Assembly: GCA_009840625.1 (NCBI GenBank)
Contig: VXNJ01000009.1
Coordinates: 1-64,000, forward strand
From: Chloroflexota bacterium
Lineage (GTDB): Bacteria > Chloroflexota > UBA11872 > VXNJ01
DNA: 64,000 nucleotides
Reading direction: 5' to 3'
Each line of letters starts with the position of its first letter. The stretch's first letter is position 1. Below, piece after piece: positions 1 to 64,000 of this stretch. Below the pieces are notes generated by a model, which ran no database searches, was not told the origin of the DNA, and saw nothing but the letters and a program-made list of their open reading frames with translations. The position numbers were made by a program, and so were the translations under genes.

Positions 1-596
1 TATTTCCGTGGGCCGTTTCTGATGTTTATAAGTCCCTGGCTTTTGTGCCTTCCGGGCGCTAGCCCCCGGCCCGCCCGGGCCGCCCCCCGGGGGCCCGGGG
101 CCGCGGGGGCGGCCGCGCCGGCGCGGCCCGCCTGCTGCAGCAGGCCCACGCCGACGGATTGGGTCAGGTCAGGGGCCGGGTTTCCCCGAGGGCACCGTTC
201 GTGCGCGGGATCGAACAGCTGACCGCGGTGGAGATCCGGCGCGGTGAAGGGCTGATGTTTCGGATCAACAACCTGGACGGCCTGCTGGCCGCGGTCGGCC
301 CGCACCTATCCCTGCGACGCCGCACAGTCGCGGTCACCTCGCCGCCCGTTAATTTGAATGTCGCCGGCCAGGTGCGCTCGCTCAGCTTCCCTTCGGCCCA
401 GGCGGTCTTCGGACCGGCAGTCGAAGACGCACCGGTGGTGGACCTTTCGGAAGGCGAGTTCCTGGCGCTCGTGTTCGGCTGCCCGGGCAGCGCCGCGGCG
501 CTGCAAAAAGGTAATTTGCGAGTTGACTCGCGCGCGCAGCTGGAGGCCGTTTTCCCTGAGGACGGCTGGGTCCTCTGGGAGGCCGATCACTACTGA
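1..596 (+). pseudogene. GNAT-like acetyltransferase remnant, interrupted and cut by window edge
   Basis: Reading from base 3, the frame gives 19 protein-like residues ending in FYxLGF-like SDVYKSLAFVPSGR, which resembles the end of a GNAT acetyltransferase fold, then a TAG stop at 60-62. The same frame reopens and runs through a pure G/C tract into a plausible C-terminal domain (LLQQAHADGLGQVRG onward; FRINNLDGLLAAVG; LNVAGQVRSLSF) ending at TGA 594-596. That tail resembles the sterol-carrier-like C-terminal domain of Eis-type GNAT proteins. Either the gene is broken by one in-frame stop plus the G/C tract, or the tract is a sequencing or assembly error, or these are two separate gene ends. 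The first possible in-frame start after the stop is TTG at 159. The family assignment is tentative. Confidence 0.4.
62..132. repeat. 71-base tract of only G and C
   Basis: Every base from 62 to 132 is G or C, with several self-complementary blocks (for example CCCCCGGGGG near 85-94). It would form strong hairpins on either strand. It lies exactly where the acetyltransferase-like reading frame breaks. Confidence 0.8.
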
Positions 597-666
597 CGGC
601 AAGCGGGCAGCGGCATAGAATTCTGGCCAGCGAGCGAACCCGCACCCGGAATTCAAGGTTGGAATT

Positions 667-1119
667 ATGTCTTTAAATGTCGGTGACCTGGCCCCCGATT
701 TCGAACTCCTCAACGGCGCCGGCGATACGGTGCGGCTGTCCGACTTCAAGGGCCAGAAGGTGATAGTGGTCTTCTATCCGCTCGCTTTTTCGGGGATCTG
801 CCAGAACGAATTGACCGATTACAACGCCAAGGCCGACCGCATCAAGGCCGCCGGGGCCAGGGTTCTGGGCGTATCGGTCGACAGCTTCTTCGCCGTCGGG
901 GCGTTCGCCGACGCGATCGGACTCGACGATTCAATTACGCTGCTCTCGGACTTCCCTGACCACGCCGCCGGCGAAGCCTACGGGGCCTACAACAGCGAGA
1001 CCGGTTTCAATGAACGCGTGACGGTGGTAATCGACGAGGATGGCCGGATCGTCTACAAGGTCCACAATCCGGCCCCCGACCGCCGCGACGAGGAAGAGGC
1101 GCTGGCCGCCCTCGGCTAG
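667..1119 (+). CDS. AhpE-type 1-Cys peroxiredoxin
   Basis: This is a 150-residue thiol peroxidase of the AhpC/TSA superfamily that reduces hydrogen peroxide, organic hydroperoxides or peroxynitrite in the cytoplasm. The peroxidatic cysteine is Cys45 in FYPLAFSGICQNE, the same position and motif as mycobacterial AhpE. It is the only cysteine in the protein, so a 1-Cys mechanism needing an external thiol is expected. The N-terminal GDxAPDFEL motif and the length fit the family. The ATG follows a short purine-rich stretch (GGTTGGAATT). It stands alone, convergent with clpC 26 bases away. Confidence 0.9.
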   Translation: MSLNVGDLAPDFELLNGAGDTVRLSDFKGQKVIVVFYPLAFSGICQNELTDYNAKADRIKAAGARVLGVSVDSFFAVGAFADAIGLDDSITLLSDFPDHAAGEAYGAYNSETGFNERVTVVIDEDGRIVYKVHNPAPDRRDEEEALAALG

Positions 1120-1145
1120 ATTTTTCCGGTTTGGCGGCGGCCCGG

Positions 1146-3620
<2,475 letters not shown>

Positions 3621-3678
3621 TTGTCTATTCCCGTTTACTCAATGGACTTTCTGAATCACCCGCGGCTAATTGGCCCGG

Positions 3679-4080
3679 TCACTGCGTGGCGCGCCGCAGG
3701 ATCCGCTTGAGGCGCGCTATCTCGTTGTGAAGCTGGTTGACCTCGCGCCGATGGGCAAGGGCCTGCTCATCGAGTTCGATCCGATGCCGGCGGCGCATCT
3801 CCTCGACGCGGTCGTGCAGCTCGAGGATGATTTCGACCCCCGACAGGTTGGCCCCCTCGTCCTGGGTCAATTCACGTATCCGCCGCACGCGCTGCACGTC
3901 GCGCATCGAATACATTCGCACCGATCCGTCGGACCGAATGGGATTCACCAGCCCGACGCGCTCGTAGTGGCGCAGGGTCTGCGGATGGGTGCCGGTCATC
4001 TTGGCGACCACCCCGATGAAGAACCCTTTCACGTCGTTGTCGTCGCGCGGCCCGCGCCGGCCGCGCCGGTCATCTGCCAT
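3679..4080 (-). CDS. hspR: HspR-like MerR-family heat-shock repressor
   Basis: A 133-residue MerR-family regulator. The winged helix-turn-helix starts at about residue 20 (FFIGVVAKMTGTHPQTLRHY, then ERVGLVNPIRS) and is followed by RMYSMRDVQRVRRI and a coiled-coil dimer helix. This matches HspR, which in actinobacteria represses dnaK, clpB and lon and uses DnaK as co-repressor. Its place inside the dnaK operon, overlapping the end of dnaJ by 11 bases, supports autoregulation. A palindrome with the correct HspR-site geometry lies over the lon promoter (9918-9938). The family is clear; the target genes here are inferred. Confidence 0.88.
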   Translation of the reverse strand: MADDRRGRRGPRDDNDVKGFFIGVVAKMTGTHPQTLRHYERVGLVNPIRSDGSVRMYSMRDVQRVRRIRELTQDEGANLSGVEIILELHDRVEEMRRRHRIELDEQALAHRREVNQLHNEIARLKRILRRATQ

Positions 4081-5020
4081 TGCTTGCCTCCAGATCCTCC
4101 CCGCGCAGCTTCGCCAGGTCCCGGATCAGATCCCGCTGCTGGCCATCCAGCCCCTTGGGAGTGGTCACGTTCACTTTCACGAACAGGTCTCCCCGCTCGC
4201 CTTTGCCCATTTGCGGCAGCCCCTTGCCGCGCAGCCGCAGGCGCGCGCCCTGAGATACCTCGGGCGGCACCCGGACCCGCAGCTTTTCGCCGCCCAGCGT
4301 CGACACCACTGCGCGCGTGCCCAGGGCCGCCGCCGTCATCGGGATTGAAATATCGGTCTCGAGATTTACCCCGTTGCGGCGCATGCTGGGGTGATCGAGC
4401 ACCCTGACCTTCAGGAATAGATCGCCGCGAGTGCCGTCCGGACGCACGCCGCCTTCGCCGGCCAGGCGGATCCGCGCCCCGGGGCGGACCCCGGGCGGAA
4501 TCTTGACCCGCAGGCGCCGGTTGGCGGTGCCACCGATCCCGTCCGGCGACCGGACCGAAATCATGCGCTGGGAACCGTTGAGGATCTCTTCCAGGGTCAC
4601 GTCGACTTCGTGCGCCACGTCGGCGGCGCGGGCCCCGGCGGACTGGCGCGTGCCCCGGGCGCCGGCGGCGGCGCCAAAACTGCCGAAGAGCTGCTCGAAG
4701 AAATCGGAGAACCCGGCGCCGCCCATCGGCCCGTGCCCGCCGAAGCCGGGGCCCCCGAAACCGGCCTGGCGCATGGCCGCCTCGAACGAGCCGTGCTGGC
4801 GGTAGGCCGAACCGAATCGGTCGTAGCGGGCCTTCTTCTCCGGATCGGAGAGGACTTGGTGGGCCTCGTTGATTTCCTTGAAACGGGTCTCCGCCTTGGG
4901 GTCCCCGGGATTGACGTCGGGGTGGTACTTGCGCGCCAGTCGCCGGTAGGCGCGTTTGATCGCGTCGGCGTCAGCCGAGCGGTCGAGCTCAAGAATCTTG
5001 TAGTAATCGCGGTACTCCAC
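4070..5020 (-). CDS. dnaJ: DnaJ/CbpA-type co-chaperone lacking the zinc finger
   Basis: Hsp40 that stimulates DnaK ATPase and delivers clients. The J domain is at 1-70 with the HPD motif in KYHPDVNPGD. It is followed by a Gly/Phe-rich linker (about 85-120, GFGGPGFGGHGPMGGAGF) and two C-terminal beta-sandwich domains (about 135-305). The cysteine-rich CxxCxGxG zinc domain of canonical DnaJ is absent, so it is a class B (CbpA-like) protein of 316 residues. The GTG start lies 2 bases after the grpE stop. It is probably the only J protein of this operon, so it may serve as the main DnaJ. Confidence 0.9.
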   Translation of the reverse strand: MEYRDYYKILELDRSADADAIKRAYRRLARKYHPDVNPGDPKAETRFKEINEAHQVLSDPEKKARYDRFGSAYRQHGSFEAAMRQAGFGGPGFGGHGPMGGAGFSDFFEQLFGSFGAAAGARGTRQSAGARAADVAHEVDVTLEEILNGSQRMISVRSPDGIGGTANRRLRVKIPPGVRPGARIRLAGEGGVRPDGTRGDLFLKVRVLDHPSMRRNGVNLETDISIPMTAAALGTRAVVSTLGGEKLRVRVPPEVSQGARLRLRGKGLPQMGKGERGDLFVKVNVTTPKGLDGQQRDLIRDLAKLRGEDLEASNGR

Positions 5021-5022
5021 GG

Positions 5023-5517
5023 TTAGGTTCCGCCTTGCTGGGGCGGTCCCGCCACCTGGACCTGTGCGGGCCGCAGGACGACCCCGTCGGCCCGGTATCC
5101 AGTCCGGACCACGGCCACGATTTGGCCCTCGTCAACTTCGTCGCTGGGCAGGCAGGCCACCACCTCGTGCAATCGCGGGTCGAAATGCCCCGCCGCCGGG
5201 ACGGCTTCCAACCCGGCCCGGCCCAGAGTTTCCAGCAACTGGGTGCGCACCATTCCAATGCCGACAGCGAGCTGATCGTCCGGATCGGCAGCCGCCTGCA
5301 GCGCCCGCTCGAGGTTGTCTAGCACCGGCAACAACCCGGACAGCAATTCCTGCCGGGCACCCGCTACCGCTTCCTGGCGACGACGCTCCGAGCGCCGCCG
5401 CAGATTCTCCAGGTCGGCCTGCAACCGCAGGATCTGGTTCTGCAGCTCATCGACTCCGCAAGCGTGGTCGGGGGATTCCGGCGACGGCCTGGGGGCGGAC
5501 TCGGAGACCACGCTCAC
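5023..5517 (-). CDS. grpE: GrpE nucleotide exchange factor
   Basis: Releases ADP from DnaK. The 164 residues contain an acidic, proline-rich N-terminus, a long coiled-coil helix (about 20-75, [17 protein letters not shown]) and the beta-wing domain with [37 protein letters not shown]-type residues near 120-155. The GTG start overlaps the dnaK stop as GTGA, indicating coupled translation. The order dnaK-grpE-dnaJ is the standard one. Confidence 0.93.
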
Positions 5518-7424
5518 TTCCCTTCGTCGTCGGCTGCCGAGAACTCCGCGTCGACGACGTCATCGGCATCGGCGGCGGCATCGTCCGCACCGTCTGGACC
5601 GGCCTGGCCGTTGGCGCCAGTCTGGTAGACGCGCTGGCCGATCTCCAGCTGGCGCTGGCTGAGCTCCTCGGTGCGCCGGCGCAGTTCGGCCAGATCGGGC
5701 GCGTCCTGGTCAAGCAGCCCGCGCAGCTCGGCTATCTGGCTCTCAATCTCGCTTTTTTCCTCGTCCGAGAGCTGGTCGCTGTGCTCATTGACCAGCCGCT
5801 CGACTTGGTAGGCGGCGGCGTCGGCCTGATTTCGCAAATCGGCCAATTCGCGTCGGTCGCGGTCCTCGCTGGCGTGTCGCTCGGCATCCTGCACCAGGGC
5901 GTCGATCTGGTCCTTGTCCAGGTTGGTCGACGCCGTAATCGTGATTTTCTGCTCCTTGCCGGTGCCGGTGTCCTTGGCCTTGACGTTTACGATCCCGTTC
6001 ACGTCGATGTCGAATGTGACCTCGATCTGCGGAACTCCACGCGGGGCCGGCGGAATCCCCTCGAGCCGGAACCGGCCCAGGGTCATGTTGTCGGCGGCCA
6101 TGGCGCGCTCGCCCTGCAGGATGTGGATGTCGACCGCGGTCTGGCCGTCCTCGGCGGTCGAGAAGATCTCGGACTTGGAAGTCGGGATCGTGGTGTTGCG
6201 CTCGATCAGGGTCGTCTTCACCGATCCCAGCGTCTCCAGACCCAGCGAAAGCGGCGTCACGTCGAGCAGGACCACGTCGCGGACATCGCCGGTGATTATT
6301 CCGGCCTGGATCGCGGCCCCGATCGCGACGACCTCGTCGGGATTGACTGATCGATTGGGCTCTTTGCCGGTGAGTTCCTTGACCAGGTCTTGGACCGCCG
6401 GCATGCGCGTGGATCCGCCCACCATGACGATTTCGTCGACCTGCTCGGGGGTGATCCCGGCGTCGCGCAGTACCTTGCGAAACGGATCCACCATGCGGCG
6501 GTTGAGATCGCCGACCAACTCCTCAAAGCGCGACCGGCGCAGGGTAACCGCAAGGTGCTTGGGACCGGTCTGGTCGGCGGTGATGAACGGAAGGTTGATC
6601 TCGGTTTGCGGGGTCGTGGAGAGTTCGATCTTTGCTTTTTCGGCCGCTTCCACCAGGCGCTGCAGGGCCTGCGGGTCCGAGCGCAGGTCAATCCCTTGAT
6701 CGCGCTTGAACTCGTCGACGAGGTGGGCGACGATGCGCTGGTCGTAGTCGTCGCCACCAAGGTGGGTATCACCGTTGGTGGCCTTGACCTCAAAGACTCC
6801 GTCGCCGACCTCGAGCACCGACACGTCAAAAGTCCCGCCGCCAAGGTCCCAGACCAAGATGGTTTCGGCGGACTTCTTCTCAAGACCGTAAGCCAGCGAG
6901 GCTGCAGTCGGTTCGTTGATGATCCGCAGCACGTCCAGCCCGGCGATGGTGCCGGCATTCTTGGTCGCCTGGCGCTGACTGTCGTTGAAGTACGCCGGGA
7001 CCGTGATCACCGCCTGCTTGACCTCCTCGCCCAGATACTCCTCGGCGTCGGCCTTCAGCTTCTGCAGGACCATCGCCGAGATCTCTTCGGGAGTCACGTC
7101 GCTGTTTAGCTGCGGGATCCGAATTCGGGCCTCGTTACCCTTGCCGTCAACGATCTCGAACGAGACCTGTTCACGCTCGGAGTCAACTTCGTCGAAGCGG
7201 CGTCCGACGAATCGCTTGGCCGAGTAAATGGTGTTGGCCGGATTCAGCACGCTCTGGCGTCGGGCCAGCTGTCCGACGAGGCGTTCGCCGTTCTTGGAAT
7301 AGGCCACCACCGACGGCGTGGTCCGGGCCCCCTCCACGTTGGTGATTACGGTCGGTTGCCCGGCTTCCATGAACGCGACCACCGAGTTGGTGGTGCCCAG
7401 GTCTATTCCGACAACTTTGGCCAT
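5514..7424 (-). CDS. dnaK: Hsp70 chaperone DnaK
   Basis: ATP-driven chaperone of 636 residues. The ATPase domain starts with [13 protein letters not shown] at residues 4-16 and includes the phosphate-2 loop [13 protein letters not shown] and the adenosine motif MVGGSTRMP. The linker [15 protein letters not shown] leads into the substrate-binding domain and helical lid, ending in a long acidic tail. The ATG is preceded by AGAAAGG at a good distance. It heads the dnaK-grpE-dnaJ-hspR-clpC run and lies 64 bases after lon on the same strand, so it may also be read from the lon promoter. No perfect HAIR or CIRCE element is visible in the lon-dnaK gap. Confidence 0.97.
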
Positions 7425-7488
7425 CTGCTAGGTGCCTTTCTGATGCGTCCTCTTGGTCTTGGCCGAAGGGACAGGGTTTGGACTTTGG

Positions 7489-9906
7489 TCAATGGGTGCG
7501 GCGATCCGAATACGGCGACGAACTCAATGCCGCCGCCAGGACTTGGTCCATCGAATCGACGAACGTGAACTTGAATTTGCGGCGCACGTCGGCCGGGATT
7601 TCGCCGACTTCGGAGCGGTTCTCGGAAGGCAGGATTACCTCCCGAATTCCATGGCGCTGCGCCGCAAGCACCTTTTCCTTTACGCCGCCGATCGGCAGCA
7701 CCCGGCCTTGGATGGTCACCTCGCCGGTCATGGCCAGGTCGCCGCGTACGCTGCGGCCCAGAAACGCCGACGCCAACGCGGTTCCCATCGCAATGCCGGC
7801 CGAAGGACCGTCCTTGGGGACCGCGCCTTCCGGCACGTGCAGGTGCACGAACGCGTCGGTGAGCACGTTGGGCTGGAATCCGAGCCTGCCGGCATGCCGG
7901 GTCACGTATGAAAGCGCCGCGTGGGCAGATTCAGTCATGACGTCGCCCAGATTGCCGGTGCAGAGGAATTCGCGCTTGCCGCGCGACCAGGCGGCCTCAA
8001 CCGGGAGCAATTCCCCGCCGTGGGCGGTCACCGCCAGACCGTTTACAACGCCGACGCGGTCGCTCGTGTCTTCGCCGCGGTCCGTGTACGGCGCCGGCCC
8101 CAGCAGTTCGCGCAAGTCGGCGATCCGCACCACGCGGTGGGCCGGTTCGCTGGCCGCGCGGCGGCGCGCGACCTTGCGGCAGACCGCCGCGATCCGGCGC
8201 TCCAGCTCGCGTACGCCCGCTTCGCGGGTGTAGCGCTGCACGATCGCGGCCAGGGCCTCGTCGCTGAATCGCAGGCGGGTCTTGCCGGACGCGGCCAGGC
8301 CGTGATCCTTGAGCTGGCGCGGGACCAGGTGGCCCTTGGCAATCGCCATCTTTTCGCGGGCGGTATAGCCTTCCAGGCGGATTATTTCGAGCCGGTCGCG
8401 CAGTGTGGGAGGGATACCCCATTCGTTGTTGGCGGTCAGCAGGAACATGACTTTCGAGAGGTCGTAGCCAACTTCCAGGTAGTGATCGGAAAAGTTGCGG
8501 TTGTGCTCCGGGTCAAGCGCCTCCAACAGCGCCGACGACGGGTCGCCGCGGAAGTCGCGCCCGATCTTGTCGACCTCGTCAAGCACGAAAACCGGGTCGA
8601 CCGCTCCGGCGCGCGCCATGCCCTGGATGATCCGGCCCGGCAAGGCGCCCACATAGGTGCGCCGGTGACCGCGGATTTCGGCCTCGTCGCGGACGCCGCC
8701 CAATGAAACCCGGATGTAGCGACGACGCACCGCCTGCGCGATCGCGCGCCCCAGGCTGGTCTTGCCGACTCCCGGGGGCCCCACTAGGCAGAGGATTGGG
8801 CTCTGCGATTCGTCGGTCAGGGATCGGACCGCGAGGTACTCGACAACCCGTTTCTTGACCTTCTCCAATCCGAAGTGGTGGCGGTCAAGGACCCGGCGCG
8901 CGGACTTCAGCCCGACCCGCCGCCGCCGGCTCTGGGCCGGTGGCCACGGGAGGTCCAGGAGGGTGTCGATGTAATTGCGCACGACCGCCAGTTCGGGCGA
9001 GGCCGGCGATATCCCTTCCAGCCTTTCGATCTCCTTGGTCGCGCGGACGCGGACTGTTTCCGGCATGTTTGAACCGGCGATTGCCTCCAGCAGTTCCTCG
9101 CGTTCGTCACCAACCGCGTTGGCGATGCCCAACTCGCGCTGAATCGTGCGAAGCTGCTCTTTCAGGTAGAAATTCCGTTGCGCGGATTCGATGCCCTCCT
9201 GGATCTGGCTCTGGATCGAGGAACGCACGTCCAGCGTGCGGATCCAACCGTTCAGGAGAGCGGTGACCGCGAACATTCGCTCGTATACGTCGAGTTCTTC
9301 CAGCAATTGCTGCTGGTGCTCGGGATCCTCGACCAGCTTGGCGGCGGCCAAGTCGGCCAGATATCCGGCATGGGTAATCCGCCGGGCCAGCGAGACGACT
9401 TCGGGCGCCACCTGGTTGCTCTTTTCGGCGTACTCGTGAATCTGCGTCGACAGCGTGCGCCGCAGTGCCTCCAGTTCGGGACCGTTGCGCATCGACTCGT
9501 TCAGCGGCGTGATCATCGCCACCAGGCCGTCGCCATCGCGCTCGGTGGCCAGAACCTGGGCCCGTTCCTGGCCCTTGAAAAGTGCCGAGTAGCCGCCGGA
9601 TGGGATCAGGTATTGGCGGACGAGCGCGCAAACGGTCCCGACGGTGTACAAGTCGGCGTCTTGGGCGTCGCCGGCAGATTGCAGCAGTAGCACGTTTTGA
9701 GCCCCGTCGCGTAGGCGCTCCAGAGCCCACAATGAAGCCGGGTCGGTAACCTGCAGCGGCTGCGAGATGCGCGGGAACGCCACCTGCTCGGATAGAACCA
9801 CGACCGGCAGTTCGGTCGCACCGGTGACGCCCTCGGCGTCAACTTCCAGCGCGTCTTGGGGCATCGAATCAGGAGTCAGGGAGGCTATCACTTTCTTACT
9901 GTGCAA
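7489..9906 (-). CDS. lon: ATP-dependent Lon protease
   Basis: Cytosolic AAA+ serine protease for misfolded and regulatory proteins. It has an N-terminal LON substrate domain (about 30-240), an AAA+ module with Walker [12 protein letters not shown] and Walker [10 protein letters not shown], and a C-terminal protease domain with Ser702 in [11 protein letters not shown] and Lys745 in GGVKEK (numbered from a TTG at 9906). The promoter -10 hexamer sits at 9909-9914, so that TTG would lie at or before the transcript start. GTG 9891 or ATG 9864 is therefore the likelier real start. The gene may be under HspR control, as in Streptomyces. Confidence 0.95.
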
Positions 9907-9908
9907 AT

Positions 9909-9937
9909 AGTGTACTTGTTGAGCGTGTAGATGTCAA
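9909..9937 (-). promoter_or_regulatory. Sigma-70 promoter of lon
   Basis: On the minus strand there is a perfect -35 TTGACA (9932-9937), a 17-base spacer, and a -10 TACACT (9909-9914). It is the best consensus promoter seen in the window. The predicted transcript start near 9902 argues against the TTG at 9906 as start codon of lon. Confidence 0.72.
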
Positions 9938-9938
9938 C
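9918..9938. promoter_or_regulatory. Candidate HspR operator (HAIR-like palindrome)
   Basis: This 21-base element is GTTGA, 11 bases, TCAAC. The known HspR inverted repeat is CTTGAGT-N7-ACTCAAG, i.e. TTGA-N11-TCAA at its core. Both cores and the spacing match exactly, and 9 of the 14 consensus arm positions agree. It covers the -35 hexamer of lon, where a repressor would block polymerase. HspR is encoded 5.8 kb away in the same block. Confidence 0.45.
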
Positions 9939-9990
9939 TTTTATGACATTCGGTTGATTAAGCGGCTGGCGCGCCAATAAAATTCCCGCG

Positions 9991-11310
9991 ATGATCCGTC
10001 GAAACCGGATGCTGACACGTCGCCGGGTGCTGGGCGCCGGGCTTGCAGGGCTTTTGCCCGCCGCCTGCCGGCCGGTATCCGATGCGCCGTCCGGTCCAAC
10101 CCCGGAGCCCGCCGGGCCGACCATCGGCGACCCCAACATTGCGCCGCTTCTGGTCGCCTCTCCGGGCGATTCCGAGATCGCCCGACCGGTGCTGGTGGAA
10201 TTCACCCGCCAGAACCCCAGCCTGCTGGCGCGCTGGGAGAAGGTCGAAGGCGACTTCACCGCGGTCCTGGAGGCGCGGCTGGCGACTGCCTCGGCGCCGG
10301 ACGTGGTCCGGGTGCGGGAAGGCCAGATTGGCCGCTGGCGCCACGCGGGCCTGCTGGCCGGTTTCGGCAATGACGAATTGTTCGAACAGTTGCCGGCGTT
10401 GCTCTACGCCGGCGCGCGGGCGGGCACCTTTGACCCCGACGGCGTTCCTTGGGGAGTCCCGCACTATCACGACGCGATGTTTCTGGCCTACAACTCGGCC
10501 CACTTGGGCCGGGTCGGCGGCAGGGTGCCGGAGACGCTCGAAGAACTTGCCGGATTCGCCAGGGAACTGCAGGCTCGACATTCGTTGCGCAGCCCCGTCA
10601 GCATCAACCTCGCGCCGAAGGCCAACGCCAATCTGCCCTGGTGGGGATTGCTCAAGGCGGCGGCGGTGTCGTTTGAACAGACCGAGGCGGGCGTCTCCGA
10701 GGCGGCGGCGGTGCTGGATGCGCTCCGGGCGATGGTGGTCGAGGACGGAACCCTCGATCCCGGAATCGAACGGCCCGACTACGACCGCCTGGCGGATGGG
10801 GACTGTGCGTTTGCAATAGTGGGCGCCTACAGCGGACCGCGTCTGCAGTCGGCCGGGGCGCCGATCGCATTTGCCCCGCTTCCCGGCGTATCCGGGCCGG
10901 GCCGGCGCAGCGTCTGCTGGACTCCGGCTTTTGCCCTCGCCAGTCGCCCGCAACCCCATCCGGCGGGGGCGCGACTGGCGGTCCACCTGGGTTCCATCGA
11001 CAAATCCGGCGAGTTTTGGGGGCCGCGACATTTCGCCCTTTCCGGCAGCCTGCCGCCCGCCTATCCCGGCCTCTTGAGAGATTCCTCGGTCAGCGCGCAC
11101 TTTCGGCGTTGGGTGGATCCGGCGGTCCTGAATTCAGTCCTGGAGCAGGCGGCGCCGGTCGACTTCTTGTGGCAACCCTGGTTCCAGCCGTGGGAACATC
11201 GCTGTCAGGAGCTTGTCATGGACGCCGTGCTGGGGCAGACCGAACCGGTGGCCGCGGCAATGCAGATGTGGTCCGACGCCGCCACCTACGGCGACTCGAC
11301 CGACTCCTAG
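9991..11310 (+). CDS. Tat-exported extracellular solute-binding lipoprotein
   Basis: A 439-residue family-1-type ABC solute-binding protein. The N-terminus has the twin-arginine stretch LTRRRVLGAG, a hydrophobic segment and a lipobox LPAAC, followed by a Pro/Gly-rich linker, so it should be exported folded and lipid-anchored. The body shows the periplasmic-binding pattern (TASAPDVVRV, GVPWGVPHYHDAMFLAYNSA, PETLEELAGFA), typical of sugar or oligosaccharide binders. No permease or ATPase gene lies nearby, so the transporter partner must be elsewhere. ATG 9991 is used; ATG 10009 is a possible alternative that keeps the Tat motif. The ligand is unknown. Confidence 0.8.
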   Translation: MIRRNRMLTRRRVLGAGLAGLLPAACRPVSDAPSGPTPEPAGPTIGDPNIAPLLVASPGDSEIARPVLVEFTRQNPSLLARWEKVEGDFTAVLEARLATASAPDVVRVREGQIGRWRHAGLLAGFGNDELFEQLPALLYAGARAGTFDPDGVPWGVPHYHDAMFLAYNSAHLGRVGGRVPETLEELAGFARELQARHSLRSPVSINLAPKANANLPWWGLLKAAAVSFEQTEAGVSEAAAVLDALRAMVVEDGTLDPGIERPDYDRLADGDCAFAIVGAYSGPRLQSAGAPIAFAPLPGVSGPGRRSVCWTPAFALASRPQPHPAGARLAVHLGSIDKSGEFWGPRHFALSGSLPPAYPGLLRDSSVSAHFRRWVDPAVLNSVLEQAAPVDFLWQPWFQPWEHRCQELVMDAVLGQTEPVAAAMQMWSDAATYGDSTDS

Positions 11311-11633
11311 CGGCAACCGGCCCGGACTACGGTCTTGTGGTTGGACCGGACCGGCAATCACCGGGGCCGATGCTGACGCGATGGTCGCTGAGCGGGTATT
11401 GCCGGCACCGGTTGCGAAAACACACCGGCCGCCGAATTCACCGGTTGGGGCTTGCAATATCCCCCGTACCAGGCGCCAGTATGTCCCAACGCCGGGACGT
11501 ATACCCCGCGGCCGCGCCCGGCTCGGCGCAATTTCCCGGAAACCGCCGGCCGGATACGTAAGCCTCATACAATAACGGTGAGTTGATCGGAAGCGCTATT
11601 GCAAGGCGCCGGCGAATCGGATCCAAATTGCTA
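11311..11633. other. Intergenic stretch without a recognised gene
   Basis: No convincing reading frame, tRNA or repeat is seen. A lone -10-like TACAAT lies at 11568-11573 without a matching -35 and might start an alternative, longer aroF leader. Confidence 0.5.
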
Positions 11634-11662
11634 TTGACCTGCTCCTATTTCGCGTTTATCAG
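11634..11662 (+). promoter_or_regulatory. Probable aroF-cluster promoter
   Basis: -35 TTGACC at 11634-11639, 17-base spacer, -10 TATCAG at 11657-11662 (5 of 6 and 4 of 6 consensus matches). The start would fall inside the first arm of the downstream hairpin, which is a weakness of this assignment. Confidence 0.5.
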
Positions 11663-11715
11663 GCCGGTGTATCCGGTCGGCCCGCGCATGTAGCACCCGA
11701 CCCACTACACCGGCC
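11662..11715 (+). ncRNA. Long leader hairpin before the aroF terminator
   Basis: A perfect 10-base inverted repeat GGCCGGTGTA (11662-11671) / TACACCGGCC (11706-11715) encloses a 3x3 internal loop and a second perfect stem GGTCGG (11675-11680) / CCGACC (11697-11702). It ends one base before the intrinsic terminator stem. The pair could be an attenuator of the aro genes, or a short independent RNA. It does not match the T-box core GGGTGGNACC, and the only minimal frame in it (GTG 11667 to TAG 11693, eight codons) has a single aromatic residue. Confidence 0.5.
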
Positions 11716-11716
11716 A

Positions 11717-11748
11717 GCAGAGGTAACCCCTCTGCTTTTTTCTTTTTG
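11717..11748 (+). terminator. Intrinsic terminator 51 bases before aroF
   Basis: Stem GCAGAGG (11717-11723), loop TAACC, stem CCTCTGC (11729-11735), then TTTTTTCTTTTT. It is a textbook Rho-independent terminator placed between the aro promoter region and the aroF start, as expected for attenuation. Confidence 0.82.
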
Positions 11749-11798
11749 AAGCCCAGCCAACATTCGAAACCAACCCCAGCAGTAAAGAGAAATCGGAA

Positions 11799-12836
11799 AT
11801 GGTAATCGTCACCAAGGTCGGCACTCCGGCCAGTGGAATCGAGCGGATTGAGGAACGTATCCGCGAGGAAGGCCTCAAGCCGCACCGAATCGAAGGCTCC
11901 ACCCTGACCGTGATCGGCGTGATCGGGTCGCCGACCGAAGAATTCCGGGAACAGATGGCGGTGTTTTCCGGTGTCGACCGGGTATTGCGGATCGGGCGGC
12001 CCTACACCCTGGCCGGCCGCGGCGACGGCCGCACCGACACCGAATTCGAAGTCGGTTCGGCCCAGTTCGGGGGTCCCGGCGTCACGATGATCGCCGGCCC
12101 CTGCACCATCGAGTCACGCGAGCAGCTGTTTTCGACCGCCAAGGCGGTGAAGGCGGCCGGTGCCTGCGTTCTGCGCGGCGGTGCGTTCAAGCCGCGGACG
12201 TCACCGTACAGCTTCCAGGGTATGGCCACCGAGGGCCTCGAACTCCTGCGCGAGGCGTCCGAGGAGTTCTCGATTCCGACTATCACCGAGGTGATGGAAC
12301 CGGGTCTCGTCGAACAGGTCTCCCAATTCACCGACATCCTGCAAATCGGCGCCCGCAACTCACAAAACTTCCCGCTGTTGCGCGAAGCCGGACAGAGCGG
12401 GCTGCCGGTGATGGTCAAGCGCGGTCCTTCGAGCACGATCGAAGAATGGTTGCTCTCGGCCGAATACGTCTTGGCCGCCGGCAATCCCAAGGTGCTGCTC
12501 TGCGAGCGTGGAATCCGCACCTTCGAGACATCCACCCGCGCGACCCAGGACATTTCCGCCATCGCCATGGCCAAGCGCCTCTCGCACCTGCCGGTGATCG
12601 TCGACCCGGCGCACGGGACCGGCAAGTGGTACCTGGTGGAAGCAATGACCCTGGCCGGCGTGGCGGCCGGCGCCGACGGAGCAATGCTCGAAGTGCACCC
12701 CGAGCCCGACCATGCCATCTGCGACGGCCCGCAGAGTCTCACGTTCGCCAATTTCGAACAGGCGATGCGACGGCTCCGGCAAATGTCCGATGCGCTGGGT
12801 CGGCCGTTGCGCGAACCGGCGTTAGCCGCCGCTTGA
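11799..12836 (+). CDS. aroF: DAHP synthase (AroF/AroG type I-beta)
   Basis: Condenses phosphoenolpyruvate and erythrose 4-phosphate to DAHP, the entry step of the shikimate pathway. The 345 residues comprise an N-terminal ferredoxin-like regulatory domain (1-70, MVIVTKVGTPASGIERI) and a TIM barrel (about 85-330). The metal site is visible as Cys102 in AGPCTIES, the same position as in the Thermotoga enzyme, with DPAHGTG and MLEVHPEPD. The N-terminal domain is the feedback module for aromatic amino acids in this subfamily. It heads aroF-aroA-aroE-aroK-aroB, preceded by a hairpin plus terminator leader, so both enzyme and transcript may sense end products. Confidence 0.95.
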   Translation: MVIVTKVGTPASGIERIEERIREEGLKPHRIEGSTLTVIGVIGSPTEEFREQMAVFSGVDRVLRIGRPYTLAGRGDGRTDTEFEVGSAQFGGPGVTMIAGPCTIESREQLFSTAKAVKAAGACVLRGGAFKPRTSPYSFQGMATEGLELLREASEEFSIPTITEVMEPGLVEQVSQFTDILQIGARNSQNFPLLREAGQSGLPVMVKRGPSSTIEEWLLSAEYVLAAGNPKVLLCERGIRTFETSTRATQDISAIAMAKRLSHLPVIVDPAHGTGKWYLVEAMTLAGVAAGADGAMLEVHPEPDHAICDGPQSLTFANFEQAMRRLRQMSDALGRPLREPALAAA

Positions 12837-12838
12837 GA

Positions 12839-14143
12839 ATGAAATTGCCTCATCCGGGGATGGCTTCGGCCATAAATTCGGCCTCGGCCGTGCGGGGCCG
12901 CATACAGGTGCCGGGCGATAAGTCGATAACCCACCGGTCTCTGCTGCTGAACGCCCTGGCCCGGGGCGGCGCGCGGGTTCGCGGTGCCGGGCTCGGTGGA
13001 GACTGCCGCTCCAGCATCGCCTGTCTGCAGGGCCTGGGGGTAAGCGTGCTCCGGGATGGTGACCAGCTTGTCATCGACAGCCCCGGCGTAGATGGTTTCG
13101 ACGAGCCTGCGAGCCCCCTCGATTGCGGAAATTCAGGCACCACGATGCGGCTGCTGCTGGGACTGCTGGCCGGATGCGGCCGGTTCGCGGTGGTGGTCGG
13201 AGACGATTCGCTCTCGGCCCGTCCGATGGGCCGCGTGGCCGGCCCGTTGCGCCGCATGGGGGCCCGGATATTTGGCCGCGGCGGCGGAGAACTGGCCCCG
13301 TTGGCGGTCCTTCCGGCCTCGCTGTCCGGGACCCAAATCGACGTTCCGGTCGCGTCGGCGCAGGTTAAGAGCGCGCTGCTTATCGCCGGTCTCAACGCTG
13401 ACGGCGTCACTCGAATCAGGCAACCGGCCCGGTCGCGCGATCACACCGAAATCATGCTCGCGGCGATGGGCGCTGGACTTGAGATTGATGGCGCCGAGCT
13501 GGCGATCGAGGGCGGCCAGCGGCTGGAGACGATCGACGTGGACGTGCCGGGGGATTTTTCTTCGGCCGCGTTCTGGCTCGTGCTGGGCGCCAGCCACCCC
13601 GATGCGAGCCTGGAGATCGCCAACGTCGGCATCAACCCGACCCGCGCCGGCACGCTCTCCGTCCTGAAACGCATGGGGGCCAAGATTGCGATCGATCCCA
13701 ACCCCGCCGGGGCCGAGCCGTCAGGAACCCTGGCGGTGGACAGTTCGTCCCTCAGCGCGACCGAAATCGGCGGCGCCGAGATTCCGATCCTCATTGACGA
13801 AATTCCGGTGCTGGCGGTGGCCGCCACCCAGGCCGAAGGCACCACGAGGATCCGCGACGCCGGTGAGCTCCGCGTGAAGGAGACCGACCGAATCTCGGCT
13901 ACGGTCAGTAACCTGGCGGCCATGGGCGCCCGTATCGAAGAGTTGCCCGACGGGATGGTAATCGAGGGTCCCACGCCGCTGAGCGGGGCGCGGCTGGATT
14001 CACACGGCGACCACCGGGTCGCGATGGCGATGGCAGTGGCCGCGAGCATCGCCGGCGGGGAAAGCCGGATCGACGATGCGGCCGCGGTGAACATCTCCTA
14101 CCCCGGGTTCTTTGACGAGCTAGGCCGGGTCTGCGCAGCCTGA
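12839..14143 (+). CDS. aroA: EPSP synthase (3-phosphoshikimate 1-carboxyvinyltransferase)
   Basis: Transfers enolpyruvyl from PEP to shikimate 3-phosphate, step six to chorismate. The 434 residues contain the signatures GDKSITHRSLLLNALA near the N-terminus, LDCGNSGTTMRLLLGLL, RVKETDRI and SHGDHRVAMAMAVA. The ATG at 12839 lies 2 bases after the aroF stop; ATG 12860 is a possible alternative. The sequence keeps a Gly in the PEP-binding loop (CGNSGTT). Confidence 0.94.
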   Translation: MKLPHPGMASAINSASAVRGRIQVPGDKSITHRSLLLNALARGGARVRGAGLGGDCRSSIACLQGLGVSVLRDGDQLVIDSPGVDGFDEPASPLDCGNSGTTMRLLLGLLAGCGRFAVVVGDDSLSARPMGRVAGPLRRMGARIFGRGGGELAPLAVLPASLSGTQIDVPVASAQVKSALLIAGLNADGVTRIRQPARSRDHTEIMLAAMGAGLEIDGAELAIEGGQRLETIDVDVPGDFSSAAFWLVLGASHPDASLEIANVGINPTRAGTLSVLKRMGAKIAIDPNPAGAEPSGTLAVDSSSLSATEIGGAEIPILIDEIPVLAVAATQAEGTTRIRDAGELRVKETDRISATVSNLAAMGARIEELPDGMVIEGPTPLSGARLDSHGDHRVAMAMAVAASIAGGESRIDDAAAVNISYPGFFDELGRVCAA

Positions 14144-14145
14144 CC

Positions 14146-14961
14146 GTGCGATTCGCCGTACTTGGCTACCCGATCGGTCATTCGCTTTCGCCGCCCATGC
14201 ATGAGGCTGCGTTCGCCGGCGCCGGCCTTGCCGCCAGTTACGAAGCGCTTTCGGTGCTCCCCCAAGAGCTGGAAAGTCGGCTAGACGAACTGCGCAGCGG
14301 CCGTTGGAACGGGTTCAACGTGACCATTCCGCACAAGGTCGCCGCGCTGGAACTGGCCGACAATCCGGACCCGCTGGCCGTTCGGATCGGAGCCGCGAAC
14401 ACGCTCTGGTGCCGCGAGGGGCGGATCCGCGCCGGCAATACCGATATCACCGCCATGCGCGAGATCATCGACTCTGCCCGAGTCGGGTCCGACGCCCCGG
14501 CCGTGTTGATCGGGGCGGGCGGTGCGGCCCGGGCGGCGCTGCTGGCCCTTTCGGAATTCGATCGCCTGACGATCTTGAACCGGACCCCGGCCAATGCCCG
14601 GGCGCTGGCCGCCGAGTTGTCGCCGGGTGCCCGCGTTCTCTCCCTGGACGACCCGGCCGGCGCCGAAGCGGCGCGAGCCGCCACGCTGATTGTCAACGCC
14701 TCCAGCATGGGGATGACCGGCGGTCCGGCGGCCGGCCGTTCGCCCCTGCCGGAAGGCTGTCTGGGCCGCCACCACGTGGTGTTCGACATGGTCTACCGTC
14801 CGGTGGAGACCCCGCTGCTCGCTGACGCCCGCAAAAGCGGCGCCCGCACCATCGACGGCCTGACAATGCTTGTCCTGCAGGGTGCGGCCAGCTTCTCGAT
14901 CTGGACCGGTCGCGACCCGGACAGGGCGGCGATGCGACGCGCCTGCGAGCGGGCGCTGTGA
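14146..14961 (+). CDS. aroE: Shikimate dehydrogenase
   Basis: NADPH-dependent reduction of 3-dehydroshikimate. The 271 residues start at a GTG 2 bases after aroA. The substrate domain has GYPIGHSLSPPMHEAAF and NGFNVTIPHK with the catalytic Lys, and GNTDI. The nucleotide domain has GAGGAARAAL and the NADP-type loop NRTPANA. Its stop overlaps the aroK start. Confidence 0.94.
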   Translation: MRFAVLGYPIGHSLSPPMHEAAFAGAGLAASYEALSVLPQELESRLDELRSGRWNGFNVTIPHKVAALELADNPDPLAVRIGAANTLWCREGRIRAGNTDITAMREIIDSARVGSDAPAVLIGAGGAARAALLALSEFDRLTILNRTPANARALAAELSPGARVLSLDDPAGAEAARAATLIVNASSMGMTGGPAAGRSPLPEGCLGRHHVVFDMVYRPVETPLLADARKSGARTIDGLTMLVLQGAASFSIWTGRDPDRAAMRRACERAL

Positions 14962-15500
14962 AGCAAGCGAACCGTCCGTCGCGCATCTGGCTGGTCGGCC
15001 TTTCCGGATCCGGCAAGTCGACCGTCGCCCGTGAACTGGCGGCCCTGCTGGACTGGCGCGTCTTGGATTCTGACCAGGAAATCAGGAACCTGGCAGGGAT
15101 GGATATACCCGAGATATTCGATGTCCTCGGCGAAGACCACTTTCGCGAGATGGAACGGTCGATTGCGGCCCGCGCCGCCGAGGCCTGCCGGGTCGTCGTC
15201 GCGACCGGCGGGGGGCAGATGGCCAACGGCTGTCTGGCCGAAGTTATGCTGGGCAGCGGTGCGGTCGTTTACCTGCGAGCGCGCCCGCGGACCTGCGCCT
15301 CTCGCTTGGCGACTCAGCTCGGCACCGAGGGGCGTCCGATGCTGGGCGGGGAAGGCAGTCTCACCAAGAAGCTCGACAGCCTGCTCAAGCGCCGCCGGCC
15401 GATATACGAGTCGGCGCACCACAGTCTGGACGTTGACGGTACCGAACCGCGCCGCCTCGCAATGAACATCAGGGAGATGCTCGATGCTGACCCAGCCTGA
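14958..15500 (+). CDS. aroK: Shikimate kinase
   Basis: ATP-dependent 3-phosphorylation of shikimate. The 180 residues show the P-loop GLSGSGKSTVARELA (14-28), DSDQEI with the shikimate-binding acidic residue, the FREMER motif, GGG in VATGGGQ, and a LID-like RARPRTCASRL. The GTG start shares bases with the aroE stop, and its own end overlaps aroB by 17 bases, so translation is probably coupled. Confidence 0.93.
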   Translation: MKQANRPSRIWLVGLSGSGKSTVARELAALLDWRVLDSDQEIRNLAGMDIPEIFDVLGEDHFREMERSIAARAAEACRVVVATGGGQMANGCLAEVMLGSGAVVYLRARPRTCASRLATQLGTEGRPMLGGEGSLTKKLDSLLKRRRPIYESAHHSLDVDGTEPRRLAMNIREMLDADPA

Positions 15501-16560
15501 CGGGTACACACCCGAGTACGTGGCCATCGGGCAGGGAATCCTGGACGACCTCGGAAGGGAGCTGGCGCTGCGCGGGGTGGAGCCCGCCGCCGCGTTCCTG
15601 ATCGGGGACGAATCAGTCGACGCCCATTACGGGGACCGCGTCGCAAGCGCGCTCGAGGAAGCAGGATGGCGTGTTTGGCGCCGGACGGTCCCGGCCGGCG
15701 AGGAGAGCAAATCAGTGGCCGCCGCCGAGCAGCTGTGGCAGTGGCTGCTCCGTTGTCGCGCCGAGCGCTCAGACCTGATAGTGGCCCTCGGCGGCGGCGT
15801 GGTGGGAGACCTGGCCGGATTCGTGGCCGCCACTTGGGGACGCGGTATTGCCTGGGCGCAGGTGGCTACCACCCTGCTCGCCCAGGTTGATTCCAGCATC
15901 GGCGGCAAGGTCGCGGTCGACCTGCCCGGCGGCAAGAACATGGTCGGCGCATTCCACAATCCGGTGCTCTCGCTCCTGGACACCCTGACCCTGCAAACCC
16001 TGCCGCAGCGCGACCTTGCCTCCGGGTGGGTGGAGGCGATCAAACACGGATTAATCCGCGACGCTGCCTATCTGGCCGAACTCGAACGGGCCCCGTTCGA
16101 CCTCCGCGATCCGGAAATGCTGGAACTGGCGGTGCGAAATTCGGTGCGCATCAAGTCCGAGGTTGTTGTCAACGACCCCTTCGACCGCGGGCTGCGGGCA
16201 GTGCTCAATTACGGCCACACGGTCGGGCACGCGATCGAAACCCTCGGCCAATATCGCCGTCACCGTCACGGCGAAGCGGTCGCGATCGGGATGGCCGCCG
16301 CCGGATACATCTCGACCAAGCTCACCGGCCTCGGAAACGACGAGCTGGAACGTCAGAACGCGTTACTTAAGGCCTGCGGCATCGAACTTGCGGCTTCGGG
16401 CTTTGCGGCCACCGAAGTCGTGACAGCGATGCAGGCGGACAAGAAGTCGGCCGGCGGACGCCCACGCTGGGTGCTGCTGGAGGAGCTGGGGACGGCCAGC
16501 GCCGGTCATTCCGTCGATGACACGCTGGTGCGCGAAGCGCTGGCCGCCATCGGCATTTGA
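15484..16560 (+). CDS. aroB: 3-dehydroquinate synthase
   Basis: Converts DAHP to 3-dehydroquinate using NAD and a divalent metal. The 358 residues contain GEESKS, the glycine-rich ALGGGVVGDLAGFVAATWGRG, TTLLAQVDSSIGGKVAVD, and the metal site NYGHTVGHAIE. The ATG lies within the end of aroK. Genes for 3-dehydroquinate dehydratase (aroD/Q) and chorismate synthase (aroC) are not in this window. Confidence 0.95.
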   Translation: MLTQPDGYTPEYVAIGQGILDDLGRELALRGVEPAAAFLIGDESVDAHYGDRVASALEEAGWRVWRRTVPAGEESKSVAAAEQLWQWLLRCRAERSDLIVALGGGVVGDLAGFVAATWGRGIAWAQVATTLLAQVDSSIGGKVAVDLPGGKNMVGAFHNPVLSLLDTLTLQTLPQRDLASGWVEAIKHGLIRDAAYLAELERAPFDLRDPEMLELAVRNSVRIKSEVVVNDPFDRGLRAVLNYGHTVGHAIETLGQYRRHRHGEAVAIGMAAAGYISTKLTGLGNDELERQNALLKACGIELAASGFAATEVVTAMQADKKSAGGRPRWVLLEELGTASAGHSVDDTLVREALAAIGI

Positions 16561-16641
16561 CGCCAAGCCCCCTAGAATTTTCGCGGCCGGTGCTGGCAAT
16601 CCCCGAATAGTTGCAACCCAACCGCTAAGAGGCCTGCGAAC

Positions 16642-17502
16642 TTGGAGCAATTCGGCTCCTTTCTGGCAATAGTCATCGCGCTGCTGGGCGCCTTCGCCGC
16701 GGCGGTGTGGGTGGCAGCCATCTTCTGGGCGTTCAACGATGTCCGCGGGCGAACGCTCGACATCTACGTACGCCTGTTCGCGACGCTGCTGGTCGCGGTC
16801 CTAGGCCCGGCCGGAGTGGTCCTTTACCTGATCCTGCGTCCTCCCGAAACCCTCGACAGCGTATACGTGCGGGCCCTGAACGAAGAAGCGATCCTGCGTG
16901 AATTGGAAGCCGGTACGCGACGGCCCGGACCGGTCCCCGAGCCCGGCGGCGGCACCGGACCGGTAATCGTTCCCTTCCGCGGGCACGTTCCCCAGATCGA
17001 TCCGGAAGCGTGGGTGGCGCCGGGCGCCGTAATCGTCGGCCAGGTAACCCTCGAGCGGGGGGTCACCGTCTGGTACAACGCGGTAATCCGGGCCGACCAC
17101 GAGCCGATTTCGGTCGGCGCCGGATCCAACATCCAGGACGGCGCGGTCCTGCACATCGAACATGGGCAGCCGGTCGTGATCGGCCGCAACGTAACCGTGG
17201 GTCATGGCGCCATAGTGCACAGCGCAACCATCGAGGACGGCGCACTGATCGGGATGGGCTCGACGGTCCTGGACGGGTCGCGCATCGGCGAGCGAGCGGT
17301 GGTGGGTGCCAACGCGCTCGTGACTCAGAACACCACCTGCCCGCCCGCATCGCTGCTGCTTGGGGTACCGGCCAAGGTCGTTGGCCAGGTCCGGCCCGAG
17401 CAGATCGACTACATGCGGCGCAACGCCGCCGAATACAGCCAGCTGGGCGCCGAAAACCTGGCCGGCGGGGACCAGGGCATGGCCGGTAGCGAACCGCGTT
17501 GA
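16642..17502 (+). CDS. Fusion: two-helix membrane anchor plus gamma-class carbonic anhydrase-like domain
   Basis: Residues 1-30 and about 44-65 form two membrane segments (FLAIVIALLGAFAAAVWVAA; FATLLVAVLGPAGVVLYLIL) followed by a basic-acidic helix. From about 105 to 275 the protein is a left-handed beta-helix of the gamma-carbonic anhydrase/YrdA family (VAPGAVIVGQV; VWYNAVIRADHEPISVGAGS; SNIQDGAVLHIEHG; VGHGAIVHSATI). Candidate zinc ligands are His171 or His174, His188 and His193. YrdA-like proteins are normally soluble and about 170-190 residues long, so the anchor is unusual. The start is a TTG at 16642 and the end overlaps moaD. CO2 hydration at the membrane is inferred; many family members lack proven activity. 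Confidence 0.85.
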   Translation: MEQFGSFLAIVIALLGAFAAAVWVAAIFWAFNDVRGRTLDIYVRLFATLLVAVLGPAGVVLYLILRPPETLDSVYVRALNEEAILRELEAGTRRPGPVPEPGGGTGPVIVPFRGHVPQIDPEAWVAPGAVIVGQVTLERGVTVWYNAVIRADHEPISVGAGSNIQDGAVLHIEHGQPVVIGRNVTVGHGAIVHSATIEDGALIGMGSTVLDGSRIGERAVVGANALVTQNTTCPPASLLLGVPAKVVGQVRPEQIDYMRRNAAEYSQLGAENLAGGDQGMAGSEPR

Positions 17503-17744
17503 AAGTGCGGGTGCTCTACTTTGCCCAATTGGCGGAAATCGTCGGACTGCGCGAGGAGATCTTCGACCTTGAACCGGGCGCCACGACGGGGCTGCTTTTT
17601 CGCCGCATTGGCATCGACCATCCCGGTGTCGGCGAACTGAAGGGGTCGTTGCGGCTGGCGCTCAACTGTCAATTCGTCAACGATTCCGAACCACTTAGCG
17701 ATGGCGATGAATTCGCCTTGATTCCGCCGGTCAGCGGTGGCTGA
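17499..17744 (+). CDS. moaD: MoaD/ThiS-family sulfur-carrier protein
   Basis: An 81-residue ubiquitin-like protein ending in the diglycine SGG that is adenylated and thiocarboxylated. MKVRVLYFAQLAEIVGLREE and DEFALIPPVSGG match MoaD, the small subunit of molybdopterin synthase. No MoaE or MoeB gene is adjacent, so a role in molybdopterin is likely but not proven by context. It starts with TTG overlapping the previous stop. Confidence 0.85.
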   Translation: MKVRVLYFAQLAEIVGLREEIFDLEPGATTGLLFRRIGIDHPGVGELKGSLRLALNCQFVNDSEPLSDGDEFALIPPVSGG

Positions 17745-18429
17745 CCTGGTGCGCGTGGAGCTCCACGCGCACACCTGGTGGTCGGGTGACTGCGGGGTCA
17801 GTCCTCGCGATTTATGTCAAGCCGCCCGCGATGCCGGGATTGACGTCCTGGCGGTCACCGACCACAACCAGATCGGCGGCGCTTTCGAGGCCCGCGATTG
17901 CGGGATAGTCGATGTGATCGTGGGCGAGGAAATTCGTACCGACCGCGGTGAGTTGCTGGCCTACTTCCTCAAGGAGTGGATCCCGCCGCGTCTGCCGCCG
18001 ATTGAGACGATCGCGCGCATCCGCGACCAGGGCGGGGTAGTTTCGATCCCGCACCCGCTCGACCGGGACCGCAACAGCACGCTCGCGGCCGATCAGCTGG
18101 ATGCGGTCGTTCCGCTGCTGGACATGGTCGAGGTATTCAATTCGCGGGTAATCAAACCGGACCGCAACCGCCGGGCTTCGGAATTGTGCCTGCGCAACGG
18201 CAAGATTCCCGCAGTGGGATCGGACGCCCACACGCGTGGAGAAGTCGGCAACAGCTGGCAGGAAATTCCCGAATTCGACGGACCGCAGCAGTTCCTCGCC
18301 GCCATGCAGGATGCGCGCCTGAACACCCGGCGCGCATCGCCGTTGGCGCGAATCGCGTCCAACTGGCAGAAGGTTCGCAAGCGGATGTTCGGGCCGGACG
18401 TGGCCGAACTGGCCGGCACCGGCCGCTGA
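17737..18429 (+). CDS. PHP-domain metal-dependent phosphoesterase
   Basis: A 230-residue PHP-fold protein. Motifs include VELHAHTWWSGDCG (motif I, His-x-His), VTDHNQIGGA (motif II), EEIRTDRGELLAYF, VSIPHPLDRDR (motif III) and VGSDAHTRGEVG (motif IV). These form a trinuclear metal site in histidinol-phosphatase-like and nucleoside bisphosphate phosphatases. The substrate cannot be told from sequence. The GTG start overlaps the moaD stop, so the three genes 16642-18429 form one run. It converges on the minus-strand lipid cluster. Confidence 0.85.
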   Translation: MADLVRVELHAHTWWSGDCGVSPRDLCQAARDAGIDVLAVTDHNQIGGAFEARDCGIVDVIVGEEIRTDRGELLAYFLKEWIPPRLPPIETIARIRDQGGVVSIPHPLDRDRNSTLAADQLDAVVPLLDMVEVFNSRVIKPDRNRRASELCLRNGKIPAVGSDAHTRGEVGNSWQEIPEFDGPQQFLAAMQDARLNTRRASPLARIASNWQKVRKRMFGPDVAELAGTGR

Positions 18430-18441
18430 ACCGGCGCCGGT

Positions 18442-19035
18442 TCAGCCGGTGCTGCGGCGTACGTGCTGGATCCGCTGCAGGGCGGTGAAATTGGTCACCG
18501 CGGCCAGGACCCAGACCGCCGCCAACAGGATCCAGTCGGCAACCACGGCCGCCGCCACCAGGGAGAGTCCGAGAATGAGCAACCGTTCGGGACGCTGCAG
18601 AAAGCCGACTTTGCATTCCAGCCCCAAACCCTCGGCGCGGGCGCGGCAATAGCTGACCATCAACGAACCGCTGATTGCCAGCAGCGATCCGAATACCCCC
18701 CAGTGCCCGGATGACTGGGCATAGTGCCAGGAGAGTCCTGCGAAGAAAAAAATCTCTACGTAGCGGTCGAGCACGGAATCCAGAAACGCCCCAAACCGGC
18801 TGGCACTGCCTTGCAGTCGGGCCAGCGCGCCATCGAGCGAATCCAGCGCCGTCGCCGGGAGAAGGACTATGCCGGCCCAGAGGTGGTAATCGAACGCGAT
18901 CAGCAAGGCCGGGACCAGATTGAGGGCCGATCCGAAAATCGTGATCGAGTTGGGCGTCAAAGGCGTGCGGTCCACGATCCGGGCCAGACCCGTCATCAGC
19001 TTTCTGAACCGCTCCTGCAGCCGGGACCAGCTCAA
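18442..19035 (-). CDS. CDP-alcohol phosphatidyltransferase (PgsA/PI-phosphate synthase-like)
   Basis: A 197-residue integral membrane enzyme joining a CDP-lipid to a polar alcohol. The family signature is complete: Asp65, Asp68-Gly69, Ala72-Arg73, Gly82, Asp86, Asp90 (D-x2-DG-x2-AR-x8-G-x3-D-x3-D). About five hydrophobic segments follow. It is the last gene of a run with a PimA-like glycosyltransferase (4-base overlap) and a PatA-like acyltransferase. By analogy with the mycobacterial pgsA1 cluster, the acceptor may be inositol phosphate. Glycerol phosphate or another alcohol remains possible. Confidence 0.88.
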   Translation of the reverse strand: MSWSRLQERFRKLMTGLARIVDRTPLTPNSITIFGSALNLVPALLIAFDYHLWAGIVLLPATALDSLDGALARLQGSASRFGAFLDSVLDRYVEIFFFAGLSWHYAQSSGHWGVFGSLLAISGSLMVSYCRARAEGLGLECKVGFLQRPERLLILGLSLVAAAVVADWILLAAVWVLAAVTNFTALQRIQHVRRSTG

Positions 19036-20258
19036 TTCCCGATCGCCCTGCCGGCAGTGGGTCCCAGGTTTTCGGATTGGATGCGCGAGCGGGCGCGCAG
19101 GAGTTCGACATAGTAGTCGTACACCCGGGTAGCCACGACCTCCCAGGAGAAATCGTTGACCCGTTGGCGACCGGCGCGCCGGAAGCGGTCGGCGGTGCCC
19201 GGGTGCTGCAGCAGGCGCAGAATCCCACGGGCCAGGGCGCGTTTGTCATCGGGAGCGCAGTAGAGGACCGCGCTTCCGTCGGGTGAAACCGTCCGGTATC
19301 CGGGGATGTCCGAAGCGACCACCGGAGTTCCGGCGGCCATGCCTTCCATGAGCACTATCCCCTGGCTCTCGCGCGCCGAACCCTGGGCCGGCGCCACCAA
19401 AATGTCGGCCGACTGCAGATACGCGCGCTTTTCGTCTTCGGAGACGCGGCCGGTGAAGATCGTGTCCTGGATACCGGCCCGCTGCAGGCGCCGGCGCGCC
19501 CGCTGCAGTTGGCCCTGGTCGTAGGCACCGACCACCACCAGTCGCGCGTCGGGACGCAGACGTCGCACCGTAGCCATCGCATCCAGCAGCAGCGGCAGGC
19601 CCTTACGTTTTTCCATACGGCCGAGAAACATGATCGCCGGGCGCGAACCGGCCATTTCGGCGATCGGTTCGGCCGGGGTCCCGAACCACTCCGGGTCGAT
19701 TCCGTTGGGGATGATCCGGTACTCGCCAGGGAACGCCCGCCAGACGAAGTCTCTGGCGGCGACCGAAACGGCTATCTTGCCGTCCAGGCGTCTGTGGAAT
19801 CCCTCCAGCAACGGTTTGTAGGCACGGTAGACGGTCGAAGTCTTGCGGGTGGCGTGGAAAGTCCCGATGTTTATGGCGCTGGAGAGCCGCAGCACCTGGA
19901 GCGGCAACACCGGTGCCATCGGCTCGTGGATGTGGACGACGTCGAATCCGCCGTCCTCAGCGAGCTCGCGCTCGATCGCCGGCCGCATCCGCGGCGAAAG
20001 CGCCAGTCGCGCGATGGATCCGTTGCTGCGGACCGGTACGATCGTGCGCGAGATCCCGACCACGCCCGGGGTGTCCAGGTTGCCCACCGGCGCCGAGCTC
20101 GGGGCCATGATCTTGACGAAGTGACCGCGCCGCCTGAAGATCCGTGCCAGGTTCGAGATGTGGGCGCCGACCCCGCCCGGCACCGCGAAATCGTACGGCG
20201 AGACGAGGCATACGCGCAGGCGCTCCGGGTCGGCCGGGCGACTAGGCGACTCGATCAC
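19032..20258 (-). CDS. GT4 glycosyltransferase, PimA-like
   Basis: A 408-residue GT-B enzyme. The N-terminal acceptor domain starts CLVSPYDFAVPGGVGAHISNLAR, with the Gly-Gly loop and VHIHEPMAPVLPLQ as in phosphatidylinositol mannosyltransferase PimA. The C-terminal donor domain has MFLGRMEKRKGLPLLLDA and the E-x7-E motif in ESQGIVLMEG. It probably adds mannose to a phosphoinositide or related lipid at the inner membrane face. Its neighbours, an acyltransferase and a CDP-alcohol transferase, are the same set as in the Mycobacterium PIM cluster. Substrate is inferred. Confidence 0.85.
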   Translation of the reverse strand: MIESPSRPADPERLRVCLVSPYDFAVPGGVGAHISNLARIFRRRGHFVKIMAPSSAPVGNLDTPGVVGISRTIVPVRSNGSIARLALSPRMRPAIERELAEDGGFDVVHIHEPMAPVLPLQVLRLSSAINIGTFHATRKTSTVYRAYKPLLEGFHRRLDGKIAVSVAARDFVWRAFPGEYRIIPNGIDPEWFGTPAEPIAEMAGSRPAIMFLGRMEKRKGLPLLLDAMATVRRLRPDARLVVVGAYDQGQLQRARRRLQRAGIQDTIFTGRVSEDEKRAYLQSADILVAPAQGSARESQGIVLMEGMAAGTPVVASDIPGYRTVSPDGSAVLYCAPDDKRALARGILRLLQHPGTADRFRRAGRQRVNDFSWEVVATRVYDYYVELLRARSRIQSENLGPTAGRAIGN

Positions 20259-20274
20259 AGCCGTTGGACCGGGG

Positions 20275-21159
20275 TCAGCACTCGGACGCCGGCCAGAAGG
20301 TGCGGAACTGGTACCACTGGTCCGGGGCCGTGCGAATGAGGCGCTCGAGACTGGCGACGGTGGCCTGCAACAGTCGTTTCACCTCGGCCTCGCGGGGCGC
20401 CGACCGGTCAGGGATGATCGATTCGGCGACGCGCAGGATCGCCTGACCCGAACCGCCCCGGTAGACGACCAGAGGGACAATCTCGGCGTTGGTGCGTATC
20501 GCCAGCTTGGCGACCCCGGCCGGCAAGCGGGTGATCCGCCCGAACCAAGTGACCGGGACCCCGCCCTGCTCCAGCGGCCGATCGACCAGGATCGCCACCC
20601 GGCCGCCTTTCCGCAGGACAGAGAACATCTGCCGGATATCACGACGCATGTCCAATGATTTCATGCCCAGATGAACGCGCAGACGCCGAAACACCTCGGT
20701 CATGCCGGGGTTGGCAAACGATTCCTGGACGACGTGGATCTCGGACAGCGAGGCGCCCCAGGAGGCGGCGGCATCCCAGGTCCCGAAATGGCAGGTGGCA
20801 ACGATAACCGGCCCGTTGTAGGCGATGTGATGGGCGCGCTGGCGCGCCATCGGCGAATAAAAGTGCAACTGGCGATGCAGCTCGACCGGCGGGGCCAGGT
20901 AGGCTTCGGCCATCGAGAGGGCCTGCAACAGGAAGTTCTCGATCGACCGGCGGGCCAGGCGACGGACCGTATCGTCACCGGCCGCGGCCCCGAGCATGAC
21001 GGCCATGTTGGAACTTGTCGACGCGCGCATCTTCGCCGACAGGCGGAAGACGATATGAGCGATCAGATTGACGACCGGACGCTTGATCGCCCAGGGGACC
21101 ATGTTCGTCAGGCGGCAACCGGCTTCGAAAAGCATCAGCCAGGCCCAGCCTCGTGGCAT
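20275..21159 (-). CDS. Lysophospholipid/PIM acyltransferase (HtrB/PatA-like)
   Basis: A 294-residue LPLAT-superfamily acyltransferase. The catalytic H-x4-D is in CHFGTWD (near residue 123), followed by the ARILVDRP-like block VAILVDRPLEQGGVPVTWFG and PLVVYR. A hydrophobic N-terminus suggests membrane association. Similar proteins acylate lipid A (LpxL) in Gram-negatives or the mannose of PIM1 (PatA) in mycobacteria; the PimA-like and PgsA-like neighbours favour the second. It overlaps the end of rny as TGATG. Confidence 0.85.
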   Translation of the reverse strand: MPRGWAWLMLFEAGCRLTNMVPWAIKRPVVNLIAHIVFRLSAKMRASTSSNMAVMLGAAAGDDTVRRLARRSIENFLLQALSMAEAYLAPPVELHRQLHFYSPMARQRAHHIAYNGPVIVATCHFGTWDAAASWGASLSEIHVVQESFANPGMTEVFRRLRVHLGMKSLDMRRDIRQMFSVLRKGGRVAILVDRPLEQGGVPVTWFGRITRLPAGVAKLAIRTNAEIVPLVVYRGGSGQAILRVAESIIPDRSAPREAEVKRLLQATVASLERLIRTAPDQWYQFRTFWPASEC

Positions 21160-22700
21160 CAGTTGGCCACTTCGACCGCACGGGTTTCTCTGATTACTGT
21201 CACCCGCACCTGCCCCGGATTGGTCATTTCGGCCTCGACTTCGGCAGCAATTTCGCGCGCGATCCGCAGCGCGCCCAGCTCGTCCACATCCCCTGGATCG
21301 ACCGCGATCCGCAATTCGCGCCCGGCTTGCAGGGCGAAGGAATTGACCACTCCATCATGCGAATTGGCGATCTGCTCCAAAGCTTCCAATCGCTTGATGA
21401 ACAGTTCGCTGGTTTCGCGCCGGGCTCCCGGCCGCGATGAGGAAATCGCGTCCGCGGCCGCGACAACGAAGGCTTCCGCCGACGCCGGATAGACGTCGAA
21501 GTGATGGGCTTCGATGGAGTGCGCGATCGACTCGTCCACCCCGTACCGGCGGCAGCGCTGAGCGCCGATCTGGGCATGCTTGCCATCCACTTCGTGCGAA
21601 AGCGCCTTGCCGACGTCGTGCAGCAGGCCGCCGGCCCGGGCAACCTTGCTGTCGGCGCCCATTTCGCCGGCCAGCACGCCGGCCAGGTGGGCAACCTCGA
21701 CCGAGTGCGAAAGCACGTTCTGACCGTAACTCTGCCGGTAATTGAGCTGGCCGAGCAGGAGCACCAGCTCCTGGTGCAGCTTGGGCACCTTGGCTTCGAA
21801 GCACGCGCGTTCGCCGGCTTCGCGGATTGACTTGCGGACCGCTACGCGGGCGCGGTTGAAATGCTGTTCGATGCTGACCGGGTGGACGCGACCGTCCTCG
21901 ATCAGGCTCGAGAGCGTGCGGCGGGCGATTTCGCGCCGAATCGGGTCGTGCGAGGAGAGAGTCACGGTCTCGGGGGTGTCGTCGATCAGGAGATCCACCC
22001 CGGTGATGGCTTCGAACGCCCTGATGTTGCGTCCTTCGCGACCGATGATCTGGCCCTTGGACTCATCGCCGGGGAGCTTCACGGCCGACGTGGTTGAGCT
22101 CTGGGTTACCGCGGAAGCCACCCGCTGAAGGCTGTTGGAAACCAGCCAGCGCGCCCGGAGATCGGCTTCCTGCCGGGCCTGCTCTTCGGCCCCGCGCACG
22201 ATCTGATCGGCCAGTTCGCGAGATTCCTCGGTCACCTTCTCCATCAGCTGGGTTCGGGCCTGGGCGTGGGTCAACTGGGCAACCTCTTCCAGGCGGACAG
22301 CGTGATCCGCCTGGCGCTCGCTCAACTGCTTCTGCTGCTCGGCCAGGTCCGACTCGCGTCGCAGCAATTCCTGTTCGCGCTTTTCGAGATTCTCGGAGCG
22401 GCGGTCCAGCCGCTGCTCGCGCCGCTTGGCCTCGCGGTTGCGCTGCCGGATTTCTCCCCGCTGGTCGCTGGCCTGCTTTTCGACGTTTTTGCGGAGCGCG
22501 TTGGCCTGGTTGGTCGCCTCGGCAATCAGCTCGCGCTGTTTTTGCTCAACCTTGGCGAGTTCGGATTCAAGATTTAGTGCGAATACGTCCGCCTGGCGGC
22601 GCGCAATGAGCATCTGCAGCAGGTATCCGCCGGCGAGCGCGATCAATGCCACTGCCGCGATCAGGAAGACGATCGCGACCCAGTTGTCTAGCAAAGACAT
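21159..22700 (-). CDS. rny: Ribonuclease Y
   Basis: Membrane-anchored endoribonuclease starting mRNA decay. The 513 residues show an N-terminal membrane helix (about 7-30), a long charged coiled coil (about 40-190), a KH domain with KGQIIGREGRNIRAFE, an HD domain with LLHDVGKALSHEVDGKH, and a C-terminal domain ending VRVTVIRETRAVEVAN. It lies directly upstream of the lipid acyltransferase with a 1-base overlap. A 175-base gap separates it from the GT4 gene upstream, so a promoter is likely there, but no clear hexamers were seen. Confidence 0.95.
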   Translation of the reverse strand: MSLLDNWVAIVFLIAAVALIALAGGYLLQMLIARRQADVFALNLESELAKVEQKQRELIAEATNQANALRKNVEKQASDQRGEIRQRNREAKRREQRLDRRSENLEKREQELLRRESDLAEQQKQLSERQADHAVRLEEVAQLTHAQARTQLMEKVTEESRELADQIVRGAEEQARQEADLRARWLVSNSLQRVASAVTQSSTTSAVKLPGDESKGQIIGREGRNIRAFEAITGVDLLIDDTPETVTLSSHDPIRREIARRTLSSLIEDGRVHPVSIEQHFNRARVAVRKSIREAGERACFEAKVPKLHQELVLLLGQLNYRQSYGQNVLSHSVEVAHLAGVLAGEMGADSKVARAGGLLHDVGKALSHEVDGKHAQIGAQRCRRYGVDESIAHSIEAHHFDVYPASAEAFVVAAADAISSSRPGARRETSELFIKRLEALEQIANSHDGVVNSFALQAGRELRIAVDPGDVDELGALRIAREIAAEVEAEMTNPGQVRVTVIRETRAVEVAN

Positions 22701-22875
22701 GGGGTATTCCTCGATGTCGGTCGCGATGACGCGCCGCCGCAGGCGCCGGACGGACCGGGCGCCGCCCGGTGATGCGGGCCGAGGGATTCTGTTGTTGAAT
22801 CGGAGGCGAGAGTGTCATCGTGGAGGCCCTGCAGGCCCCGGTTGTTATCTGCCGCGATTATCCACTTTTGGCCGC

Positions 22876-23988
22876 CTAGCTCCGGCCGCGGTCGTCAAGG
22901 AACCTGGCGTAGAAGCTGGCGCTGGCTTCGGCAACGCTGACGTGGGTGAAGTTGTCCAGTACCCGGCGCCGGCCGGCCCTCCCGTAATGGCTGCGCAGGC
23001 CGGGCGAGCGTAGTCGATCCAGTGACCGGGCCAATGCCCCGGGGTCGGCCTGCGGGACGATCAGTCCGGCTTCGCCAATGACCAGCGGGATGGCGCCCGA
23101 ATCCGAACCGACGACTACCCGCTCGCAAGCCATGGCCTCAACCAGCACCCTGCCGAACTGTTCCATCCAATTGGACCGATCCAGCGAGGGCAGCACCAAC
23201 ACCTGGACGGAGTTGAGGAATTCGGGCATTTGGCCCGAATCGAATCGGCCCAGGATCTCTATCCGGCCGGCCAGCGGCCCGTCCGTGCCGGCGCGGCGCA
23301 ATTCACCGACCAGCGGCCCGGTGCCGGCGAAGCGCAGGCGCGGCGCCGGATCGAGCATCGCCGCGGCCTGCAGCAGCGTGGTCAATCCCTTCTCCGGCAC
23401 CAGTCGGCCGGCGTAGCCGACCACCAGTTCTTCGCCGGCCGCTGCCCCGCCGCCGGCGGATGAAAACGTTTCCGGGTCGATTCCGAACTGCGGAATGGTC
23501 GCCAGTGGGCCAGCGAACCCCTTCGTGCGCAGCACCCGGGCCGCCTGCTCGGTGCCGGCAATAGCGCCGCAGGTGCGGTAGCAATAGCGCTCGACCAGCG
23601 AAAACGGCGGCGGGTAGCGCCGCAGCAGGTTCTGCCAAGCGAAAAACAGGCTGGGAATTCGACGCCGGCGCGCGGCGAAAGCGGCCAACCCGGCGGCCAG
23701 GTTGTAGGGCTCCTCGTCAATGTGCAAGAGGTCCGGACGGAGCCGGTCCAGCAGGCGACCGAGCCCCGGGAAATGGTGCAGGTGAAAACGCCCGTTAAAG
23801 CGACAGTCCAAGAAGTAAAACCGGTATCCGTCCGGGTCGCCCGGCTCGTGTTCCTGCCGCTCCTGACCTTCACCCCAGTGACGCGGCCCAACGGCGGCGA
23901 CATCGAGGCCGGGCTGGGCGGACAGAGCGGTCAGCTTCTTGCGGTACTCGCGCGCCAGGAAAGCTTTTGAGAGGAGCAGTACCTTCAT
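22876..23988 (-). CDS. GT4 family glycosyltransferase
   Basis: A 370-residue GT-B enzyme. The start is ATG 23988, which overlaps the upstream stop as ATGA; the frame is open further upstream but those residues look non-coding. The N-terminal domain starts MKVLLLSKAFLAREYRKKL with HIDEEPYNLAAGLAAF. The donor domain has VGYAGRLVPEKGLTTLLQA and the E-x7-E motif in MEQFGRVLVEAMA. It probably acts on a cell-surface or lipid-linked glycan. Donor and acceptor are unknown. Confidence 0.85.
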   Translation of the reverse strand: MKVLLLSKAFLAREYRKKLTALSAQPGLDVAAVGPRHWGEGQERQEHEPGDPDGYRFYFLDCRFNGRFHLHHFPGLGRLLDRLRPDLLHIDEEPYNLAAGLAAFAARRRRIPSLFFAWQNLLRRYPPPFSLVERYCYRTCGAIAGTEQAARVLRTKGFAGPLATIPQFGIDPETFSSAGGGAAAGEELVVGYAGRLVPEKGLTTLLQAAAMLDPAPRLRFAGTGPLVGELRRAGTDGPLAGRIEILGRFDSGQMPEFLNSVQVLVLPSLDRSNWMEQFGRVLVEAMACERVVVGSDSGAIPLVIGEAGLIVPQADPGALARSLDRLRSPGLRSHYGRAGRRRVLDNFTHVSVAEASASFYARFLDDRGRS

Positions 23989-25049
23989 GCCAGTTCCCGG
24001 TAAACCGACAGGGTTTGCTGGGCGGTGTGCAGCCAGCTGAGCTCGGCGGCGCGGGCGGCGCCGGCGTCGATCAGTTCGGCGCGGGCAATCGGGTCCGAGC
24101 CCAGCACCCGGATCGCCTCGGCCCATTGCCCAGGATCATCGGGCGGCAACAGCAAGGCGGCGCCGCCGGTGACCTCCGGAGTGGCGCTGCAGGCGGCGGC
24201 AATGACCGGCACCCCGTGCGCCATCGCCTCGAGCGGTTCAAGACCGAATCCTTCGTAGCGCGAGGGCGCGAGCAGCATCCTTGCGCCGGCGTAAAGGGCG
24301 TGCTTGCGGGCCTCGCTAACCGGCCCGGTGAAGACCACCCAATCGTCCACCCCCAGCGCCCCCGCCAGCGCGGCATGGTCGGGTAGCAGATCGGTTCCCG
24401 CGTTGGGCACCGATCCGGCGACCACCAACTGCGGGCGGTCCGCGGCATCGATCTGCGCCAGGGCCATGATGGCGATCGCTATGTTCTTGCGAACGTCGCC
24501 AGAACCCAGATAGATGCAATACGGGCGCCGGATACCAAGATCGGCCAGGTGCACGTCGGTTTCCGCGCGGCTGATCTTCGGTGCCGGGTGGACGCCGAGA
24601 TGGATGACCCGTACCTGCTCGCGCCGGATCTGCAGGTAGTGAACGATGTCGTCGGCCGCGGCCTGCGAATCGGCGATCACCAGACGGGCCCGTTTGACCG
24701 CCCGGGCCATCAACTGCAGATAGGCCCGCCAGCGCGGATCGGCCGAATACTCGGGAATCGCGAACCCGATCAAGTCGTGGATCGTGACCACGTCGATGCG
24801 GCCCAGCAATGGCCCGCTGAAGTAGGGAACGTGGCAGACATCGGGATCGCGTTGCAGCACCGTAAGCGGCCAGCCAACCTGCTCCCACCAGAGTTTGTCA
24901 AGACGCGCGCCCAGGCGCTGGGGCGGCCGCGCGGCCTCCACTCTGCAGTCCGGGGCCGCGCGGCGCAGCGCGGCGCAGAGGTTTTCGAAATACTGACCCG
25001 AACCGGTGGCGCGCTGTCCGGCAAACTGCCCGTTCAGAAGGATGTGCAT
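23985..25049 (-). CDS. GT4 family glycosyltransferase
   Basis: A 354-residue GT-B glycosyltransferase resembling mannosyltransferases of lipopolysaccharide or exopolysaccharide loci. Features are GSGQYFENLCAALRR, VVTIHDLIGFAIPEYSA, YLGSGDVRKNIAIAI and the E-x7-E motif in YEGFGLEPLEAMAHG. It starts 34 bases after the PlsY-like gene and overlaps the next glycosyltransferase by 4 bases, so the three are probably co-transcribed. Confidence 0.86.
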   Translation of the reverse strand: MHILLNGQFAGQRATGSGQYFENLCAALRRAAPDCRVEAARPPQRLGARLDKLWWEQVGWPLTVLQRDPDVCHVPYFSGPLLGRIDVVTIHDLIGFAIPEYSADPRWRAYLQLMARAVKRARLVIADSQAAADDIVHYLQIRREQVRVIHLGVHPAPKISRAETDVHLADLGIRRPYCIYLGSGDVRKNIAIAIMALAQIDAADRPQLVVAGSVPNAGTDLLPDHAALAGALGVDDWVVFTGPVSEARKHALYAGARMLLAPSRYEGFGLEPLEAMAHGVPVIAAACSATPEVTGGAALLLPPDDPGQWAEAIRVLGSDPIARAELIDAGAARAAELSWLHTAQQTLSVYRELA

Positions 25050-25083
25050 TGCGCGGGCATGGCGCGCGCCGGAAGTCGGCGCG

Positions 25084-25722
25084 CTAGCTCTTGTTTACGC
25101 CGATACGGCGACCTACTCCGTATAGCGTGCTGTCGTCGTATTTCTCCTGGTGCTTTAGCTGCAGAAGGACTGAGAGCACGGCGGCCCCGATAAACAACTC
25201 CCACGACCGGTCGACGATGGCGAAAACGAAGGGAAACAGGCGGTAGGTGACCGAGGTCGCAAAAAACGTGCGTCGCCTGGTAAGCAGCGCGATTGCCCAG
25301 ATCCCCAAGGTGATGGCCGGGATAACCGGGAAGGCCCGGCCCAGATAGAAGTCGAGGAAGAACACGCACCAGCCGACCACGGTGGTTCCCCGGCTGCCGC
25401 CGCGGAACCGGGTAAATAGCGGCCAAAGTGCCCCGCTGGTCGCGCCGCCGATGCCGATCATGAGGGCGGCCCGGTCGCCCGGCAAGAACGTGTGGGAAAT
25501 ATGGACCGCCAGCAGACCGACCGCGCAGTTGCTGGCGAACGTCATGACGGCCGGCCGGTAGCCACCGTTGAAGAACGAACTGTATATCGACGCGTTGCCG
25601 GTGCCTACCCGCCGGAGGTCGGCGTGTGCGAAGACGCGCGTCCACACGTAGGCGAAAGGGATGGAACCGAGAACGTAGGTGGACAACGCGAGAACCGCGT
25701 ACTGGGAAAGTTCTTCGGCCAC
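25084..25722 (-). CDS. Divergent PlsY-like glycerol-3-phosphate acyltransferase
   Basis: A 212-residue protein with five or six membrane segments. LGSIPFAYVWTRVF, DLRRVGTGNAS and FRGGSRGTTVVG align with the three PlsY cytosolic motifs (GSIPxxY; DxRxxGSGNxGxTN; KGGKGVAT). Motif 1 is fair, but motif 2 loses the second half (GTGNASIYSS) and motif 3 replaces both lysines (RGGSRGTT). PlsY transfers acyl from acyl-phosphate to glycerol 3-phosphate. Here a changed substrate, or loss of that activity, is possible. It heads the run with two glycosyltransferases. Confidence 0.72.
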   Translation of the reverse strand: MAEELSQYAVLALSTYVLGSIPFAYVWTRVFAHADLRRVGTGNASIYSSFFNGGYRPAVMTFASNCAVGLLAVHISHTFLPGDRAALMIGIGGATSGALWPLFTRFRGGSRGTTVVGWCVFFLDFYLGRAFPVIPAITLGIWAIALLTRRRTFFATSVTYRLFPFVFAIVDRSWELFIGAAVLSVLLQLKHQEKYDDSTLYGVGRRIGVNKS

Positions 25723-25880
25723 GGTTATTGGCCACCCCCAAGTCGCAACGATCCTGCATTCACCCGAGGACGCCCGGCCACGGCGGCGGCGATCGTTTCG
25801 CGCCTGTCTGGCAGGCGATTGCTACAGGTCGCCCGATTGTACGGGGGCTTATGTGGACGACTAGACGAGTCCCCTCATAC

Positions 25881-25895
25881 ACTGCCGCCGGCAGT
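25881..25895. repeat. Left-end hairpin of the tnpB element
   Basis: Perfect stem ACTGCC / GGCAGT with loop GCC. It resembles the right-end hairpin at 27101-27117 and fits the subterminal hairpins that IS200/IS605 transposases recognise. Confidence 0.5.
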
Positions 25896-25972
25896 CTCTA
25901 GCACATGATCTAGCAAAGCGTATATACTTACGCCCCCATAACGGCATATGTACAACTCTGATACAGGGACTG

Positions 25973-27121
25973 ATGTCGGAGACCTTCCGAACCTACCAGC
26001 AACGCGGCTACCTCTCGCGCCGCGGCTGCCAGCGCCTCAATCAGGTGCTGGCCGAATGCACCGACCTCTACAACGCCGAACTGCAGCTGTGGCGCCAGCA
26101 GTACAAGGAGACTGGCAAGAGCGATTCGCTGTTCGAGCGGATGAAAGCATTCACGGTGACCCGCAACTCAGATCCTTTCTGGGGCTCCGTGTCGGTAGAC
26201 GTCGGGCGCGGAGTGCTGATCCGGATGGAAGAAGCCCGCAAGGCCTTCTACCGCCGGTGCCAGGCAGGAGAGGAACCCGGTTTTCCCAGGTTCAAACCTT
26301 ACCACCGCTACCGCACCGTCCAGATCGAGCAGCCGACTCCGGCGATGGTCAGGCTCGATGGTCTCGGCTATGCGGTCCGGATCAAGGGCCTGCCGGTGGT
26401 AAGGCTCAGGACCAAGCGGTCACTGCCGCCGGCAGCGAACTTAAAGACCATCCGCGTTACCTTCCGGGGACGCCGGCCATCGGTGTGCCTGACTTACGCG
26501 GTGGAGTTGGAACCTTTGCCGAAAAGCAGCTCCGGGGTCGGGCTGGACATGGGCGTACTGAGCCGCATTACCACCAGCGAGGGCGAGAAGATTGAACGCC
26601 GCCGACCAGACCGAGAAGACATCGCCCGCAAGCAGCGGAGGCTGTCGGCGTGCGAGAAGGGCAGCAACAGGTTTCAGAAGCGGCGCCGGGTCCTGGCCAA
26701 CGCCCACGACCGGGCAAGGGTCAGGGACCGCAACCGGTGCCATGAGATCACCACCGACCTGGTGCGAAGATTCGGGTTCATCGCGCTTGAGGACCTTGAC
26801 AAGCCGAAGTTGACCAGGTCGGACGGAGCAAGGAAGCGCGGTCTTAACCGCGCGATATTGGAGCAAACCTGGGGACGGATCACTCAACAGTTGATCTATA
26901 AGGCCGAGAGCGCCGGTAGAGAGCTGGTATTCGTCGATCCCCGGTACACATCGCAGCGCTGCTCATCCTGCGGGGCGATGGTCAAAAAGGGCCTTAAGGA
27001 AAGAAGGCACGTATGCGGTTGCGGTCTGGACTTAGACCGCGACCACAATGCGGCCTTGAACATCCTTTACAAGGCCCTCGCGGGTGGGGTTTTCCCCGCG
27101 GCTGCCGGCGAGGCAGCGTAA
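25973..27121 (+). CDS. tnpB: TnpB RNA-guided nuclease (IS200/IS605 OrfB family)
   Basis: A 382-residue TnpB, ancestor-type of Cas12. The split RuvC active site is intact: Asp192 in GLDMGVL, Glu273 in ALEDLD and Asp357 in DRDHNAA. A zinc ribbon is present with Cys330, Cys333, Cys348 and Cys350. The N-terminal helical and wedge domains cover about 1-185. TnpB uses an RNA from the element's 3' end to cut DNA next to a short TAM and helps keep the element in the genome. Length and motifs suggest an active protein. It is not accompanied by a TnpA. Confidence 0.93.
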   Translation: MSETFRTYQQRGYLSRRGCQRLNQVLAECTDLYNAELQLWRQQYKETGKSDSLFERMKAFTVTRNSDPFWGSVSVDVGRGVLIRMEEARKAFYRRCQAGEEPGFPRFKPYHRYRTVQIEQPTPAMVRLDGLGYAVRIKGLPVVRLRTKRSLPPAANLKTIRVTFRGRRPSVCLTYAVELEPLPKSSSGVGLDMGVLSRITTSEGEKIERRRPDREDIARKQRRLSACEKGSNRFQKRRRVLANAHDRARVRDRNRCHEITTDLVRRFGFIALEDLDKPKLTRSDGARKRGLNRAILEQTWGRITQQLIYKAESAGRELVFVDPRYTSQRCSSCGAMVKKGLKERRHVCGCGLDLDRDHNAALNILYKALAGGVFPAAAGEAA

Positions 27122-27172
27122 ATGTATTCTGGCTGGCCGATGGTTGGTTATGTATATAAGCCCCCTTGTACG
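27040..27172 (+). ncRNA. Candidate omega (right-end) RNA scaffold of tnpB
   Basis: By family precedent the guide RNA spans the 3' end of tnpB and the right end. Two hairpins are visible: GTGGGG (27084-27089) / CCCCGC (27094-27099) with a TTTT loop, and GCTGCC (27101-27106) / GGCAGC (27112-27117). The guide would be the bases immediately after the right boundary (near 27165-27190). The 5' limit given is an estimate. Confidence 0.45.
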
Positions 27173-27258
27173 GCTGGCGATTTCCAACTAAATCCAAGAA
27201 AACTGGCGAAATTGAACGGAAAATTCCAACGTCTACGCTCACCGTGCGGAATGCACCG

Positions 27259-28218
27259 ATGCCATTAGATCCACGCTTGTTCAGGCCCGACGCGGTCAGC
27301 CCGGAGATGACCGCATTCAATGCCCGGCTGGGCGCGGAGATTTCCGCCGTGCCGCCGATCACCGAATTCGATCCGGCCGAGGTGCGCGGCGCCGAGCGCG
27401 AAGGCCGTCCCGGCAAACCGCCGCCGGTTGCGCTGGACAACGCCTGCGAGTTGACCTGCGCCGGACCGTCGGGTGAAATCCCGTTGCGGGCCTTCATACC
27501 CCGGGAGTGCGCCGGCGCATACCTGCACATCCACGGAGGGGGCTGGGTGCTGGGCGGCTACGACCTCCAGGACGAGGCGCTCTGGCGGATGGCCCGGGAG
27601 ACCAACCTGGCCGTTATCAGCGTTGAATACCGGCTGGCGCCGGAGCATCCCTACCCGGCTGGGCCGGACGACTGCGAGGCGGCCGCCCGCTGGCTGGTCG
27701 AGAATTCCCGCCCCCGATTCGGGACCGACTGCCTGGTAATCGGCGGCGAATCGGCCGGCGCGCACCTCTCCGCGGTAACTGTCCTGCGGATGCGTGACCG
27801 GCACGGTTTCACGGCCTGGTCGGGAGCCGATTTCGTTTACGGGGCGTTTGATTTCTCGGGCGCCTGCCCTTCCCGGACCCACATCGGGGCCGACAGCCTG
27901 GTGATAAACGCCGCCAACATGCCCTGGTTCGTGGGCCATTTCCTCGGGGGCCGGGAAATCGATCCCGCTGATCCGGACCTCTCCCCGCTGCATGCCCCGC
28001 TGCACGGCCTGCCGCCCGCGTTGTTCAGCGTGGGTACAGCCGATCCGCTGCTGGACGACTCGTTGTTCATGTACGCCCGCTGGATAGCGGCCGGCAATCC
28101 CGCCGAAATCCAGATCTATCCCGGCGCTGCGCATGCCTTCGATTCCAGGCAATCACCGCTGGCCGAGCGATTCCACCAGCAGCGCCACCGATTCCTGCGC
28201 GATTGCGCCGGCGGCTAG
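27259..28218 (+). CDS. HSL-family alpha/beta hydrolase (acetyl-esterase-like)
   Basis: A 319-residue esterase/lipase of the hormone-sensitive lipase family. It has the oxyanion motif HIHGGGWVLGG, nucleophile GESAG, an acid in GTADPLLDDS and a His in GAAHAFD. ATG 27259 is preferred because a GCGGA-type site precedes it and upstream codons look non-coding; GTG 27244 is an alternative. It acts on short-chain esters, natural substrate unknown. It lies just right of the tnpB element, which may have separated it from its promoter. Confidence 0.86.
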   Translation: MPLDPRLFRPDAVSPEMTAFNARLGAEISAVPPITEFDPAEVRGAEREGRPGKPPPVALDNACELTCAGPSGEIPLRAFIPRECAGAYLHIHGGGWVLGGYDLQDEALWRMARETNLAVISVEYRLAPEHPYPAGPDDCEAAARWLVENSRPRFGTDCLVIGGESAGAHLSAVTVLRMRDRHGFTAWSGADFVYGAFDFSGACPSRTHIGADSLVINAANMPWFVGHFLGGREIDPADPDLSPLHAPLHGLPPALFSVGTADPLLDDSLFMYARWIAAGNPAEIQIYPGAAHAFDSRQSPLAERFHQQRHRFLRDCAGG

Positions 28219-28243
28219 CGAACGGCCGCGCCGGCCGGAAATT

Positions 28244-29377
28244 TCAGTTCAGCGCGCTTCGATAGCTGGCCAGGGTCTCCCGCGCCGCCCGATCCCAGTC
28301 GAATTCGCGGGCCCGGGCGACCCCGGCGCCTAGCCGGAGATCGCGGTCGGTGCCGGGTTCAAGGGCCTCTGCGAGCGCATCGGCGATAGCCTCCACGTCA
28401 AAAGGGTCCACCAACAGGGCCGCCCCGCCCGCGATCTCCGGCATGCAGGAAGCGTTGGCCGTTACCACCGGCACGGAATGCGCCATCGCTTCGATGATGG
28501 GCAACAGGAATCCTTCGGCTTCGGATACGGCCGCCAGGGCCTGGGCCCGCACATAGAGTGCCCGCAGCAAACCGTCGTCTATGCTCCCCAGGCGCACCAG
28601 GAATCCCTCTCCAAACCGGTCAATACTGGCCAGATCCTGGTCGGAGATCCAGCCGGTCGCGCCGACGTGCACCAGGCCCACGTCATGCCCGCGCGAGCGC
28701 AATTGGGCTACCGCTCGAACCGTTCGCAGCATGTTTTTGCGCGGCTGAAGGGTGCCGACGCTGAGCACGAAGCGTTCCGGCAATTGAAGTTCATCAAGGC
28801 GATCCAATTCGTCCTGAGTCGGCGGCTTCGCCAGTTTCTCGTCCAGCCCGTTGTAGATGACATCGATGCGGTCGGCATCGTAGCCGAGCAGGTCGCCGAC
28901 GGCGGCGGCGGTATGTGCGGAAACGCAATGGACGCGGTCGGCAATTTCGATGCTGCGTCGCACCGCCCGGTCCAGCCGCTCGCGCAATCGCGGTTCGGCG
29001 GTGTGCGGGTGGGTCAGGTAGGTCAGGTCGTGAATCGTCAATACCCGCCGGCGGGCGAACGAATACGGCAACACAAAGTCCGGCGAATGAAGCAGGTCCA
29101 GCCTCCCGGTGAACAGCTCCACCGGTATTGGGGCGCGCATGCGCTGCCAGATGAAGAACCCGAGTCGCGGGGATACCGGAATCAGCGACGGGATCACGCC
29201 GTGGTCGGCCAGGGACTCCTCGAAGCCGCGAGCGATTCGCTGCCCCAGGTAAAAAACGACCCATTCGATGTCCGGTTCGCGACGCCGCAGCATCGCCAGC
29301 AACAGCGACCTGGCCGCCCTTCCAATTCCGGCGCCCTGCCACGCGGCGGCGGTGGCGTCGAATCCGACCCGGATCAA
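28244..29377 (-). CDS. GT4 family glycosyltransferase
   Basis: A 377-residue mannosyltransferase-like GT-B enzyme. The likely start is TTG 29377, which shares TTGA with the stop of the preceding gene and begins MIRVGFDATAAAWQGAGIGR; the frame upstream of it is non-coding in style. Motifs are VLTIHDLTYLTHP, SVGTLQPRKNMLRTVRAVAQL and the E-x7-E in EAEGFLLPIIEAMAHS. It is coupled to an O-antigen-ligase-like gene, pointing to surface glycan assembly. Confidence 0.85.
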   Translation of the reverse strand: MIRVGFDATAAAWQGAGIGRAARSLLLAMLRRREPDIEWVVFYLGQRIARGFEESLADHGVIPSLIPVSPRLGFFIWQRMRAPIPVELFTGRLDLLHSPDFVLPYSFARRRVLTIHDLTYLTHPHTAEPRLRERLDRAVRRSIEIADRVHCVSAHTAAAVGDLLGYDADRIDVIYNGLDEKLAKPPTQDELDRLDELQLPERFVLSVGTLQPRKNMLRTVRAVAQLRSRGHDVGLVHVGATGWISDQDLASIDRFGEGFLVRLGSIDDGLLRALYVRAQALAAVSEAEGFLLPIIEAMAHSVPVVTANASCMPEIAGGAALLVDPFDVEAIADALAEALEPGTDRDLRLGAGVARAREFDWDRAARETLASYRSALN

Positions 29378-30693
29378 TTTCGGCCGCTCCGACCCGGCGG
29401 GCAGAGCCCGATCCCGATGACAATCCCCAGGATGATCCCCAGTCCGCCGACCAGCATGTAGTCGACCAGGCCGTGCAACAGAAAAGCCGCCAGCAGACAG
29501 GCAGTACCGATATCTATCCAATCCGATTCCGGGCGAAATAGCCTGCGCGCCGCCGGCGCCAGGCTGGTGAGCAAGGCGGCTGCAAACAAGGCGAGGCCCA
29601 GAAGTCCGGTTTCGCTGGCCAGCACCAAGATCAGGTTGTGGGCATGGCCCAGTGATTCGAACCACGGCGAGACCATGTAACGGGGGTAGGCCTCGTCAAA
29701 ATTGCCAAGGCCAACCCCGCCGACCGGGTTGTCCAGCGTCATCCGGGTCGCCGCCAGCCAGAAGCCCACCCGCTGGTCGATGGAAAAACTCTGTTCGTTC
29801 GGATTGGCGACCACGTCGCGCGGGCGGATCGATCCCTCGAGCAGTCCGGTCGGCTCGGCCGGCGGTTGCGCCATCACCAGCAGAGCCAACAACCCGGCCG
29901 CGACAACCAACCCCAAAGCGGCCGCCGTGATCGGGCGCAGGATCTGGTGGCGCAGTTGCGGGTACGTCAGCAGCAGGGCCATCGCGCTGATGCCGGCGAT
30001 CGAGAGCCAAGCCCCGCGTGAGAACGAAAAAAGCGCTCCGGCCAGGGCGCAGCTCGCCACCGCAATACCGATCCAGCGGGTCCTTTTGCCGGTCGATAGC
30101 GCGGCCGGCAAAGCAAAGGCGAAGCTCATTGCCATGAAAGATCCGAATGGATTCGGTTGACCGAAGCTCCCCAGCAGGCGCGGAACCGCCGTCTGCACCA
30201 CGCCCTCGCCGCTCGCCAACAGGGTCAGCGCCAGGACAATCTCCAGGGCGAACACGCCGGCCGCCCCCAGCAGCAGGGTTTTCAGGTCCCTGCGGTCGCG
30301 GGCCAAATCGCAGGCCAGCAGCATCGCCACGATCAACTCGGTCCACTTGGCAAATTCCTTGACCACTGGGCCCACCTGCGGGGCCCACAGCACCGAAGCC
30401 GCGCCGTACAGGGCCAGGCAGATCCACAGCGAGATCTGCAGAGGGACATAGGCTCTGCCCCGGCGCCGGAACAGAAGCGTCCAGGCCACCGCGAGGGGCA
30501 GCGCAAACTCGGTGATCGTGATGTCGGCCACCTCGGTGCGCACCGCCAGCAGGGTGCGCAGCGGCACGGCCGCCAGCAGCAGGACCAGACCCCAGGCGGG
30601 CGACGGCCGGCGGCGGAACCGGTCGGATGGGCGAGCCCGCGGCCGGGAACCGTCCGCGGGGGCCATTGACCCATTTGCGATCAAATCGATCAT
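29374..30693 (-). CDS. O-antigen ligase/polymerase-like membrane protein (Wzy_C family)
   Basis: A polytopic protein of about 439 residues with roughly ten to twelve membrane helices. The family's large outer loop carries SIRPRDVVANPNEQSFSIDQRVGFW, TMTLDNPVGGVGLGNFD and ESLGHAHNLILVLASETG (the HNxxL motif of WaaL/Wzy_C). Such proteins ligate or polymerise lipid-linked glycans outside the membrane. The start is ambiguous: ATG 30693, preceded by AGGCGGAG, is chosen; ATG 30666 is also possible. It is divergent from folK. Confidence 0.82.
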   Translation of the reverse strand: MIDLIANGSMAPADGSRPRARPSDRFRRRPSPAWGLVLLLAAVPLRTLLAVRTEVADITITEFALPLAVAWTLLFRRRGRAYVPLQISLWICLALYGAASVLWAPQVGPVVKEFAKWTELIVAMLLACDLARDRRDLKTLLLGAAGVFALEIVLALTLLASGEGVVQTAVPRLLGSFGQPNPFGSFMAMSFAFALPAALSTGKRTRWIGIAVASCALAGALFSFSRGAWLSIAGISAMALLLTYPQLRHQILRPITAAALGLVVAAGLLALLVMAQPPAEPTGLLEGSIRPRDVVANPNEQSFSIDQRVGFWLAATRMTLDNPVGGVGLGNFDEAYPRYMVSPWFESLGHAHNLILVLASETGLLGLALFAAALLTSLAPAARRLFRPESDWIDIGTACLLAAFLLHGLVDYMLVGGLGIILGIVIGIGLCPPGRSGRN

Positions 30694-30808
30694 CCCGGTA
30701 AATGCTCCGCCTAGATTGTTGACTTGGCTGTACCTACAGCAGTCCGGCCAATCCCGGTCGGACAAAATTTGCCGGCGGCAATCGTCAGGCATCAGCGGCG
30801 CAAAGGCG

Positions 30809-31342
30809 ATGTATCCACGACCTGTATACCTGGGACTAGGCAGCAACCAGGGTGATCGCTACGGGCAGCTACTCGCCGCCCTGGAGTTGTTGGAATCGCA
30901 ATTGGGCGACGTGGTTCATTCCGCGGTTTACGAGTCGCCTCCCTGGGGCGTCGTCGACCAGCCGAGTTTCCTGAACTGCTGCTGCCGCGGGTGCTGGTCG
31001 GGAACGCCGGGCGAGTTGCTGCGGCGGGTGAAGACGATCGAAGAGCAGCTGGGGCGCCGGCCCACGCGACGCTGGGGCGAACGGCTGATCGACATCGACA
31101 TACTCGTCCTCGGCGGGGTGGTGGTCAGCACGCCCGATCTGCAGATCCCGCACCCGCAGCTGGCGCGGCGACGGTTTGTCTGCGAACCGCTCGCCGACCT
31201 TTGCCCGCAACTGGTCGTGCCCGGACTGGGCAAGTCGGTGGCCGAACTTGCCGCAAGCCTGGCCTCCACCGAACCGCTGGAACCGTTTCGGACGCGCGCT
31301 CGGGTGGCGGCCGATCGGCGCCGGGGGAGCGAACCCGCGTGA
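30809..31342 (+). CDS. folK: 2-amino-4-hydroxy-6-hydroxymethyldihydropteridine pyrophosphokinase
   Basis: Pyrophosphorylates the pterin in folate synthesis. The 177 residues show YLGLGSNQGDRYGQL, SAVYESPPWGVVDQPSFLNC, and the signature RRWGERLIDIDILVLGG followed by IPHPQLARRRFVCEPLADL. ATG 30809 is chosen because the homology starts at once (MYPRPVYLGLGSN). An unusual run of three cysteines (NCCCRGCW, four cysteines in seven residues) replaces the usual NxxxxxxT segment. It overlaps folC by 4 bases. Confidence 0.93.
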   Translation: MYPRPVYLGLGSNQGDRYGQLLAALELLESQLGDVVHSAVYESPPWGVVDQPSFLNCCCRGCWSGTPGELLRRVKTIEEQLGRRPTRRWGERLIDIDILVLGGVVVSTPDLQIPHPQLARRRFVCEPLADLCPQLVVPGLGKSVAELAASLASTEPLEPFRTRARVAADRRRGSEPA

Positions 31343-32631
31343 ATTACAAGGGCGCACTCGAGCGGCTCTACGCGCGCTCGGACCCGGAGCGTGGTCCGGG
31401 GTTTTGGTCGGGCGGCGGTGATCCGAACATGGGGCCGCAGCGCGCCCGGGCGATGCTCGCTGTCGCCGGCGACCCTCAGGATGAGCTCTGCTGCTTTCAC
31501 ATTGCCGGCAGCACCGGCAAAGGCTCTACAGCCATGTACCTGGCCGCCGCGCTCTCAGGACTCGGGTATTGCGCCGGGCTCTACACCCAGCCGCATCTCC
31601 ACACCTACCGCGAGCGGCTCCAACTCGGCTCCGGCCCCATATCCGGTACCGAGTTCGCGGCCGTATTCGAACGGGTCCTTCAGTACGAGGACGCCAGCCG
31701 GCAGCAAGGTCCGGATCTGGGACCGGCGACAACTTATGAGCTCACCACGGTGATGGCGTTCGATTGGTTCCAGCGCCGCGGCGCCAGGTTCGCGGTGATC
31801 GAAACCGGGCTGGGCGGGCGCCTGGACGCATCCAACGTGCTTTCCGCGCCGGCCGCGGTACTGCTCACTCCGATCGAGCTGGAACATGCCCGGATCCTGG
31901 GCCCTGGGCTTGCCCGGATCGCAGCCGAAAAGGCCGCCATCATAAAACCCGGATCGGTGGTGGTCAGCGCCCCACAGGCCCCAGCGGCGACGCGCGTAAT
32001 CGCCGAGCGCTGCCGCGCCCAGGACGCGCTGCTGCACATCGTCGGGCCGCCCGAAATCGCCGCCGCGCAACGGTTGATCAGGGCCCCGCAACTGGCTGCC
32101 AGCGCCGCGCTGGCGCTCAAGGCTCTCGCGCTGCACGATTCCACGTCTGACCGGGCCAATATCCTCCCCCGGATGGCCGAAACCTCGCTGCCGGCCCGTT
32201 GCGAAGTAATCGCCGGTCGCCCGCCGCTGGTGGTCGACGGCGGCCACACCGCGAGGGCCATGGAGCACCTGGCCGAATTTGTCGGCGACCGGTTCGGCGA
32301 TCGGAACGTGCAGTTAGTTTTCGGATGTTCCACCGACAAGCCGGCATCGGACCTTCTCGAGAGTTGGCGAGGCCGGATCGCCGGACTGCACCTGTGCGCC
32401 GCAAAACACCCCCGGGCCACTTCGCCGGAGGTGCTGGCGGGGACGATCGGGTTCGGACGTCCGGCCACCTATCCCGACGTGCCGGCGGCATTCGCCGGGG
32501 CCGGCGCGGCCGCCGGCGTAGAAGGATTGGTCGTTGCCACCGGCAGCATGCACGTGGCCGCGGCCGCCCGATCAGAAGCTAAGGGTTTGGCCGGATACCG
32601 GGAGCCGATCCCGATCGCAACCGCTCCGTGA
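31339..32631 (+). CDS. folC: Folylpolyglutamate/dihydrofolate synthase
   Basis: Adds glutamate to dihydropteroate or folate. The 430 residues start at GTG 31339, overlapping folK as GTGA, with GGGGAG eight bases upstream. Motifs are the P-loop HIAGSTGKGSTAMYLAAAL, SPHL-equivalent QPHLHTYRERL, ETGLGGRLDASN and DGGHTARAM. It is a Mur-ligase-family enzyme. The next gene, a glycosyltransferase, starts inside its stop codon. Confidence 0.92.
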   Translation: MNYKGALERLYARSDPERGPGFWSGGGDPNMGPQRARAMLAVAGDPQDELCCFHIAGSTGKGSTAMYLAAALSGLGYCAGLYTQPHLHTYRERLQLGSGPISGTEFAAVFERVLQYEDASRQQGPDLGPATTYELTTVMAFDWFQRRGARFAVIETGLGGRLDASNVLSAPAAVLLTPIELEHARILGPGLARIAAEKAAIIKPGSVVVSAPQAPAATRVIAERCRAQDALLHIVGPPEIAAAQRLIRAPQLAASAALALKALALHDSTSDRANILPRMAETSLPARCEVIAGRPPLVVDGGHTARAMEHLAEFVGDRFGDRNVQLVFGCSTDKPASDLLESWRGRIAGLHLCAAKHPRATSPEVLAGTIGFGRPATYPDVPAAFAGAGAAAGVEGLVVATGSMHVAAAARSEAKGLAGYREPIPIATAP

Positions 32632-33836
32632 ACATCCCAGGGGTCGATCCAGCTGCGCCCGGACGGCGCATTGCTCGGCCTCGGCCGGTGACGCCGCTAC
32701 CCTCGCGGGGCCGCCTGCGGCGTTTCTGCAAGGGTGTCCTGCGGTCGATCCTGCTCCCGATCGCCGGCGCGGCGGCGGCGGCCGAGCGGCGGGTGCGCCG
32801 CCTGCCAGCCGCCCCCGATGCGACACCCTGGCCCTACCCGGAGAGCCCGCGCAAGGCCCTGATCGTGCGTCTCGACCTGCTCGGCGACTGCCTGCTGACC
32901 CTGCCGGCGGCGGCCGCCTTGAAGCGGGCCCATCCCGGCCTGCACATCACCTTCCTGGCCTCCCGCGGCGCCGGCGAGCTGTTGCGGCTGTCGCCGGCGG
33001 TGGACGAGGTCATCGAATGCGATCTGCCCGGGTTGACCCACATTCGCGCCCTGTCCGATCCCGGCGGATGGCGATCCGGAGCTCGGCTGCTGGCCCGGCT
33101 GCGCCGGGCGCGGTTCGACATCGCGGTTTCGGCCTACGGTCCCCTGGCGCGCGCGGTGGTGTCGCTCTCGCTGGCCCGGCACCGGATCGCCGATGGGCGG
33201 GGCTGGCCCGGTGCCGACCGCGAGCGGCGCATCCGGCCGGGTGAACACGAAATCGATCACCTGCTGACCCTGGTGGACGGCGCCAATCCCGACGCGCCGC
33301 AACCCGTGCTGGTCCCCGCCGAACCGACGCCTGCGGGACTGGCCGGCGGCGCGGTGCTGTGTCCAGGGACGCGTTCCGGTTCGGCCAAAGCCTGGCCGTC
33401 GGCGAGCTGGACCCGGTTGGCCATGGAGCTGGCGAGGCGGGGCCTTAATCCGCTGGTCGTAGGGGCCGAAGGCGAAGTCGAACTGGCAAATGGCATCTGC
33501 GCCAACCGCCCGCAGATTGTGAACCTGGCCGGAAAACTCTCGCTCGGGCAACTTGCGGCGGTGATTTCCCAGGCCCGCCTGGTGGTCGGCGTCGACAGCA
33601 TGCCGATCCATCTGGCCTCTTTGCTCGGGGTCCCTACGCTCGGGTTGTTCGGGCCGACCGATCCCGGACGCTACCGACCGCGCGGCGACGGGCGGGCGCT
33701 GGCCATCGGGATTGGCTGCGCTCCCTGCTACGACCAGCGAGCTCCGCCGGAATGCCCCTTCGGCGACCGGCTCTGCATGGCCTGGCTGGAGCCGGATCGG
33801 GTAATTGCGGAAGCGCTGGAATTGGCCGGTGCCTGA
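32628..33836 (+). CDS. GT9 (heptosyltransferase-like) glycosyltransferase
   Basis: A 402-residue GT9-family protein. After a basic, possibly membrane-associated N-terminus (1-65) come IVRLDLLGDCLLTLPAAAALK (the RxDxxGDxxxtlP motif), the donor domain and VVGVDSMPIHLASLLGVPTLGLFGPTDP, a typical GT9 C-terminal motif. GT9 enzymes add heptose or other sugars to lipid A cores or surface glycans. The GTG start overlaps folC by 4 bases and the end overlaps the next gene by 8 bases. Confidence 0.87.
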   Translation: MNIPGVDPAAPGRRIARPRPVTPLPSRGRLRRFCKGVLRSILLPIAGAAAAAERRVRRLPAAPDATPWPYPESPRKALIVRLDLLGDCLLTLPAAAALKRAHPGLHITFLASRGAGELLRLSPAVDEVIECDLPGLTHIRALSDPGGWRSGARLLARLRRARFDIAVSAYGPLARAVVSLSLARHRIADGRGWPGADRERRIRPGEHEIDHLLTLVDGANPDAPQPVLVPAEPTPAGLAGGAVLCPGTRSGSAKAWPSASWTRLAMELARRGLNPLVVGAEGEVELANGICANRPQIVNLAGKLSLGQLAAVISQARLVVGVDSMPIHLASLLGVPTLGLFGPTDPGRYRPRGDGRALAIGIGCAPCYDQRAPPECPFGDRLCMAWLEPDRVIAEALELAGA

Positions 33837-34605
33837 GGCGGCTCCCCGGCCGGCGCGGGTAGCGGTACTGGGCGTCCCGCTGGCCGATTGCGGGCGCGGA
33901 TTGGCGCTGGCCTGGATCCGCGGCTGGCTGCACGGTCGAGAGCCGCGGGCGGTTTTTACGGTCAATCCCGAATTCGTCATGGCAGCGCGTTCCGACCCCG
34001 AGTTCGCGGAGACACTGGCGAACGCCGATCTGAACCTGGTCGACGGCGCGGGCCTGTTGGCGGCGGCGCGGCTTTGCGGACGGCAGCGCCCGCAGCGCCT
34101 GCCCGGTGTGGACCTGATTCCGGAACTCTGTCGCATCTGCGCCGCCGGCGGCCATCCGGTGTACCTGCTCGGCGGCCGATCCGGGGCCGCGGCGCAAGCC
34201 GCCGCCAACCTCCTCCGCGATCACCCCGGGCTCACAATCGCCGGCACCGCCGAACCGGACGATCCCGCGGAGCGGACCGCGGCGATCTGCCTGGCGGTCC
34301 GCGAGTCGGGCGCGCACTTGTTGCTGGTTGCGTTCGGGACGCCGCGGCAGGAGATGTGGATCAGTACCCATATGGCAAAGACCGGGGCGCGGGTCGTGGT
34401 CGGGGTGGGCGGATCCTTCGACCTAATCTCCGGCCGGATCAGGCGGGCCCCCCGGCTGGTGCGGCGCATCGGCATGGAATGGCTCTATCGGCTCGTGCGC
34501 GAGCCCTGGCGGTGGCGTCGGCAGCGGGTCCTGCCTCGATTTGCGCTGCTGGCGTTGCGCCAGGCGCTGCGGCAACGGCTGGGGGCCGGGCGAGCAATCC
34601 AATAG
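33829..34605 (+). CDS. WecG/TagA/CpsF-family glycosyltransferase
   Basis: A 258-residue GT26 enzyme. Key blocks are FTVNPEFVMAARSDPEFAE, ADLNLVDGAGLLAAARL with the catalytic Asp, LLGGRSGAAAQAA, LLLVAFGTPRQEMWI and GVGGSFDLISGRIRRAPRLVRRIGMEWLYRLVREPWR. Members transfer ManNAc or ManNAcA to polyprenyl-pyrophosphate-GlcNAc in teichoic-acid linkage units or enterobacterial common antigen. The start is GTG 33829. It ends the folK-folC-GT9-GT26 overlapping run. Confidence 0.88.
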   Translation: MPEAAPRPARVAVLGVPLADCGRGLALAWIRGWLHGREPRAVFTVNPEFVMAARSDPEFAETLANADLNLVDGAGLLAAARLCGRQRPQRLPGVDLIPELCRICAAGGHPVYLLGGRSGAAAQAAANLLRDHPGLTIAGTAEPDDPAERTAAICLAVRESGAHLLLVAFGTPRQEMWISTHMAKTGARVVVGVGGSFDLISGRIRRAPRLVRRIGMEWLYRLVREPWRWRRQRVLPRFALLALRQALRQRLGAGRAIQ

Positions 34606-34649
34606 ATTGATTGGATCGGCCCAGCATCATCCAGGCGGGAATTTGCCCA

Positions 34650-35792
34650 ATGCAGATCAGCGACATCACCACCATCGCCACCGCCGGCGGTCACGCCAAC
34701 TGGTTGTTCGTCAAGGTCGAAACCGACGCCGGGATAACCGGATGGGGCGAGGCCAGCCTCGAGAACCGCGAGACCTCGGTCCAGACGGAGATTGCGGAAC
34801 TGGGCGAGGGGCTCCGCGGGCGCGATCCGATGCAAATCGAAAAGATCTGGGTCGACGTGCACCGCGGCGCCTTCTGGAGCGGAGGTGCGGTCAGCATGTC
34901 GGCGCTGTCCGGAATCGATCAGGCCCTCTGGGACATCAAGGGCAAGGCCCTCGGGGTACCGGTCTACGAGTTGCTCGGCGGCAAGGTCCGCGACCGACTG
35001 CGGACCTACGCCAATTCCTGGTTCAAGATCGGGGCCGACCCCCAGGGTTACGCCCGGGACGCACTGGCCATGGTCGAGCTGGGTTTCGACGCCCTAAAGT
35101 GGGACCCATTCACCGGCGCGACGCAGATGCTCTCGCGCGAGGTCGAGGAAACCGCTTTCGAGAACATCGCGGCAGTCCGCGACGCGGTCGGCCCGGACGT
35201 TGACCTATGCATCGAGGCGCACGGTCGATTCAACGTGGTTTCGGCGGTGCGGGTCGGCCAGCGGCTGGAAGAATTCAACCCGTTCTTCTACGAGGAACCG
35301 ATCCTGCACGACAACCCGGACGCGATGGCCGAGGTGGCCCGGGCGGTGCGGGTGCCGATCGCCTGCGGCGAGCGGCTGCTCTCGCGCTGGGACTTCAGGC
35401 CGCTGCTGGAGCGCAACTGCGTGCGAATCATCCAGCCTGACATATGCCACGCCGGCGGGATCAGCGAGCTAAAGAAAATCGCCACCATGGCCGAAACGTA
35501 CTACGTCGGAGTCCAACCGCACAACGCTGGCGGTCCGCTTTCGACCCTGTCCTCGATCCACCTGGACGCCAGCACCCCGAACTTTGCAATCCAGGAATTC
35601 TTCGAACCCTACCGGGAACGCTACAACCAGCTTCTGACCCACCCGATCGAGATTGACCGGGGGCAGTTGGTGGTGCCCGATCGCCCGGGGCTCGGCGCCG
35701 ACATCGATGAGTCAGCGGCTGCCGCCCTCCCTCCCGATCCGGCTTTGGCGCTACGCCGCGTGGTCAATTCGCCCAACTTTCCGTATTTGTAG
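34650..35792 (+). CDS. Enolase-superfamily dehydratase, D-galactonate-dehydratase-like
   Basis: A 380-residue mandelate racemase/muconate lactonizing enzyme superfamily protein. Metal ligands are Glu189, Glu215 (FYEEP) and Glu241 (CGERLL), spaced 26 and 26 as in E. coli galactonate dehydratase (Asp183, Glu209, Glu235). His191 and His291 match that enzyme's His185 and His285. The first ligand is Glu rather than Asp. It should dehydrate an aldonic acid to a 2-keto-3-deoxy acid, identity unknown. ATG 34650 is chosen over an upstream TTG because GGCGGGA lies nine bases before it. Confidence 0.87.
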   Translation: MQISDITTIATAGGHANWLFVKVETDAGITGWGEASLENRETSVQTEIAELGEGLRGRDPMQIEKIWVDVHRGAFWSGGAVSMSALSGIDQALWDIKGKALGVPVYELLGGKVRDRLRTYANSWFKIGADPQGYARDALAMVELGFDALKWDPFTGATQMLSREVEETAFENIAAVRDAVGPDVDLCIEAHGRFNVVSAVRVGQRLEEFNPFFYEEPILHDNPDAMAEVARAVRVPIACGERLLSRWDFRPLLERNCVRIIQPDICHAGGISELKKIATMAETYYVGVQPHNAGGPLSTLSSIHLDASTPNFAIQEFFEPYRERYNQLLTHPIEIDRGQLVVPDRPGLGADIDESAAAALPPDPALALRRVVNSPNFPYL

Positions 35793-35795
35793 ACC

Positions 35796-35856
35796 AAGCC
35801 GTCCGGGTCGGCGCGCAGGACCGGAGCGGCCTCCGGCGCAAACGCCGAGACGGCTT
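35796..35856. repeat. Nested inverted repeat downstream of the dehydratase gene
   Basis: Outer arms AAGCCGTC (35796-35803) / GACGGCTT (35849-35856) are perfect. Inside are CCGGAG (35821-35826) / CTCCGG (35831-35836) and GGCG-CAAA-CGCC. It would fold as a branched RNA. It has no tRNA T-loop and no U tract, so it is neither a tRNA nor a standard terminator. Confidence 0.55.
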
Positions 35857-36021
35857 GATCAGCACGTCCTCACAACAGAGCCCGCTTGTGTCTGCTCGAT
35901 CGATCAGAACCGGAGGCGGATCGGCTATGGGCGCCGCTTTGGCGGCGGCGATGCCGCCCGAACCTCCCTTGTTTTTGCTACAGCGGTTCGCCAGGGAACG
36001 TTTATCCCCTACCTTTGGCGA

Positions 36022-36058
36022 CAACCGGCCGCCGCGGGCGCGGCGGCCGGTTGCTTTT
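36022..36058. terminator. Strong hairpin terminator between convergent genes
   Basis: A perfect 14-base stem (36022-36035 with 36040-36053, CAACCGGCCGCCGC and its complement) with loop GGGC, followed on the plus strand by CTTTT. It lies between the dehydratase gene and the convergent purine permease; the short U run makes plus-strand use more likely. Confidence 0.65.
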
Positions 36059-36073
36059 GGTCAGCCGGTCAGT

Positions 36074-37375
36074 TCAGGCAATGAATATGTAGCGGGCGAT
36101 GAAGACAACGGCCAGCACGTGCACCAGCCAGGACACTTCCAGGCCCTTGCCGCGCAGGATCTTGAGCGCCGAGTAACTCACCAGACCCATCGCCAGGCCG
36201 TCGGCGATTGAGAACGTCAGCGGCATTCCGGCCATCGTCACCAATGCCGGTACCGCCGTATCGAGGTCGTCCCATTCGATTTCACGCACCAGGCCGACCG
36301 TGGTCGCGGCGATGATCACCAGCGCCGCGGCGACCGCCGATTCGGGCACGATCGCCACCAGCGCCGCCAGCGGCAGCGCAAGCAGGAAAAGCACGCCGAC
36401 CACGACCGCGGTGAGACCGGTCCGGCCGCCGGCCGAGATGCCGGCCGCGCTCTCGATGTAGGTGGTAACGGTCGAGGTGCCGGCCAGGGCCCCGGCGATG
36501 GTGGACGCACCGTCCACCGCCAGGATCCGACCCAGTCGGGGCACGTTGCCGGTTTCGTCCTCCAGCTTGGCCCTGCGGATCAGCCCGATCACCGTTCCCA
36601 GGGAGTCGAAGAAGTCAACGAAAAGCATCGCGAAGATGATGTCGAGGAACCCGACCTGCAGCGCGCCGCCGATGTCCAGCGCGAATAGACCGTCCGTCCA
36701 GCTGCCGTCGGACGCCGGCTCGGCGTTTAGGCCCAGAGGAATCGAAACGATGGTGGCCACCACGATCCCGACCAGGATTCCGGCTCTGAGTCCGCGCGAA
36801 AGCAATGCGGCAATGATCACCACGGTGGCGATCGTCAGCAGGGCCTTGGGGTCGCCCCAATCGCCGCGGGTGATGATCGTGGCCTCTAGTGCTTGCACGA
36901 TCCCGCCGTTGCGCAGACCGATCATGAGCAGGAAAAGTCCGATGCCGGCCCCGATCGCGGGCAGCAGTTCGCGCGGCATCATGCGCACCAGGGCTTGTCT
37001 GATGCCGGCGATGGTCAGCACCACGAACACGACGCCGGAGATGAACACCACGCCGAGCGCTTCCTGCCAGGTAAGGCCCATGCCGCCAACCACGGTGAAT
37101 GCGAAGAACGCGTTCAGTCCCATGCCCGGGGCCAACGCCAGTGGCATGCGGGCTATGAGTCCCATCGCGATGGTGCCCAGTCCGGCCACCAGGCAGGTGG
37201 CAAAAGCCGCCGCCACCGGAGGAATACCGGCGGCCGAAAGGATCGCCGGATTGACCGCGATGATGTAGCTCATCGCCAGGAAAGTGGTGATTCCGGCCAC
37301 AATTTCGACGCGGACCGAAGATCCCATCTCGGCGAGACCGAAGAAACGGTCAAGTTGCTTAGTAGCCGCGTTCAT
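36074..37375 (-). CDS. AzgA-type purine (xanthine/adenine/guanine) permease
   Basis: A 433-residue NCS2/AzgA-family proton symporter with about 14 membrane segments. Signatures are TFLAMSYIIAVNPAIL, LALAPGMGLNAFFAFTVV and FVDFFDSLGTVIGLIRRAKL, and the substrate motif region TSTVTTYIESAAGISAGGRTGLTAVV. Family members import guanine, hypoxanthine or adenine. ATG 37375 is chosen because AGGGGGG lies five bases upstream. No purine riboswitch is recognisable in the 128-base gap before it. Confidence 0.9.
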   Translation of the reverse strand: MNAATKQLDRFFGLAEMGSSVRVEIVAGITTFLAMSYIIAVNPAILSAAGIPPVAAAFATCLVAGLGTIAMGLIARMPLALAPGMGLNAFFAFTVVGGMGLTWQEALGVVFISGVVFVVLTIAGIRQALVRMMPRELLPAIGAGIGLFLLMIGLRNGGIVQALEATIITRGDWGDPKALLTIATVVIIAALLSRGLRAGILVGIVVATIVSIPLGLNAEPASDGSWTDGLFALDIGGALQVGFLDIIFAMLFVDFFDSLGTVIGLIRRAKLEDETGNVPRLGRILAVDGASTIAGALAGTSTVTTYIESAAGISAGGRTGLTAVVVGVLFLLALPLAALVAIVPESAVAAALVIIAATTVGLVREIEWDDLDTAVPALVTMAGMPLTFSIADGLAMGLVSYSALKILRGKGLEVSWLVHVLAVVFIARYIFIA

Positions 37376-37503
37376 GCACACCCCCCTAATTGGTCCAGGC
37401 CCGAAGGCATGAATCGCACCCAGCCGAGCCCGCGCCGCCACCGCAATTCTATTTTTGGGGGCACTCTGGGCGGGCCGTCAATTGCCTTCCGGGAAGGGCG
37501 TTT

Positions 37504-38727
37504 TCAGGGCGTGACGGCGGCCGATTTGGCCCACGGATTGCGTTCCAGCATCGGTCCGGGGACGGCCAGCGTGCAGAAGAACCCGAGGACCGGCATGAAT
37601 CCGATTGCCACCAGCGCCAGCTGCAGCCCGAACTCGTCGGCGAGTACCCCGGTCGCCGCCTGACCGACCGCCTGGATAGAGAAGATGAAGCCCAGCGCCA
37701 ATCCGGATGCCGCTCCCATGCGCGAAGCCATCGCCTGCTGGACCATCACCACGCTGGGGGTCTGCGGCGTCTGGACCGTGAATCCCACCAGATACGCGGC
37801 CACGAATGAGAGCGGCGACCCGATGTCGACGACCATCAGCATGAAAAGGGGCGTTCCCAGCAACAGCGGCAGCGCCATGACCGCCTTGGCCCCCAGGCGG
37901 TCGGAGAGCCAGCCGCCGCCGAACACGCCGGTGGCGGCGCCGGCTGAAAAAACCGAGAGCGCCAGCCCGGCGATCGTAAGCGAGGCCCCGCTTTCCAGGA
38001 AAGCGAACGGAACGAAGACCGGTGCGGCGCCGAAAGTGAGGCCGCGGAACACCGACATCGCCGCCAGCGGCGCCAGCAGTCGGTAGAGCACCCCACCCGC
38101 TGGCGGGGCGGCATCGGAGGGCCGGGCGGACGCCGAACGACGTTTGCCGGCGCGCGTGAGCAGCAGGAACCAACTCGTCGTCAAGGCCGAGAACCCGATC
38201 AGGTAAAGCGGGAAACTGAGCCCCAGGTCGGCCGATTCGACGAAAAACCCGGTGACCACCGGCGAGACCGCGAATCCGGTGTTGCCGGCCAGGAAGAAAA
38301 GCCCGACCGCCGATCCTTTCCCGGTTGTGGAGGAGCGGTTGGCCGCCTCTAGCCCGAGGGCGTGGAAGGCACCTGAAGCCAGCGCCGAAACCAGTAGAAA
38401 CGCCAGCAGCAGCCAGTAGGTCGGTGCCTGCGCGGCCAGGCCGATGAATAGGCCCTGCACGAATATCCCGCCCGCCAGCAGTCGGCGGCTCCCGATCCGG
38501 TCTCCCAGCAGCCCGAACACCGGTTGTGAGAGCCCGTTTGCGGCGATGTGCAGGCCGGCCGCTATGCCAACCTGGGTGAAATTCAGGTCCAGCTTCGTCG
38601 CCAGCAGCGGGAAAAGGATGTTGACCGCAAAGGTGATGAAGTCGATCCCGAAGTGCGCCGGAAGGATGGCAGCAAGGCCGCGGTTGATCCGCAAATGAAA
38701 CCTTCCGAGCAGGACGCGGGCGGCCAT
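37504..38727 (-). CDS. MFS transporter (fosmidomycin-resistance-like)
   Basis: A 407-residue major facilitator with twelve predicted helices. The motif-A-like LLGDRIGSRRLLAGG occurs after helix 2 and again as WLSDRLGAKAVMAL in the second half. The start HFGIDFITFAVNILFPLLATKLDL resembles Fsr/YfkF-type exporters. ATG 38727 is chosen for the GGCGGGA site before it. The substrate is unknown. It is divergent from ppdK with a 188-base gap. Confidence 0.82.
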   Translation of the reverse strand: MAARVLLGRFHLRINRGLAAILPAHFGIDFITFAVNILFPLLATKLDLNFTQVGIAAGLHIAANGLSQPVFGLLGDRIGSRRLLAGGIFVQGLFIGLAAQAPTYWLLLAFLLVSALASGAFHALGLEAANRSSTTGKGSAVGLFFLAGNTGFAVSPVVTGFFVESADLGLSFPLYLIGFSALTTSWFLLLTRAGKRRSASARPSDAAPPAGGVLYRLLAPLAAMSVFRGLTFGAAPVFVPFAFLESGASLTIAGLALSVFSAGAATGVFGGGWLSDRLGAKAVMALPLLLGTPLFMLMVVDIGSPLSFVAAYLVGFTVQTPQTPSVVMVQQAMASRMGAASGLALGFIFSIQAVGQAATGVLADEFGLQLALVAIGFMPVLGFFCTLAVPGPMLERNPWAKSAAVTP

Positions 38728-38915
38728 TTGCCAGTTCCCGCCCGGCGGGATCGGCCGCTTCAACCGATTATGCGGGCCTTGGCGGTTCGAACCCGGCTGC
38801 CCATAAAATTTTCCGCTCACCTTGGGCCGGACGCCGGCCAAAGCCTCGCAGCCCACGCGTTCGCCCGGCACCGCCGCCCCTTCCGCCGCCACCCCGACTG
38901 CCCCGGAGTTTTCGC

Positions 38916-41567
38916 ATGTCCCAATCGACCAAATGGGTCTATCTCTTCAACGAAGGCGACCAGTCCATGCGCAACCTGCTGGGCGGCAAGGGAGCGGGAG
39001 TCGCCGAAATGACCCGGTCCGGCATGCCGGTACCCCCGGGGTTCACGATCACCACCGACGCCTGCCGGGCTTACTTTGACGGCTCGGGCCAGTTTCCGGA
39101 GGGCCTCGAGGATCAGATCGATTCCGCCCTGCGCGCAGTGGAAAGCGAAACCGGCAAACGATTCGGCGATCCCGCCAACCCGCTGCTGGTCTCGGTCCGC
39201 TCGGGTGCCAGGGTCTCCATGCCGGGGATGATGGACACGGTTCTGAACCTGGGTCTCTCGCAGGCCACCCTCAAAGGTCTGCAAGAGCGCAGCGGGCAGT
39301 CCCGGTTCGCCTACGATTCCTACCGTCGCTTCGTGCAGGGCTACGGTTCGATCGTTCTGGGTCTGGAAAGCCGGCGATTTGAGCACGTCATCCAGGGCCA
39401 CAAGGACCGCCTCGGCAAGACCGAAGACGCAGAACTTGGCGCCGCCGATTGGAGCGCGGTCGCCGACGACTTCAAGCAACTGATAGAAGCCGAGACCGGC
39501 ATCGCGTTTCCCGAGGACCCGATGGACCAGCTGCACGGGGCGATCCGGGCAGTTTTCAACTCCTGGCACGGACGGCGCGCAGTCGACTACCGCAACTTCC
39601 ACGGCCTCCCGCACGATTGGGGCACGGCCGTGAACGTGCAGACGATGGTCTTCGGCAACATGGGCGAGAACTCGGGGACCGGAGTTGCCTTCACGCGCAA
39701 TTCGGTGACCGGCGATCGCGAGCTCTTCGGTGAGTACCTGCTCAACGCCCAGGGCGAGGACGTGGTCGCCGGAGTTCGTACGCCGGCCCAGATCGCCACC
39801 CTGGCCGACCAGTTACCCGAGGTCTATGCCCAGTTCGAGGCCAACGCCGAACGGCTGGAGCGGCACTACGGCGACATGCAGGACCTGGAATTCACGATCG
39901 AGGAAGGCCGGCTCTGGATGCTGCAGACGCGGGCCGGCAAACGCAGTCCACGGGCCGCGGTCAAGATCGCGGTCGACATGGCCGACGAAGGCATCATCGA
40001 CCGCGCCACCGCGCTGGCGCGGGTAGAACCGGCCCAGGTCGACGCCCACCTGCATCCCCAGATTGACCCAACCGTCGCGGTGGAACCGGTTGCCGTGGGC
40101 CTGAACGCGTCTCCCGGCGCCGCCGTGGGCCGGGTCGTATTCGACGCCGATGAGGCCGCCGAACGCGGTCGCGCCGGCGAGGACGTGATCCTGGTTCGCC
40201 CCGAGACGTCCCCGGACGACTTCCACGGGATGGCGGTCGCAAGGGCAATCCTGACAGCGCGCGGCGGGGCCACCTCGCACGCCGCGATCGTGGCCCGCGC
40301 CCTTGGACTGCCGGCGGTGGTCGGTTGCGAGCAGCTGCGGATTGATCTGGAAACCGCCCGGTTCCAGGCCGGATCGACGCAGGTGGACGCCGGCGACACG
40401 ATCACCGTGGACGGCTCAACCGGCAACGTGATCCTCGGCGAAGCGCCGCTGATTCCCGGCCAGATTACCCCCGAGCTGGAGACCCTGCTTGGCTGGGCCG
40501 ACGGGCAGCGGCGGCTGCAGGTTTGGACCAACGCCGACACCCCTCAGGAAGCAGCCCAGGCGCGCGATTTCGGCGCCCAGGGAATCGGGCTCTGCCGGAC
40601 GGAGCACATGTTCCGCGAGGAAGACCGCCTGCCGATCTTCCAGGACATGATCCTGGCCGAAAACGAAACCGACCGCCGCGCCGCCCTGACCCGATTGCTG
40701 CCCATTCAGCGCGCCGACTTCTACGGGATTCTCAAGGCAATGGCGTCGCTGCCGGTCGTGATCCGGCTGCTGGATCCGCCCCTGCATGAATTCCTGTCCG
40801 GGGTCGAAGAAGAACTCGAGGAGCTTCGCGACAGCGGCGCCGAACCGGCCGAACTGGCCGCCGCCGAGCGAAAGGTCCGCCGCGTTGGCGACCTGCACGA
40901 GGAGAACCCGATGCTCGGGTTGCGCGGATGCCGCCTCGGAATCGTCTACCCCGAGATCTACGAGATGCAGGTGCGGGCGATCGTCGAGGCCGCCATCCAA
41001 CTTGAGGAAGAAGGCGTCGACGCCCACCCCGAGATCATGATCCCGCTAATCGGGCACATCAACGAATTGCGCACCGTCGAGGCCAACCTGCGCAAGACCG
41101 CTGAGGCGGTGGCCAGCGAACGCGGTCGGTCGCCGTCGTACAAGTTCGGCACCATGATGGAGGTCCCGCGAGCCTGCCTTACGGCCGGCGAGATCGCTGA
41201 GGTGGCCGAATTCTTCAGCTACGGCACCAACGACCTGACCCAAACCACCTACGGCATCTCGCGCGACGACGCCGAAGGCAAATTCCTGCTCCAGTACGTC
41301 GAGGACCAGATCCTGCCGCGCAACCCGTTCCAGGTGCTCGACGCTATCGGCGTCGGCGAACTCATGCGGCTCGGCAGCAACGCCGGCCGGGCCGCCCGCC
41401 CGGATATCGAGATCGGAATCTGCGGCGAGCACGGCGGCGACCCGGAATCGATCGCGTTCTGCGAAGAGATCGGGCTCGATTACGTTAGCTGTTCACCCTA
41501 TCGGGTGCCGGTCGCCCGGCTGGCCGCCGCGCAGGCGGTGGGGATCGACCTGGCCCGCGACGTCTAG
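38916..41567 (+). CDS. ppdK: Pyruvate, phosphate dikinase
   Basis: Interconverts pyruvate, ATP and phosphate with PEP, AMP and pyrophosphate. The 883 residues give the standard three domains: ATP-grasp nucleotide domain (1-340, LLGGKGAGVAEM; GMMDTVLNLG), swivelling phosphohistidine domain with His455 in GGATSHAAIVARALGLPAVVG, and PEP/pyruvate TIM barrel (about 530-880) with the catalytic Cys836 in CGEHGGDPES. It would supply PEP for gluconeogenesis or, with aroF nearby on the map, aromatic synthesis. Confidence 0.96.
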   Translation: MSQSTKWVYLFNEGDQSMRNLLGGKGAGVAEMTRSGMPVPPGFTITTDACRAYFDGSGQFPEGLEDQIDSALRAVESETGKRFGDPANPLLVSVRSGARVSMPGMMDTVLNLGLSQATLKGLQERSGQSRFAYDSYRRFVQGYGSIVLGLESRRFEHVIQGHKDRLGKTEDAELGAADWSAVADDFKQLIEAETGIAFPEDPMDQLHGAIRAVFNSWHGRRAVDYRNFHGLPHDWGTAVNVQTMVFGNMGENSGTGVAFTRNSVTGDRELFGEYLLNAQGEDVVAGVRTPAQIATLADQLPEVYAQFEANAERLERHYGDMQDLEFTIEEGRLWMLQTRAGKRSPRAAVKIAVDMADEGIIDRATALARVEPAQVDAHLHPQIDPTVAVEPVAVGLNASPGAAVGRVVFDADEAAERGRAGEDVILVRPETSPDDFHGMAVARAILTARGGATSHAAIVARALGLPAVVGCEQLRIDLETARFQAGSTQVDAGDTITVDGSTGNVILGEAPLIPGQITPELETLLGWADGQRRLQVWTNADTPQEAAQARDFGAQGIGLCRTEHMFREEDRLPIFQDMILAENETDRRAALTRLLPIQRADFYGILKAMASLPVVIRLLDPPLHEFLSGVEEELEELRDSGAEPAELAAAERKVRRVGDLHEENPMLGLRGCRLGIVYPEIYEMQVRAIVEAAIQLEEEGVDAHPEIMIPLIGHINELRTVEANLRKTAEAVASERGRSPSYKFGTMMEVPRACLTAGEIAEVAEFFSYGTNDLTQTTYGISRDDAEGKFLLQYVEDQILPRNPFQVLDAIGVGELMRLGSNAGRAARPDIEIGICGEHGGDPESIAFCEEIGLDYVSCSPYRVPVARLAAAQAVGIDLARDV

Positions 41568-42328
41568 CTGAGCGCCGGCCGACCTTTTGGACCGGGCAAG
41601 TCGGCCTGGAGGGTCAGTATCGCCGCGGAAGTCCCTGTGAATTCCGGATTCTTCGGTTCGAAGCGGCGCACTTCCCGGTAACCGAGTCCGCGGTAGAAAT
41701 CACGGGCCGCGGCATTGAACTCGAATACGTTCACGACCATCGAACCGGGGGCTTCGGCGCTCGCCGCCGCGTGTGCGCGGCCGACCAATCTTCGAGCGAT
41801 GCCGAGCCGGCGGTATTTATCGGCGACCGCCAGCGCATTGACGTAATGACCTGAGGAAGCGGCCAGATTCACCATTGGCGGTTCCCCGCGCCGGCGCAGC
41901 GCGCGCGGCACCATCGAGCGCGGTCCGAGGCCGGTGGGAATGAGACCGCGGCGCAGCAGCGCCAGCGACCTGAGCGGCCCAAGGCTTCTCAATAAAGGCA
42001 CGATCGTGGCCAAATTGCGGCCGCGCATTTCACCGATCCGGCAACTGGCCAGTACTCCGACGACGCGGCCGTCGATTTCGGCCACGTCGCAAGCGTCCCA
42101 GGCAAAGAGGTTCCCGCGTAGCAGGTACATCCGCTCCACCGCGCGCAGGGCGCAGCGGGTGTCGCCCAGCCCGAATGCCGCCGCCGCCATTGGCTCTGAA
42201 GATTCGTACAGCAGGGGAGCCGCCCGATCGACATCGCTCCGGCGCCCCTTGCGAATCAGCAGCGTCGAGTTTCCGGTCGGCGGACTCGGCGCGGCGGTAT
42301 CCCGGCCGCCTTGACGGCCGTGCCTCAC
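41564..42328 (-). CDS. GNAT-family N-acetyltransferase
   Basis: A 254-residue acetyl-CoA-dependent transferase. The acetyl-CoA loop is YRRLGIARRLVGRAHAAA (Q/R-x2-G-x-G/A in RRLGIA), with VNALAVADKYRR before it and NAAARDFYRGLGYREVRRF after it. The start is GTG 42328, sharing GTGA with the stop of the PhyH gene, so the pair is coupled. The acceptor is unknown. Confidence 0.8.
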   Translation of the reverse strand: MRHGRQGGRDTAAPSPPTGNSTLLIRKGRRSDVDRAAPLLYESSEPMAAAAFGLGDTRCALRAVERMYLLRGNLFAWDACDVAEIDGRVVGVLASCRIGEMRGRNLATIVPLLRSLGPLRSLALLRRGLIPTGLGPRSMVPRALRRRGEPPMVNLAASSGHYVNALAVADKYRRLGIARRLVGRAHAAASAEAPGSMVVNVFEFNAAARDFYRGLGYREVRRFEPKNPEFTGTSAAILTLQADLPGPKGRPALS

Positions 42329-43182
42329 GCGCTGGTTAATTGAGGAGCGTGCTTTTCCATCCAGGCCCGCAGTGGCACGTCCTCGGGGCTGGGCGAGGTC
42401 CGTCCGTGGTTGCTGGACGAGAACCCGAGCATCTGCCGCATGATGGGGTCGGCCTGCTCGAACCACTCGGGCGGATAGATCATTTCGTCGCGGGCATGAA
42501 GCCAGCGGTAACCGTACCCGTAGAAGAGGACCTTGCGGGTAATGTCCGAGTAGTTGGGGGTCGCCGAATGCCAGAGTCGCCGGTCAAACACCACCGCGTC
42601 GCCGGGTTCGGCGAGTACCGGAACTGCTCCCTCGGGCTGGCCCCGGCCACCCGGCGGAAGTTCGATCCGGTTGCGCAGGTGCGAGCCCGGAACAACCCAG
42701 AAGTTGCCGCGGCCCGGTTCGGACACGTCGGTAAGGAAATAGGCGACCTTGACCGAGATCCGGGGACGCGGATCGGTTTCTAGGTCATTGTTCAGCTGAC
42801 CCGAATCCTGGTGCCATCCCCAAGTCGATCCCCCGGGGTCGTAAGTCCCGCTTTCGCGCCCGGAAACGGTCATGTGGGAGTGATACAGGTAGATGTTCCA
42901 GCCCAGAATCCCAAGCATCTTGGGCAGGATCCGCTCGTAGCAGACCAGGTCGAAGAAAAGCCGATCGTGGCCAATGAATCCGAGCAGGTTGAACCGTTGC
43001 GTAATCGACTTATCGAGCCGCAGGTCGCCCTCAAAGCCCTCGGCCCAGGCGCGGTCGACAGCCGCAACGCATCTCGCGTTCAGCTCCGCGTCAAGGGCTC
43101 CAGGGAAGCGAATATAGCCATCGCGCTCGAATCTCTCGCGCTCTTCCTCGCTGAGCAGATAAGACCCGAAATCTCGCCCCAT
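42325..43182 (-). CDS. Phytanoyl-CoA dioxygenase (PhyH) family protein
   Basis: A 285-residue Fe(II)/2-oxoglutarate oxygenase with a double-stranded beta-helix. The facial triad is visible as His-x-Asp in WGWHQDSGQL and the distal His in RRLWHSATPNYSD, followed by RKVLFYGYGYRW with the 2-oxoglutarate-binding Arg. ATG 43182 is chosen because GGAGGG lies six bases upstream. The substrate is unknown. Large families of such enzymes are typical of SAR202-like Chloroflexota, which fits the lineage guess. Confidence 0.85.
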   Translation of the reverse strand: MGRDFGSYLLSEEERERFERDGYIRFPGALDAELNARCVAAVDRAWAEGFEGDLRLDKSITQRFNLLGFIGHDRLFFDLVCYERILPKMLGILGWNIYLYHSHMTVSGRESGTYDPGGSTWGWHQDSGQLNNDLETDPRPRISVKVAYFLTDVSEPGRGNFWVVPGSHLRNRIELPPGGRGQPEGAVPVLAEPGDAVVFDRRLWHSATPNYSDITRKVLFYGYGYRWLHARDEMIYPPEWFEQADPIMRQMLGFSSSNHGRTSPSPEDVPLRAWMEKHAPQLTSA

Positions 43183-43326
43183 TTGGTGCCCTCCAAATCG
43201 CCCGGATATGGCAAGTATGGACGATACGCCCGCGCGGCCATTTCTAATTGCAATACCTCGGAAGGAAGCGCCGGCATTTCCGATTCCGGGTCCGAAAGTT
43301 ACCAAAATTAGAGGTCAAGGAAGGGG

Positions 43327-43359
43327 ATGCCGATAGCCAATGGCCGGCGAAATCGATGA
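43327..43359 (+). CDS. Ten-codon upstream frame overlapping the dnaG start
   Basis: ATG 43327 gives MPIANGRRNR and stops at TGA 43357-43359. It has a near-perfect Shine-Dalgarno (AAGGA, 5-base spacing) and overlaps dnaG by 20 bases in another frame. It might couple or limit dnaG translation; it may also be chance. Confidence 0.3.
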   Translation: MPIANGRRNR

Positions 43360-45163
43360 GATCAAGGCCCGCCTTTCAATAGAGGGGTTGGTCGGGCGGC
43401 ACGTTCAATTGCAACGCTCCGGCCAGCATCTGCGCGGCCGCTGCCCCTTTCACGACGAGCGCACCCCGTCGTTCTTCGTGTTTCTGGATTCAGGTAACTA
43501 CAAGTGCTTCGGCTGCGGCGAGGCCGGAGACGCGTTCACCTTCCTGATGAAGATGGAAAACCTGACCTTCCGCGAGGCCCTGGTGCGGCTGGCTGAGGAG
43601 ACCGGCGTGAGGCTCGCCCCGCGCGGCGGCGATCCGGCACGGCGCGAATACATCAACTCGCTCATTGGGGCGGTTGAGGCCGCCAGCCGGCATTACGAGC
43701 AACAACTCCAGCAGCACCAACACGGACAGGCCGCGCGCGACTACCTGCGCCGGCGCGGAATCGGGTCCGAAATCCAAACCCGGTTCAGGCTCGGGCTGGC
43801 TCCCGAATCCTGGGACGGCCTGCTGTCGGCGTTGACCGGCCAGGGCATCGCACCGCAGACCCTGCTGGCGGCCGGGCTGGTGCGCGAGGGACAGCGCGAA
43901 AACCTCTACGACGCCTTCCGCGCCCGGCTGATGTTTCCAATTCGACACCAAAATGGCTCGGTGCGCGGCTTTGGCGGCCGGACGCTCGGAAACGATCCGG
44001 CGAAGTACGTAAACACCAGCACCACCGAAATATTCGACAAGAGCAGCCTCTTGTACGGACTGGATCTGGCCCGTACTGCGCTCAGGCGGCAGCGGCAGGC
44101 GGTCGTAGTAGAGGGTTACACCGACGTGATCGCCGCTCACGCGGCCGGGTTCGAAAACGTCGTCGCCGCGATGGGGACGACGCTCACTCAACCACAATTC
44201 AGCCAGATTGTTGGGAGCGTTGAGCAAATCGTCATTTGCATGGACGGAGACGCCGCCGGTCGGGCGGCCGGGCGGCGCAACCTGGAACGAATGGACGAAT
44301 TCCTGGGCCCCCTCGTTTGGCAAGAAGGTCAGTTGAATGCCGAAATCAAGATCGCCCCAATGCCGCAGGGTCAAGATCCGGACGATGTCATCAACTCCGA
44401 TCCTCACCGCTGGCAAAGCTTGCTTGCGGGCGCGGCCCCTCTTTCTGCGTACTTGTTCGATGAGATCATGGCGTCGGCTGAAACTAACACCCGGCGCGGA
44501 CGAACTCGGGCCTTAGAAGAGGGACTCAAATACTTGAGCCGATTGATCCGCGGTGATCCGGTCACGCGATCTGATTACATCTCCGCCCTGGCCGAGAGAT
44601 TGTTAATGCCCGTACCAGCCATCGAGGCCGAACTCCTCCGGCGCTCCAGGGGCGGATCGACCGAGGAGATGGGGGCCCCAGCAAGCACCGAGAAACTCGT
44701 TGGGGTACCGATCGAAGATCAATTGTGCGCCCTAGCGATGCGTAATCCCTCGTCGCTGCGCCATGCTCTTGGGCATTTCGAATTGCCGCTGGCAGCGCTC
44801 GAAGGGGCCGCAGCTCGTACGGCGTTTGAGGTTCTAGTGCGTCTGCATTCATCCGAACCAGCCAATGACCATCTCGGTCGCCAGCTGGGTGAGCAGGGGC
44901 GCGAATACCTTGACCACCTGGATAGGTTGAACTCGTCTAGGCCAAGTGTCGAATCCAGCGAACAACTAAAGGCTGACATTTCTCGATTAGTTTTGGAAGT
45001 TCGGAAGAGATGGCTGTTGGCGGAAGCCACTCGCGCGTCGCTTGTGGCGAACGATGAAACCAACCCACAAGTCCAACACCAGGCGCGTTTGACAATGAGC
45101 GACCTGGTCCGACAACGCCAGGAAATTGACAAGCAGATCAACAGGTTGTCAATTTCGACCTAG
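43340..45163 (+). CDS. dnaG: DNA primase
   Basis: Synthesises RNA primers at the replication fork. The 607 residues have the CHC2 zinc finger (Cys35, His38, Cys56, Cys59), a catalytic core with VEGYTDVIAAHAAGFENVVAAMGTTL and the TOPRIM acidic cluster CMDGDAAG, and a C-terminal helicase-binding helical domain ending in a coiled coil. An in-frame TAG just upstream fixes the start at ATG 43340. The good Shine-Dalgarno AAGGAAGGGG is 13 or more bases away and better placed for a 10-codon frame at 43327. It precedes rpoD, as in the classical macromolecular-synthesis order. Confidence 0.94.
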   Translation: MAGEIDEIKARLSIEGLVGRHVQLQRSGQHLRGRCPFHDERTPSFFVFLDSGNYKCFGCGEAGDAFTFLMKMENLTFREALVRLAEETGVRLAPRGGDPARREYINSLIGAVEAASRHYEQQLQQHQHGQAARDYLRRRGIGSEIQTRFRLGLAPESWDGLLSALTGQGIAPQTLLAAGLVREGQRENLYDAFRARLMFPIRHQNGSVRGFGGRTLGNDPAKYVNTSTTEIFDKSSLLYGLDLARTALRRQRQAVVVEGYTDVIAAHAAGFENVVAAMGTTLTQPQFSQIVGSVEQIVICMDGDAAGRAAGRRNLERMDEFLGPLVWQEGQLNAEIKIAPMPQGQDPDDVINSDPHRWQSLLAGAAPLSAYLFDEIMASAETNTRRGRTRALEEGLKYLSRLIRGDPVTRSDYISALAERLLMPVPAIEAELLRRSRGGSTEEMGAPASTEKLVGVPIEDQLCALAMRNPSSLRHALGHFELPLAALEGAAARTAFEVLVRLHSSEPANDHLGRQLGEQGREYLDHLDRLNSSRPSVESSEQLKADISRLVLEVRKRWLLAEATRASLVANDETNPQVQHQARLTMSDLVRQRQEIDKQINRLSIST

Positions 45164-45306
45164 AATCCTTTCGACCCACTCCGACGACGTGGTGATGGTC
45201 GCCTCTCTGGTGGAGAGAAGTATTGCGTGGGATTTGGACGCCCACCGCACAGGGTTGATTGCGGCCGTTTGAACCCGCTTGGGATAAAGCTCTAAACGGC
45301 GAGCAA

Positions 45307-46788
<1,482 letters not shown>

Positions 46789-46821
46789 GGGGCCGCCCCC
46801 GCGGCACCGCCTAAAATTCCT

Positions 46822-46843
46822 TTCCCCGCGACGGTGCGGGGAA
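46822..46843. terminator. Hairpin after rpoD without U tract
   Basis: Perfect TTCCCCGC (46822-46829) / GCGGGGAA (46836-46843) with a 6-base loop in the 110-base rpoD-gltB gap. No run of T follows, so it may end rpoD transcription weakly or be a gltB leader structure. Confidence 0.35.
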
Positions 46844-46898
46844 CGGGCGGCGTCGGCCACGGCACAACTTCTCTGAATCCCTCGCCATGCGGGTTTGA

Positions 46899-51456
<4,558 letters not shown>

Positions 51457-51473
<17 letters not shown>

Positions 51474-52944
51474 CCCCTCCGGATTCCTGAGCCACCCGCG
51501 GCGGGGAATCCCGCAGCGGGGGATAGATGCTCGCGTCGGCGACTGGCGCGACATCTACCTGGAACGCGATCCGCATGAATCGTCGCGGCAGGCGTCGCGC
51601 TGCATGGGTTGCGGCATTCCGTTCTGCCATACCGCCTGCCCGCTGGGGAACAAGATTCCGGACTTTAACCGCCACGTATACGGGCAGCGCTGGGGTGATG
51701 CGCTTAAGGTCCTGCACTCGACCAACAATTTCCCGGAATTTACCGGACGCATCTGTCCGGCGCCGTGCGAAGAGTCCTGCGTGCTGGCGATCAATGCGGA
51801 CCCGGTGACGATCGAGCACATCGAACGCGAGATCGCCGACTGGGGTTTTGAGAACGGGTTCATCCGGCCCGAACCGCCCAGCGAACGGACCGGGTTCAGT
51901 ATCGCGGTCATCGGCTCCGGGCCGGCCGGACTGGCGGCGGCGCAACAGCTGAACCGCTGCGGGCACCGGGTGGTCGTGTACGAGCGCGATGAGTACCCGG
52001 GCGGGCTGCTGACCCTGGGCATCCCGGACTTCAAGCTGGAGAAGGACGTTGTCTTCCGCCGGGTCGACCAGCTCGAACAGGAAGGCGTCAAGTTTGAGAC
52101 CGGGGTCAACGTCGGCACCGACATTTCCGGTGAAGAACTGCGCGCCCGCTTCGATGCGATCTGCCTGGCCACCGGGGCCAACTACCCGCGCTCGTTCACC
52201 ATCCCCGGTTACGACATGGACGGGGTCGTCTACGCGATGGACTATCTCTGCCAGCAGATCCGCCGCAACCTGGGGCAAGAGATCCCCGATTCTGAGTTCG
52301 TGACCGCCCGCGACAAGAAGGTGGTGATCATCGGGGGCGGCGACACCGCCGCCGACTGCCTGGGCACCGCCATCCGCCAGGGCGCGGCCGAAATCCACCA
52401 GTTCGACATCCACGAGTGGCCCGAGCAGCGGGCCCCCGACAATCCCTGGCCGTACTGGCCGGCGATTTTGCGCACCCGCACGACCCCCGCCCACCACGAG
52501 GGTGGGATCCGCAACTTCAACGTTCTGGCGCAGCGGCTGGTCGGAAAAGACAACCAGGTGACCGCGCTCGAAGCGATCCGGCTGGCCTGGGGTGAGAAGG
52601 ACCAGCGCGGCCGTCCCCGGATGATCCGGATGCCGGGCACCGAGTTCTCGATCGATGTCGACCTGGTGCTGGTGGCGATCGGTTTCGCCGGCGCGCACGG
52701 CGAGAGCCTGCTCGGACAACTGGGGGTGGGATTCGACGCCCGCGGCATGGTGGCAATTGATGACCAGATGATGACGACCACGCCGGGGGTGTTCGCCTGC
52801 GGCGACGTACACCGCGGAATGTCGCTAGTGGTCTGGGCGATCGCCCACGGCCGCGACGCGGCGCGTGGCATCGACCGGTACCTGACCGGTCAGACCAGTC
52901 TTCCGGCCAGCGCCGTCACCGGCGAGTTGGGGGTCGGGCGCTAA
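51457..52944 (+). CDS. gltD: Glutamate synthase small (beta) subunit
   Basis: NADPH dehydrogenase subunit passing electrons to GltB through 4Fe-4S clusters and FAD. The 495 residues have the N-terminal cluster-binding cysteines (CMGCGIPFCHTACPLGNKIPD; ICPAPCEESC), an FAD motif AVIGSGPAGLAAAQQL, an NADPH motif VVIIGGGDTAADCLG and the C-terminal FAD contact GVFACGDVHRGMSLVVWAIAHGRDAARGID. It starts with TTG inside gltB, implying coupled synthesis. Confidence 0.95.
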
Positions 52945-53016
52945 CCGTTCCAGCCGCCGGCGCGGCCGTTTGGCATCGGTCCGCAGCGGGGCGAACCGGA
53001 TCCGGGAGGCGACCTC

Positions 53017-53721
53017 CTACCCGGTCAGGAACCCGCTCAGCTGACCGCGATCCTCCATTTCCGCCCACGCATCCCTGAACGTCTTGTTCCACTCGTCGGA
53101 CCCGGAGTGTTTGAGCATGTCCCAGTACACGTTCGGAAACGTGACGATGGCGTCGGCGCCGGCCGAGTAGGCCAGGTGGGCGTGGGCCGGGTCGCGGATG
53201 ATGCCGCCCATGATGGCGGGAGGATTGGGGCGGCCGCTGAAGGCATCTGCGATCTGCTTTACCAATGCGAAGGCATCATTGCCGCCGGCGTGGGTCGGCC
53301 CCACGAACGGCGCGATCCAACTGGCGCCTGCCGCGGCCATAATCACGGCTTGGTTTAGCGAAAAGACGGTCGTGGCCATCGTGCGCACGCCGCGCGACCG
53401 AAGCGTCGCCAGGGCGCGCAATCCGACCGGCTTGGTGACTACCTTGACGATCACTTTCTCCGAGATTGAGCTGGCCACTTCGGCTGCATAGAGGAACTCG
53501 TCGTAGGTGTCGCCGTCCACCTCCACGACGAGCGAATTGGGCTCGAGTTCCAGGTAACGATCAAGGAGAGTTCGAAGGTCTTTGTATTTCTGGGCCATGT
53601 CGCGCAGGATCAGGTTGTTGGTCACCAGGCCGGCAATCCCGAGCGGCATCATGTCGCGCAGCTCTTCAGGGTCTCCCTGCAGCCAGACTTGGGGGCCGGT
53701 CGGTCGATCGATGCCAGTCAT
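53017..53721 (-). CDS. Transaldolase/fructose-6-phosphate-aldolase-like protein
   Basis: A 234-residue TIM-barrel aldolase. The Schiff-base Lys is expected in VIVKVVTKPVGLRAL, followed by ATTVFSLNQAVIMAAAGASWIAPFVGP, both typical of the short TalB/FSA branch, and GADAIVTFPNVYWDML. ATG 53721 is chosen for a strong GGAGG six bases before it. An unusual start of the barrel (VWLQGDPEELRDMM) replaces the usual FIDTAN, so a changed substrate is possible. It stands alone, convergent with gltD. Confidence 0.82.
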   Translation of the reverse strand: MTGIDRPTGPQVWLQGDPEELRDMMPLGIAGLVTNNLILRDMAQKYKDLRTLLDRYLELEPNSLVVEVDGDTYDEFLYAAEVASSISEKVIVKVVTKPVGLRALATLRSRGVRTMATTVFSLNQAVIMAAAGASWIAPFVGPTHAGGNDAFALVKQIADAFSGRPNPPAIMGGIIRDPAHAHLAYSAGADAIVTFPNVYWDMLKHSGSDEWNKTFRDAWAEMEDRGQLSGFLTG

Positions 53722-54084
53722 TGGATGCCTCCGTGTTGCGGGGGCCGAGCCAGCCACGCCGGCAAACGCCGGCAGCCCGCGTCCGATTCTGCAACGATCA
53801 CATTCACCCAGCCCTGAGTCGGTGCGGCGATCGAATTAACGTATCGGGCGGGATTGGTCGGCACGCGTATGGCCTCCGGTCCACGGTAGAGTCTTCTTCC
53901 GGCTGGTCAGACCCTTGTTCCGGATTGCCGACGTTGCATCCGGCATCGAGCACCAAGTGCAACCCGATTCCGCGTCGCCAGATTTTTCGACTGTGGTTGT
54001 ACCAGGTTCGACCCGCCCCCATCGGGTGGAGCAGCATTCGAAGCTCGGGGTGGGTTTCAACGAACGCGGCGCAGCTGGCGCCGG
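53722..54084. other. Intergenic stretch without a recognised gene
   Basis: It contains the Shine-Dalgarno of the aldolase gene. No RNA gene or convincing coding frame is seen; a 109-codon minus-strand frame reaching into the next gene was judged spurious. Confidence 0.5.
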
Positions 54085-56307
54085 TCAGCCGCGACCGCGA
54101 CTCGGCCTTTCTCGGGGGCGCCCAATCCACCAAGCGGCGGCGATCAGGAACACGGCCAGCAACGGGACTATGGCGACGGCCAGGGCGATCTGCGCGCCGT
54201 TCGAGGGGCCTGGCGACGGCGCCGAGTCTTGCCGGTCTGACTTGACAGCGCTCGAGGGAGCGGGGGTCGGTTCCTGTGCTTGGCCGGATTCAACGGCGGC
54301 AGGGGCCAGTGGCGTCTCGGCGAACCGGATTCGCCCGTCTCCGGAGGCGGCGTATCGGGCGTCCCCGGCCGAGACGTTGCCCAGATGTTCGAGATAGCCG
54401 AGCAGCGCTTCGAAGTCGCTGACTGGCAGTTGCACCTGCCCGGGGTACCCGGCCAGCATCTCGTACCCGTTGCCGCCACCCGCCACGAACGAATTCGTGA
54501 CCACGGTCAACCGCGGCGCCTCCGCGATCACGGCGCCGGCGTTCACTATCGCATCGCCGTTGGCCAGGGTGAGTGAACGAACCCGTGAACCGGGTTCGCG
54601 CCCGGGGTCGTAGGTGACCGAGATCCCGGCCACGTGCAGGAAACCGCCGTTTGGTTCGGGGTGGCGCGACACTGAAAGCTCGAACGCGTCTTTTAGACTG
54701 GCGGCGCGCACGTCCGGGATCACAACGATCGAATTGCCGAACGGCAGCAGGTCGAGCAGGCCCACCAGGTAGATCGGGCCCGGCACGGAGCCGTCTACCG
54801 GCAGGAATTCGCCGCCGGTCTGGCGGATTCCGCCGCCGTTCTGCAAACCGATCACCGGGTTGGACCAGGCGCTGTCGGGAACCCCGTTTGCGGCCCCGTG
54901 GCGCTCGAAGCTGTCGACGAAGGCATCGACCACCAGGTTTGCGGTATTGGTTTCGCGGGAGCGAACCGCTTCCCGCGAATGCTCCAGCAACACCTCGGTC
55001 GACGCGACCTTGACCGCCGCCAATTCGCTCAGGCAATCGCGCAGCGGCAGCTCGACCGCTGCAACGAGACCGACGTCCTTGGCCACCGCGCCGTCATCTG
55101 AACCAGAATCCGCTGGCCTGACCGGACGCGGGTAGCTTTCTTCACCGACCACCCGCGACACCTCCCCCGCCGCGTCAAATTTCACGTCGAGGCGTCCCAG
55201 GTAACGGTAATTGCCGGTCGTGGTCACGACATACACGGTCCGGCCGTCGGCATCGAGCACCTCGAACGGGTAAGTCGCGTCGGCCTCGGCGCTCTCTCCC
55301 GGCAGGACCTGTAACGAGTCGGCCACTTCCGGGTTGGTCAGCAATTCGCCGCCCCCTCCGGCCACGGCAACGTCGACGCCGCGCAACTGCCCGACCAGCT
55401 CGACGTCATTGGCGATGCTCTGCAGGTGGCTGACGAAGATGATCCTGTTCACGCCGAGTGCCAGGAGCCGATCGACTTCGGCTTGCACGGCGCCGGCGGT
55501 CGAGGCGAGGTCGGGCGTGACGGCGACGTCGCGCGGGACCGAAACCTGGGGCAGCGAGGGCGTGGTCGCTCCGATCAACCCGAAGCGGGCACCGGTGGGC
55601 TGGTCGTCAACGACCATCGACCGTCCAATTACCGGTGCTTCCAGGTCGGCACCGGATATCAATCCGTCATCGTCGATGAGGTCTCCGAATCCGGGTTCGG
55701 CCGCAAAGTCGAGATTGGCGCTGAGAAAAGGATGCGGCCCGAGCGCGCGCACGAACCGCTCGAACAGGTCGGGGCCGGAATCGAACTCGTGGTTGCCGAT
55801 GACGTGGGCGTCGTAGTCGATCGCCTGCTGGGCGATCGCGTCAAACAGCGGATTGCCCTCGCGTCTGCCGCACAGGAGATTCGCCCCGGCCAGGTAGGCG
55901 TCGCCGGCGTAGACGTTGATGACCGCATTGCCGGCGGATCGCGCCAGTGCCGTTTCGCGATCAACGACCGCCTTGTAGGCGGCTATGCTGCCGACCGCGA
56001 CCGATTCACGCTCGCCTTCCGGGCCGAATACGTTTATTTGTTCCAAAAGCGCCGACTCGCCGTCGTTGTTGTGCAGCAGCGTGAGGGTCACCTCCGCCCC
56101 GGTGTCAGCCGCGGCGCTCGGGCCGGCGGGCACCCCTGCAGAGGGCGCGACCAGCCAAAGCGCGGCCAGCAAAAAGCCCGCCAACAGGTATTTGGACCCG
56201 CGCAGCGCGGGTTCGCTGAGGGTGGCCAGGTGACCGGTGGTGTGGCTTCCCCGCAGCCCCTGGCCGCCGGTGGTTCGACCCGCCGGGCTACCGATGAACA
56301 CGATCAA
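54085..56307 (-). CDS. Membrane-anchored 5'-nucleotidase/metallophosphoesterase-like protein with altered metal site
   Basis: Up to 740 residues of the UshA-type two-domain architecture: an export signal helix (about 39-58, YLLAGFLLAALWLVAPSAG), a calcineurin-like domain (about 70-370) with VINVYAGDAYLAG and VIGNHEFDSG, a 5'-nucleotidase C-terminal domain (about 415-650, VIGLQNGGGIRQTG; TNSFVAGGGNGYEML), a Pro/Ser linker and a C-terminal membrane helix with a basic tail. The usual Asp-x-His (NDxHG) reads NNDGES, and the GHxH motif reads GGGGE. The start is uncertain (TTG 56307 or GTG 56301; no ATG nearby). Confidence 0.82.
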   Translation of the reverse strand: MIVFIGSPAGRTTGGQGLRGSHTTGHLATLSEPALRGSKYLLAGFLLAALWLVAPSAGVPAGPSAAADTGAEVTLTLLHNNDGESALLEQINVFGPEGERESVAVGSIAAYKAVVDRETALARSAGNAVINVYAGDAYLAGANLLCGRREGNPLFDAIAQQAIDYDAHVIGNHEFDSGPDLFERFVRALGPHPFLSANLDFAAEPGFGDLIDDDGLISGADLEAPVIGRSMVVDDQPTGARFGLIGATTPSLPQVSVPRDVAVTPDLASTAGAVQAEVDRLLALGVNRIIFVSHLQSIANDVELVGQLRGVDVAVAGGGGELLTNPEVADSLQVLPGESAEADATYPFEVLDADGRTVYVVTTTGNYRYLGRLDVKFDAAGEVSRVVGEESYPRPVRPADSGSDDGAVAKDVGLVAAVELPLRDCLSELAAVKVASTEVLLEHSREAVRSRETNTANLVVDAFVDSFERHGAANGVPDSAWSNPVIGLQNGGGIRQTGGEFLPVDGSVPGPIYLVGLLDLLPFGNSIVVIPDVRAASLKDAFELSVSRHPEPNGGFLHVAGISVTYDPGREPGSRVRSLTLANGDAIVNAGAVIAEAPRLTVVTNSFVAGGGNGYEMLAGYPGQVQLPVSDFEALLGYLEHLGNVSAGDARYAASGDGRIRFAETPLAPAAVESGQAQEPTPAPSSAVKSDRQDSAPSPGPSNGAQIALAVAIVPLLAVFLIAAAWWIGRPRERPSRGRG

Positions 56308-56391
56308 GGCGCGACCCGCGTCAGCAGGGGAGACCCAACCGTGGGTTCAGTCCCCCGGTCCAAATTCCGAACAAACCGGTTAACCGGTCGT

Positions 56392-57225
56392 TTAAAGGCC
56401 GGCCTCGATAATGGCCCGGGCAAGGGTTGTGTGCCCCAACCGCGCGCTTTCGAACGGATCGTAGCCGGATCTGCGCTGGACCATCACCGAAACTTCCAGG
56501 GTCTGGAATCCGCGGTAGCCGGCCGCCTGCATTAGCCGCAGCTCTTCGGCATAGTCGTATTCGTCTTCGCCCGGGACCAGAAACTCGTGATCCGGCCAGC
56601 GACCGCGAACCCCCTTCAAGTGCGTGTGTAAGGTATCGCCCGCCAGCAAGTCGACTGACTCTTGCAGGTCGATGTCCTGGGCCAGGAAATGGGAATAGTC
56701 GAAATTGACTCCGAGGTTCTCCCGGCCCAATTGCTCAAGCACCCAGGCGGTCTGTTGGGGGGTGTGCAGGGCCGAGCCGACGTGCGGTTCAAGGGCGATG
56801 TCGACGCCCGCACTGCGGGCCGCTTCAAGGACCGGCCCGAGTCGATCCAGTGCCTGCTGGCGTTTCCCTTCCCAATCACCGACCGAACCACCGATGGTCG
56901 TGTTGATCGCGGGCGGACGACCGGGAACGAGCTCCCGCGCGAGTTCGATCGCGCCCAGCAGGCGCCGGTAACCGCTTTGCAGGGTCTCTTCGTCCACTTC
57001 CAGCAACGGTGAATGCGACGCGATCGCCGGCAGTTCCAAGCCAAGCTCGGTAATCAGCTCCCGCCAAGTGCGTACATCGACCGGCGTGATGTCCTCCATT
57101 CGGGTCGACCAGTTACCGAGAACGGTCAACTCGATTCCGGCGAACCCCAATTCGTGGGCAAACCGTGCGAAAGGTTCGAACCCGATCTGCGGCATCCCCC
57201 AATTGGAGACTCCCAGTTGCTGCAT
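56392..57225 (-). CDS. Sugar phosphate isomerase/epimerase-like TIM-barrel protein
   Basis: A 277-residue member of the xylose-isomerase-like/AP-endonuclease-2 superfamily. Blocks include FAHELGFAGIELTVLG, VDIALEPHVGSAL, LGVNFDYSHFLAQ, HTHLKGV and FQTLEVSVM, which carry the Glu, Asp and His metal ligands. The start is ATG 57225 (MQQLGVSNWGMPQIGF), 29 bases after the SMP-30 gene; the frame upstream looks non-coding. It is the third gene of an MFS/SMP-30/isomerase run, so it probably acts on a sugar or sugar acid imported by the MFS protein. Confidence 0.82.
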   Translation of the reverse strand: MQQLGVSNWGMPQIGFEPFARFAHELGFAGIELTVLGNWSTRMEDITPVDVRTWRELITELGLELPAIASHSPLLEVDEETLQSGYRRLLGAIELARELVPGRPPAINTTIGGSVGDWEGKRQQALDRLGPVLEAARSAGVDIALEPHVGSALHTPQQTAWVLEQLGRENLGVNFDYSHFLAQDIDLQESVDLLAGDTLHTHLKGVRGRWPDHEFLVPGEDEYDYAEELRLMQAAGYRGFQTLEVSVMVQRRSGYDPFESARLGHTTLARAIIEAGL

Positions 57226-57254
57226 AGCGTGATCCGCGCCCTGGATCCGGCCGC

Positions 57255-58133
57255 TCAGGCGGCTGGGAACCGCAGGTCGCCGCGCCGCCCGGTCCGCGCC
57301 CGCAACAGCGCGCCGGTGCCGGTTGTCACATAGAGATCGGTCAGATCGGGCCCGCCGAAGGTGCAGTTGGTGGGCATGTCCCTGGGGACCGGGTGGGTCT
57401 CGAGGATCCGTCCGGTGCGCGCGAACACGTAAATCATCGGTCCCGGACCTTGACCGGCCGTACCGGCGGTAGCGACGATGTTGCCCTCGCTGTCCCAGCA
57501 CATCCCGTCGATGGCCCGGTAAGGGAAGAAATTGTGCACGATCCGCATCCGGCCCAGCGATCCGTCGGCCAGGATCGGATAGGCGCGCAGTTCGCGCGGC
57601 TCGCCATCGTCCTTGCCGGCATTTGAGACGAACAGCTCACTCTGATCGGGCGAGACCAGGATCCCGTTGGGCCGGGTGGTATCGAACGTGACCCGCTCGA
57701 TCGACCACCCGTCGCCTTCCTGCGGGTCGAGGCGGTAAACGGATTGGTGGTCGAGTTCCCGCGGCGGCGAAAGGTCGTCGTAACGGGGATCGGTAAACCA
57801 GATCCGGCCCTTGGCGTCGAATGCCATGTCGTTGGGACTGTTGAGCCGCCGGCCTTCGAATCCGTCGGTCAGCAGGTCGTATTCGCCGCCAGCCCGGAAT
57901 CGGCAGATGGCGCCGCGGTTCTGGCTGCAGCCGTAGAGCTGGCCATCGTGATCGAAAAGCAGTCCGTTGGTGCGCGCGGTGTCCTCGTGCCAGGGTCGGG
58001 AGCGGCCGGTTCCAGGGTCAAAGACCATGATCCGGCTGTTGTTTATGTCGGCAAACAGCAGCTGCCGTCCGTCCCAGGCCGGTCCCTCGGCCAGGGTATA
58101 GCCCTCCTCGAGGACTTCAAATTCCCAACTCAC
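57255..58133 (-). CDS. SMP-30/gluconolactonase-family lactonase
   Basis: A 292-residue six-bladed beta-propeller that hydrolyses aldonolactones using one divalent metal. Typical motifs are LAEGPAWDGRQLLFADINNSRI with the metal-binding Glu, RLNSPNDMAFDAKGRIWFTDP with Asn and the NDM segment, TTRPNGILVSPDQSELFVSNA and IDGMCWDSEGNIVATA with the catalytic Asp. The GTG start has GGAGGG four bases before it. Confidence 0.88.
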   Translation of the reverse strand: MSWEFEVLEEGYTLAEGPAWDGRQLLFADINNSRIMVFDPGTGRSRPWHEDTARTNGLLFDHDGQLYGCSQNRGAICRFRAGGEYDLLTDGFEGRRLNSPNDMAFDAKGRIWFTDPRYDDLSPPRELDHQSVYRLDPQEGDGWSIERVTFDTTRPNGILVSPDQSELFVSNAGKDDGEPRELRAYPILADGSLGRMRIVHNFFPYRAIDGMCWDSEGNIVATAGTAGQGPGPMIYVFARTGRILETHPVPRDMPTNCTFGGPDLTDLYVTTGTGALLRARTGRRGDLRFPAA

Positions 58134-58179
58134 TGCGCCCTCCGGTTGCGGTTACTTCGGGGTCGCCCGATTCGGGCGC

Positions 58180-59442
58180 TCAGGCGGATTTTTGCACGCG
58201 CGCGGGCGACTTCTTAAGGGTTTCGGGCACGAACAGGAGTATGAGCAAACCCCCAAACAGCCCAATCGCGCCCAGGATCATGGAGCCGTTCTCAAAACCC
58301 ACGCTGTCGCCGAACTGACCGGGCAGGACGCTGCCGGATAGCTCGCCGACCTCCCCGATCGCGCGCCAGGCTCCGAGGAATTCGCTGATCCGGTCGGGCG
58401 GCGAAAGATCGACTCCCAGGGTCATCAACGCGCCGGACCCCAGGCCGTTGCCGATTCCCAGCACCGCCGACGCGATCAGCAGCAGCATCCAGGTGTCGGA
58501 AACCGCGACCAGGAACATCCCCAGGCCCATCACCGTAAATGAAGGGACCGAACAGAACTTGCGGCCCAGGCGGTCCATCATCCAGCCGGCGAGCGGGAAG
58601 AAGACCATGTCGAGCGCGCCGCCGACGGCGGTGATGTAGCCGATCGCAGACGCGTCAAGATCCAGCACGAAGGCGCCGAAAAAGGGAATGATCGCCAGCC
58701 GCGCGGCGCGCGTGAACTGCCCCAGAAAAGCTCCCGCCGACGCGATCGCGACCCGCGGCTGCAGATATACGCGGGCCACGTCGAGCCCCTGGAACACGTT
58801 TGTTCGGGGGGTCTCGGTGCGGCGCAGTTCCTCCTCGCCGCGCTGCCCGAACCAGGACGCCACTGCCGCCACCGCCTGGAACGCGGCCGCGACCGCGAAG
58901 AGCGCCCTAAGGTCCAGGAAGGCACCGAATAGTCCAACCAAGGCCGGCCCCAGGAAGAAGCGCGAAATCCGCATCGTCCCGCCCAGCACGGCGGTGGCGC
59001 GCCCGCGGTGTTCGACATCGACCGCCTCGCCCAGGAGGGTGACCCGGGAGAGGAAGACCATCGAAAGTCCGCAGCCAAAAACCAGCCGCAAAAGCAGCAC
59101 CTGGGTGAATTCGTCGGCTACCACCAGCGGAAGCGTCGTGGCCAGCATCACCAGCGCCCCAACCGTCGTGACCACCCGGTTCGAGAAGCGCCCCAGCAAA
59201 ACCCCGGCCGGCAGATTGAACAGTATGGTGCCGACCGAAACCACCGCCACCCCGACCGCGATCGCGGTGTAGCTGACCCCGAACTCGGCCAGCAGGAGCG
59301 GCAGGGTGGGTACCAGCATCCCGACGCCCACGAAGAAGAAAAAGGCGGGCAGGTAGAGCGGAACCAGCAGACGCCGGATGGCGGTGGCTATCGAAATTGG
59401 TTGATCAGTCCCGGCGCCGGTCAAGGGGTGCATGGCAACCAC
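58180..59442 (-). CDS. MFS transporter
   Basis: A 420-residue major facilitator with twelve predicted helices and a central cytosolic loop. Motif A variants are VLLGRFSNRVVTTVGALV and WMMDRLGRKFCSVPSF. The start may be GTG 59442 or ATG 59433. It leads the minus-strand run with the lactonase and isomerase (46 and 29 base gaps), suggesting import of a sugar acid or lactone. Drug efflux is the alternative. Confidence 0.82.
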   Translation of the reverse strand: MVAMHPLTGAGTDQPISIATAIRRLLVPLYLPAFFFFVGVGMLVPTLPLLLAEFGVSYTAIAVGVAVVSVGTILFNLPAGVLLGRFSNRVVTTVGALVMLATTLPLVVADEFTQVLLLRLVFGCGLSMVFLSRVTLLGEAVDVEHRGRATAVLGGTMRISRFFLGPALVGLFGAFLDLRALFAVAAAFQAVAAVASWFGQRGEEELRRTETPRTNVFQGLDVARVYLQPRVAIASAGAFLGQFTRAARLAIIPFFGAFVLDLDASAIGYITAVGGALDMVFFPLAGWMMDRLGRKFCSVPSFTVMGLGMFLVAVSDTWMLLLIASAVLGIGNGLGSGALMTLGVDLSPPDRISEFLGAWRAIGEVGELSGSVLPGQFGDSVGFENGSMILGAIGLFGGLLILLFVPETLKKSPARVQKSA

Positions 59443-59521
59443 TTAGGTTAATTGGATTGGCGGCGCCCTAATCGAGACTCCCCAAATTCAATTAACATGA
59501 TTTGGGCGTTTGAAGGGTGAA

Positions 59522-59563
59522 CACCGTGCCGTCCTCCTCCAGATCTCCTGGCCGCGCACGGTG
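59522..59563. repeat. Inverted repeat in the leader of the transketolase-like gene
   Basis: CACCGTGC (59522-59529) and GCACGGTG (59556-59563) are perfect complements 26 bases apart, ending 20 bases before the start codon. It could be a leader hairpin or operator. It does not match the TPP riboswitch core. Confidence 0.4.
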
Positions 59564-59583
59564 CCCGACTGAATGGGATAGAA

Positions 59584-62121
59584 ATGGCAACATCCAGCAC
59601 CGCAACGCGCTCGGTGAAGGTCGGTTCGCTGGCCGGGGCCGGTCGCGCCAAGCAACTGAACGTTGAAGTCCCCGATTACGGCCGCCGGCAACTGGAAGAC
59701 ACCGCGTTTCTGACTTCCATGCTGCTGGTGCTGCTCGGCAACTACTCGCAGACCGGACATTTCGGCGGACCGCTCGCCTACACGCCCTACAACGTGGCGG
59801 TCCACCTGGTCGGCCCGGAGCTGGGCGGGCTGGCCTACGACCTGCGGCATCCCAAGCACCCCAACGCCGACAACTTCATGCTCGCCGGCGGACACTGCAT
59901 CCCCACCTGCTATGCGCTCTGGATCGTTCTCTGCGAAGCCCTCGAACGCCAGCGCGCGGCCACCGGCGACGAGCGATTCGAGACCGATCCGGGGCAGAAC
60001 ATGCTGTCCGTCGACGCGATCGGCTTCCGGCGCGGAGCCGGAGCCCTGGCCACCATCCTGGAAGAAAACGGCCTGACCGATCACCCCCTGTTCGCCCAGG
60101 CCAAGGGGCGCGGCATCCGCGCCCTGGCCGGCCACGCCGAGACCACCGACATGACCAACGACGTCAACGGCGGCCCCTCCGGAATCGGGTTTTCGACTTC
60201 GGCCGGCAAGGCCATGTTCTGGGATTTCGCCGGCTCCCCGGCCGAGCGCAAGACGATCGTTTTCGAAGGCGAAATGGCCCTGACCGAGGGTCACGCCCAG
60301 GAAATCAAGACGATCGCCCTGGCCCAGAAAGTGGGCAAGCGGCTGCGGGTGATGAATTCCTTCAACAACGCCGGAATCGACGATTCGCTGCTGGACGGCG
60401 TTATCGACGCCAAGTACACCGATTACAGCCTGCCCCAGCAGTGGGCCTCCTACGGCTGGAACGTCCTCACCCTCGAAAACGGCAATGAGCTGGACCAGGT
60501 CGTTGCGGCGCTCAAGGCCATGGAGGACTGGGACATCTCGGACCGGCGGCCGATGATCACCATCGGGCGCACCCTAAAAGGATGGTGGCCGGGCGCGGTA
60601 GACGGCCGGATCAACGGTCACGACCAGATCGTCGACGCCGCCTCGCACCCTTACACCCTGGCCATGAACAGCCCCTACTTCCTGGCCCTGGCCAGCTCAT
60701 TCGAGCAGCGCTACGGGGTCGAATTTGCCGGAATACACGATGGCGTGCCGGGCTCCGAGCGCGACCGCCTGATCGAATTCAAGACCAACGTCGACACCGT
60801 GCTCTCGGTCCTGGACGGCGGTCTCGGCGCGTGGTTGGCCGAGCGTCTGGTCGCAATCGGCGGGGCATTGCCCGACGAGATGCCCGCCCGCATCAATCTC
60901 GACAAGGACCCGTTCCAAGACGAGCGTCTGGCGCCGGAGAACCTGCCCCGCGATGAAATCACCGTCAGTTCCGCAGGAGTCGAGTCCCAGATCCGCCTGT
61001 TCCGCAACGCCGGCGAGAAGGCCGGCACGCGCCGCGCGATCTCCGAGCTGGGCAAGTGGCTCAACTATGTGACCGACAACCGGTTCATCACGATCGCAGC
61101 CGACCTCTCCGACTCGATAAACGTCGAAAACGCCCACTTCACCCACGAATACGACGCCGAGACCAACCCCGGCGGGACTCGCCTGCGGGCGGGGATCGAG
61201 GAAGCCGGCAACGCCGGCACGATCGCCGGCCTGGTGTCCCAGTCGCTGTCGGCGGACCCGGACCGTCACGCCGGGGTCTGGGGCCTGACCGGCACCTACG
61301 GCGCGTTCACACCGCTCATGTACACGCCGGTGCGGGTCTTCTCCCAGCAGAACCAGGACTCGCCGTTCGCCAACGGCGTGCTCACCGTGCTGGCCGGTCA
61401 CTCGGGGCCGGAGACCGCCGCCGACGCCCGTACCCACTTCGGGATTTTTGCGCCGCAGGTGTGGACCATGTTCCCGCGCGGACAGATCATCAATCTCTAC
61501 TTCTGGGACTACAACGACGTGGCTCCCGGATACTTTGCCGCCGTGCACCACGCCGCGCGCCAGAAGGAAGCCGGGGTGATCGTAATACACGTCGCCCGCC
61601 CCGATTTCCTGGTCGCCGACCGGGCCGGATTCGCTGACACCGACGTGCTGGCGGCCGGCCGCGGCGCCTACGTGATCCGTGATTTCGATCCGGCCGCCCC
61701 GCCCCAGGGGACCGTCTACGTCCAGGGGTCCTCGTCGACCAACAACCTTGTCTCGGTCATACCGCAGCTTGAGGACGAAGGGATCAACGTCCGGATCGTG
61801 GCGGTCATCTCCGAGGACCTGCTCCGCCTGCAGGACCCCGAATACCAGCAGCGGATCCTGTCCGACGCCGACCGCTTCGACTGCACTTTCGTGACCACCA
61901 TGACCAAGCGCGTTCCGCCCCTCTCCAACCTCGGTCCATTCGCCGAACAGTACGCGCTCAGCTCCGACTTCGATGACCGCTGGCGCACCGGCGGAACCGA
62001 GGCCGACGTGATCGCCGAGTCGCGTCTGGATCCCGAATCGATTCTTGAGGGGATTCGCAGATTTGCGGCCGCGCGCGAGGAGCGCATCTCGCTGGCGCGC
62101 AACGCGCTAAGTCAGCTCTGA
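59584..62121 (+). CDS. Divergent transketolase-like thiamine-diphosphate enzyme
   Basis: An 845-residue protein of the transketolase superfamily. The N-terminal TPP half has GHFGGPLAYTPYNVAVHL, NFMLAGGHC and a cofactor motif at 228-262 reading EGEMALTEG...NSFNNAGID, where transketolases have GDG...N. The Pyr half (about 480-680) has NRFITIAADLSDSINVEN, GVWGLTGTYGAFTPLM and HSGPETAADARTHFGIF, and the C-terminal domain follows. It looks between transketolase and the homodimeric pyruvate dehydrogenase E1. The reaction is unknown. GGGATAGA precedes ATG 59584. Confidence 0.75.
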   Translation: MATSSTATRSVKVGSLAGAGRAKQLNVEVPDYGRRQLEDTAFLTSMLLVLLGNYSQTGHFGGPLAYTPYNVAVHLVGPELGGLAYDLRHPKHPNADNFMLAGGHCIPTCYALWIVLCEALERQRAATGDERFETDPGQNMLSVDAIGFRRGAGALATILEENGLTDHPLFAQAKGRGIRALAGHAETTDMTNDVNGGPSGIGFSTSAGKAMFWDFAGSPAERKTIVFEGEMALTEGHAQEIKTIALAQKVGKRLRVMNSFNNAGIDDSLLDGVIDAKYTDYSLPQQWASYGWNVLTLENGNELDQVVAALKAMEDWDISDRRPMITIGRTLKGWWPGAVDGRINGHDQIVDAASHPYTLAMNSPYFLALASSFEQRYGVEFAGIHDGVPGSERDRLIEFKTNVDTVLSVLDGGLGAWLAERLVAIGGALPDEMPARINLDKDPFQDERLAPENLPRDEITVSSAGVESQIRLFRNAGEKAGTRRAISELGKWLNYVTDNRFITIAADLSDSINVENAHFTHEYDAETNPGGTRLRAGIEEAGNAGTIAGLVSQSLSADPDRHAGVWGLTGTYGAFTPLMYTPVRVFSQQNQDSPFANGVLTVLAGHSGPETAADARTHFGIFAPQVWTMFPRGQIINLYFWDYNDVAPGYFAAVHHAARQKEAGVIVIHVARPDFLVADRAGFADTDVLAAGRGAYVIRDFDPAAPPQGTVYVQGSSSTNNLVSVIPQLEDEGINVRIVAVISEDLLRLQDPEYQQRILSDADRFDCTFVTTMTKRVPPLSNLGPFAEQYALSSDFDDRWRTGGTEADVIAESRLDPESILEGIRRFAAAREERISLARNALSQL

Positions 62122-62143
62122 TTCCAAAGGGCCGAAGCCGGCC

Positions 62144-62755
62144 ATGCTAGCCCTGGTCGACTACGGCTCCGGAAACATCCGCAGCGTCGAGCGGGCGCTG
62201 GGCTTTGTCGGCGCCGAATTCACCCTGACCGAGGATCCCGCCGTGGTCGCCGGAGCCGCCGGGGTCGTGCTGCCCGGGGTGGGGGCCGCCCTGGATACGA
62301 TGGACGGCCTGCGCGCGCGGGGCCTGGATGCCGCGGTTCGCGATTACCTGTCCGGCGGCCGCCCGTTCCTGGGTGTATGTATGGGGCTACAGGCCCTGCT
62401 GGAGCACTCCGAGGAGAATGACGGCACTCCCTGCCTGGGCCTGTTTCCGGGCCGGGTGCGGCGTTTTCCGCCCGGACTGCACGTGCCCCACATGGGCTGG
62501 AACCAGGTGCGGCGGCGAAACCCATGCGCTCTCCTCGACGGGGTTCCCGACGGCACCAACTTCTACTTCGTCCATTCCTACTACGCCGACGCCGCCGAGG
62601 CCGATTACTGCGCGGCCACCACCGAGTACGGTCTGGAGTTCATGAGCGTGCTGGGCCGGGACCTGGTCTTCGCCACCCAGTTCCACCCCGAGAAAAGCGG
62701 CGCGAACGGACTTATGCTGTATCGAAATTTCGCCCGCATCTGCGGACAGCGATAA
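62144..62755 (+). CDS. hisH: Imidazole glycerol phosphate synthase glutaminase subunit
   Basis: Class I glutamine amidotransferase giving ammonia to HisF in histidine synthesis. The 203 residues carry the nucleophile Cys79 in LGVCMGLQALLE and the His181/Glu183 pair in QFHPEKSG. It starts 22 bases after the transketolase-like gene and leads hisH-hisA-hisF. Confidence 0.94.
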   Translation: MLALVDYGSGNIRSVERALGFVGAEFTLTEDPAVVAGAAGVVLPGVGAALDTMDGLRARGLDAAVRDYLSGGRPFLGVCMGLQALLEHSEENDGTPCLGLFPGRVRRFPPGLHVPHMGWNQVRRRNPCALLDGVPDGTNFYFVHSYYADAAEADYCAATTEYGLEFMSVLGRDLVFATQFHPEKSGANGLMLYRNFARICGQR

Positions 62756-62774
62756 GGCGCTTCCGGGGTCAGCG

Positions 62775-63500
62775 GTGATCATCTATCCGGCCGTCGACAT
62801 CCGCGGCGGACGCGCCGTGCGCCTGCACCAGGGCGACTTTGCGCGTGAGGTCGTCTTCTACGACTCACCCGCCGAAGCGGCCCGCAACTGGATCGACCAG
62901 GGCGCCGAATGGCTGCATGTCGTGGACCTGGACGGGGCCCGCAGCGGGACCCCGACCAACCGCGCCGCGGTAGCCGCGATCGCCGAGCTGCCGGCGCAGC
63001 TCCAGCTCGGCGGGGGATTGCGCCGAATCGAGGCGGTCGAATCGGCGATCGCGGGAGGCGCCGATCGGGTGGTGCTGGGCACCGCGGCGGTCGAGGACCC
63101 GGCGCTTTTTCAGGCCGCCTGCCGGCAGTTCCCGGGTCAGATCGCAGTTGGGATCGACGCCCGCGACGGGGTTGCGGCCACCCGCGGCTGGGCGCGCGAC
63201 GCCGGCACCGACGCAGTGGACCTGGCCCGCGCCTGCGAGCGCCAGGGGGCGGCGGCGATCATCTATACGGACATTGACCGCGATGGCATGCTCGGCGGGA
63301 TAAACACCGATCGGCTTGCCCAGGTGTGCGGCGCGGTCGAGATCCCGGTGATCGCCAGTGGCGGGGTCGCGGCCCTGTCGGACGTGACCGCCGCGTCCGC
63401 AGCCGGCGCGGCCGGGCTGATCATCGGCCGGGCGCTCTACGACGGACGCGTGGACCTGCGCGCGGCGCTGACGAAAGCGGCCGGAGCGGCCGAGTGCTGA
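62775..63500 (+). CDS. hisA: ProFAR isomerase
   Basis: Phosphoribosylformimino-5-aminoimidazole carboxamide ribotide isomerase. The 241-residue TIM barrel has the catalytic Asp8 in [12 protein letters not shown] and the second acid in [12 protein letters not shown], with phosphate loops GGGLR and ASGGVAAL. The GTG start lies 19 bases after hisH, and its end overlaps hisF by 7 bases. No PRAI/TrpF-style fusion is evident. Confidence 0.94.
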
Positions 63501-64000
63501 CCCGGCGGATCATCCCCTGCCTGGACGTTAAGAACGGCCGCAACGTGCGTGGGGTGCGTTTCTCGGCCGACCGCGACGCCGGCGACCCGGTTGAACTGGC
63601 GTCATATTACGACCAGACCGGAGCCGACGAACTCGTTTTCTACGACATTTCGGCGTCCGCCGAGGGTCGCGACATAACCCTCGGAATGATGCGGGCAGTG
63701 GCCGAGCAGGTTTTCATCCCGCTGACCGCCGGCGGGGGCGTGCGCAGCACCGCTGACATGTATGAACTGCTCCGCGCCGGTGCCGACAAGGTTTCCGTCA
63801 ACACCGCCGCGGTCGAACGTGAAAGGCTGGTCAGCGAGGGTGCCGACAGGTTCGGCAGCCAGTGCATCGTGCTTTCCATCGATTCACGGCGCAAAGCCGG
63901 CGGCGGGTGGGAAGTCTGGACGCACGGCGGCCGCACCAACACCGGCATCGACACCCTCGAGTGGGCCGAGCGCGGGGTGGAACTGGGGGCCGGCGAAATC
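63494..64000 (+). CDS. hisF: Imidazole glycerol phosphate synthase cyclase subunit (partial)
   Basis: The N-terminal 169 residues are inside the window; the frame is open to the last base. GTG 63494 overlaps hisA. Asp11 in [13 protein letters not shown] and Asp130 in [12 protein letters not shown] are the two catalytic acids at their canonical positions, and TAGGGVRS is a phosphate loop. It pairs with HisH to make imidazole glycerol phosphate and AICAR. Confidence 0.95.

Follow-up and report, generated by a model that had tools for sequence, protein, structure and literature searches.

An open reading frame at positions 16642 to 17502 (+) of a 64,000-nucleotide (nt) stretch of a Chloroflexota genome (GCA_009840625.1, contig VXNJ01000009.1; here, the window) raises the question of whether a gamma-class carbonic anhydrase (gamma-CA) has been tied to the membrane by gene fusion, or whether two neighboring genes have been joined by an error. 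The frame encodes 286 amino acids (aa) from a TTG start and runs without interruption. It had originally been predicted to join a two-helix membrane anchor to a full gamma-CA domain, and our analysis agrees that a real two-helix membrane segment and a full gamma-CA with complete active-site residues lie in one gene. The features of the locus are collected in Table 1.

Table 1. Features of the fusion gene and its immediate neighbors in the window.
Feature	Coordinates	Strand	Basis or remark
aroB (3-dehydroquinate synthase), conserved upstream neighbor	15484..16560	+	
AAGAGG Shine-Dalgarno-like motif	16627..16632	+	9 nt upstream of TTG; read from the sequence by eye
Anchor-gamma-CA fusion gene	16642..17502	+	Open frame; full-length homologues
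Transmembrane helix 1, residues ~6-30	16657..16731	+	Hydropathy; AlphaFold helix 2-37
Transmembrane helix 2, residues ~43-65, broken near Gly55-Pro56	16768..16836	+	Hydropathy; AlphaFold helices 41-54, 56-65
Charged helix after membrane hairpin, residues 71-92	16852..16917	+	Also in anchor-zinc-ribbon proteins; AlphaFold
Pro/Gly-rich flexible linker, residues 93-107	16918..16962	+	Low pLDDT; alignment
CamH-type gamma-CA domain, left-handed beta-helix and C-terminal helix, residues 108-274	16963..17463	+	NCBIfam, PDB phmmer, AlphaFold, Foldseek
His171, candidate zinc ligand	17152..17154	+	Aligns to Pyrococcus His65
His174, shuttle-position histidine	17161..17163	+	Alignment; Pro, Ala or Asp in sister-family fusions
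His188, candidate zinc ligand	17203..17205	+	Aligns to Pyrococcus H82
His193, candidate zinc ligand	17218..17220	+	Aligns to Pyrococcus H87
moaD-like gene, overlaps fusion stop (TTGA)	17499..17744	+	Also follows separate gamma-CA gene in family

The start of the frame is sound, since homologues in 14 other genomes begin at this residue too, using GTG or ATG. All 14 belong to a sister family and have the same architecture, full length and in one frame, at ~46 to 51% identity. Together with these one-frame fusions, the codon position GC, which stays coding-like throughout the junction (~16910 to 16960), leaves no frameshift at the place where the original prediction had asked for a check. Several of the sister-family matches carried a "1 TGA" flag, which proved to mark the C-terminal stop rather than an internal one.

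To place the N-terminal ~90 residues, we combined hydropathy with structure prediction. Two hydrophobic segments reach Kyte-Doolittle maxima of 2.66 (residues ~6 to 30) and 2.37 (~43 to 65), and the AlphaFold2 model, built on a 35-sequence alignment, has helices at 2 to 37, 41 to 54, 56 to 65, and 71 to 92, followed by a disordered linker at 93 to 107; the two membrane helices originally proposed are thus supported from both sides. The anchor has no Pfam match at E 1, and the best match to a paralogous copy elsewhere in the window genome has an E-value of only 0.12. Across Chloroflexota, we found the anchor in 51 of 61 sampled relatives, one copy each. In the homologues examined, a zinc ribbon lies C-terminal to the helix ending LLREIE, at the same place as the linker of the fusion, and the two that were scanned carry a double zinc ribbon (DZR; PF12773). 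Rather than resembling short membrane proteins that usually stand alone, as first thought, the anchor is the N-terminal part of a nearly phylum-wide DZR protein. These anchor-DZR proteins share with the fusion an anchor of equal length that is 44 to 62% identical within the class (54 to 62% within the window's own family), a hairpin-loop motif, and, in families f1 and f3, an aroB-proximal locus; where they end in a DZR, the fusion has no CxxC motif and carries a gamma-CA instead. That the hairpin motif is conserved suggests an anchor that is not simply a generic hydrophobic segment. Several of the two-helix DZR proteins (e.g., L064 5473-5910; L145 5760-6218) are encoded near aroB, and Pfam and NCBIfam assign the family no function beyond the zinc ribbon. 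The fusion would provide, by a Rosetta-stone argument, the first functional hint for a protein that is single-copy in most of the Chloroflexota sampled.

The C-terminal part is a clear gamma-CA (NCBIfam gamma-CA, E 1e-50; PDB phmmer, E 1e-42). It is modeled as a monomer with a pLDDT of ~97, forms a left-handed parallel beta-helix followed by a C-terminal helix, as expected of CamH, and superposes by Foldseek on 3vnp, 1v3w, and 9jyw with target-normalized TM-scores of 0.96 to 0.98. Its score against the gamma-CA equivalog NF050158 (171.7 bits) lies below the curated cutoff of 250 bits, which makes it homologous to that equivalog yet outside it. The alignment to Pyrococcus CamH is gap-free over residues 110 to 275, so the acidic loop of Cam-type enzymes is absent. 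His171, His188, and His193 are invariant across the aligned fusions, as are Arg150, Asp152, Gln165, and Asp166, which match the catalytic Arg/Asp/Gln/Asp set (PMC8000050). The original prediction had counted His174 among the zinc ligands as well; the Pyrococcus alignment and published CamH data (PMC8000050) uphold the other three and place His174 at the proton-shuttle position instead.

Several CamH enzymes have a proposed proton-shuttle histidine at this site, which is Pro in the Thermus enzyme and Thr in that of Thermosulfidibacter, and the Thermus enzyme, which has no effective shuttle residues, showed no activity in vitro (PMC8000050); not all CamH members are active (PMC7447434). His174 is shared with the four separate gamma-CAs of the window's family, and in all 14 fusions of the sister family this position is Pro, Ala, or Asp. 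Since it has the shuttle-position histidine, the window protein makes a better case for activity than the sister-family fusions do.

How widespread is the fusion? Within the order, a small one of uncultivated Chloroflexota, it occurs in 15 of 24 genomes, namely, the window genome and 14 of the 19 sister-family genomes (two genera), while four genomes of the window's family (G001 to G004) encode the anchor-zinc-ribbon protein and the gamma-CA separately. Neither the fusion nor the separate genes were found in the remaining five sister-family genomes (G017, G019, G020, G021, and G022, genus g6; no fusion, separate anchor, or gamma-CA at E 1e-12). Four of these five have a beta-CA-like match, and a loss in this subclade is possible. 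Beyond the order, neither the class (41 genomes, counting those of the order) nor 400 sampled Chloroflexota genomes yielded a further fusion; a scan of the contigs of 84,980 species recovered at least three full-length fusions among the best 80 loci, all Chloroflexota.

We next compared gene order. In the window it reads aroA-aroE-aroK-aroB-[fusion]-moaD-PHP-phosphatidylinositol-phosphate-synthase-like gene-glycosyltransferase. G001, from the window's family, has aroB-[anchor-zinc ribbon]-[gamma-CA]-moaD-moaE-PHP, where the two genes are direct neighbors, and G002 and G003 have radC between them; neither the window genome nor G001 has radC. Because the four relatives in the window's own family have both genes separate at the same aroB...moaD locus, the gene order indicates that the fusion originated at this locus, the zinc ribbons having been lost. 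Stepwise, loss of radC would have joined up the two genes, and the fusion would then have followed from deletion of the zinc ribbons together with stop and spacer. Among the class relatives, family f3 has the anchor-zinc-ribbon gene close to aroB in L053 and beside maf in L053 and L055, with the gamma-CA on another contig.

The neighborhood has other features of its own. Although moaD follows the fusion, moaE of the window genome is on another contig (G000:C7:39306-39656); the two are adjacent in the family. The aroA (EPSP synthase) frame at 12446 to 14143 extends beyond the family match by ~140 N-terminal residues, and its true start is probably further in than the listed one. Downstream, at 18442 to 21159 (-), the phosphatidylinositol-phosphate-synthase-like gene, a GT4 glycosyltransferase, and a phosphatidylinositol-mannoside/lipid A-type acyltransferase adjoin. 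We take this set to resemble the actinobacterial PIM gene trio, which would be unexpected in Chloroflexota.

In the sister family, radC follows the fusion, an order that differs from that of the window and indicates a separate fusion event. In the gamma-CA tree, the window sequence groups with the separate gamma-CAs of its own family (support, 100/98), as it groups with its family in the concatenated tree (97/94.6); the anchor-only tree places the window and the sister family together (60/24). A tree in which all fusions form one clade is nevertheless compatible with the data (p-AU, 0.29 for the gamma-CA and 0.135 for the concatenation). From gene order and trees together, we favor two independent fusions, one in the window's lineage and one in the sister family. 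The fuller statement, that the same neighbors fused twice independently in one order and that each time a zinc ribbon was swapped for the enzyme, is more tentative and falls a little short of an even chance. If it is true, some inorganic-carbon or zinc-linked process at the Chloroflexota membrane would have the anchor as its dedicated partner, and gamma-CAs could be tethered in bacteria much as they are in plant complex I.

These comparisons also bear on the possibility of an assembly artefact, in which a deletion or frameshift in a metagenome-assembled genome would have joined two genes. The original prediction had named separate genes in homologues and a sequencing error at the junction as evidence against the fusion: separate genes do occur in relatives, but nothing points to a sequencing error, and the fusion is present in other genomes. 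An artefact would fit the two-gene state of the same-family relatives G001 to G004, and the window species is represented by one assembly only, with tree and synteny suggesting a fusion independent of that in the sister family. However, the identical one-frame architecture in 14 other genomes and the coding-like junction lead us to reject frameshift or assembly error as the main explanation; moreover, the window linker is Pro/Gly-rich and unrelated to zinc-ribbon sequence, and a chance error would have had to take out, in frame, the zinc ribbons together with stop and spacer. We therefore regard an artefact as very improbable.

To ask whether both parts of the fusion are maintained, we estimated dN/dS in the sister family, which is 0.06 to 0.18 for the anchor, 0.12 to 0.14 for the gamma-CA, and 0.35 to 1.07 for the linker. 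These values indicate that both halves are under purifying selection while the linker drifts, as expected of two functional domains on a tether. An internal start, or proteolysis of the linker, could instead free a soluble gamma-CA and let anchor and enzyme act apart. The window has an in-frame TTG at 16903 (residue 88), most sister-family fusions have a Met (ATG) at the equivalent place, and a disordered linker is protease-prone; yet one sister-family member (L011) has Ile at this place, there is no clear ribosome-binding site ahead of the window TTG, and the fused frame has been kept in 15 genomes. We consider release of the enzyme in this way improbable.

Our preferred reading, which we hold to be reasonably likely, is that the gene encodes a membrane-tethered CamH-type gamma-CA that interconverts CO2 and bicarbonate at the membrane, with activity and topology both predicted. 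Gamma-CAs are trimers with zinc sites at subunit interfaces. We infer zinc binding, trimerization, catalysis, sidedness, and physiological purpose as follows. Residues 1 to 91 would form a membrane hairpin inherited from the two-helix DZR protein of Chloroflexota, and residues 108 to 274 a CamH-type protomer with a complete zinc site. Three copies would trimerize through the beta-helix, with active sites at the subunit interfaces, and six helices, joined to the trimer by flexible linkers, would tie it to the cytoplasmic membrane. Its most likely job would be CO2/bicarbonate interconversion right at the membrane. The gamma-CA head is probably on the cytoplasmic face, because the part that it replaced in relatives is a DZR and double zinc ribbons are normally cytoplasmic; by positive-inside charge count, the 2 to 4 Arg in the hairpin loop make an outward-facing C terminus possible. 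A 184-aa frame elsewhere in the window genome has a partial Pro_CA match and would encode a beta-CA-like protein, so the genome need not depend on the fusion as its only carbonic anhydrase.

A different role for the same protein would be that of a membrane-bound trimeric scaffold, or of a zinc protein without significant carbonic anhydrase activity, in which the ancestral function of the anchor dominates and the beta-helix serves as a multimerizing or metal-binding head. The gamma-CA did take the position of a zinc-binding head, the sister-family fusions have no shuttle histidine, and the role of the plant complex I gamma-CAs is unknown, activity not having been demonstrated there (PMC7447434). 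Such a role sits poorly with zinc and catalytic residues that are complete in every aligned fusion, with strong purifying selection on the gamma-CA part, and with the shuttle histidine of the window protein, and we consider it unlikely. If the transmembrane gamma-CA holds, it would show how CO2/bicarbonate conversion can be brought to the membrane by a simple genetic route.

Like the CamH enzymes of Pyrococcus horikoshii (1v3w), Geobacillus (3vnp), Aeribacillus (9jyw), and Caloramator (9qev), the fusion has the common fold, the zinc ligands, the catalytic Arg/Asp/Gln/Asp, no acidic loop, and a nearly gap-free alignment over the whole domain. Unlike these solved proteins, which have no transmembrane segment, it has 107 extra N-terminal residues comprising the two-helix anchor and linker. 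A check of 20 Chloroflexota gamma-CAs, mostly in long open frames, added no anchored case, which leaves as the only other one L151 of G106 (C412, 1594-3363, -), a 589-aa protein that runs from a Ser/Thr kinase (PF00069) at the N terminus through a single transmembrane segment to a gamma-CA at the C terminus. It too is a gamma-CA bound to the membrane by gene fusion with its zinc histidines kept, but its anchor is different, its gamma-CA is predicted to lie outside the cell, and it occurs in one genome only. Two further candidates were discarded: the upstream frame of L156 reaches a hydropathy of 1.75 but precedes its likely start, which lies 10 or 2 residues from the domain, and the segment joining PAP2 to gamma-CA in L070 resembles a shifted frame. 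No description of a gamma-CA with transmembrane helices turned up in the literature searched, although this does not prove that none exists. The parts are known, and it is their combination that appears new, a conserved and narrowly distributed domain architecture for a known enzyme.

The premise that family members are normally soluble agrees with the way in which bacterial gamma-CAs, of which the fusion would be a transmembrane version, are generally treated, but it has an exception in those of plant complex I, which are membrane-associated by amphipathic, not transmembrane, helices (PMC7447434). These are the nearest precedent for a membrane-held gamma-CA, and the fusion would be their bacterial counterpart. 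In the plant and algal mitochondrial complexes (e.g., 7aqq and 6x89, both Foldseek matches), as predicted for the fusion, a gamma-CA trimer is held at the membrane by N-terminal sequence. There, the N-terminal helices are amphipathic and run along the matrix surface of the inner membrane, and the trimer binds complex I (PMC7447434), whereas the fusion has two predicted transmembrane helices.
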